NCBI GenBank assembly: GCA_019096065.1
Contig: JAGUCH010000009.1
Location: 568,001 to 632,000, forward strand
DNA: 64,000 nucleotides
Source: Paracyclopina nana
Lineage: Eukaryota; Arthropoda; Copepoda; Cyclopoida; Cyclopettidae
Direction: 5' to 3'
Shown: positions 1 through 64,000 of the stretch, piece after piece
Layout: each line of letters begins with the position of its first letter
Position numbering within the stretch: position 1 is the first letter of the stretch
Translations under genes and position numbers: made by a program
The notes under the pieces: generated by a model
What the model was told of the DNA's origin: nothing
What the model saw: only the letters and a program-made list of their open reading frames with translations
Databases searched by the model: none

Positions 1-260
1 GCTTTCCATTTCTTGGAAAGCTCAATCGAAAACAGCTTTCCACTCAATAACTTTGAGTAGGGAAATAAGGGAGATATAACGATCCTAGACCTCGCTTATA
101 CATTTGCTTTCCAATTTTTGGAAAGCTCAATCGAAAACAGCTTTCCACCTAATAACTTGTAGGGAAATATGGGAGATGCAGAAATAGGGCCTAGACCTGG
201 CTTTTTCCATTTATGCATGGCTTTCCATATTTGGAAAGCTATGAGCAGCTTTCCACCAAG
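1..260. repeat. ~110-bp tandem repeat, about 2.3 copies
   Basis: Copies begin near 1, 107 and 221. Each carries the inverted pair TTGGAAAGCT ... AGCTTTCCAC, and the first two share the downstream segment TAGGGAAATA and CCTAGACCT. The repeat lies just upstream of the lipase gene. The palindromic GGAAAGC/GCTTTCC pair could fold into a hairpin. No coding capacity is evident. Confidence 0.8.
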
Positions 261-402
261 GAGCATTGAGTATAGATATACACGAGCCTTCAAGGTCTTT
301 TGCATTTGGCTGTGCGCAATTTCTTGACATTTGCTTACATAACAAAATGTAGCGCAGCTTTTGTGACGTAGATTTTGCTGCTTTTGCTGCTGCTGATAAG
401 CG

Positions 403-3400
403 ATGATAAGTTCCAGTTTTGTCAGTAGAAGATTGACCATCATCATGCCGAGAAAGGCTAATAACTTTGCTAAAAGAGGCTCTTTTTCTCACAAACCCCC
501 CACAGTGCTTCCGCCCAACAGTTTCTCCACGATGAGGGATGACTTTGACTTTGACGAGGTCAACATCAGCTTCAACGGGTGTGGCTTCTTGGGCATCTAC
601 CATGTGGGCGTGGCCTGTGCGTTGAAGCACTACATGCCCAATATGAAGTACAAAAATGTCTGCGGATGCTCCGCGGGCGCAATGGCGGCCACTGCGCTCA
701 TTGCTGACCTTCCAGCAGGTAAAAATGAATTTGACACAATATTTGGTGTAACATTTGATATATTTATGATAATATTTGATAATTTGGGTAAAAAAATATG
801 CATATACCGTCTGACCGTTCAAAATTGGACGGTGCGGGAATCAAAAGTTTGTGTTATGAATTCATGAATTTAGAGGCTTAATGGGTATCGTTGGAAAGCT
901 TGAACCTTTGGACATCTTTTTTGTTTTCTGACAAAATGAAAAATATTATTGAGAATTCCGCATGACAGCAAAAATAAATAACGCATCAGTTTTTTCGTGA
1001 CAATTTTCTGGGTTGTTTTGGGAAAATTGAATTTTCCCGGTTTACTCCTCGTTCAATTGATTTTTTCAACTTTTACCAAAAAAGATGGAAAAAGGCTCAA
1101 TCTTTGCAACGATATCATTTAAAAGTCCTGTATTTATTGAATATGTGACAAAAAGTTTAGATTCCCTTACCGTCCAATTTTGAACGGTCAGACTGTATTT
1201 GATAAGATACTGTAAATTTGATATTTTTTATAAAATGCTGGAAATTTGATGAAATATTTGATGTTTGATGAAATATTTGATAGTTGATGAATTATTTGAT
1301 ATTTGATGAATTATTTGATATTTGAAGAAATATTTGATATTTGATGAAATATTTGATATTTGATTATAGATTTTATTACCTAAATAGTATTTTAATATTT
1401 CGGCAGCATATCACAGTAAAAGCCAAGTTTTAACTTAAAATACTGCTTTAAAATGTAATATCTTTTTAAATCTGTCGGTTAGGGCAATCACGGCCATGAA
1501 ATGAATATAAATATTTGGCCAAATTATTGCGCAGGTGAACAGGGCCGAAAATTGGTCATTCGCAGAAGCGTGCTTGACATTTGGCGAAATTGGGTTGTCT
1601 TTTTTCTTAAATGCACTTGCTTTAATGCTTGTTTGACAAATGTTGGACTTGACTCTAAATATGTCAAAACTTGTATATATGCAATCTTTTTTAATTGCTA
1701 ATCCTAGATACACTCTATTACAGAACAAGGTTTAAAAAAATATTTCCATTAAAAAATCAAAGTTTAAAAACTATTTTATTAACTGAGATGAAAAGTGACC
1801 TAGCTAGTCTTGATTTTAACACTCACAGTAGTGTCAAGATGTAAACAAACAAGGATGATTTTGGCAGTGTACTTTCAGTCTTCAATGAAATTCTCTTTTT
1901 TTAAGATGCCAAAAATTATTATTCTTGCTCAAGTGAAAATATACTAAGTATTGAAAGTTTGCAAAGTATTGGAATAGAAAAATATGCTGATGATATACTA
2001 GTATGTCAATATTGAAAAAAAGGTCTTAAAATCTCATTTAATTTTCATTTCAGATGCCATGGTGTCTTGGTTGATGGAGGCTGCCAATGAGATCAGGCAC
2101 ACCTCCCTAGGTGCTTTCAATCCCACCCAAAACATCACCAAGACCCTGAGGAAGAGCCTCCAGGTGCTGCTGCCAGACAACATCAGTGAGCTGGCCAATG
2201 GGAGGCTGCACATCTCAGTCACAGATGTCTACTCTGGCAAGAATGTGACCATAGACAACTATGGCTCCAAGGAGGAGGTGATCGATGCCATTGTCACCTC
2301 CACCTACATCCCTTTCTTCTCAGGTGTGCTGCCACCTAGGTACAGAAGGAGGAGGTACATTGATGGGGGCTTCTCAGTGAACCAGTTAATCCTGGAGGAG
2401 GCCTCTCATGCCACCATAACTGTCTCACCCTTCTCTGGAGATGCCCACATCTGCCCCAAGATCAAGAGGAAGCACCAGACCAAGTTCACCAGGGTCAACT
2501 TTGCTGAGGCCTGGACAGACTTGAGCTTTGACAACATTGACAGGATCAGACAGGTCATGTTCCCCTCCAGCCCTGAGAAAATGGCTGAAACCTTCCTGGC
2601 TGGATACCATGATGCTGTGGCCTTCCTGGCCAGGTATGGACAGGTTAAGTCCTCCTGTGGCACATGTCTCACCGTCAAGACCACCTACTCTGCCAAAGAT
2701 GTGCTCAAAGTAAGTCAAGCTGTTTTGTCGATAATGTGTTTTTTGACTTGGCTTGACTTCCAAAACAAATTGCCCATTAATGAGACAAAGTTGTAATTTG
2801 CTGCTTTTGTCTTCAGTTCACCCAACTGAAATGAACATAGATACAAAAATTCCCTTTGTCGATACTTTTTTGGGGGAGCTTGAACGATGCTCCAGATTTT
2901 GAAGAGGATCTATATTGGCATTAAGCCAAACAATTCAAACTACCTAACTTATGATGTACAGTTTCATTGGTACGTCAAACTCTAAAAATTGATTGTTTTT
3001 GGGTAGTTTAGATTAATATACTTAAACACTTGTCTCACTGTCAAAATCACATATTCAGCCAAAGATGTGCTCTAAGTAAGTCAAGCTGCTTTATCGATGA
3101 TGTGTTTTGTGTGTTGGATGTCTTTTTTGACTTGGCCACTTTTCCAAAACAAATTGCTCATTAATGAGACAAAGTTGTAATTTGTTGCTTTTGTCTTCTG
3201 TTCACCTAACTGAAATGAACATAGATACAAAGATTCCCTTTGTTGATACTTTTTTGGGGGGAGTTTCAACGGTGCTCCAGATTTTGAATTTTGCCATTAG
3301 CCCAAATAATTGAAATTGCCTAACAACATATGATGTACAGTTACATTTGTACGTCAATCTTTAAAAATGGATTATTATTGCGAAGCTTAGATAAATATAT

Positions 3401-6400
3401 ACTTAGACTCTGATCTGTTAATTCAATCAATTTTTGCGACCTTTGTAATGCTTTTTACTGATTGATAAGTGTTTTGTAGCTCAGGAATTTTTTTGACTCA
3501 TCCACTTTTTCAAATGAAATCACCAACAAATGAAACTTGATTGTGATTTCTCAGCTTTGTTTTCAGTTCACCAAAATGAAATACTGAGCACGTCAAATTT
3601 TCTTGGCATAAACATTGGATAAAAATTACTTTAAAAAAAATCTTACTTATGAAACAGTCACAAACTTGTTCCTACACTTTAACCTTTGATCTGACACTGC
3701 AACGTAAACATTACACATATTCTTTGTTCTACAGGCTGACCAAGAAGGCCCACATGAAAAGAGAGAAACACTGCGAAAAGTCTACTCTGAAGACTTGCTA
3801 AAAAACATGCGAAGAATGGATGAAATGCCAGACCAGATCTTGCCCAAGCTCAGATACAGAGTATACGGGTAAGTCAACCACATTTTAAAACCAAAGACTT
3901 AGTGACCATTTCATGCCAAAAATATGAAGCCAGGACCTAGTCAAAGAAGATGATGAGTGTAAATAGAACTTAGCAAATGTTAAGTCAAGGTTAAGTCTAG
4001 GCTGAGTCCATCCACGATGATTTAAAACTTGGTTTACATTTACTCTAAGTTGAGGATTAAGTCAAGGTTGAATCTAGATCTAAGTTTAGATTTGAGTCTA
4101 GATTTGAGTCAAGGTTGAATTAAGGTTAAGTCAAGATTAAGTCTAGATTAGAGTTAATGTTTAGTTATGGTTGAGTCAAGGTTAAGTAAAGGATTGGTCA
4201 AGGCTTTGTCAATCAAGACTAAGGGGATCTTCAAGGCTAAGTCAAATATTAGTTGAAATTGAATTAAAATTGAGTCAAAATTGAGTCAAAATTGAGTCAA
4301 CATTGAGTCAACTTTGAGTCAACATTGAGTCAACTTTGAGTCAACTTTGAGTCAACATTGAGTCAACATTGAGTTGAAATTGAGTCAACATTGAGTCAAC
4401 ATTGAGTCAACATTGGGCCAAAATTGGGCCAAAATTGAGTCGAAATTGAGTTAAAATTGGGTCAACATTAAATCAGATTTCAGCCTAAATTAGCAGGTTT
4501 GAGGCCAACTCAAATTTTGATGTAAAGTTGAAACTTTTATGTTCAACTTAAAAATGAGCCATACATGATTTTACATCTTTTGTATTTTCAGCCTGCCCGT
4601 TCCCACTGTGCACGAATGTCTGATTGACTACAATCCTTACTTCCAAGCATGGAAGCTGGGATGGAAATGCACCAAATTTGTGGCTGGAACATCACTCAGT
4701 GTAGCTCACAAAGTGAGTATAATTATACCTTATCATATTATGTATTCCCAATTATAATGAGAAACCTTTAAGGTTTCACCTATTGAGCTACCAGACAAAG
4801 AATTGCTGCTTCATTACGCTGAAGAGACTGCAAATCTCATTTTCAAGTATGGAACTGAGATTTTAGGGTTCAGAGCCATCCAAGTAATTCCCACTGTCTG
4901 TGAATGTGATGACAATTCTCACTTCCACAACCAAGCAAAGTAAGTAAAATTCATCAAAATATTGAGTCAGTTTGACTTAAGTAGGTCAAGTTTGTCAAAA
5001 TAAGAACTTCGCCGAAAATTATAACATTTGTCGAAATGTTTTAAATTTTCCAAGTGAATTTTGCTGTATGTTATGAATATAGCCCAAAATTTCGCCGAAA
5101 CTTATGAATTTCGCCAAAAGTAATGAATTTCGCCAAAAGTTAAGAATTTCACCGAAAATTATGAATTTCGCCGAAGATTATGAATTTCGCCAAAGATTAT
5201 GAATTTCGCCGAAAATTATGAATTTCGTCGAAAATTAAGGATTTTGCCGAAAATTCAGAATTTCGTCGAAAATTCAGAATTTCGCCGAAAATTCAGAATT
5301 TCGCCGAAAATTCAGAATTTCGCCGAAAATTGAGAATTTCACCGAAAATTAAAAAATTCGCTGAAAATTAAAAAATTCGCCGAAAAGTAAGAATTTTTCC
5401 AAAAATTAAGTCCATTTTGTCAAAATTAAGTTATTGTATTATCATTTACTTTTTCAGGATGACATGTGAGTTTCATGTCACCCAGGAAGCAATTGATGAC
5501 CATTCAGAAGACCATGAAGAAGAGCCCTCGGAGGAGAATGAAGTCAATGATAATGCCATTGGTCATGTCGATGCAAATGACAATGATCAGGATATCATTG
5601 TCAATGATAACAATGAGGCTGATTATGATGAGGAGTCTGATGAGGAGTCTGATGAAGAGTCTGTCGATGGAGCACGAGGTGGAGGCGATGAAAGCAGTGA
5701 TCGCAGTACTCTCATCAGTGTCAGCTTGGACACACTTGTCCATAAGAGGTAACCTTAGCTTTTGCAAGCTTAGCGCTTATGATTTTTTGTGATTTTCTGT
5801 GTATTTATGGCTTTTGATCTTGGTTAAATCATTACAAATCTGATTCTGGACATGAATGTTTATTGAGATTTTCATTTCGTGTTTGCTCAAAATGTCACCC
5901 TTTTTCAATTTCATAATGATCATTTCAGTGAAATTCCTTCGAATCATGAGGAAGCCATCCGGTTGCAAGCTGAGCATCTTGAGCAAGCCGCTCAATCCAG
6001 GGTTGCCTCCAGGATCCATTCAATTGCTCCCTCCTTGGTGGCCTCTGCCATCCAATCCAGGATGGGATCCAGGCCAATGTCAGCCTCTGGATCAAGACGA
6101 GGGTCCATGTCCAGCTTGGAGGGTGCTGGTCTTCTGGAAGCTCCGGAGACTCTGGAGAACCTGATTCGTGTCACACAGAATCATGAGTCGATCATTTCAG
6201 CCTATTACACCAATGACAAGGGTCAAGTGGTCACCCTCAGTGTGTATGACATCTCCTCCACAGATCCGGCTGACATCATTGGCAATGATGTGCTTAACCA
6301 GAATGACGATGAGGATGATGACGAGGACAACCAAAACGATGAGGACATTGACTTTGACGAGGCTGTCGCCAGAAGACTGGAAAGACTGAACAGACGACAA

Positions 6401-6433
6401 AGCCAACGAAGTGGAGATAGTAACAAGGAATAA
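403..6433 (+). CDS. PNPLA2: Patatin-like triacylglycerol lipase (ATGL/brummer family)
   Basis: Exons: 403-718, 2054-2709, 3735-3868, 4592-4712, 4773-4939, 5458-5748, 5929-6433. All junctions are GT-AG and keep one frame, giving about 729 aa. The N-terminal patatin fold has the oxyanion loop GCGFLG (about residues 59-64), the nucleophile motif GCSAG with Ser90, and the catalytic Asp209 in YIDGGFS. Together these form the Ser-Asp dyad of this family. The order of motifs, including the segment ITVSPFSGDAHICP, matches animal ATGL, which hydrolyses triglyceride on lipid droplets. The C-terminus is acidic and low-complexity (repeated DEES, later DEDD). Start: ATG 403 is the first in frame, but ATG 445 or 532 would also leave the whole domain. 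An AATAAA lies at 6771. Family assignment is firm; one-to-one orthology is inferred. Confidence 0.93.
1205..1375. repeat. Degenerate ATATTTGATGAA minisatellite in lipase intron 1
   Basis: Repeats of about 17-18 bp built on TTGATGAAATATTTGATA. The rest of the intron (719-2053) is AT-rich with no exon I can see. The inverted words CGTCCAATTTTGAACGGTCA (about 1170) and CCGTTCAAAATTGGACGG (about 815) form a long inverted pair across the intron. Confidence 0.7.
2660..3590 (+). repeat. Tandem duplication in lipase intron 2 including a dead exon tail
   Basis: The block at about 2660-2990, which contains the 3' end of exon 2, its donor and the start of the intron, is repeated at about 3028-3375. A more diverged partial copy lies at about 3410-3590. 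In the second copy the exon-like tail still aligns codon for codon, but it ends CTC TAA where the real exon has CTC AAA, and it keeps a GTAAGT donor. It is therefore a relict exon fragment, not a usable exon. Confidence 0.8.
4050..4480. repeat. ATTGAGTCAAC 11-bp minisatellite in lipase intron 3
   Basis: The clearest part is 4262-4460, with near-perfect 11-bp units ATTGAGTCAAC/ATTGAGTCAAA. It is preceded by looser AGTCAAGGTTAAG units from about 4000. It fills most of intron 3 (3869-4591). Confidence 0.85.
5030..5410. repeat. GAATTTCGCCGAAAATT minisatellite in lipase intron 5
   Basis: About 20 units of 18-19 bp. The core AATTTCGCCGAAAATT is close to a palindrome. It occupies most of intron 5 (4940-5457). 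Confidence 0.85.
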
Positions 6434-6770
6434 TTCACCAGTTGAAAAAAGTCCGTTGAAGCTAACAATGTTAAATGAAAAATGTGAAACGCAAGCTTTT
6501 CAAATTATATTTTTTGAAATTTTATGGCTGAATTTGGCTTTTTCGGTCACACAAATCCATGAAAATATGCCAATGAACATTGATATTTTCACAAATTTCC
6601 TTGCAATGTTGGCTCAAATTTTAGGCCTTTTTACAATCAGGTGGCGTCATTGTCAAAGTCTTCAAATGTCATTTTAACATATGTATAACTTAGTATATGT
6701 AAATGTCATAAGTAATTGTCATCATCCATTTTTGTAAATACTATTCATTGTAACAAAACCATAAACATGA

Positions 6771-6776
6771 AATAAA
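6771..6776 (+). promoter_or_regulatory. Poly(A) signal of lipase gene
   Basis: AATAAA 338 nt after the stop codon, followed by AT-rich sequence. The 3' UTR would be about 350 nt. Confidence 0.6.
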
Positions 6777-7172
6777 AAAGTTAAAAAGTGACTTTACATG
6801 ATTATTTGATTTTTTTCTAAATGAAAATCTAATTTTATGTTTCACAAAGTATAACTTTCATTTTTTAGCTGTTTTTTAAAGGTTTAGTGACTTTTTGTCG
6901 TATTTTTCGCTTAAGTACCCAAAAGAGTTATTTTTTGGCTATTTTACCTACAAAAATTGGCGTTTTTTGCAAAGAATCGGCAAATTATCAAAACATTGTA
7001 TCTGGTAGCTCTATAAAAGTCTTGTGACAGCAGAGTTATCCAAATCACAAATGCCAACCAAAACTCCCACTTCTGGCTCTTTTAAACAATTGCAGGCTAT
7101 AAACAAGTGAGCCAATCTGGTAACACTATCTGTCATCAATTTGTTTTGATTTGCCAAAAAAAGGAAGTAAAA

Positions 7173-9178
<2,006 letters not shown>

Positions 9179-9372
9179 CAACAAATGGACTCTCATGAGT
9201 CATCAACAGTGAAGCAAAAGAGAATGTTGGTCAGGCAAAAAGAGAGCGTTGTTCTGCCAGATGAATGAAATTCAAGTGCCCAAAACTCCTACTCAAATAC
9301 GAGTCATTTTGATGAAAGTACTTTCTTATTAGAAAATCAGCTGTGTATCGAAATAATCTTTTCATCATTTCA

Positions 9373-9378
9373 AATAAA
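9373..9378 (+). promoter_or_regulatory. Poly(A) signal of CCDC28 gene
   Basis: AATAAA about 195 nt after the stop codon at 9178. Confidence 0.6.
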
Positions 9379-9389
9379 ATTTGAGTCAA

Positions 9390-9730
9390 ACCTTGCAAAT
9401 ATTCGTCAAATTAGCTCATCAACTTTAAGTGAAATTAAGTGAAGAAATGTGATTCAAATTATGTAGTCAAACCTGATTGTGATTAAGTAGTCAAATTTGA
9501 GTCAAATTAAGTTATCCAATGTGAGTCAAAATTAAGTAGCCAAATTTGAGTTAAATTAAGTTATCAAATTTGATTAAAATTAAGTAGTCAAATAGTGAAA
9601 TTAAGTAATCAAATTTGAGTAAAATCAAGTGATGTAATTTGAGTTAAATTAAGTGATCTTATTAAGTCATCAAAGACTCAAATAAAGTAATCTGTTTTTT
9701 AGTCAAATTAAGCTATCAAGTTATTAAGTT
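9390..9730. repeat. Degenerate TGAGTCAAATTAAGT repeats 3' of CCDC28
   Basis: Loose units of about 20-24 bp with the words GAGTCAAATTAAGT and AGTCAAATT, beginning right after the CCDC28 poly(A) signal. Confidence 0.7.
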
Positions 9731-12480
9731 TGAGTCTAAATTTTTTTAAGCAAAATGTAGGTGTCCGCAAATGACTTGGATTATTTGTGTGCAACTCTGC
9801 CATCTTCAGCAAGAAAGGGACTGCTCTCAAATAAATTGCTTTTCTTCCAGGAAATGCCTTCAATATAACCAGTTTCACCTCATTGTGTTCCTTTGCCACC
9901 AATTTTTTGCTTGGCTTAATGACATGAAACCAGAAGAGCCTTTTGACCACCTCTGGCCTTTGATTGTCTGGCCTTCAGCAGAGAAAACACTGCACTGTAT
10001 TTTATTAAGGAAATTTGTTGCCTTCATATGCATTTTATGGCTTATATTTAGGCAAAATGCAAGTGAAAATGAGTCAAAAATTTTTGAAAGGGAAGTAGGA
10101 TTTTTTCTTAAAATTCAAAAAATGCAATTTTGGCTAAAAATTGAGAAAAAGTCATTGGAAAATGGATTAAATATTGCATAATAATCCTAATAGTATTACA
10201 ACATTTGAATTACCTAAATTAAAAACATTGAAGTGGATGATTTGAATAAGTTAATTAATTATCAATTCAAGAAATGATAAAAATGTGTATTTTCTGGTAT
10301 AATTTTATCACAAATGAGCTGAAATTGTTGTAATATGGAGTCATTTGTATTTAAGTTGATGCATTCCAAATTGGAATTGCTGTTATCAAAGTATTTGTGG
10401 AAAACCTTGTGGCCTTCGATAAGTGAGGCCAAATGTTGTTTTTACCCTTTTTTGCGTGAAAGCAATGGCTTTCACCCATGAATTAACCAGCTGCAGAATT
10501 TCCCATGCATCTGGGCCAAGTAACTTGATAACACACCAGTCATATAACCGAATTGAGTGATTTGCTGTTTGACACAAATTATCTCATTACAATTAGGAAT
10601 GTATTGACAAAAATGCTGCTGCTTTCACTTTTGCACAATTTCAACTCTAATGAGTGAAAATGAGGCCAGAAAATGCCAATTGGGCTCCATTTCTATGTAA
10701 TTTGCTTTTAGCCCATAACTTTAATGTTGAAGCAATTCATGCTATAAAAATGATACAAATACCATTTAATGAAACTAACCTTTTCATGATTTGCAGTATT
10801 ATAGCTGATACATTTTTGGACCAAAATTGGCTTTATTGAGCTGTAATCAATGATCCTAAAGCAATTCTGGCTGGTTTTTCACATCTAAGTTTTTTTTATA
10901 TTATTTACCATAACATGCAGCTGAATGCAACAAAAATTATCATAATAGAGTTGTAAAAAATCGACATTTTCTTTTTGGCCTTTTTCTAGTGCTGGCCTTT
11001 GTTGATGCAGCAGCTTTTGGCATTTCAATTACCTCAAGGATGATGATGATAATGGTGAAGGCCACTTTGATTGATAAAATTGCTGAGTCTCAAAGAAAAG
11101 CTTTTCAAAAGCCTTTTGACCTCCTGTAAGCTCTTGATGTTGTGAAATCTACTCAAGCCCTAATGGCCTCAATGGTGCTCACACAAGGGAGTCAGGGCAA
11201 AAAAAGCAAAGTGGAGGCTTCTATTTTTGTCACCAAAACCTGTGGTTTATTGTGAGAACCAACCCAAAAAAATGAAAAAAGCAAAATTTCAAAGAAATGA
11301 TACATTTATTAAGTATAAGAACAAATAGAAACATTAAGAAATATTAATGAAGAAAAAAGGCTATTTTTTTTTGCAAATATGAGTAGGCCTTAAGTTTGCA
11401 GTTTCATGCAAAGAAAACATTAGCATAGAACGCGTAAAGGGGAAAGCTGCAAATCATTTCCCTTGAGCTTTTGGTCATTAATTTGCCCCATTGTGATTTA
11501 CGCCTTTATGAAGAGATTTTTTCCACTTTTTCATAGTCTGGAAAAAAGGCCAAATATTCCTCCATGTTTTTTTGCATGAAAAATCTCCATTTATCTCAAG
11601 GCTTAAATGTAGCCAAATGGCATGCAACCACATCAAAGGTCTCCTCAAAAAGAGAAGGCCTCAAACTTTGGCCCGGTTCACCTGCTCTACAAAAATTTTG
11701 GGCTTGTTGATATCTTATTAATAATTTTTTGTGATGATAATTTGGGCCGAAGGTTTTCTCAATAAAACTAGCTTATTTTGGATTTTTTATCAATCTTTTA
11801 GAAATATGATATTACATATTTGTTTTAAAAAATTAAATCAGCTGATCAGGGCCACTTTTGCCCATCCATGAAAAAAGGAGCTCAAGAGCAAAATTCAATT
11901 ATATCCAGATCAAAAGCCAGGAATTAGATGCATTTTGCATCTTCAAGAAAAAAAGTAAAAAGAGAAAATGGCACAAGCAAATAAATGAAAATTGAGAACT
12001 TGTGTCCTTCTTTTTTTGCAGCTTAACAGGAAAAAAAGTTGTTTTCTTCTTCGGGCAAAAAGGGAAGAATTCATAACTTAGTGGAGTTAGTTTTGCTGCA
12101 AGCCTTGCAGTATAACAGGAACACAGTGGGCTATTTGACGCGCATAATAGAAAAAAGTTGATTTATCCGCCTAATTTCTACTGCAAAGCATTTTGTCAGA
12201 ATTTCCAACTGTCACAATGTATTATAGAATTTATGCGCGACAAGCCATGAAAATAATCCACTGTGGATAGAGCAAAAAGAGAGGCCTGGAAAGCACAAGA
12301 AGAAATTACTGCCCACTTCAAAAGGAAAAATTAGCACCAGCCATCCCAAAAAGAAAGCAACTGTGGCAGACTTTTTCTTTGTGGCAGAATGTACCACCAA
12401 AATGAGTGTCTTAATTAATTATACATTAACGTAACGTGGTGTTCACAAAATTACTATTATTTAGAAATGTTTTCATTTGA
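9731..12480. other. Gene-free AT-rich spacer
   Basis: I find no exon with recognisable homology, no sustained codon pattern and no RNA gene here. Open frames up to about 136 codons occur (9771-10181) but look like chance AT-rich frames. A 5' UTR exon of the downstream Kekkon-like gene could be hidden in this spacer. Confidence 0.5.
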
Positions 12481-12484
12481 GCGG

Positions 12485-13150
12485 CCTGAATTAGTTCCCA
12501 AGCTTAGGAGCCCTTGCTGAGCTGTGGAGCCCTTGCTGAGCTTTTGAGCCCTACTGAGCTATGGAGCCCTTGCTGAGCTTTTGAGCCCTTACTGAGCTAT
12601 GGAGCCCTTACGGAGCTGTGGAGCCCTTACTGAGCTGTGGAGTCCTTGCTGAGCCATTTCTGAACTGTGGAGCACTAAGCAATAATAAGAACTCTTTGAA
12701 AACATTTTGAGCTGGGAGCCATAATTGAGAGCCCTTTCATAGACCTTTCTGGTGTCAACTGTATGCCTTTCCTAAAATGTGGAGCCCTACTTCTTAAGCC
12801 CTTATAAAGTTGTGGCTTGTTAATAGAAGGCCTTTCCGGAGCCTAACTGAGCTTCTGAGCACTTTTTGAGCCTAATTGAGCATCTGAGCTTTTATTAAAC
12901 TATACTGAGCTTTTCCAAACTTTTGTGAAGTGTGGAGCATCTTTGGGCTGATGAACCATTTTAAGATCACTCTGAGCAGTGGAGCACAACTGAGCTTTTG
13001 AGCAGTGTTTGCATCACTGAGCTGTTGAGCATTTGAACTCAAGATGAACAGTGGAGCTGTCGAGCTCTCGCCAAAATCAGGAATCCTTTCTCAGGTGCTG
13101 AGCTCTCACTGAGATGCTGAGCTCTTTGAGAGCAATGGAGCACTAAAACA
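12485..13150. repeat. GAGCCCTTGCTGAGCT repeat tract
   Basis: Best at 12505-12660, where units of about 16-18 bp alternate GAGCCCTT(G/A)CTGAGCT and TTTTGAGCC. It degenerates into scattered TGAGC words to about 13150. Confidence 0.8.
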
Positions 13151-14095
13151 ACACATCTGATTCATCCATGAGTCTGGCAACATTTTACGTTTTCCCTTAC
13201 AACAAAGCCACTTTCATGTTATTTTTCGACTGCATTACAGCCAATTCAGTTCTTTCATTGCCAATTCAAAGTCAGATAAATTAACTCATCAAATTAATAA
13301 AATCACACAAGGAAGCTTGACACATTTGCTTGAAGTGAGTAAGTTGGAAAAAACCCGAAGAATGAGCATAGCATTTTTCTTATTGCGCAGCGAACAACAG
13401 TTGATTCAGCCAATTTGATCCAATCTTTTACGACAAATCTTCTTTTTTGGTGGGGGAGTAAGATTTATGGCAGCAACTTTTCCCTTTTTTCGAGTCTATC
13501 TTTTTCATTTTGGGGCTGAGCAGCTCCAAAAGTTGTTTCTTCTCAACTACTGAGATTAATTTTGCTTTCGGCTTCTTCAGTCTTTTGTAAAAGATTGATG
13601 AGATTGTTCATAATTCATTTAAAGTGTCCCCCATTTTGTCACTTGTTTAAATTGGCTTTTAAAGTTATTTGCCAAACGCAAAATTTAAATTAGCATTTAT
13701 GAGCTAATTTTGAAAAGAAAAAACATAGCAAAATGGCAAGTTTTAAAAATTCTTGTAATTTTTTCTACTCAAGTTCTGTAACATGGTTTTAGAGTTTTTT
13801 TTATTCTGTACTTTTTGATTCAGCGAGCAATGGCCTAAGAGCTGATTTAGTTGGAGCATGAGCAAAGTTTTCACAAAGTTCAACTATGCTGCATGATACC
13901 AGAACGAGTACTGCGGCAGCGGGATTTGGCTCCTGGTTATTGTTATTATTACTGCTATACTTCTACAGTGATTCTGCTCTGCTCAGTGACTCAGTACCGT
14001 TTTGGGTTTGAATCTTGCTACGCAATGAACCTTATGATATATTTTATGTGAGCTGAGAGCTTTGAGAAATCATGAACTCAGCTGTGATTACATCC
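13151..14095. other. Gene-free spacer
   Basis: Unique-looking AT-rich sequence. I see no supported gene or repeat. Confidence 0.4.
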
Positions 14096-14520
14096 CAAGC
14101 ATGATCCAGTGCCCATCTCATCCCTGAGTCCATCTCATCCCTGAGCCCATCTCATTCATGAGCCTATCTCATTCATGACCCTAAACCATCCATTAGCTTA
14201 AATCATCCTTACAGGTGTCTCATCCATGAGCCCATATTATACATATATGAGCCCATCTCAACCATGAGCTGATCTACTACATGATCCCACCTGATAATGA
14301 GCCCATTACAAGAATGAGCTTGCCTTGTGCATGAGCCAGACAATGTCCTTGAGCTCATTTTAAATATGAGCCCATCTCATCCTATAGCCCATCTCACCCA
14401 TGAGCTCACCTCATCCCTAAGCCCTGAGCCCATCTCATCCCTGAGTCCATCTCATCCCTGAGTCCATCTCATCCCTGAGCCAACATCCATGAGGCCATCT
14501 GATTTATGAGCCCTTCATAT
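14096..14520. repeat. ATGAGCCCATCTCATCC repeat tract
   Basis: Units of about 17 bp (CTGAGTCCATCTCATCC and variants), clearest at 14110-14160 and 14400-14490. Confidence 0.8.
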
Positions 14521-14944
14521 AGTACTATATGAACCCACCACGTCTATGAACATTGGATATAAGAAAATCTCATGCAATAAGCGCACATCTTGTGGCTTTT
14601 TAGACTGAATCATTGTAAGAAGTGAGTGGGTAACACGGAATGCACCAGAATTTCAGCAAGAACACACACAAAACAATATGGTCCAATTCAGCTTCCTTGT
14701 CCTGTAACTATAAACTTTCTTTCTCGCATTTTTGGCAGCCCAAAAGAAAGCTTGTAATAATTATTGTTACTACTCTTGCTCCAAGTGATCCATCAAGTTT
14801 GCACCATAGCTTAGCTTGGAATGTAGCCATATTGACAAAACTACTTAAAAAACCAAAACATAAATAATCCATCATTTTTTTCTTGGTTCAGCTGAAAATA
14901 ATTATTTGATTTATTTTCCCAATGAGCTCTACAGAAAAATACAT

Positions 14945-15190
14945 TCAGAGGTGAGTTAAGGAATTAGATGACTCGGGGGTGAGCTCAGTAATGAACATGT
15001 GAGCTCAGTAATGAGCAGATGAGCTAAATAATGACCAGGTGAGCTAGGTAATGAGCAGGTGAGCTCAGTAATGACAAGGTGAGCTCAGTAATGATCAGGT
15101 GAGCCTACTCATGAGTTGGTGACCCTAATAAGAAGTAGGTGATCTAATTTATCCAATAAATGAGCTCATCAGAGAGCTGTTGTCGAAAAT
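14945..15190. repeat. ATGAGCAGGTGAGCTCAGTA 20-bp repeat
   Basis: About 9 units with the GAGCTC palindrome, e.g. at 14990-15110. Confidence 0.8.
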
Positions 15191-15599
15191 AATATTGAAT
15201 TTTGCATTGTATCTGTAGCTCCGGCTCTCTTTTTTATGTGGTACTCAAATTTCCATTTAAGCCAGGTGTACACAGACTAGTCCACTTTTTCAACTACAAT
15301 GGGCTGGTTTTGGCCCAGAGGAGATCTGCATTCAGATAGCTGTGATTTATGTTGTTGCTCCACAAAATCCTCTTCTTCTCTCTATGGAATCTGCTTAAAA
15401 TATGAAAGCTCCTCAAGAGGGGAAAAATCATTCAAACTGTGCACAACAGCAAACCAAAGCTTTGTGATTCTAATGCACAAAAATGATTCTTCAGTGCACT
15501 CCTTCCATTTTCAATTTGAAGATGAATGAGAGAGCATAAATCTTACAAAAGAAGAGGTATCAACTAAGGATTCAGTATAGCCAACAATCTTGCAAATAA

Positions 15600-15960
15600 C
15601 TTGAGCTGAGAGAGGGTGTTTGCCTTATGAGCATTTGAGCACAATGAGCATCTGATCTCATTGAAAGGTTAAGTGTGCATGGTGACGAGTTGAGCTCAGT
15701 GTTTCAGCTTCAAAGGTCAGTGTTTTATGACTGAGCTCATTGAGGCCTTGAGCTCACAAAGCATTTGATCCCAATGAGCGCATGAGCTCATTGGGCTCAG
15801 GGGCTCACTGAATCAGTTCAATTGAATCTGTTGAATTGATTTAATTAAGCTCAGTGAGTGTTTTGTGCTCACAATGAGCAAATGAGTTCATTTTCAGTTT
15901 GAGTGATTCTATTAGAGAGGGGTTGGCAGTATGCGAGCTCAGAAACGTCTTATCACAGAA
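15600..15960. repeat. Degenerate GAGCTCATTGAGC repeats
   Basis: Frequent GAGCTCA, ATGAGC and CATTGAG words without a fixed period. This is a decayed relative of the neighbouring tracts. Confidence 0.55.
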
Positions 15961-16509
15961 AACCTGAGCTAGATACATATTTGAACTTATTTGTATATTA
16001 GCAGGTGAGGTCAGCAGTTTTGATGAACATTGAGGATTATGGGGAATTCCTCTAAATCATTGGGCGTGACTGTTGACAAGAAAAGCAGCTTGCTTCCATC
16101 TCTGTATATGCTACTATTATGGGGACTTCAAAGGAATTTGAGCTAAATCTTCTCCAAGGCTCATATGACTCTTAAAGGGGCGAATAATTGAGCTTGATGA
16201 CGTGTATAATAAGGCTTTGCCCCTAAAAGTTGCTTCCCTTCCTGCTACAAAAATGAATTTCTTCTATGAGCTCAAAATGTTGAAAAATCTTCATTACTAT
16301 GTATGTAGTACCAAGAAATGAGCTGCAGTTGCGTGTGACATTTCCTTGCGATTGTTATGTGTATGATCAATCATGCTATGGTGTGTAGTAACAAGCCGGA
16401 TTTTCTGCCCTTTTTGTCCCACACTACCAAGTTTGAAAGTCAGCTATGATTGAAAGCCTTCAAAAACGTCTCTTGTATAGCATGTTCCCTCCATGGATTT
16501 TCGTCTAGA

Positions 16510-17060
16510 CTAAAAAACAAAGCGAGTGCACAAAATTGCAAAGTGAGCACCCATGCTTGCAGAGGGCACATGCAAGTTTGATAAGTGAGCACTTAGGCTT
16601 GAAGAATAAGTGAACAAGTATTGTAAGTGAGAAGTGCAAGTGTTCAAATTGAGCACTCAAGTTTAGAAGGTGAGCACTCTTTATAATGTAAGCACACAAG
16701 TTTAGAAGTTGCACGAGCAATTTTGAAAATTGAGCACACAAGTTTAGATGGTGAGCACACAAGTTTAGATGGGTGAGCACACAAGTTTAGATTTGTGAGC
16801 AAACAAGTTTAGATGGTGAGCATAAAAGTTTAGATAGTGAGCACAAAATTCTTGAAGGAGTGCACACAAGTTGGCAAAGTGAGCACACTAGCTCAGATGG
16901 TGAGCACAAGGATGAAAAGTAAGGCAGAAGGTAAGCACTCTAGCTCACAATGTGCGCACTCGACATCTCAGTATTAGCAAACCTTTTGCTCAGTGAGCAC
17001 ACAATATTCAAAATGAGCACACAATTGGATGAGTGAGCACACAATTAACAAACTGTGCAC
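16510..17060. repeat. GTGAGCACACAAGTTTAGA repeat (~21 bp)
   Basis: About 20 units, clearest at 16735-16840 (GTGAGCACACAAGTTTAGAT plus G). It degenerates to TGAGCACACAA words by 17050. Confidence 0.85.
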
Positions 17061-17579
17061 ACACTTTGAAGAAAGCTCACAATCAATTTGCAGAGTGATC
17101 TCCCAAGAAGTTTATATTAGATACAAATACAAGTCTATTTTACCTGCAGCTCATTTTGAATAATTCTTAATTGAATTGACTCTAGACTGTTGTTTTTTTA
17201 TGTGAAAGCACCATTGTTAGCAGAAGCACAGATGAAATGGGCCAAAAGGTATATAGAGTGAGTTAGATCATTAATAACTACTGCTGTCTGCGGCTATATT
17301 ACTTCTAGTATTTCTGTATAACTACTTTGTCACAGCAATTCCAGGAAGACTGTAATATCATGATGAGAGCCAACTGCTATAACTGTCATATACCTTCTTC
17401 TTTCATACCATTTGGCAAAATACAATTTCCCAACTTTTTTATCTTCACAAGTAATCTGGATTTATGTGGCAAAACTTGCTGAACTTTATGATCACTTTCC
17501 ATTATTAGATGAAAAGAACTAAAAAAGTATGCCTTCATTAATTATCCTTAAAAAGAGCCTTTTAATCAAATTTATAAGT

Positions 17580-18015
17580 TAATTATTACATCAACTTTAA
17601 AGTTATTTTAAGACAACTTTTAAGCTATTTTAAGTCAACTTTTAAGTTATTTTAAGTCAACTTTTAAGTTGTTTTAAGTCAACTTTTAAGTTAATTATTA
17701 AGTCAACCTTAAAGTTAATTATTAAGATAACTCTTTAGTAATAATTAACTCATGTTTTTAGAAAACTTTTATGGAAACTGATTAGTTAACTTTTAGTCAA
17801 GAATTTCGAGTCCACTTTTTAAGAAATTTGGTCAACTTTAAGTCAGCCTTTAACCTTAACCTTTAAGTCAACTTCTCTTTAAACTTATAAACTAACCTAA
17901 AGAAATTTTAAGAGAATTCTGAAGTTATTTGTTTGTCAACGTTTAAATCAATGCTAAGCAACTTATCAAGAATTGTTTAAATTAATTTCTGAGTAAACTT
18001 TAAATCAACTTGTTA
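17580..18015. repeat. AAGTCAACTTTTAAGTTA repeat
   Basis: Units of about 22 bp (TTTAAGTCAACTTTTAAGTT), best at 17600-17700 and degenerate to 18015. Confidence 0.8.
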
Positions 18016-18019
18016 CTTA

Positions 18020-19360
18020 AGTTGGCTGCTTAAACAATCAGAATTCTGCAGTATTCATGCTTTGTAAGTATATTATTGCATAGTGAAAGAAAAACTTTGT
18101 TTTGGTGAAATGGTATTTTAGGCATGGTAGTTTTTCACTTGAAAACTTGGTCTATTTGCAAAAGTTGCTTCATGGTCTTGGCTACAGCAGAAGCAGCAAA
18201 AAAGTGGGAGCAGAAAAACCCTTTGTTTGCATATCCTTGAAAGAATTCCCTGTAGAACCACAAGTCTAATACTACTACAATGCTGAAGCCATTACAAAAC
18301 AATTTTTTGCTCTAGACAAAATTGACGCCTTCCTATAAGGCCTTAAAACAATCTTAAACCTTGACTTTCAATGCCATAATAATTTTGTTTCTTGTGTTTT
18401 TACCTATACCAAATATTTTTAAAAAGGTCAAAATAGAAAGATATTTTTTGAAAAAAGACCAAAACTAAAAAAGAAAATTAAATCAAGAGAGTGGATCATT
18501 TTTTGGCTACATTTTAGACTTATAAGGAAAGAGAAACAAGTGAATGCTCAGGAAAAGATTGACCTCAAATAAAAAAAGGCAATAAAGCCTTGCACAAACA
18601 TTGGAAAATTGAAAGATCTGCCCCACTTTTTGCCTCCACTCTCCGCGGCCTTTTTTGTATTTTGCTTGCTTGCCCCGCTGAAAATTGCTCAAATTGCAGG
18701 GAATTTTTCTCCTGATGCAGAAAGCCAGAAAAGCAACAAATTAGCTGCTGCCATTCACATTTTTTTGAGTTAAGTGCAGGGAGTTAATTTTTGCTTACTG
18801 CTAGATTGTCTGCCATAAGATTTACTCAAAAGTCATGGTACAATTTTGATCAGCTGTTGACACCTTTGATTTTCATGTATTTGACAGCTGGTTTGCACTT
18901 AGGAATGGCACAGTGAAAGTAGTTTGGCAAAGTTTGAAGTTGGTGGAAAATGAGAGACATCTTTGTCTCTGCATTAGAATATAGGAGTAGAGGAAGGGAG
19001 AGTGTAAACGTTGCAGTATCTTGTTACTTCGACGGTCCACAGACGTGAAAGCACCAAAAGGGAACACTCATCTGCAGTGTAGAAAAGTCAATACAACTCT
19101 GTGGCAAAATGACAAGACCAAGTAAGTAGCTTTTCATGCATGCTATTTTAATGATGCCTAAATCTGGAGCACTCATTGAGCCTGGTTGAATGTGGATAGA
19201 TGAGTGAACGTAGTGGTTTATAGGCACAAATAATGTGTGATCATTTGGGAATAATTATTCACAAGGAATGAGTGATCATATAAAAGTAATGAGAGAGTTC
19301 TCAGGGCAAGCGATCACAATGGATGAGTAAGGTGTATTAACAAGTGATTAGAAGGAATAA
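18020..19360. other. Gene-free spacer
   Basis: No supported exon or repeat. Small open frames occur on both strands without codon or homology support. Confidence 0.4.
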
Positions 19361-19364
19361 ATGA

Positions 19365-19660
19365 TAAAGAGGACAAGTGAGCGCAGAGAGCAAGTGAGCG
19401 CAGAAACCAAGTGAGCGCAAAGAACAAGTGAGCACAGAGAACAAGTGAGCGCAGAAACGAAGTGAGGGCAGATATGAAGTGAGCGCAGAGAACAAGTGAG
19501 CGCAGAGAACAAGTGAGCGCAGAGAACAAGTGAGCACAGAGAACAAGTGAGCACAGAGAACAAGTGAGTGCTGAGAACAAGTGATTGAAGAGAACAAGAG
19601 ATTGCAGATAAAAAGTGAGCACAGTGAACAAGTGCTCAAGTACAAAAGGTAAGCACAGTT
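19365..19660. repeat. AAGTGAGCGCAGAGAAC 17-bp minisatellite
   Basis: About 16 units, nearly perfect at 19480-19560. Open frames on the minus strand here are artefacts of the repeat. Confidence 0.9.
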
Positions 19661-22370
19661 TAAGCTTGTAAAAGAATGTCAAAATATGAGCTGTTGAGCA
19701 GAGCGCAAGTGAGGCAGGAAAAGATAACTGGAATACCTGATGGAAATTGTAAACAGATGTTCGTTTTGGGCAATTTCCTGCAGATGAAGAGGGCCATAAA
19801 ACCCTTGAAGTCGAGCTCGCAAGTTCTTCCACACTTGGGGCCAATCCTAAAGCTGATGGCAATAAAAAGGAATGGGAAAATGAGGCAAAAAGCCGAAAAA
19901 TACAAGTGGTTTCGCAAGGTGTCTGCCTGTGCCCAAAAGATGAAAAAAGCTTTACCAAACTCATCTCAGAGACGATACCCAAAATCTGAATGCCCACTTT
20001 GTTTAACCATACCATGTAGTAAAGAAGGTATGCATTTAGTTTACCTAGTGTTATGGAAAAAGTGCTTAGTTACACTTGACTTTCTGTGGTGCTTCATTAC
20101 TTGCCGCAGTCCTCTAGTGCTGCATGGTATACTTTTAGACGAAAGAGTAGCTAGTATACCATACCACCAAATATACCAGTAGTGTAACCCTGACAAACAA
20201 GGCATGTCTTGAGCAACAATAAAGACATCACTATTGACAGCTCAGAGGAAACAAATCACCCCTTTGGTGCCTTGACAGTTACTGGGGCTAAAAACCTGGT
20301 TTATTTTGGTATACGCACACATCATGTAACAGTATACCACTGAGCATAAATGTTTTATATCCTCAGCTGATCTACATTTTTGTGATGGTTGTGCACACCT
20401 ATCTGATAAACAAATACAGATTTAAACATATTTCTTGGACCTTATAGCTCACTTGTCACAACTGATGAATTTGGTGCCAAAGATTTGCCAAATGTGAATG
20501 TAAAATACAGCGATAAGTACCAAGTCATTTTTACAGATTATGATGATGTACTAGCTAGTAAGCAATATAATACAAATCCTCTTTTCAAAGGGTGGATACA
20601 GCATTTCTATTGTTCCAAATACTGCATACTACGCAGTGGTTCTTCGAATACTTGCTCTTAGGATAACAACGTTTGTTTACATCCCCTATTGAAGAATTTC
20701 AGAAGCAGTCATCAATGTACCTTGGTATTTTTTAAGGGCTTCTATGGGTTTCCTTGTGCAATATCAACCAAGATTAAAACCCATGAAAACCAAAGGGAGA
20801 TAGCTGTTGACATGCATCACTGCATAACCGAAATAAAAATTGAAGCTGTCAACAAACTTGACGATCCTTCAAGCAATGTTGTACTGACTTTGTGCTAAGA
20901 AAGCATAATGCAGGGGAGCTTTACTTACAAAGTGGTACGAAGGATAATCATGCATGATTGACCCACTTTATGAGCTGTTTGTTTGTTGACCCATCAATCC
21001 TCTTCATTATTCTAATAAAGTGTCAATGGCTGACACAAATTGACAAATAAAGGCAGCATAATTCGGGGATACATTTCATCTACGTACTAACAACTTAATT
21101 TTGACAAGTAAAATCAAAGAGCATAAAACTTGAAAAAATATTGATTTGCTTTCACTAGATATGTTCTTATTTGCTCTGCTCTGTCATTTTCAGATCCCTT
21201 ATCACAATTTCATTCTACTGTGCTGGCATGGTGGCATGTATTACAAAATATAAAAAAGGGGTAATGATGAACTTATAGTGTGTTCAAGTTAAACGATCTA
21301 GAAGTTCTTTCTGATTTGAAATCCTTGCTGCAAGTTGAGGCTGTGGTGAAAATTCCAGCCCAATCGGTGAAGAAATATGGATTTTCAGCGTTGTTGACCG
21401 TTCTTTATAATACAGCGAATACAGCCAAACATGACAATCGGTTGGGGTCATTTTTCTTGCTCAATGCTGGGCCCTTTTTATGGCAAGTCTGCATGTCATT
21501 TCACTGAGTAAAATAGCTCATGGAGTAGTTGTAATCTAGCCAAAAGCTAGTGGGGCTTTGGAGGCGCAACTTCTCCTTATGCGAAAGGAGAAAGCCGCTT
21601 GTTCCCCCCTCAAAAAAACAGCCGGGGCCCTTTAGTATTTCTTGAGCCTTTTCCTCAGTCATGGCACATTATGCAGTGTACCAATAAGTGAGCTTCCCCT
21701 TGCATTGATACTTCTGCTACCAAAACACTGGCTTGTTATTCAACATGCCAATAAGTAAGCCTTGACATTTTCCTAGCAAATTGCACCACTATTGAACTTG
21801 AAAACCAGCCCAAATATTGGAAAGCTTTACTGTTTCTTTCCCCCCAAAAAAGCCATTTAAGGCTCCATTTTCACACCACTAAATAAGCCTTTAGTAGGAC
21901 AATAAATTTGGATACAGAATACAATAATAATTTGATTGGAAAGCCAGCAAGTCTTTTAACCATGAAAATTAACATAAATGCATTTGACAAAAGAAATCCT
22001 GGGATTATTGCTACCAAAGCTTGTTACAAATGCTTCTTAATATTGGACATGCAAGGATATTACTACTATATTTTGTGAAGCCTTATAAAATATGACAGCA
22101 GCCACTTTTTATGCTCAATTTTGTGTGTGAGACTTTGCAATGCAGTTTTTTCTAGAAGTCAGCTTTCCAGTAGAAGGGCTGACTACAAAATTTGTCCACT
22201 TAATGGCCATTTATTCTGTTCCACATTGCTTAACTATCCAAATGCATTTCTTGCACTTCATAAATGCAACTCAGCCCACAAAGTCATAAAAGCAACTTAG
22301 CACAACTTTGACAGACACAATGACATATTTCATCATCTGGAACATTCAAAACTGGCACCACAAACAGCAA
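19661..22370. other. Spacer with one unassigned open frame and dispersed repeats
   Basis: An open frame of 168 codons (19676-20182, +) has no homology I recognise and is also largely open on the other strand, so I do not call it a gene. Dispersed-repeat copies are listed separately. A small hairpin, TTCTCCTT-ATGCGA-AAGGAGAA, lies at about 21570-21592. Confidence 0.4.
21296..21425 (+). repeat. Dispersed repeat, copy 1
   Basis: Shares GTGAAAATTCCAGC, an AATCGGT word and TTCAGCGTTGTT in the same order with the copies at about 22375 and 26700. It is probably a fragment of an old interspersed element of unknown class. Confidence 0.6.
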
Positions 22371-22371
22371 A

Positions 22372-22460
22372 TTGATGCAGTTCACGACAAAAAAGAACGC
22401 ATCATTTTGGCCATTAGTCCTCATACAGAGCTGGAATTTTCACCACATTCCTAAACTACT
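22372..22460 (-). repeat. Dispersed repeat, copy 2 (inverted)
   Basis: On the minus strand it reads GTGGTGAAAATTCCAGCT, ATGGCCAAAATGATGCGTTC and TTTTTTGTCGTGAA, matching copy 3 over about 80 bp. Confidence 0.6.
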
Positions 22461-23066
22461 CTAAGGAATACAAAAATGAAGTCAAAGCCACTTTAATATA
22501 GTTTCGAATAGCATTTTGAATGCAAATTAAGCCCCAAAATGTCCAAAAGAGCGCTTCATTTTAGACTTTTAGGCTATTCTTGCATAGCTAAAATTCTAAT
22601 TAAACAACATTGAGCTTTAACAAAAAAGCCAATAAAAAGCAATTCAACCCTTGCTCTAATAACAATGGAAACTGTTAAACTATTCATGGTGTAGAGAAAG
22701 TTTGCGAAAGCTTTTGCCTGTTTCCACTAAAGCAGTGAACTTTTGATTAATAAATCATTTGATCCCTTAATAGCACCAATAAGGGACCAAGTGATAAGAA
22801 AATCCAGCCAAGGTTGGTGCACACTGCTGCAAAGCATAGCTTTCACTTTATGGTATCAATGTCATGCCTAGATACTATTGTTGTATAACAACCTAGATTA
22901 TGATTGTTCACTTTTGCCATGATGATGGAATTTTTTTTATTCAACCTAAATAAGGCATGCACCTGTCATAAACCAGGCAGGGGCAGAAAAACAAAACCCT
23001 TAGCTCTACTTGACCTGCAAAACATTTTAATTTTGGTAAAAATGATTTAATTCCAGACAATTAAAG

Positions 23067-25906
23067 ATGCTCCTAGAGTTGGTCTACCTTTTACTAGTGG
23101 CCTCCTTGGCTTCTCCATCTGGAGAGCTGGATGATGTATCAGGAGATTGGAGCCAATGCCCTCGGGCCTGCAAGTGTAAGTGGGCCTCGGGCAAGCGAAC
23201 AGCTGACTGTGAGGCTGGTGGCTTCACCTCACTGCCCCTTTTCCCCAGACCAGACCTGATCCAAGTCCTGGTCATGGACCATAACCCATTGAAGACACTT
23301 CCACCAAGAGCCTTCCACTTGGCTGGCCTCATCAATGTCCAAAAGGTGTATATGAAAAATTGCAGCCTCAACGACCTCCATCCAACAGCTCTGGGCGGTC
23401 TGGTCATACTCATTGAACTGGATTTGTCAGAAAATTACATTGGTGAAATTGCACAAGGAACCTTTGAGGTATATGGATGATGTAATAATTACCATAAATA
23501 ATTTTCTACTCTTTTCCATGCAGGGTAATGTTCGCTTAAGGAAACTCCGCTTGTCCTCCAACCGGTTGAAGTCGTTGGCCTCTTTTCCTACTTTGGGTCA
23601 TTTGAGGCTTCTTGACCTCAGCTGGAATCACTTGTCCAAATTGGACACACCCACATTTGTTAACCTGGGCCAAACCCTGGAAGTGCTCCACTTGAACTCG
23701 AACCATTTCAAAAGGCTGTCAGTGAGGCCATTCCTCAGCCTCCACAACCTCAAGAGTCTCAGATTGGAAGGTATAAGAAAATCACATGAATAAATGCAGT
23801 GAGTTAATTTGTATTACTTAGGTAACCCATGGCATTGTGATTGCAAGCTCAGAGATTTGTGGCACTGGCTGCAAGCCAAGAGGCTCCTCCTAAATTCAGC
23901 CACTTGTGCTGCCCCGCCACCTTTGAAAGGGCACAGCCTCAATGACCTCGACTCTGAAGAACACTTGGCTTGTGCCCCAATAGTGTCAGTGCCACACCCA
24001 CGTGTCCCAGTGACCAAAGGCGGTCAGGCCCTTTTACCCTGCAAGCTCGAAGATGGAGCAGAGGCTGCTGAGGTCACGTGGCTTCGCGAGGGCGTGGCCA
24101 TCAAGGCCAACCAATCGGCTGTGATGTATGGCCAGTACTATGTGATATACAGTGGAAGGAGGTGGTACAACCTCAGCATTGAAAACATTGAGCCTCCAAC
24201 CTCAAGTGACCTCTACACATGTGTGGCCATCAATGAGGGAGGGGCCTCTGAGGCCAATGTCACCCTGGTCCACTCCCCTAATGTGGCCACTTATGTGGGA
24301 GATGGGGAAGTGGTGGTTTCATGGATTCTCATCGGAGGAGTGGCCTCAGGGATCATAGTGTTCTTCAGCCTCAGCCTCTGGCTGGTCTTGCTGGTCAAAA
24401 AGGTCAGAAATAGGACCCCAGTTGTGGAGGCCAAAAGCCTCACCAGCAATGAAGAGGCCAAACTGTCTAGGTCAGTAGCTTCAGCAACCTCTGTGGAGGC
24501 CATGGAGGCTGCCAGCTTTGAGGAGCAACAACTGAGGCAAACCACAGCCCTGGCCAGGGCTCAAAGGGCCAAAATGAGGGCTGACATGGAAGGTGCTGAG
24601 TTGAGGTCATCATCAGCTTCAACTGAGGCTGATGACCTCAGAGGTCAGAGGCCAGACCTGCTGGATTGCCATCAGAACAGCTACATGATGATGGAAATGA
24701 GCCAGCCGGCCCCGCCCCCATTCCACCCTCAATTGGCCCCACCACCCTTCCATCAGCACCAGCCTCACCAATGGAGGCCAAATTCAGTGCTGTTGTCACA
24801 GCGGCCTCAAATCAATACTTCAGCCTCCTTGATGACACCTGGAACTACTTATGGGTGAGTTTGCCTAACTTTTATAATGCCATAAAGGCTGAAAGTCATA
24901 CTTGACATTTTGGCAAATGTCAAAGTGAAAAATAAAAGGCTATGTTCATCTGCAAATTATGTTTTAGATTTTGGCCTAATATTAATGTGAAAAACAAGTG
25001 AGATCTGCCAGAAAGTGCAATAGGTCACTTATAAAGCTCAAGTGAAAAGTATTTGTCAATATGTTAGGAAAATTCCTGCTTTTTTGGGGGTGTCTGAGAA
25101 AAAATATCAACTATTTTCAATTGGGGACATGACCATTAATAACTTTTTGCCAAACTTTGATGATCAGTCCAGAAAATTGATTGTTGTTACAAGGAGGTGT
25201 CAAAAGTTTGTGCCACAGCCTTTTTACTATGGCTTGTTGAGCACTTTTTAGATACAAAAAGGCAGTGGTTCTAGAATTTACCAAGTTATCCACAGGAAAA
25301 TATCAAATATTTTTCTAAAGTATGAAAGCCAAATATTTCTCAAAATTATCTTTGATAATCAGCAGCTGAACAGAGCCTCTAATTCGAAGCAGATACTGAA
25401 AAGGCGTCAATTTTGTTATTATCTTATAGGCAAAATAAGTTGCATGCCAATTATGTTGAGAAAAATAACCAAGTGTAAGAAAACAAGTATATGTTTTATA
25501 CTTATATATTTCTATAAATAAGAAATAACCAAAAAATGGTGCTGCGACCCGGGGCACATTAGCTATATTTTAATGAGTTCTTGTTTCTTGCAGTGCCAAA
25601 GGCTACTTCAACAGCCTCCAAAGGCCTCTAAATAGTGGATTTGGTGGAGGAGGCCAATTGTCAGATCCTGACAGTGGCTGCTTCAGCTCAAGTGGGACAG
25701 CCAGTGGTGGCCTCAAGAGCCCGAGCTTTTGGTTTGAGGCCAAACAATTACACAATTTGAGCAGTCCAATGTCAAGCTCAGCTTCAGCAGCCTCCATGAC
25801 CTCAACAACTTATGGCACCAATAACAAGTTGTTGGCTCACACTCTTGAGAACAGGAAGAGAGTGCTCCAATCCTTGATCAGAGAGAAAAGTGACACCTTA
25901 GTGTGA
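23067..25906 (+). CDS. kek: Kekkon-like LRR-Ig transmembrane receptor
   Basis: Exons: 23067-23468, 23524-23770, 23822-24854, 25594-25906. The protein is 664 aa. Domains: signal peptide (about 1-20), cysteine-rich LRR cap CPRACKCKWASGKRTADC, leucine-rich repeats to about residue 216, C-terminal LRR cap NPWHCDCKLRDLWHWLQ, then one Ig domain (Cys290, Trp303, LYTC Cys350). A transmembrane helix follows at about 382-408 and then a basic stop-transfer KKVRNR. The ~255-residue cytoplasmic tail is Ala/Pro/Ser-rich and ends in TLV, a class I PDZ-ligand pattern. The domain order is that of the Kekkon family, single-pass receptors known in insects as modulators of EGFR and neuronal signalling. Which paralogue this is cannot be told. 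A 3' splice acceptor ends at 23056, eleven bases before the ATG, so there is a 5' UTR intron. Confidence 0.9.
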
Positions 25907-26046
25907 TAATTTGCTGATGACCACTTGACCACACTTCCATCTCACAAACTTAGACTTTGAGTGCCAAAATGTCACAAACAATAATGAAAAATTTGGTTTT
26001 TTTCTAGATACATTGCTCATCACAAAATGAAATATTGTTGCTAGAT

Positions 26047-26052
26047 AATAAA
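26047..26052 (+). promoter_or_regulatory. Poly(A) signal of Kekkon-like gene
   Basis: AATAAA about 140 nt after the TGA at 25906. Confidence 0.6.
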
Positions 26053-26689
26053 CACTGCTATGTTGTGTTGAAAAAAGCTAAACATATTAAGAAAAATTAA
26101 AGCCAGCTGCAAATTAATGTCAATTACAAATATTGAACATTTACAATAGTTTACATATATATCTTAATTTCAACCTTTTTTAAATGAATCTAAAGTATTT
26201 GAGCCATTACTGTATAATTTTACGAGGGACTTGCTGAAAGTTGGTTCAAAAATTGAGTCTCTGAGGTAAAAAGGTCACTTAAGTACTGCTGTAAAGGCCC
26301 ATAAGGTTAGTTGACCTGGAGTGCAGAACTTTTTTAAGCACCAGTGAAAAAAGGTCCAACATAAATACAGTTTTTAAAGCTGATCAAACTGAAGTGTTTA
26401 CACATTTAGGGCTTAGAATCTATTGGATACACCAACAATGCTCCAATTTTGTAATGGCTTTTGGGAGATGTGGAAACGCAAAACTTTGGAGGAAGAAAGG
26501 AACTTTGTGACCTTGCTCAATTTTCCTCCAAGCTAAATATTTCTAGTCGATTCCAAGCATGCATTGGGTTGTAGCATTTTTTGATTGCATGAAAAAATTC
26601 ATTGGTTTGTAGCATTATAACTTGTTGGTACCAAGGCCATTAATGGCAAAAGCTGAGTAAGCGGAAGCTTCATGGTGGTCACAAGTAAT

Positions 26690-26850
26690 GATGGTGCTTC
26701 ATGACCAAAGCGAAGAGATTCACGACAAAAAAACAACGCTGAATTTGGCCATTCATGGACCGATTTTGCTGGAATTTTTACTGCAGCTTCAAAATGCAGG
26801 CCTGACCTCAAATCAAGCAAAAAAGTGGCAACTTTCATGCATTTACTGCG
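26690..26850 (-). repeat. Dispersed repeat, copy 3 (inverted)
   Basis: The minus strand reads GATTTGAGG, GAAGCTGCAGTAAAAATTCC, AATCGGT and TTCAGCGTTGTT, co-linear with copy 1, and TTTTTTGTCGTGAA as in copy 2. It is the longest of the three copies and lies between the Kekkon-like gene and BBS7. Confidence 0.6.
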
Positions 26851-27345
26851 AATCGCTCAATTGCTTTTTCACCCGAAAACATTGAAACCAAATCTTAAGC
26901 AAATTCACAGTCTTTTTCATATACTTTTTACATGGTAAAAAAAATCAAATTTCAAATATTCAGGCCATTCTGTGTGCCATAATCCTCCCATTTTGACCAC
27001 AGCAGCAGCAGAAGTAGCATATTTTGTGGCAAAGCCACTTTACACAAGCCATTTGCTGCTTCTGTTGACCATTTGGCACATTTTTTTGCCCTTGCACAAA
27101 CTTGATCTTGGCCATTGTTTAGCTAAAGACCCAGATGGGAGCTTCATCAAGGATTTTTTGCCAAATCTCCCAGATGAACATGATGCAGAACTCATCAAAA
27201 CTAAGTAGAATAAGAGAAAGCCTTTGCAAAGCCAAAGCCAGCAAAACAAGCTATCCACAGGCTTCTACTTTATCCATATTGCCACATTTTTTTCTGGGTC
27301 TGTGAGCAGATTCAATGGACAGAAAATTAGGCAAATTTCAGCAAT

Positions 27346-27351
27346 TTTATT
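27346..27351 (-). promoter_or_regulatory. Poly(A) signal of BBS7
   Basis: AATAAA on the minus strand starts only 11 nt after the TAG (27364-27362), implying a very short 3' UTR. Confidence 0.6.
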
Positions 27352-27361
27352 TGGATGAGTG

Positions 27362-30300
27362 CTAGTTTGCAACAAAAAAGTCAATGAGTGTGTCCAAGTC
27401 ATACTTGTCCAGAATGTCCAGCAAATTGGGCACTCTGCTCTTCACATTTTGCCCCTTGAATTTGTGCTGGTCAATAAACAGGTCAGTAATCATACCTGAA
27501 AGGCAAGAAAAACTTCAAATTGAAGTAGAAAGCCATTTGTTAAATTACTACTGCAGCATTAGCATGATTTCCGCCTTTCTCTTTTTTTTACTCTTTATTA
27601 GGGTACTTATAAAAAAAGAAACAGCCCACATGAATATCATAAAGCAAAATGACGAGGACCTTAACTTCCAAAGGCGACGCACAATTTTTTGACCTAATAA
27701 TGTGCAATAATCAAATGACCAGGAAATGTGAAAGAGTTTCTTAATGTCAGAATTTTTGTCAGTTTCAAAAACTGAAAACCAACCACAAATGAGAATGATT
27801 AGTTTTAAAGCTTGATAAGCACTTTGAATAGAAAAATGAGCATACTTTGTTGTTATTTAGTGAGGATATGCAGAAATGTTGTAGTGAATTCAATTAAGTG
27901 AAGCTTTTTCGTATTACTTCAGCTTGACTGACCAAGCATTATAAGTGGATTGTGCTTGACAAGTGTGTAATACGATACATGTAAAAAATGTATCCGGTGG
28001 AATACACATAAAAACATTCTCACAATTTGCGTAATTGTCAGTGCTGCAGGAAAAAGGAGTCGGATTGCTTTTCATTTTTTCACAGCCACGGAAAAGAAAT
28101 CCTTCTCATTTTTTATTTGTTTTCACTTTTTGAAAATGAAAAGAATTGGGAGTAAGAATAATCATTCATCATTAGGTGGTCATTTGAGCTGAGAACATTA
28201 TAGCACAAAATATTGTGTTGCAAGAATTCAAAGTGTCTACAAACGAAATTTAAAATACACAGAAAATTGATATAAAATAAAAAGAGGAAAAACTATGGGT
28301 GCCTTTTTGTCCCATTTGCAGTCTAGTTGGTGTACTAGAAGCATGAGAAATTACTTTGGAATAGGATATGCAGCTTTCAATAGAATGAATGTGAAAAAGC
28401 CCCCTTTGTAGCTTCAAAAGCCTTAGGACTACTACATACAACTGTACTATTAAACCATTATGAAGAAAGTAGCTACCAAAGAGCAAGAAAAACTCCACGC
28501 CTCACACATTTTGACATATATGAAATGCTGATAAGCTTGAAATGCTGAGAAGCTGTGAAATGCTGAGAAGCTGTGAAATGCTGAGAAGCTGTGAAATGCT
28601 GAGAAGCTGTGAAATGCTGAGAAGCTGTGAAATGCTGAGAAGCTGTGAAATGCTGAGAAGCTGTGAAATGCTGAGAAGCTATGAATTGCTGAAAATCCAT
28701 GAATTGCTGAAAATCAATGAAATGCTGAGAAGCTTGAAATGCTGTGATGCTTGAAATGCTGAGAAGCCATGAAATGCTGAGATGCTTGAAATGCTGAGAA
28801 GCCATGAAATTATAAGAAGCTATGAAAAGCTGAGGTTCTACACTTGAGCTAATTAATTTGCTCTTCCAAATGGACAAGTTTTACAAATGATATCTCGGAT
28901 CATAGCAAATTGATGTTAAAATGGCTGAGTGAACAGAAGGAATTTTCACTTTGCATGCCAAGCATGGCATTCCCAAGGGAGCCATGCCATGAAGAATCTG
29001 AAAGCTCCAGTTGTACATCTGCCTTAAAAAGTGTGGTACATATTTCAGGGCTCACAAATTGAAAGCTATGCATGCCAAACCAAATAAGGCCAAAAAAGTG
29101 CACTTTTACAATGTATTGTATGTACTTAAAAAAACTTACCATAGAGCCTCTCAAGCCTGGCTGGTTGCTTCTTGAACTGAGCCAGCAATGAGTCAGCATT
29201 ATTGAGTATGTAAGCATACTCAGGTGAAAAGAAATTCATGTCTTCTTCGTGAGCTGCCAAATCCTTCAATGGTTCAATGAGGGCCACTTGCTTAGCCAAC
29301 AAAAGTTGGCCTTCCAACTTGGGATGCAACAGCTTCAGTGTATGGATCACAGACTCATCTGTCACATCTAAAAATAAAGATCATTTTTTAAGGCTAATCT
29401 TAGCTAGGAAATAAAGTTGATCATTCAATACAGGAATCAAAAGATGGATATGATTTTACTAATGGCTTCTGTCCAAAGTTGCTAATGATGAGCTAAAATA
29501 GCTTTTTAAAAAATGCTTCTCAAAAATCAGAAATCCAGTTATAGCCAAGTTTGCTTACCGCAGGATATTTCAAGCGAGATTTTCTTCCTTGTTGCTTCCT
29601 TTGTCAAGAAATCCTTGAGGATGGAAATGGTGGAGATATTGTCCGATTTGAATATGGCTTCTCCCTTCCTATGTAAATATGTAAAAGAAGACATGATGAC
29701 AATCACCCATTGTTCACAGTGACACATTCAATGGCTATTTTTCATTCAGAACCCGCTACTAAAAAGTCAGTCTAATTTTATGAAGTGTGTATAAAAGTTG
29801 AACATTTCCTTGCATTTTAATTCTTTTTGGTGCTTGACATATAATACACTATAATACATTTTAAAGAAAATTAAATTTTTGCCAATCAATACATTAGCTA
29901 ATTAGGTTACAATTGTCATCTTTCCAATTCACATTCAGTTTCTGAAACTGAAATGAGAAGCAAGACGATGGAGTTTCTTTACGCTTAAGTACTTTCATAT
30001 GATTGCGTAAATACATTTCACTGCATGTATCCGAATACTTACAAACCAATCATGGGGCAATTTCGGCCTATAAATAATCAATAATTGTGCGGTTGATTGG
30101 GCAAACATGATTGTATTCCACCCCACTCTCGGTGTCTTTATAGAATACACTTGTGTATTGCAATACCTGTAATCCACTTGGAGCAATGTATCCAAAAAGG
30201 TGGACATGAAAATGAACCGAGCCTCATCCATGGCTGGTGGTTTTTCTGGCACTTCTGGCAAACAAAAAGATATCCAGGTGTGCATTTCAGCCAGTGAAAA

Positions 30301-33300
30301 TTGCCCAGACAATCTCAAGGTATTGAAAGGTCTGAAACGCAAAAAAATACACCTCTGTATTTTCCCATTTGTCAATGAGTAGTATCTATAAATGTGAAGC
30401 TACAAAGGGGATCTTTTTTCATCAAAGAACTCCTGCTGATTAGAGTGACATGGCAGACAATACAAATACATATAATACAGAAGGAATATAGCCATTTTTA
30501 TCATATATGTACGTAGCACTATATGTACTTGTTAATGCACAAATAACAACAAATAGGATGACAAGCCATATTTTGCCCTGTATTTGATGGCTTACATTCG
30601 TTGTAGAATCCAAAACAGCAAATGTATTGTTACACTCTAGTGTATTTTGACATTGAGCATTAAGCAAAAATCAAGTTAATAATAGATACAAATGTCGATA
30701 TAACTCTGAGTGATGGCATTGTGGCTATACAATGAAAATATCTCATTTAACTTTAAAATACGACTTTTTCATCTTTTGGAACAAGATTTGACTATAACGC
30801 ATAAGGAGATACAACAAAAGGAAAGCTTATTGTTTCAACTTTGGCTTCAGTTTTTCGAACTGAAAGCAAATTGTGACAATGACAATTGAGGCTGATTAAT
30901 TGTAGCTTTGATTGTTCATTCATTTAGACAAACCCAAAATAAATACCAAACTATTTACCTGGTGGAGTCAAACTTGTGAGTACGCATGTGTAAGCTGAGT
31001 GGCTTGATTTTGTATTCCTGAACTTGGCAGCATTTGGGCTGTAACCTTGGGGTTACGTAGGCACATAAAGTCCCATACTGACCCTCAATGGTTCGAATCT
31101 TGATCTCAAGCCGAGTTGTATTGGCCTGGCATCTATAAGTGGCCAATAGGACATTGCCACTCTGGAAAATCAAGAGTTATTAAATGTATGCTTAATGCTC
31201 AAAGCAAAACTGTATCCATTGTATTAACAGTAATAATATTTTAATGCAATTTTAGCCTGTAGTGCCCCAGTGTGGTGCACTGCTATGGTGGTCCTAAGCC
31301 AATTTTTTGACCCCCCAATGCATATACCAGTGCAGTTTATAAATCTAGATACAGAGCAATAAAGCAGCTTTACATATGCAGCAATAAACACAAGTCAGGC
31401 TCTTTTACAGCATAAACACAGCCTTCTTTCTCTCTCCCTTGAATAGTTCAAATTGAGCACTGCATAGATGTGCTCAATAGGTGCCCATTAGAAATCAGTG
31501 TGTGCTTGTTATGTGTAACTAAGTGCTCAACTAGGGCTAATCAAATTTGCACTAGTGCTCACAAGTGAAAAGTGTGCTCAAAAGGCCTCAAGCTGAGTTA
31601 AAACTATAATTATACAGCAAGTGTGCTCAATGTTTATCTATTGACCATACTATTATTTTTGTATTACCTCTGCATCACATGCACTGTAGCTGACAACCGC
31701 AGAGTTTTTCTCGACATCCAATAAGTCCAATGGTACATCACTCTGCAAAAGCACATTGTCTATGGCTGTCTCAAGCTCGAGGCTTAAAAGGTACGAGGCA
31801 TCAGATTGGCTCAATGTAAACCTTTCGTTCATATTCAGCTTGGGAATGGCTGACACGACGGAGGCTTGGCTCTGAGCTGCCATTTGATATCTGTGAAAAA
31901 GAAAATATCATGCTCAAAGAATCCTGGCCATTAGAGCTGAGCAGAGCGAGCAAAAAGTGTTAAAGTTGCCTAAAAATAACTAGAGAACATTTGTATTTTG
32001 CTCAATTTAATGCTAAATAAGTGCTCATTGAGTAGTTGATTAATGCTCAATCAGTGCTCAATAACCACTCATTGAGTAATCAACAAATAAGAATTCATTA
32101 AGTGTTTGTTGATAGCTCAGTAAGTTCTCATGGTGTGCTCAATGAGTGCTCATGGAGTGCTTCATAAAAGCTCATTAATTGAATTAACAATAAGCTCTCC
32201 ATTGTTCTATAAGTGCTCAATAAGTGCAAATTTATTGCTCAATAAGTACAAATAGTGCTCAATAAATCCAAATTTAGTGCTCACTAAGCACAAATTAAGT
32301 GCTCAATAAGTACAAATTAAGTGCTCAATAAGTGCTCAATAGAGTGCTTCATTACAGCTCGAAAAGAAAACAATAAGCGCTCATAAAGAGCTTCAAAATG
32401 CTCAAAAGGAGCACAAAAGTGCTATTTTTAAGAGCTCTAAAAAGTTCAGCGACAGATTTATTTAATTTTTAAATGCTCTCAATCAGAGCTCAAATGCACA
32501 ATTACCAAACACTTTTTAGTGCTGGAAATGTGCTCGAAAAGTAACTTTCAAAAGTTCTCGTTTGAATTGCTCAAAGTGAAAGCAATGAAAATATTCATAC
32601 TTTTCCCTCTCTTCCATGACCTTGGCTTGCAATAAATCAAGCTCCCTCCGCAATTTTTCCACCTTTATTTTGGCAGAAGAATCAAAACTTTCCACTGTGG
32701 TGGAAGATGAGGCAATAGAGTCTCTTTGAAGCCGAGGTCTGGATTCCACGTTCTCTGTGGTGAGCCCAAATACCCATCCTAAAATCAAAAATGTGTTTTA
32801 TTGACAACACAAGGCTAGTCTTAACTTGTCTTGACTCACGTCGAGTAGTATTACAGACTGGTTTGGAGTTGTATTACAGACTCTGCTTAGCGGTATTACA
32901 GACTTGTTTTGATTGTATCACAGACTCGTACCAAGTTATATTACATACTCTAACTTAGTTGCATTACACACTCGTACCAAGTTATATGACAATTAAACTA
33001 GTGCCGAGTTGTGAGACGGACTTTTGAAAAGCTGTATTACAGACTTGTTTCAAGTTGTACTATTATATACTCAAACCCAGTTGTACTATTAAATACTCAA
33101 ACCCAGTTGTACTATTATATACTCAAACCCAGTTGTATTACAGACTCGTATCATGCTATACCGAGTTGTATTATAGACTCTTATCATGTTGTACCAAGCT
33201 GTATTACCATGTTGTATTACAATGTTGTACCAAGTTGTATTACCATGTTGTACCAAGTTGTAGTACAAACTCGTTCCAAGCTGTATTACTTCCTCGTTTT

Positions 33301-36300
33301 GAACTAGCAACAAATACTGACTAAGAAATTAACTGAGTTCAGATACAACTTGACTTATGGTTAACTTTGATACAATACAATTTGGCTAATTAAACTGAAA
33401 ATGTCTACCACATGTTCCATTGTCTGCACAGAATCATAATAAGGCCGAATTGGCCATTGTGTAATTCAAATTGTACCTGTGTAAGTGGAGGCAATAATTT
33501 CGTCGTATCCAGCAGATCCCACCACTCCACCTTCCACAGAGCTCACACTTTCGCCACAATTCTGCAAAAGATACACTTTAAAACCTTATCTAACTCAAGA
33601 GGATCACCATTAAGCTTAATTCTCCAAAAGACTAATCATTTTGCTTGACTAAAGCCAAATTTCACAAAAACTATTGCTTGAATGTATTAATGTAAAAAGT
33701 AAATAATTTCAATATATTTGAATTACATGTGAGTATTTGAGCACTGAAGGATCACCATTAAGTTAAATTAACAAACCAAAATACTTATTATTTTGCTTGA
33801 CTTTAGCCCAATTTTAACCAAACTATTGCCTGAATGTATTAATGTGAAAAATAAATAATTTCAATATATTTGAATTACATGTGAGTATTTGAGCACTGGC
33901 TCAGATTCATCGCCTTCATCATAAGCAAATACTTCGATACTTCCATCATGCCTTCCAATAATCAAGTCCTTGACTCCATCTCCAGTAATGTCATAATTGT
34001 CAATACTTTGGACTGACCCAGTCGAGCTGTCAGGCTCTAAAAGCCACCTTGTATTGGGCCCAAAATTTCTGCAAGCAAAAAGAAAATTACAGTAATTCAA
34101 GGGATAATTTATGGCACTTCTCACAAGGCCAAATATTAAATGGAACTTGGCATTAACATGAATAATGCATATCAAACTTTAAGGCATTTGACAATGTGCT
34201 TGTTAACAATTTTAACAATATAGTGAGATGATAATTAGTCAACCATTGACAATTGTGAGTCAATTATAATTATGTTAGTCAATTGTGAGCAAATTGAAAG
34301 TCAATCATTATCAATTGTTAGTCAATTGTGAGTCAACTGTGAGTCAACTGTGAGTCAATTGTGAGTCAATTGTGAGTCAATCAAAAGTATGTTATAAGTC
34401 AATTGTAAATCGATCAAAAGTCAATTGTAAGTCGATTATAAGTGGATTCTAAGTCAATTGTAAGCCAATCATAGGTTTATTGTGAATTATAGGTCAAGTG
34501 TGAGTGAATCACAAATTAATTGTGAATCAATGATAAAGTTACTTATAAGTTGATAAAAAGTTAATTTAGATAATTCATAAGTCGATTGTTAGACAATCAT
34601 GAGCTGATTATGTGTTAGTTGTGATTTCAACAGTTACAAGGCAATCTTAAGTCATTTTTTAAGTTTATCACAAGTGAGTCATTAGTCATATCATGTCATT
34701 GAGTTATTTTTGAGCCTCATCACCTTGTGACTTGAACCAGTCCAACTTTGCCATCAGCTGTCCCATACAAGATCTCATCTCCATTTTCTCCCCCGTCATT
34801 GTAGAAAAGTGCCAAAGTTGTGGGCGGACCAGGCAACTCAACATTGTACATCATTTGAGAGTCCTTCATCACTCGAATGGACCTAAAAGGATACCGTTAC
34901 ATTCCAGTTATCATCTACTATTTCCAAGAGCTAACCTGTCGTGACAGGCCAAAATGGGTGTCAGATGTTTCACTTTCTCTCCTGGTAAGGCCAATACATC
35001 GCTTATTGTATCCTCGCATACGTAATAGTTTGTATCTCGGCAATCCAAGTAATGATTGTACACATGAGATCCACACCTGAAAAAAATGCAATTGAACTCA
35101 TACAAGTAAGAGATAAACAAACTCAGTGAGTGCTTATGAGTCAAGTATGAATCAAGCATAAGTCAAGCATGAATCAAACATGAATCAAACATGAGTATGC
35201 TGTAATGAGACAAGTCAAGAGCATGAGTCAAACAAGAGTCAGACAAGTGTGAGTCAATAATAAGTCATAATGAACAATTCAGTCAAAATTGCATTAGTTA
35301 AGCACAAGTAACGAGTCAATTATGGGTCAAGCTTTGAATTAAGTAAAATCATCAAGAAATTCTTATCAATGATATTTTGTGCCATAACTTTGCATTACCA
35401 TGTAGTTATTAATCATAAACTTTGCTCAGTGAATGTAAATGGTGAAAATGTCATATTCAAAACGAAGCAAGTTCATGCTCAAAAGCATCAATAAAGAAAG
35501 GAATTCGGGCATGAAAAATCTTCTCACTTTTTGTGCGTGCATGGGGTTGGCTTTTGAAATTGTAAAAAGGGGGAACGCCAAAACAGAATAGGAATTCAGC
35601 ACAATTGCTATGTCAACAATTTGGATGAAAGCATTTTTACACCCTCCTCTCTCCTTTTCCCTTTCAAATTCGGGAGCTAATTTCCCATTAACCTGTCGAA
35701 AAGCAGAAGAACTCAACAAAAAAAGTTGTGATCTGTTTTTTGCCCATATTTTAAATAACTTTTAACTTAAGCTTGACTCAAGCTTAACATGACTCAAAAC
35801 TTATGCATGAATCATAACTTAAACATGAATCTTTACTTTATTACTTAATGACTTAATCAAGGCTTATAACTTAATTTTGACTCATAATTGAAACTTAACT
35901 TATTACTTTTTAAAAAAATGACTCAAATCTTAGACATGACTCAAAACCTAAAACATGAGTAATAGCTTGAACATGGCTTAAACTTAAATCATAAGTATTA
36001 ACTGAATCACAAATCATGACTTATAAGACTAAAAAATATGACTTGAAAACAGAAATTGACTCATTCAAGGTTCAGCCTTCAATGAGACAATTTAAAGTTA
36101 ATATCTAAGCTCGACTCTCAAAAAGATGATGAATTTTGCACAATGCTAAGTAATGTAGAAGAAGAATAGATAAAATGGGAAAGAAGGTTTTTTGCCAAGA
36201 ATTCACTTACGTGAGAAGGTTGCTGCCCGAAATGGACATGGATCTTATCGGTTCGGTCAGAGTGGTATCAAAGTCAAGAAACAGCTTTCCCTTCTTCGTG

Positions 36301-37789
36301 TAGCCCTTCACATCTTTGCCAGAAGCTGTGAACACTTTGTCCTTAATTGTGCCTGCAAAAAGGCCTTATTTATAGGTATTTTATGGGATGGTTTTTTTGG
36401 CTCAGAAGATGAGAAACCTGAGAGTGGTTATTTTGGCTCATTTTCTAATGAGGTCAACAAGGAAAAGGTCGTATATGTAACTAGTCCTTTTGTGAGCTAT
36501 CCATCAATTTGGGCCCTGTTCATCTGCTCGGTAATGTGAGATATTATGTCCAAATATTACGCAAAACAGCAAATTGTAGCCAGCTAAAGTATGGACTGGA
36601 TTTTTAGACGGATATTGGCTTGATTGCGCTTAAAAACAAAATCATATTGCAAGCAATTTTGATTTGGTTTTCATACTGATAATTGGGCAAAACGTCGATC
36701 ATTAAAAGTACCTAAAGCTCCTCCCAATTCGAGACGAGTTATTTCATGCCCTGGCAAAGTTTTAAAGGCGTGAGAAATTTCGCCCTTTTTGCTCGAAAAC
36801 ACTTGAAGCACTCCATCCCGATCACCGATAGCAACCTGAAAAGACATGAGCAAATATGAATTATATGCTTTTTATTATCCACTCCGCGCAAAGTGTCCAA
36901 AAATTAAGTGATTGACTGTTTAGAGCTCTAGGGCAAAATCACAGCAAATGAAAATTGATAAGTTGCAAAAGGGGCAAAAGGAAAACAGCCAAGTGACCAA
37001 AACATAAAAGATGCATATGCTTCCAAAATGATGCTAAAAGTGTCCCAAAGGACAAAGTGTCCTAAAGGGCAATTTTCCCAAATGAGAAAGTGTCCCAAAT
37101 GAGAAAGTGTCCCAAATGAGAAAGTGTCCCAAATGAGAAAGTGTCCCAAATGAGAAAGTGTCCCAAATGAGAAAGTGTCCAAATGAGAAAGTGTCCCAAA
37201 TGAGAAAGTGTCCCAAATGACATAAAGTCCCAAAAGAAAAAGTGTCCCAAATGGCAAAGTGTCCCAAATGGCAAAGTGTCCCAAAGGAAAAAGTGTCCCA
37301 AAGGAAAAAGCGTCCATAGGGCAAAGTGTCCCAAATTGAAAAGTGTCCCAAATTTGTCCCAAAGGGCAAAGTGTCCCAAAGGGCACAATGTCTGATAGGA
37401 CAAAATGTCCTAAAGGGCACAATGTCCCAAAATGTCACAATGGGCACAATGTCTGAAAGGACAAAATGTCCCAAAGGGCAAAATGTTCCAAAAGATCAAA
37501 GAGTGCAATAAGGCAAAATGTCTCTACAGGCAAAATGTAACAGAAGGCAAATTGCTCTGAAAGGAAAACATTAAAAGGGAAGACCTCCCATAGGGCATAA
37601 TGTCCCAGAAGGGAAATGACTTAGAATTGACTTAGTCCCAAAGGTCATGTCCCTGAGGAAAAAATGTCACAAAGGATTTACCTTTTGCGGTGCTTTTTCT
37701 CCCGGTGTGGCGTTGGGTAAGAGTCTAGCCGTTTTGGGGTAAGTCAATCCCACTTGAAGAAGATCGACACGCGTCAGTCCCAGCTCCAT
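27362..37789 (-). CDS. BBS7: BBS7, BBSome subunit
   Basis: Fourteen exons in transcript order: 37789-37682, 36835-36712, 36352-36211, 35076-34936, 34882-34724, 34068-33879, 33561-33477, 32778-32601, 31890-31668, 31161-30959, 30331-30167, 29668-29559, 29367-29140, 27495-27362. The frame is unbroken for 729 aa, close to the ~715 of vertebrate BBS7. Signature stretches agree with BBS7 along the whole length: [14 protein letters not shown] at the N-terminus, a beta-propeller with [18 protein letters not shown], a coiled-coil linker ([19 protein letters not shown]), the domain [42 protein letters not shown], and [14 protein letters not shown] near the end. BBS7 is a core BBSome subunit for trafficking cargo in and out of cilia. 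Nearly every large intron carries its own minisatellite. I first considered BBS2, but the C-terminal motifs exclude it. Confidence 0.97.
28530..28830. repeat. GAAATGCTGAGAAGCTGT 18-bp minisatellite in BBS7 last intron
   Basis: About 15 units. The first eight, 28535-28680, are almost identical. The unit length is a multiple of three, so both strands stay open and yield artefact ORFs. Confidence 0.9.
31420..31640. repeat. Scattered GTGCTCAA words in BBS7 intron 9
   Basis: Several AAGTGTGCTCAA-like words, a decayed relative of the array in intron 8. Confidence 0.5.
31985..32490. repeat. AGTGCTCAATAAGT repeat in BBS7 intron 8
   Basis: Units of about 12-20 bp centred on GTGCTCAATAAGTGC, clearest at 32190-32345. 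Confidence 0.8.
32835..33310. repeat. GTTGTATTACAGACTCGTAC repeat in BBS7 intron 7
   Basis: Units of about 20-30 bp alternating GTTGTATTACAGACTCGTA and CCAAGTTGTA, with a sub-array ACTCAAACCCAGTTGTAC at 33060-33135. Confidence 0.85.
33720..33895. repeat. Short tandem duplication at BBS7 exon 6 donor
   Basis: The block at about 33630-33745 (TTGCTTGACT ... AATTACATGTGAGTATTTGA) is repeated at about 33795-33895. The second copy overlaps the end of exon 6 and its donor, so the intronic copy carries a duplicate of the exon 6 tail and splice site. Confidence 0.65.
34190..34720. repeat. GTGAGTCAATT 11-bp minisatellite in BBS7 intron 5
   Basis: Near-perfect 11-bp units at 34310-34385 with degenerate AGTCAATTGTAAGTC units on both sides. 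Confidence 0.85.
35120..36090. repeat. Degenerate AAGTCAAGCATGA / ATGACTCAAAAC tracts in BBS7 intron 3
   Basis: Two tracts, 35120-35340 (GTCAAGCATGAATCA) and 35760-36080 (ATGACTCAAAACTTA), separated by unique sequence. Confidence 0.65.
37030..37500. repeat. GTGTCCCAAATGAGAAA 17-bp minisatellite in BBS7 intron 1
   Basis: About 25 units, the central ten identical (37075-37210), flanked by variants such as GTCCCAAAGGGCAAA. All six frames have stretches that stay open because of the array. Confidence 0.9.
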
Positions 37790-38764
37790 TTTTGTGCAAT
37801 CCTCAGTAAAAAAATCTGATCAGATCAAGATGACAACAAAAGCAGCAGCTGGTTTTGAAATGCCCTGCTTCTTCTTTTGTTGTGTACAACTAATACCAAA
37901 ATACAATAGAAAGCCTACCTGGAAATGTCGGTACATTTTCTGATGAAAATCACACAACCTGCTCCTTATTAAGCGATGTTTCCGCCATATATCATGCAAA
38001 TATTTCCAAATATATCTTGTGGACAGTAAGTTCAAATTCATAAGAATATTGGAAATATTCCATTTTAACTGGAAAGCTTTTTTTCCCTGTGAAAGGTAGG
38101 TGCCATTTCTAGGCGAGCTTCTCATAAAAAAGGAGAAATCGCGCAGTAAAATTATGCAAATTTGGCAAATTAAACACAGAGCCACGTACACATACATCCT
38201 TAAAATTCAATGCAAGTGTGAAAATGCCAAAAAAAGCAAGGCAAGGATTGACTCCAAAAAAGCTCTTCCAAAAAGTGACTTAGGCACATGAGCTGCTAAA
38301 AAATCAAAACAAGTAACTTTTTCCTAAGTCACCAAGTAATTTAACTCATGATAAATTAAAAGCCTCAAATGAGTCAATGATAAAAGGTGACTTTTTTAAG
38401 CTGTCCACAATTGAGACATGTGAGTCATCAAGTCACTTTTTAGTCAACAAGTTACCCAAAAGTCAACAGATCCATTGATGAAAAAAAACGGCTTAATAAA
38501 TGACTGAAAAAAACCGTTAAAACGCAATTGATGAAATTAAGCAATTCAATATATGAAATGGTAAACGAAAACTTGCTTGAAACGACCCAGAAATGAAGAT
38601 ATCGCCGAAATTCTTCTATGGGTCACTTATTTCTTGTTTCCGCGGTCACCTCGCGATTTCTTAAAAAAAATTGTTTGTTTTCTTTCTTGCGCGAGTCCGA
38701 GCAGCGATTTGGCGGAAGATTCGAAAATGTAAACAAACCTCATTTTCTTAAAACAACAACAAAC
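37790..38764. promoter_or_regulatory. Intergenic region between divergent BBS7 and MLCK-like genes
   Basis: About 975 bp separate the BBS7 ATG (37789, -) from the MLCK ATG (38765, +), or about 830 bp if the in-frame ATG at 38618 is used. The head-to-head arrangement implies that both promoters lie here. I see no convincing RFX X-box, and a TATA box cannot be assigned. Confidence 0.5.
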
Positions 38765-48081
<9,317 letters not shown>

Positions 48082-48849
48082 TCCTGCTTTTATTTTTTCA
48101 AATTCGTTTCAAGAGCCCAAAATAACTTTTTTGGTTTTGTCAAAATGGGTTAAAATGAGCGTTGAAGGTAAATAAGGGCCAATAATGCCTTGTTCTTGTT
48201 TTAGGAATGCTTTTTAAAAAAAGATATGGAAAAAAATGGCTTAAGGAAAAGTGAATCTGCTGCTGACTGCCAATCTACGAGTTCAGCTTGAAACCGAGCA
48301 GCGTTTTCATAGGCAATCTTTGCTATTTTGTTTCATGCTTTTTAAAGCCTTTATTTCACAAAAAAACTTGCTTTTGTCACGTTTCCTTGGTGAAAGGTGA
48401 AATCTAACTATTAATTCTGCTGAAAATGTCTAAAATGTGGCGCCAAAATTGCCAAAATTAGGTTTGTTTACTTTCAAGGTGGCTTAAAGTCGATCTGATT
48501 TTTATTGTATCAGCTAGCCCTTGCCGCAAGACAATTTTCTCCTTTCATTGAGGTGTTTTCCGTGCATTTTGCTAGGGAGTTTGGGGCGTACATGAACAGG
48601 ACATAAATGTAGCATATGAAGGAGCAAAAAAGCTCCAATGGGCCACTAATTGAAAAAAATAAAAGTATTGGGGCCTAAACGGTTTAAAAAGTTCAAAAAT
48701 TGGGTTAAAAATGGGCTTTTGTGAAGCAAGATAAATGGTTGAAATTTGGGCACATTCTGCAAGACTCTGTGACATTAGTGCAAAAAGCCCTTCTACCAAA
48801 ATGGCCCACAACAGTTTTCAAAGACATTATTACATGTAGAGAGATGTTT
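48082..48849. other. Spacer between convergent MLCK and nompC genes
   Basis: Unique AT-rich sequence holding both 3' ends. I find no clear AATAAA for MLCK close to its proposed stop, which adds to the doubt about its last exon. Confidence 0.4.
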
Positions 48850-50660
48850 TTATTTGTTTGACTTGGTATGATCATCTCTGATGACATTGTACTTTTTCAC
48901 AATGACATTCCACTGTGTCACATGCTCCAATTTGGTAACTCTGCCAAGGCTACTGGAACTGGAACCAATTGCTTTGGGGCCACCTTGCTCTGTTGTTGAC
49001 AAAATATCTGTAAGCCAAAAATAAAAAGGTAAATAAAGGCCATTCATAAGCTATGTTTGCTCAATATGTACCTGTTACTGGGCTAATTTTGCCACCCACT
49101 TTGATCCTCTTACTTTTATTGGCAACTCCTCCTTTTTTGGCACCATTTTTCATCCTCTTGTAGGAATCCTTCTTCCTTGCATTCCCTACATGAAACAAGT
49201 GTGTGGTGGTAAGCAAGGTGACAGAGAAGAAATGGCATATGTATCTAGTTACTTTTGAGGGCCAATCTGATGTATTCGGTCCATGTTGTAATGAGATTGA
49301 TTGGAGCTGGAGATGCATTGGTTCGATGCATATTTCGAATGAGTTTGGCAAGGCCATACTTCCACTCAATGTCAGATTGTTGCTACACGTGAAATGGCAA
49401 ACTCTGAAGAAAAGCCCAAAATAAAGCTGAGTGTACGTACTTGGATTCTCTGGTAAGTGTCACTCATCATCGCAATCAGCAGATTGATCAACACAATTGC
49501 AGCTGTCAACAAGTAAATGCCAAAGACAATTTTAAAGAGCATCAGCGTCCAATCTTCAACATGCTTTGTGGTCCTCAAGTCTTCAGGACGGGTTAACCCA
49601 AACAGGGAGAAAAAGAGCAGCTCAAAGGCCTTTATGGGGTTAAGCACATAGTCATTGTTTGTCTGCAGGATTTCCTTAGTTTTGTCAATGTTGGTTGTGA
49701 GCGCATTGAGGGCATAATAGGGCTGGTTAAGCGATACAATCAACATTGAGAAGCCAAGTTCAAACAACATGAGTACAGCTAGAAATTTGCCAGTATCCAC
49801 TAGAAGGCTGCTAATAATGATGGCCCAAGGCCCAAACAAATGATGGAAAGACAGGAAGTCAAGAATTTGAATGCAACAGCATAAAAAGGACACCCCAATG
49901 AACTGATTGCGTATGTAAATCATCACTGGCCAAGATTCTGTGTCAAAGCCAAGCGTAATCATATGCACAAATACTGCTGCCTATAAAGAATACACATCAA
50001 CGTTACGCTAAAAGAGTGATCATATGCAACTTACAAGATTGAGTACAATTATGACTAGCTTGATGGCACCAAGTCCACTTCTGTCCTGGGGTGAAATTAG
50101 CTCTCCGAGCAGCAACCCTGACAGCCAAATGAGAAGAATCCACTCGTTCCAATATAAAGCGAGGCTGTCTCGATAAATAGGGTATAATGGCATGCAGGCT
50201 GTCAACACTTGTATCACCATGAAGTAGAGATGGGAAGTTAGGTAGCAGCCAAACTTTACAATGGGTGTCTTGTTGTATTTGTTGTTCAAGGGTAGGGCAA
50301 ACACCAACCAAAGTGGGGGCACAATGGCAAAAGTGGCCAGAAAAAGGAACATTCGATAGCCCGGCCATTCCACCAGGCCACCCTTCCAAAGTTCAGTTGT
50401 GTACGTTTGTACTGCAGAATTGGCAATAACCTATGGCATTGCAGCAAAAAATAATGGCAGGGCTGTAAAGCATGCAAACTGAATTTTACCTGTTTGAGTT
50501 CACATTCGATGAGAACATCTAGAAAAGAAGCACCTTTCCGGTCGACCGCCTGCAAAATGGCCCCAGGGTTTTCTGCCACAGATGCAATGCTCACCAATTC
50601 ATTACACATGTCTTCAGCAAACATGGATGCATCCATCAGGTCTTGAGCCCTATCTTTTTC
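48850..50660 (-). CDS. nompC: nompC channel cassette B (alternative or duplicated C-terminus)
   Basis: Exons: 50660-50490, 50430-50035, 49980-49441, 49382-49253, 49185-49072, 49007-48850; 502 codons plus stop. The cassette holds the pre-membrane linker (EKDRAQDLMDAS), six transmembrane helices, the pore (FFSLFGLTRPEDL), S6 (INLLIAMMSDTYQRIQ), the TRP-domain helix SDIEWKYGLAKLIRNM, a basic tail and a terminal helix VTQWNVIVKKY. Exons 1-4 have the same lengths as cassette A (171, 396, 540, 130 nt) and the same phases. By eye, protein identity is about 86% in exon 2 and 83% in exon 3. No first exon is visible upstream: the exon opens at a TTTCTTTCAAG acceptor, 132 bp after cassette A's stop. It is either spliced to the shared ankyrin exons or the remnant of a partial gene duplication. 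AATAAA overlaps the stop codon. Confidence 0.9.
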
Positions 50661-50792
50661 CTTGAAAGAAAAATCATGGTTTTGCAAAATGCCTATACAT
50701 ATAAAGTTGCATGCCATTATTGATTTATATTATTTAGTTTAGAGTCAGGCTTGTAGAAGTATAGCAGAATTTATAATTAGGTGAGTAAATAT
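50661..50792 (-). other. 132-bp gap between nompC cassettes A and B
   Basis: Contains cassette A's downstream sequence and the acceptor of cassette B (polypyrimidine TTTTTCTTTCAAG). There is no room for an independent ankyrin region. An in-frame ATG (50717) lies upstream of the acceptor, so a channel-only protein starting there cannot be excluded. Confidence 0.6.
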
Positions 50793-50797
50793 TTAAT
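50792..50797 (-). promoter_or_regulatory. Candidate poly(A) signal of cassette A
   Basis: ATTAAA, a common variant signal, overlaps the TAA stop (50795-50793). Cassette B shows the same arrangement with AATAAA at 48854-48849. Confidence 0.4.
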
Positions 50798-52588
50798 TTT
50801 CTTCTTTGGGAGCCTCAGCCTTCAAGTTTTTGTATCTTTTGACCACAATGGCCCAATTGACAGCTCCAGACAGGTATGTCAAATTATTGAGGCTGGTAGA
50901 GGAACCAACTACTTGATGCCCTTGCTCAGTAGAAGACAAGGCTTCTGCAAAGGAAATATTTACATGAGGAATAATGCTATGAAAAATAAGTCAAACCTGT
51001 GAAAGGAGTCACTTTGCCACCCATCTTGGCCTTGGTGATTTTCATCTCCTTTTTCACCTCTTGTTGCTTCATTCTTTTGTACTTGTCCTTCTTCCTGGCT
51101 TTTTCTTTGATGATGAAAATAAAAGTTGAAAAACCTTCATAAGTATCTTAAAGAAATGCTTACTTTTCAGAAGCAGTCTGAAATATTCTGTCCATGTTGT
51201 GACAAGATTTATGGGAGCTGGGGATGCATTAGTTCTGTGCATGTTTCGAATAAGCTTGGCTAATCCAAACTTCCATTCAATGTCTGAGGCTTGCTAAAAA
51301 GTGTATTACATATTTAGGCATAGAACATGGAAAAATATGCATGGGCTCACTTGGATGCGCTGATAAGTGTCACTCATCATAGCAATCAGAAGATTGATCA
51401 ATATAATTGAGGCTGTCAGCAAATAAATGCCAAAGACACATTTGAACAGGATCAATGTCCAATCTTCTACATGGGCGGTGGTCTTCAAATCTGCTGGACC
51501 AGTTAAGCCAAACAGTGAGAAAAAGAGCTTTTCAAAAGCTTGCACTGGATTCGGGACATAGTCATCATTAACATCAAGAATTTGCTTTGTCTTGTCATTC
51601 TTTTTGGACAACTCATTCAAGGCATAATAGGGTTGGTTCATGCCCACAATGAGCATTGAGAAGCCAAGCTCAAAGAGCATGAGAACGGCAAGAAATTTGC
51701 CAGTGTCTACCAAGAGGCTGCTAATAATGATGGCCCAAGGTCCAAACAAATGATGGAAAGACAAAAAGTCGAGGATTTGAATGCAGCAGCACAAAAATGA
51801 CACACCAATGAATTGATTCCTTATGTAAATAGTGACTGGCCAAGACTCGGAGTCCAATCCAAGCGCAATGCAGTGAACCGATATTGCAACCTAACATGGC
51901 AAACAATAGGCATCATCAAAGTTAAACAGAAACTTATCGCATATGATATAGTACCAAGTTTAGAAAGATGATGATAAGTTTGATGGCCCCAAGTCCACTA
52001 CGATCTTGTGGGGATATGAGCTCACCAAGCAGCAGACCAGATATCCAGATGACAAGAACAAACTCATTCCAATAGAGACCGAGGCTGTCTCGATAAATTG
52101 GATAAATGGGCATGCAAGCTGTGAGTACTTGAATCACCATGAAGTAAACATGTGAGGTCAGATAGCAACCAAACTTGACAATGGGTGTCTTGTTGTATTT
52201 GTTGTTCAGGGGCAATGAAAAGACAAACCATAAAGGGGGAACGAGACAAAAGCCAGACAGAAAAAGGAACATTCGATAGCCGGGCCAATCGGCTAGGCCA
52301 CCTTTCCACAGTTCAGTGGTGTACGTTTGCACGGCAGAATTTCCAATAACCTAAATTGCACAAGCCTTTTTTGTGTCACGTTGTTCCTGAGAGAGTGTAC
52401 AGCTTTGCAGAAATTACCAATTTCATTTCACTTTCGATGAGAATGTCCAAAAAGGGGACATTGCGCTGATCCACAGATTGCAAAATGGTACCAGGGTTTT
52501 CAAGTGCAGAGGCAATGCTCATCAATTCATTACAAATGTCCTCAGAAAAGACGGAAGCGTCCATCAAATCTTGGGCCCGATCTTTTTC
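50793..52588 (-). other. nompC: nompC channel cassette A (exons 18-23)
   Basis: Exons: 52588-52418, 52350-51955, 51890-51351, 51293-51164, 51104-50997, 50944-50793; 498 codons plus stop. The architecture equals that of cassette B. Pore segment FFSLFGLTGPADL; TRP-domain helix SDIEWKFGLAKLIRNM; tail rich in Lys; terminal helix LSGAVNWAIVVKRY. Introns are 57-67 bp between most exons. Between exons 3 and 4 of the two cassettes neither intron sequence aligns by eye, while the coding sequence stays closely matched. Confidence 0.92.
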
Positions 52589-55500
52589 CTAGATGAATTA
52601 CACTACATGCTCAAAAGTTCTACATTGTATGCATACAATTCTATTATAGCGGTGCAAATTCTACTTGATTGTTTTTCATAGAAGCTTTCGCTACTAACTA
52701 GTTTTGTGCAAAATACTTTTGTAGGAGTCTGATGCATTAAAAAACTTGGCACATACACTCAAGTTTCTTTTGCATCAGTCTCTATTTTGCATGGTACTAA
52801 GGACAAAATGTGCATTTTTTGCTCTACTTTGGCACTACTTGTTATGAAGCAGCTATCTATTTTTTCCTGTCTCTACTAGAACTTACTCAAAATTAGTCCA
52901 CTTTTGCTGCCCTATAGTACACACAAGCCTGACCCTAATCTCAGCATAGTTTATGCAGTGTACATTTTTTTCAATCGGAAAAAGTTAATTTCTGACTCTT
53001 TTCTTGGGATTTTAGCTTTTAGTGTGCTTGGTTATACCTTGAAAGACAATTCCCTGAAAATGGCTGAAATTTTGGCAGCTACATCCACTGGAGCTGGTGA
53101 AGCCAGAATGAAATCCTCTGTGGGAGCATTGTTGCTTTTTTTGCCACAAGCCATCAAGTTGTAAACAAACTGAAAGAAAAGTAAACAAATGGAATCACAG
53201 ATATTACTTGGTTAATCAATTTTCAAAAGCAAAAAACCAGTCAATCATTTTTTCCTGAAAAACTAGTCATTTCTTTCCAAGTAACTTTACAAAAAAGTCA
53301 ACTGTAGCTTTTTCATATCAGTTTTTCTGGAGAAAAAATAAGCTATTTGGCAAAAAAAACGTTTACCTTTGAAAGAAAAGTTATTTATCTAAAAAAAGAT
53401 CATTTTTCATTAGATTTGAAATATGGTAGTACCTTTCTGTCCTCCAGCAATTTGTACGAGTCATGCTGCTGCTGAATCAAATAAGTCACAACTTTTAAAT
53501 TGCTTTCAGCTGCAGCAAACCACAAAGGAATTCTTCCATTTGTTGTCTCTGCTGTAGTTGAGGCCCCACTTTCTGCCAGTAATTTCACCACATCCAAATG
53601 GCCAGCCTGTGCAGCTGAATGCAGCGGAGTCCACCCATCCTATTCAGAGGGAAAAAACCATTTTATAGCTTAAAGGCCAGTGTGAGAAAACGAGCTGAAA
53701 CACAACAATATTCTGCCAAAATATCTCCCAAAACACAGCCCTTTGACAGTTTGAGATTTTCCTTATGGCTGCACTTGGTAATTGAAATGGTCTTGAGCAT
53801 AGTGAGCATAGGTTTGCTGATGTACCTTGTCTGCACAAGTGTAGTCGGATCCTTGACCCAAAAGGACTTGGACCATTTCAAAATGGCCACTGGCTGCAGC
53901 CACATGGAGGCAAGTCTGGCCTTTCTTATCTGCAATCTTCAATAGTGTAGTGGAACGGCTCAACAAGAGGCCCACCACTCCTACATGGCCTTTAAGGGAG
54001 GCAAAATGGAGAGGAATATAGCCCTGAAAATGAGAAAATATTGACTGGAGAGAACAACAGGCCAGAAAAAGGCAAAAAAAGATCCAGCTGCTATATTAAG
54101 GGTTGATTAAATTGATCCCATGCATTTCAGTCTTTCGGGGCTTACCAGACTCTCAAGTCGAGGAAATAAATCTTGAAACAGAAATTAACATTTGCTGCAC
54201 GTAGCACAAGCAGAAAAAGCCAGCCCCATAAGAAGGAGAAAAGTCTGAAATATGACAGTGCCTTTTTTTGGCAAGAAAGTGTTAAAAAAGAATCCAGTCG
54301 GAAGAATTTAATATTCAAGGCCTTACAGGAGGAAATTGGTTTTTTCCTTATGTCTCCCTGTTGTACTCTTTGCATTCCATTTCATTTTACTGCTGCTATT
54401 CAATGGGGTGGGTGTGAAAACAAAGATTTAGCCATAAGAAATGTATCCCCTGAGCCCTACGAAATGTAATTTGTATATGATAACATTTTTACTTATGCTA
54501 GCATACAATGATTATTAGTATTAGCTTCATAAAAATAAATTGCATTGGTTGAGCAGCAATCATTGACAAAAAGGGACTCACTGGTGTATTATTACAATTA
54601 AACTCAATGTTTATCAAAAAGAGTGTTGTAATAATATGAATGCAAAAGTTGATATTTAAAGAAAGAGCTATTTCAAAGGCACAAATTGGAATTGGTATTC
54701 CTGGGCTTAAAGGTGAAAATTGGACTTACCGAAGGACTACATCCCCCTTCGACATCAACTCCAGAAGAGTTCAGCAAAGCCCTGACCACATTCTCACTGC
54801 CAGAATAAGCTGCTAAATGCAAAGCTGTGAGGCTGGATTCACCAGCCAAATCTTTGGTGATTGCATAATTTGGATTTGTTGGCTGCTCTGACTTCACACT
54901 TGCTGGTACATGAGTCAACAATTCCCTAACAGTATCTGAAAAATAGAACCAATGCATTTCATCTTCCTCGGTATGTGTGTCAGAAGGTTTCCCAGGCCTT
55001 TTTTGCACTAAAGGATCTATTTTTAATTAAAGGAATAAACTTTCTGTGGTTCAGCACTGAAAGTGTTGAGAAAAAGTTTGTTGCTTCTCTTACAATGCAT
55101 CAAAATTTGACAAAAGCTTTAAACTTCATCAAACTTGAAATTGCAGCATATGTTCAGTTGCATATCATAAGGCCAATATTTTATCAAAAAGATGAATTCA
55201 CCCTCTTTTCCATAGTATGCTGCAATGTGGAGTGCAGTGAGCCCAGTTTTCCTGCTCAGTTGCCTGAGATTGACATTGCTTTTATGAAACTTGTCGATGA
55301 GTTCAGTGTGACCAAACTTTGCAGCAATGTGAATCGGTGTCAGTCCAGCTTTGTTCTCATCTGAAGCTGAAGCTCCAGCATCCAGCAACTTTTTGACAAC
55401 ATCAAAATGGCCGCCTTCTGTTGCAATGTGCAATGGGGTAGAATCGGTCACTTTATTGCGAGAATTCAGCACAACATTCAAGTCGTGCTTCATGAGCTCT

Positions 55501-58500
55501 TCAATGACTGAAATAGAGCCTTGAGCCGCTGCAATGTGGGCACAAGTGCTTCCATCCTGAATTAAAATAATATTGATCACCAATTAAAAATGATTAATTT
55601 AAAAAAAATTGTCAATAACTTGGCAATAAGTTGTCAAGAAATAAATTGTCTATACTGAGTCAGTTAAAAAAGTTATTATAACTGTTTCATTCATATTGCT
55701 TGAATTGGCTTGCCATTGCATTCATATAGTAGCTAAACATTGTAATTTATCAATATTACACATTTTATAAGATATTGTCAAATACTTGTAAAAGAATTTA
55801 TTAGTATGAATTAGAAGAAGCAATAGTTAAATCTTTAAAAATATTTCATACAATTCTAAGAAGAATATGTATTACCTTTGTTGCTATTGATACCAAGTTT
55901 GGCCTCTGCTTGAGCAACAATTTGACAACTTCAGGCTTGTTCGATTGGGCTGCCAAGTGGATAGGTTTTTGCCCATAATCATCAGTGGAATCAAGGCTGG
56001 CCCCAAGTTCCAACAAAAGGCTGCACACTGACAACTGGCCAAATTGGGCAGCCAAATGCAATGGGGTTTGTTTTTTCTGTAAAAACAAAACACAAATGAC
56101 CAAAAGTTTCCTTATAAGTAATGACTCCACACTGGGCCATGTTTGGCCGAAAAAATCACTTTTTAGCTCACAAACTTGATTTTTGTACAATAAATGATCA
56201 CAAATATGAACAGTAAAGTCAGGATATTTACATACTACAATATTGGTCCTGTTTTATTGGAAAACTTCTTGGGCATCAAAGTCAAATACAATATTATGTA
56301 TGTTTTAGCAGAAAAAATCAGAGCATTGGCGAAAATCATATATGTTTGCCAAATAATAATGCTTTATTTTATGTATATGATGAGTGCAAGGGTTTCTTTA
56401 TGTCTGCAGGTGCAATAGTTCACCCACCGGCTGTTCCCATACAATAAAATAGGAGAAAAAGGATAAACAGTAATTTATGACATGGATTATATAGAATTTT
56501 GTTGTATTATTTCATGCTCCTTTGAAAACAGAGAAGAAACCATGCACAATGACTTTTTAGGATCTAGCATTATTTAGTAATTTGAAAATCACATCTCTTT
56601 TTTTCAAGGCAAGAAATTGGTTGACTCATTGATTGATTGATGCTTTTGAAGCTAGTATTTGTGTAAAGAGGTGTCAATTAATGCTACAATTGTAAGTAAT
56701 TTAAAGCCAATAATTTGAGTCGTTTGAAATAACATTAGCGTCATTCGAAATAACATTTGAGTCATTCAAAATAAAAAAAATGTCATTTGAAATCACATTT
56801 GAGCCATTTGAAATCACATTTGAGCCATTTGAAATCAAATTTGAGCCATTTGAAGTCAAATTTGAGCCATTTGAAGTCAAATTTGAGCCATTTGAAGTCA
56901 AATTTGAGCCATTTGAAATCAAATTTAGCCATTTGAAATCAAATTTGAGCCATTTGAAATCAAATTTGAGCCATTTGAAATCAAATTTGAAATTGAAAAA
57001 AGCCTGTGATTTTCAAACTATTGTTTTTAATAAGTGTTTAATATTGAAGCAAGGTTTACGCACCATTGTTAAAGAGTCAATGGTTGCATTGTGCTTTTTG
57101 ATGAGGTATTCCACCAAGGCTGAGTAGCCTTGCATTGCAGCATAGTGAAGGCTGGTCCAGCCTGTCTTGGCCTTTGAATTGATAAAGGCATTTTTGTTCA
57201 ATAAAGCTTCACAAACTTCAATACTGCCATGCTCAGCAGCTAAGTGAAGGGCACTTCTGCCCTCATGGTCAAAAACATCCACTCTCCCATTGTTATCAAG
57301 GAAAATCTAAAAAATGAAATATTGAGATAATTTTTAGAGACTGATCTCAAGAAAATGATACACAACCAGATTTTTGCTAATTTCACCTTGCCATGACTGA
57401 TGAAAAAAATTATTATTATGACTTATGACATAACTCACATTGTGACACATGACATTACTCATTACATGCAACATAAGTCATTTCATGACACTCAAATGAG
57501 TCACATCTTGACTCATCAAATAACAGACATCATAACACATGAGATAGCTCATAACATTACACATAACATAGTTCATATCATGACTCATTACTTAACTTAC
57601 TTTATAACTCACAACATAACTCATACCACTGACAAACTCACATCATACCTCATGACATGACTCAAAACATGACATAACTCACATCATAACACATGATATA
57701 ACTCATATATAAAATGACATATTATATAACTTACACCATAACACATGTTGTAACTCATAAAATGACACATTACATAACTCACATCATGACAAATAACACA
57801 ACTCACGTCATGACTCATGACATAACTCACACCCTGTCTCGTCATACTACAACTCACACAATGACTCCTGATGCAACTCAAATAATGACTCAGTACATAA
57901 CTCACATCATGACTCATATCATGGCTCACAAATGAAACTTTACCTTGACAGTTTCCAAGTGACCTTTGCTGGCCGCAACAATGAGTGGAGACCAACCGGT
58001 TCTGCTCTGCTTATTGACTGCCAATTGGATCTGACCTCCATGCAAATGCTGGAGGACTTCACGTAAAACATCAGTATTGCCTTCAGATGCACAGTAGTGA
58101 AACACAGTTTCCCTCTCCTGAAAGCAATCAAAAGATTTGAGGCAACATTCAGTCAAAAAATGATTTGCCTCAAACAAAGTCCTGGAGGATTCAGTTCCTC
58201 CGAATGACTTATGTGATTTTGGGCTCATCATGAGACGACTCATGAATCTCACCTCTTTGGTCTGAGCCATGACATCTGAGCCATGCTCCATGAGCAGCTT
58301 CATGATCATGGCATCTTCTTTGGGGAAATGGAGGACACTCTTCTTGATTCTTCCAGCATAATGCAAAGCCACTTCTCCTTCTCGGTTGGTCCTCCGAACG
58401 AATTCAGTGCACTTTTCCTCACCGTGCTTATTCACATGATGCAGCAGCTCTTTTACCACTGGATAGTGGCATTTTCTGCAAGCTTTGTGCAAAGCTGTCT

Positions 58501-61500
58501 CACCTCCCTAAAAATGGCCAAATATTAAAATTCTTGACATTTTTTTGCAATTGAAAAGTAAGAAATTGAATTTAGTGAAGCATAAATGATGACATGCATG
58601 TTTACAATGATGGAATGGATAATTTTGAGCTTTTTTCAAAGTAAGTTAGTAGAAACAAACCGGGCCATAAGGTTGCTGGAAGCAGAATTCAACATCAATG
58701 AAGCAGTTAATTACAAGTACAGAATGTCCCACAGAAAATGTAATGATAACAACATTTCAAAAATACTGACTGCCTCAAAAAACAGCAATGTCATATGACA
58801 TGAACTGTAATTGATATAATTCATAGTGAAAATTGTAACATGTATATGGTTCTATAGGAAAATGGAATCCTTGCATCAATACATACATAATGTTCCACGG
58901 AAAATGCTATATTTACATAATATAAATCTAAGTTATTTACTATGAATGAGACATGCTACTTTATGCAAACTTACTAAATACACATTTTTAAATTCATTAG
59001 TTTGACAATTGAATGATTACATGAAAAGCATTTTTTGCTGGAAAAATAAAAAATAATTTGAGTTGCAAGCTTTAGGTGGACACATGTTGCAAATACTTGC
59101 TCAAAAAATCTAGCTAGATGTTTTCTGTGAGGAAAAAGTAATTACTGTGTCATCTTTGAATGGGTCAGCATCGTGAGCCAGCAAAAGCTTGAGTACTGCA
59201 ATTGATCCACTCTCAGCTGCAATGTGTAATGGAGTCCTTCCATCAGTCATTGCCAAATTGGTGTCAGCTCCTGATTTGAGCAGCATTTTGGTACACTTTT
59301 CACCCCGGGCTTCTTCGATGCGAGCAGCAATGTGCAGCGGTGCCTCACCGATTTGACCGCCTAAAAAAGACATTCTCATTAGCATTTTCCATAAACAAAT
59401 ATGAGGAGTTATTTTTTGACTCCAAATTGCCTTCAAGTGACCACAAGTGGCTTTTGTCTCATATTTCTTTTGAGATTTTTTCATGAAAAATGCTGCTGAA
59501 TGATTCGTCAAAGAAATTGGCCAAAAAAAGGAGATTTACCTCTGATGTGAACTTGGGCTCCATGGCCCAAAAGAGCCTCAACAACAGCTGGTTTACCAGC
59601 CTCAACCGCTAGATGGAGTGCTGTGTAATTATCCTAGGAAATTAGTATAGCATTAAAATGAGTTACACATCTCTTTATTCATGTCATCTAAATCATTGCT
59701 CTCAAAAAAACGAAGAACTTTTATTGGCCCATAGAGCTTCTGTTGTCCCATGGGAACTTTTAATATCCCATATATGAATATGGGAGCTTCTTTTGTCCCA
59801 TGAGAACTTTTATTGTCCCATATGGGAGCTTCTATTGTCCCTTTGGAACTTTTATGCTGTTGGGACAGAAATTTTCCAAAATGGAATTGAAAATGTCCCA
59901 AAATGGGACTGAAAATGTCCCAAAATGGGACTGAAAATGTCCCAAAATGAGTCTGAAAATGTCCCAAATGGAACTAAAAATGCCCCAAATGGAACTGAAA
60001 ATGTCCCAAATGTGAATGAGTATGTCCCATTAGAGACTGAGGAACTAAAGATGTCCCATTAGGGTCCGATTGACTAGAAAGGTCCCATAAAGGCTTTTTT
60101 AAAATGAAAAGAACTTCTTCGAAGGCTCCGTTTGGAATGAAGACTTCATCTGTCTCATTAGTTGGAACTTACATTTGTGACTGCATCCACATTTTCTCCT
60201 TTGGCCAGTAGAGAGTTGATGACAGCAACATGACCCTTCATTGCCGCCGTGTGAATGCCTCGAGCTCCATTTCGATTCGGCATCAACAATGGGACACCCT
60301 TTTTGAACAGTACCATCGCGGTGTCAGGATGGCCGTTTAAGGCCGCAATGTGCATCAACGTGCTGCCATCTTTGGTGCGGTCGAACACAGAGGCCTTGAA
60401 TTTGTCCGCCAAAAACTCCACAGTCGATGTGTGGCCACGCTCAGCCGCCAGATGGAGCGGTGTTCGATCTAAAAAAATGAAAAGTTACTCCCATGCCATA
60501 AAAATGACTCAGCTGTAAAAAGTGCCTTTCGATCAGTATTACACATTAAGGTGAAAAAGTACTTTGTCAAAATGTCCCATAAATGCCAAGATGTACCAAA
60601 CAGCCATACAGCTTCATTAAAACTACAATTACGTCAGAGTGCATCATGTACGTCAAAATGTCCCATTAACGTCAAAATGTCCCATTTACGTCAACATGTC
60701 CCATTTACGTCAACATGTACCATGAACGTCAGAATGTCCCATTAACTTCAAAATGTCCCATTTACGCCAAAATGTCCCGTTTACGTCAAAATGAAACTTT
60801 ACGTCAAAATGTACCAACTTTTTTACATTTTTTTTTTTTTTTGAAATTATATTATTAAATTGAGGCGAATCAAAAATATTCAGCCAAAAACCCTGAACTT
60901 TTCTCTGTTCAGTAATTAATTATACCATAATTTCGGCCGTAATTTGTAGGTGAACCGGGTCTAAGAGTCAAAATCTCCTATTTTTTGTAGAAATGTCCTG
61001 GTTAAGGTCAAAATGTCCTATTTTGAGCCAAAATATCTGTTTCAAATTGAAAAAAATCCCTTATATGACAAAAAGTCCCATATAAGGTCAAACTGTCCCA
61101 TTTAAGGCCAAAATGTCCATTTAAGTCAAAATGTCCCATCTTATGTCATAACATCCCATTTTTGGTCAAAGTTTCCCATTATAGGTCAAAATGTCCCATA
61201 TCGGGTCAAATTGCCCATTTAAATATGTCCCACTCTAGATATGTAACTGTAACGTGTCTCATGAAGCTGAAACCGCCTCATTGCAGGGCAAAATGTCCCA
61301 ACGACACACATTTTCATAGGGTTACATTTTCACCTTCGTTATCCTGGATTGTGGCATTGGCTCGCGCTAAGTAGAGGGTTCGAATCATGTTTTCATCGCC
61401 GTTGAGGGACGCTATGTGCAGGATCGTTTGGCCTTCAGCCTTCAATAATATAAAAAAAACAATAAAGTAGGTCAATTTTTTCCTGCCACACTTTTGACGG

Positions 61501-63631
61501 ACGCTTCCTGCTAATTTTTCAAGGCCTAGACACAAAATTCCGAGGCATTGTACAAACCTGTGGCAAAAATTGCAATTTGTCTGCTACATTTTGCAGTGAG
61601 AAATGTGACTGGGAAAAAGGTGAATAAAGAGCACTTTTTCGCGTACATTTTGAGTGTCCACTCCCGCTCCCGCCTCGATGAAAAGTTTGACCATTTCATT
61701 GTCTTTTCTGCGGGCTGCCAAATGCAAAGCCGTGTCCTTCAGCGGTGGCTTTGTGTATTTCACTTGGGCCTCGGTCTCCTGCATCAAAAGCTCTCGGCAA
61801 ACGTGGAAATTGCCGGCCTCAACCGCTGCGAAAAGGGGAATATTTCCATCCTAGGAAAAATTAAGCCTACTATTATCCTTGTTGATTGGAAAAAGTCAAA
61901 TAGTTTGAGCAGCCATCTCCGCAAGAAACTTTAAAGCATTGGTTTGATGTTCAGCCTTACTTGGTCGGGTTTGAGCCGGATGTCTTTGGGTGCCACGGAG
62001 ATTAAGGCCCTTAGGATTTGTAAGGCATGCGAAGTTGGCCTTGAGCAGACCAGGTGGATGCAAGATTGGTTCTTGGGCTAGAAACGGAAATATTCAGCTG
62101 AATGCGGCCCGAAAAGAGGCAATTGTATGGTCTTTAAAAGTGGGCACTTTTTTTAATCAAAAGTGACCACTTTCTTAGTTAAAAATGACCACTCTTTAAG
62201 TTGAAAGTGAGCACTTTTTGAAAGTTGAAAGTGACCACTTTTTGAAATTTGAAAGTGACCACTTTATGAAAGTTGAAAGCGACCACTTTTTGAAATTTGA
62301 AAGTGACCACTTTTTGAAATTTGAAAGTGACCACTTTTAGAAATTTGAAAGCGACCACTTTTTGAAGTTTTGAACTTTTTGAACCGCCACTCAGTGGTCA
62401 ATTGAGTATTGTGAAAGTTGTATGATTTTGGATGAAAGGGCCACAAGCATGGGTAACCAAAGTGGTCCCATTTTCACCAAACCATCAAAGAGGCCACGTT
62501 TTCAGCAAAACTGAAAAGTGGTCCCATTATTTAAGGCGGTTAAAAAAAGTGACCACCGATCAGTGGTCCATAAGTGGTCATTTACCCCTCCTGGTCCGGT
62601 GGGGTCGGCCTTTTTGGCCAGGAGCTGTTTGACGGTGTCTTCCCGCGAATACATTGAAGCTAGGTGCAATGTGGTGTACTGTTCTTTGTTCTTGGCATTG
62701 ATGTCACAACCAAGCTCGATCATTCGGTCAATGAGCAAAGTTCGATTCTCCATCGCAGCGTACATCAAAGGCGTATTTCCAGTGACCTGCAAACGCAAAT
62801 GTCCCGTTCATCTACAATACCTACATTTATGGAGTCTTTTTTAGATTTTCATTGTTTAAAATTATTTAGGCCCAGTTCATATGCTACATAACGGTAAACG
62901 ACGTAACGGAAACTAAGATCATAATTTCTAAACAGTATAACATTATAAATCATGAAAAAATAATCAATGTTTTCCCCTGAACTGATGAGATTTTTTAATT
63001 TAAAGCTTTCTTTATACTTATTACACTTCAAATTCAAATGTTATCAAAATTGCAAAAAATAGAGTTTTTAAAACTCTATTTAGTAGATGAACGGTGCCTT
63101 AGTACCACGTTTCAGCGGAGTCAGCTGCCATAAAACAAATCACAAAAAGTAATTGTGATGGCTCAGATATTGATTCTCCTGCTCTCCATCCAGTGAAATT
63201 ATCTAGAAAGTTCCTTGACAAAAACGGAGCAAGAAAAGAGCCTAAAATTCTCTTTAGAATCCAATTCTATGAATTTCAAACACACAAGCTAAGTAAGGAG
63301 TAAAGTGAACTTTACATCTTAAAGTTAAAGCTTTCTTAAGTTCTTAAGTTAAGACTCAATGAGGACTCACATTGTCACTTATTCCACTCAAAGGTTGCTT
63401 AGCTGTTGATCCATCTTCGACTGCTCTTTCCAAGGCTTTTAAGGCGGATTCGCAACCAGTCCAATCGCCTTTTTGTGCAAGCACCAAAATTCGCATAGAA
63501 TTCGCATTCGGTGGTCCGGCTACAGATGATGTCTTTTTGTCCTTTTTCTCTCCTTTTTCTCCTTCTTTCTCAGCCTCACTCCCCTTCTTCGATGGCTCAT
63601 CTTTGACCTCTTGCTTTGCATCTTTCTTCGA
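50793..63631 (-). CDS. nompC: NompC/TRPN mechanosensitive channel (shared ankyrin exons plus cassette A), 5' partial
   Basis: Shared exons in transcript order: 63631-63371, 62786-62586, 62077-61961, 61850-61647, 61439-61334, 60468-60173, 59633-59540, 59360-59146, 58507-58253, 58117-57944, 57306-57064, 56076-55876, 55556-55202, 54935-54730, 54023-53826, 53639-53433, 53169-53038, then cassette A. The frame is open for 1155 shared codons plus 498, about 1653 aa in all, matching the usual ~1600-1700 aa of NompC. Repeated TPLHxAA ankyrin motifs run throughout. NompC-specific stretches include ADKFKASVFDRTKDGSTLMH, RVDVFDHEGRSALHLAAE, DDYGQKPIHLAAQ and FVYNLMACGKK before the membrane part. In insects the long ankyrin domain is the gating spring that tethers the pore to microtubules in ciliated mechanoreceptors. 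The first exon with the start Met lies beyond 64000 or in the repeat-rich 63640-64000. Confidence 0.96.
56700..56995. repeat. TTTGAGCCATTTGAAATCAA repeat (21 bp) in nompC intron
   Basis: About 13 units, nearly identical between 56790 and 56990. The multiple-of-three period leaves frames open on both strands. Confidence 0.9.
57390..57940. repeat. ATGACTCATCACATAACTCA degenerate repeat in nompC intron
   Basis: CATAACTCA, ATGACTCA and ATGACACAT words with a period of about 15-20 bp fill the intron between exons 58117-57944 and 57306-57064. Confidence 0.8.
58560..59120. other. nompC intron without visible features
   Basis: AT-rich unique sequence between exons 59360-59146 and 58507-58253. Two near-identical words, ACAGAATGTCCCACAGAAAATG and a diverged copy at about 58890, are the only repeats seen. 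Confidence 0.4.
59690..60095. repeat. AAAATGTCCCAAAATGGGAC repeat in nompC intron
   Basis: Two sub-families: TTTTATTGTCCCATATGGGAG at 59720-59850 and GAAAATGTCCCAAAATGGGA at 59880-60010. Each has an inverted GTCCCA ... TGGGAC pair. Confidence 0.85.
60540..61300. repeat. AAAATGTCCCATTTACGTC 19-bp repeat in nompC intron
   Basis: About 35 degenerate units in two parts (60560-60820 and 60985-61300), separated by a T-rich stretch at 60820-60850. Confidence 0.9.
62125..62375. repeat. 24-bp repeat around AAAGTGACCACTTTTTGAAA in nompC intron
   Basis: About 9 units with the short inverted pair AAAGTGACCACTTT. Looser AAGTGGTC words continue to 62580. Confidence 0.9.
62830..63370. other. nompC intron 1 of the window, no features seen
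   Basis: AT-rich sequence between exons 63631-63371 and 62786-62586. No repeat array or coding signal apart from short TTAAGTT words near 63330. Confidence 0.4.
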
Positions 63632-63669
63632 CTGAAATTGTAATTAAACATTCAATCAGCCAAGTTTAC

Positions 63670-64000
63670 CTAGTTTTGGCAAATTAAGTACTCATGACAA
63701 TTTTAAGTACTTTTGACAATTAAAGTACTTTTGACAATTAAAGTACTTTTGACAATTTTAAGTACTTTTGACAATATAAAAGTAATGCTGACAATATAAA
63801 AGTAATGCTGACAATTTTAATGTACTTTTGACAATTTTAATATACTTTTGACCATTTAAGTACTTTTGACAATTTAAGTACTTTTGACAATTTTAAGTAC
63901 TTTTGACAATTTAAGTACTTTTGACAATTAAAGTACGGTTGACAATTTGAAAGTACGGTTGACAATTAAAAAGTGCTTTTCACAATTTCAGTACTTTTCA
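63670..64000. repeat. AAGTACTTTTGACAATTT 18-bp repeat at window edge
   Basis: About 17 units upstream of the first nompC exon in the window. The array runs off the right edge. The word AAGTACTT is a palindrome. Confidence 0.9.

Follow-up and report, generated by a model that had tools for sequence, protein, structure and literature searches.

In the passages cited here, TRPN channels are described as strikingly constant, with one copy where they are present, one spring and one pore, and a single TRPN is given for bilaterians, the amniotes excepted, which have lost it (PMC4494053, PMC11526382). The relevant section of a crab survey reports one NompC (PMC10795286). According to the cited part of one study, unc-49 of C. 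elegans produces three GABA-A receptor subunits (UNC-49A, B and C) by alternative splicing (PMC6920096). For NALCN, the tandem duplicated exons 15a/15b and 31a/31b are described, in the excerpt cited, as swapping the pore within the gene (PMC3557258). In the Dscam exon 6 cluster, the cited passage gives the rule that a site near the constant exon can pair with one lying upstream of a variable unit, which loops out the intervening part (PMC6071210).

We have identified a TRPN (nompC) gene on the minus strand of the window, that is, the whole stretch of 64 kb analysed here. The gene has 16 shared exons that could be found (63631-53038), followed by two complete six-exon channel cassettes, A and B (Table 1). 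From the sequence, it is likely that this one gene makes two TRPN channels by means of alternative terminal cassettes, and it could probably build two different mechanosensors through a choice of splicing. A tRNA search of the 64-kb window found none, the COX1 family had no match in the assembly, and an IMG/VR scan for relatives returned none.

Table 1. Positions of the features of the TRPN gene in the window.
Feature	Position	Strand	Remarks
15 of 16 shared exons, ankyrin spring	53433..63631 (63631-63371 to 53639-53433)	-	Consistent phases, 0 stops; start-codon exon not located
Last shared exon, linker FVYNLMACGKK...FRELSFK, 132 nt	53038..53169	-	Last base 53038, phase 0
Intron, shared donor to cassette A, 449 bp	52589..53037	-	GT-AG
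Putative docking arm of 20-nt stem	52922..52941	-	Shared intron, bases 97-116 after donor
Cassette A, six exons, complete TRPN channel end, 498 aa	50793..52588	-	Stop 50795-50793
Cassette A exons	52588-52418, 52350-51955, 51890-51351, 51293-51164, 51104-50997, 50944-50793	-	
Gap, A stop to B acceptor, 132 bp	50661..50792	-	Poly(A)-like hexamers; in-frame ATG 50717
Putative selector arm	50736..50755	-	Pairs with 52941-52922; 75 bases from exon B1
Cassette B, six exons, complete TRPN channel end, 502 aa	48850..50660	-	AATAAA at 48854 overlaps stop
Cassette B exons	50660-50490, 50430-50035, 49980-49441, 49382-49253, 49185-49072, 49007-48850	-	

The 1200-residue shared part matched Pfam ankyrin families and has the long N-terminal ankyrin array of a TRPN. 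Ank_2 gave an E value of 1.4e-182 with 15 stretches, which are stretches and not an exact repeat count. The linker exon ends with GAA TTG TCT TTC AAG|gtataacc in phase 0, and from this donor two introns are possible, one of 449 nt to A and one of 2377 nt to B, each GT-AG. When the 16 shared exons were joined to A or to B, the joins were in phase and the first stop met was the cassette's own. The exon lengths are 171, 396, 540, 130, 108 and 152 nt in A and 171, 396, 540, 130, 114 and 158 nt in B, so that exons 1-4 are equal in length. Exon start phases are 0, 0, 0, 0, 1 and 1 in both cassettes, and all ten cassette-internal introns are GT-AG. Both cassettes begin at a common residue with EKDRAQDLMDAS and have separate stops. 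The initial annotation had reported the phase 0 end of the linker exon, the two cassettes with their common start, the equal lengths of exons 1-4, the phases and the separate stops, and all of these were borne out in the sequence.

Drosophila NompC isoform L (5vkq) is the best solved match of both cassettes, and for each it was the sole match at E up to 1e-50. Whole A aligned over residues 1-490 (E 4.1e-131, 441.3 bits), and full-length B, slightly better, over residues 1-496 (E 3.1e-138, 464.7 bits), both alignments running into the tail. Ion_trans was found at E 8.2e-07 in A and 2.2e-07 in B. The long, TRPN-type TRP motif LLIAMMSDTYQRIQ is present in both, as in the channel part of a TRPN. 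The residues just behind the selectivity filter are FGLTGPADL in A and FGLTRPEDL in B, and the tails also differ; the two channels may thus differ in function.

A search with the last ankyrins plus the linker as query showed that only the present locus and one on contig C2 extend past query residue 164, to the linker end, among the 138 matches listed (150 of 265 candidates scored). Therefore no spare spring for B was found. The only two TRPN linkers found belong to the present gene and to a conventional paralogue on contig C2.

At the protein level, 376 of 498 aligned residues are identical between A and B, a likeness that is more than chance when judged by sequence. Over 498 codons (Nei-Gojobori), dN is 0.182, dS 1.46 and dN/dS 0.124, and the differences are mainly synonymous; 61 of 141 four-fold sites are identical. 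All six nucleotide differences in the first 12 codons of B are synonymous relative to A. Both cassettes are open, and by this measure purifying selection acts on each. When the C2 paralogue serves as outgroup, A and B have 10 unique changes each. With fly NompC as outgroup, A has 17 and B has 8 (chi2 3.24), and residues identical to the fly protein number 216 of 427 in B and 207 of 427 in A. These counts suggest no clearly faster decay in either cassette. The absence of a spring of its own would fit B being an unused relic of a partial duplication, as the initial annotation had considered. However, B has kept six open exons and five GT-AG introns despite the synonymous divergence of about 1.46, the relative rates are even with the C2 outgroup, and B is slightly nearer to fly NompC than A is. 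The selection and relative-rate evidence contradicts a dead copy, which we rejected and regard as highly improbable.

It is still less probable that two alleles or loci were set side by side in assembly. Four paired homeobox matches suggest that contig C10 duplicates part of C6, and therefore the assembly seems to contain some haplotype duplication. But a 361-base stretch of B matched only itself and A, and A at just 72% DNA identity. Four of the five A/B intron pairs were no more alike than shuffles, and intron 2 showed a weak likeness (equalled by 5 of 500 shuffles). One common spring serves both cassettes, and a partner arm of the stem described below sits in the gap between them. Collapsed haplotypes, an artefact of the kind that had been raised earlier, are hence unlikely on the identity and on the largely unrelated introns. 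Nor do the 132-nt stretches that precede A and B resemble each other (305 of 500 shuffles as good).

The gap between A and B contains the non-canonical poly(A)-like hexamers TATAAA (50775 and 50729), AATATA (50731) and ACTAAA (50738). These 132 bp have neither AATAAA nor ATTAAA with which isoform A could be ended. Among the 28 acceptors of the gene, that of B (TTTTTCTTTCAAG) ranked 7th and that of A 18th, a comparison of sequences which gives mild support to the use of B. The gap also bears on what appears from the sequence to be the main rival explanation, in which B is a separate, ankyrin-less TRPN gene that arose by partial tandem duplication, with a promoter within the 3' portion of A and a start at ATG 50717 (MACNFICIGILQNHDFSFK-EKDR...). 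Such a channel-only B is possible because this in-frame ATG precedes B. Read unspliced, the frame is open from it through MACNFICIGILQNHDFSFK|EKDR into B, the bases at -3 and +4 being A and G, and a separate gene would also explain why the first codons of B are constrained. We nevertheless consider it unlikely. Only 132 bp would be available for the 3' end of A together with the promoter and 5' UTR of B, unless these overlapped coding exons of A. The spring-to-pore linker would be cut mid-way. A functional-looking acceptor sits exactly at the A-like exon start and phase. The pairing with the shared intron would have to be coincidental, and 23 open codons before B are unsurprising in A+T-rich DNA (an estimate, not a computed figure). 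The initial annotation had listed a channel-only copy without mentioning this ATG. It had also stated that B has neither a start exon nor ankyrins of its own in the preceding 132 bp, which agrees with our search as regards the spring but not as regards the start.

A and B could also be arranged as in an operon, with the transcript cut in the 132-bp gap, a spliced leader joined at 50660 and a channel-only protein that starts at the ATG of codon 9 or 13 of B. Trans-spliced operons typically have a spacing of some 130 bp and an acceptor, which the present gap fits. The cited passages report spliced leaders in copepods and amphipods (PMC4664967, PMC7986045), and this genome is that of an arthropod (80 Chitin_bind_4 matches). 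However, the core of the calanoid leader had 0 exact matches in the genome, and the core of a leader-like sequence from a parasitic copepod had 0 with up to 2 mismatches, so that the cores of two copepod leaders are absent, though the genome may have a leader of a different sequence. A nematode SL1 model also gave no match among the 50 of 27,226 candidates scored, in a scan without a positive control. According to the cited passage, no operon had yet been described from copepods or amphipods (PMC7986045). The eight codons preceding the first ATG of exon B1 differ from those of A at four positions, all synonymous, and are thus kept as protein, which also argues against this reading. We regard an operon as very improbable.

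Alternative terminal cassettes, which the initial annotation had proposed, gain from the intact and constrained B, from its good acceptor at the same residue and phase, from the lack of a second spring or linker for B, and from a 20-nt stem that joins the shared intron to the stretch before B; the splice from 53038 to 50660 itself is what we infer. The pre-mRNA would carry a single ankyrin spring plus linker, ending at 53038. Splicing to the acceptor at 52588 would give isoform A, with its own stop and polyadenylated in the short gap. If A were skipped, splicing to the acceptor at 50660 would give isoform B, which has a pore, TRP domain and tail of its own. Because the final exon of A ends with a stop, the two outcomes would necessarily exclude each other.

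The predicted stem (52941-52922 with 50755-50736) has 19 of its 20 positions paired, 17 by Watson-Crick and 2 by G-U pairs, with 1 mismatch. Its core 16-mer occurs exactly twice in 92 Mb, in the two arms, and the reversed control 0 times. The stem score was reached by 8 of 20,000 dinucleotide shuffles and by 40 of 20,000 size-matched real pairs drawn at random, which suggests that such a stem rarely arises by chance. A stacking score, calculated with approximate energies, was reached by 0 of 3,000 shuffles and by 4 of 1,017 real control stretches, all four being the antisense of the intron itself. Whole-length duplex energies did not discriminate, because 105 of 204 real controls did as well as the stem pair (as did 19 of 1,000 shuffles). 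Among the 351 intron pairs of the gene, the stem came 2nd on raw score and 3rd once length was adjusted for, and one pair ranked above it consists of repeats. No role is evident for a similarly strong stem between 52772-52749 and 49440-49417 (B intron 3), in which 22 of 24 positions pair. The next best partner of the docking arm is 51001-50988, at the end of A exon 5 (14 nt, score 27.0 versus 39.6). In the intron that precedes A the best matches are of 8-11 nt, and no comparable selector that would compete on behalf of A was found there.

The geometry of the stem resembles a docking/selector pair of Dscam exon 6 that would loop out A. The docking site of Dscam exon 6 lies in the intron after the constant exon. 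By analogy, the long-range stem would probably favour B by looping out cassette A, and in the looped form the distance from the shared donor to B's acceptor would shrink to about 170 nt of intron (96 + 75). We propose only tentatively that the stem is an RNA switch by which, cell by cell, one spring gets either pore.

If one spring is used with two pores, the gene is a ready-made natural experiment on the contributions of spring and pore to mechanical gating. TRPN diversity could then originate within a single gene and go unnoticed in surveys based on gene counts. Should the stem prove real, structure-guided exon choice would extend to whole terminal cassettes, and a true RNA switch would mean Dscam-like control acting on alternative gene ends.

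In the passages available from the open-licence literature on TRPN, nompC and TRP isoforms, copies and alternative ends, no TRPN gene with two channel ends is described. The arrangement had at first been taken as undescribed; this holds for TRPN within that literature, but unc-49 of C. elegans offers a precedent in the cited part of its description (PMC6920096). Like Drosophila NompC (5vkq), the present gene encodes an ankyrin array, a linker and a channel part with the long TRP motif LLIAMMSDTYQRIQ. Unlike it, the gene has two channel ends, and the genome has a second TRPN gene. In NALCN one internal exon alters the filter, whereas here a whole channel half and tail would be exchanged. As in Dscam exon 6, an arm near the constant exon is complementary to one that precedes a variable unit. 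The present locus differs from Dscam in that one selector was found, for B, and none for A, so that competing selectors are lacking, and in that the unit looped out would be a six-exon terminal cassette instead of single exons. There is also a likeness to unc-49, which in the cited description also has a shared N-terminal exon block and alternative 3' blocks, each encoding its own transmembrane part and C-terminus (PMC6920096). Unc-49 belongs to another channel family and makes three subunits, whereas here an intracellular ankyrin spring would be shared by two channel ends. In the present gene, likewise, a 5' coding block is shared and complete 3' channel blocks come after it in tandem; each of these can join it in frame, both in phase 0 at the same residue and with GT-AG introns.

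Our analysis of the nompC gene, located in the window G000:C9:568001-632000 of a genome of 91.95 Mb and 10 contigs, showed that the 16 shared exons found encode 1200 residues, comprising an ankyrin array and a linker. The start-codon exon was not found with these 16 exons. The initial annotation had described two six-exon channel cassettes (A and B) after the linker exon; they are real, with the coordinates it gave. All exon phases agree across the shared part, A (498 residues) and B (502 residues), every intron within both cassettes is GT-AG, and so are the two introns that could run from the shared donor at the end of the linker exon. Fly NompC is the closest solved structure for both (A, E 4.1e-131; B, E 3.1e-138). 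Short repeats, whose translations resemble FGTFSVPFWDIF or GTLCPLGHF, were seen at window 59.8-60.1 kb, 56.7-57.0 kb, and 36.9-37.5 kb, the first two being within nompC introns.

Positions of the TRPN genes, the terminal cassettes and the candidate stem
Feature	Position	Strand	Description
nompC (TRPN) gene	window, shared exons 63631 to 53038	minus	16 shared exons found
Cassettes A and B	downstream of linker exon (A 52588-50793, B 50660-48850)	minus	six exons each
Second TRPN gene	G000:C2, about 8739600-8752800 (loci L008-L010)	one strand read, 30 kb	conventional look, single pore
Stem arm 1	52941-52922	minus	96 intron bases between arm and shared exon
Stem arm 2	50755-50736	minus	75 bases between arm and exon B1

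A 179-residue query covering the final ankyrins and the linker (150 of 265 candidates scored) gave 138 listed matches, mostly ankyrin stretches of other genes. Among the matches listed, only the window locus and C2 extended beyond query residue 164. The channel exon query matched A, B, C2:8751666-8752196 (50%), and, weakly, one site on C1 (E 5.2e-4). In the C2 TRPN gene a single exon holds the residues LKEKDRASDL; the intron ahead of the cassettes is therefore either peculiar to the C9 gene or one that C2 has lost. The pore introns of the C2 gene are also placed elsewhere than in the C9 gene. A and B are 75.5% identical to each other (376/498 aligned residues) versus 46.5% to C2. They are thus each other's closest relatives, and so derive from a duplicated 3′ half of the C9 gene. 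Just downstream of the C2 gene, at C2:8756119-8757519, is a long open frame which resembles a Nit-Fhit fusion. According to PMC4494053 and PMC11526382, bilaterians have exactly one TRPN, save amniotes, which lost it. Two TRPN genes and three pores (channel ends) in one bilaterian would be an exception to this published one-copy rule.

The genome is that of an arthropod: it has 80 matches to Chitin_bind_4, a family typical of arthropod cuticle, and a Hox cluster on C5, whose sequences presumably run from labial to Abd-B and include abd-A. On C10, four homeobox matches parallel four at C6:6.96-7.05 Mb in order, strand, and score, which may make C10 a duplicate haplotype of this stretch. At C1:3245581-3290280 (L019, L026, L027, and L029), 45 kb carry four very similar homeobox genes, which we assume to be Msx-like.

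Comparison of A and B over 498 codons gave dN 0.182, dS 1.46 (near saturation and hence a rough value), and dN/dS 0.124; 61 of 141 four-fold sites were identical. These coding comparisons indicate that both cassettes are kept by selection. Residue identities in exons 1-6 were 40/57, 114/132, 149/180, 38/44, 18/36, and 17/49; the membrane part is thus conserved, whereas the tail has diverged. With the C2 paralogue as reference, A and B had 10 unique changes each, and with fly NompC, 17 and 8 (chi2 3.24); the relative rates do not mark B out as decaying. Four of the five A/B intron pairs were no more alike than shuffles, and intron 2 was weakly alike (score matched by 5/500 shuffles). The outer pore reads FGLTGPADL in A and FGLTRPEDL in B, a charge change that may have an effect. 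It lies behind what we take to be the selectivity filter glycine, by counting chain position 1506 of the Drosophila NompC structure 5vkq.

When 50661-53037 was searched for inverted repeats, 17 pairs were listed, and one of them links the shared intron with the 132 bp gap before B. This candidate RNA stem pairs at 19 of 20 positions (17 Watson-Crick, 2 G-U). Its stacking score, computed with approximate energies, was reached by 0/3,000 dinucleotide shuffles and by 4/1,017 real stretches, all four being antisense of the intron itself. On a simpler score it was equalled by 8/20,000 shuffles and 40/20,000 random real pairs. The 16-mer core occurs genome-wide at the two arms alone (reversed control, 0), which shows that it is no dispersed repeat. 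Other results weigh against the stem. The gene has 351 intron pairs, and of these the stem comes second on raw score and third once length is allowed for; whole-length duplex energies did not discriminate it. Another pairing of 24 nt (22/24) between 52772-52749 in the shared intron and 49440-49417 at the 5′ end of B intron 3 is almost as strong, with no evident role. The intron preceding A yielded no arm that would compete on behalf of A.

The alternative terminal cassettes proposed by the initial annotation are, though unproven, the most likely mechanism, and we hold this with fairly good confidence. With a stop at the end of its last exon, A excludes B when it is used. Pairing of the stem would place A in a loop, so that only some 170 nt separate the shared donor from the B acceptor. 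Of 28 acceptors within nompC, that of B is one of the better, ranking 7th, and that of A ranks 18th. Only non-canonical poly(A)-like hexamers were found in the gap before B (12 hexamers sought), and B has AATAAA at its stop. The acceptor ranks, stem, and poly(A) signals are compatible with, and no proof of, a regulated choice.

As the main rival explanation, B could be a channel that lacks ankyrins and is driven from a promoter of its own, since an ATG at 50717 is in frame with B and the frame is open over 50717-50661 when the gap is read unspliced. Splicing is favoured by the stem, by the acceptor retained at the phase common to A, and by the crowding that a stand-alone B would entail, its promoter and start having to share 132 bp with a 3′ end. 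The first codons of B differ from those of A by six changes in 36 nt, all synonymous, suggesting that they are translated; this protein conservation does not separate splicing from a stand-alone B. The copepod leader cores printed in PMC4664967 were sought, as a sign of a spliced-leader operon of A and B, and not found; such an operon may use other leaders.

The looping-out arrangement of nompC resembles that of Dscam exon 6 as described in PMC6071210. Alternative terminal cassettes in nompC would be the same in kind as the C. elegans unc-49 arrangement, as outlined in PMC6920096, but in a new channel family and with a candidate RNA switch.
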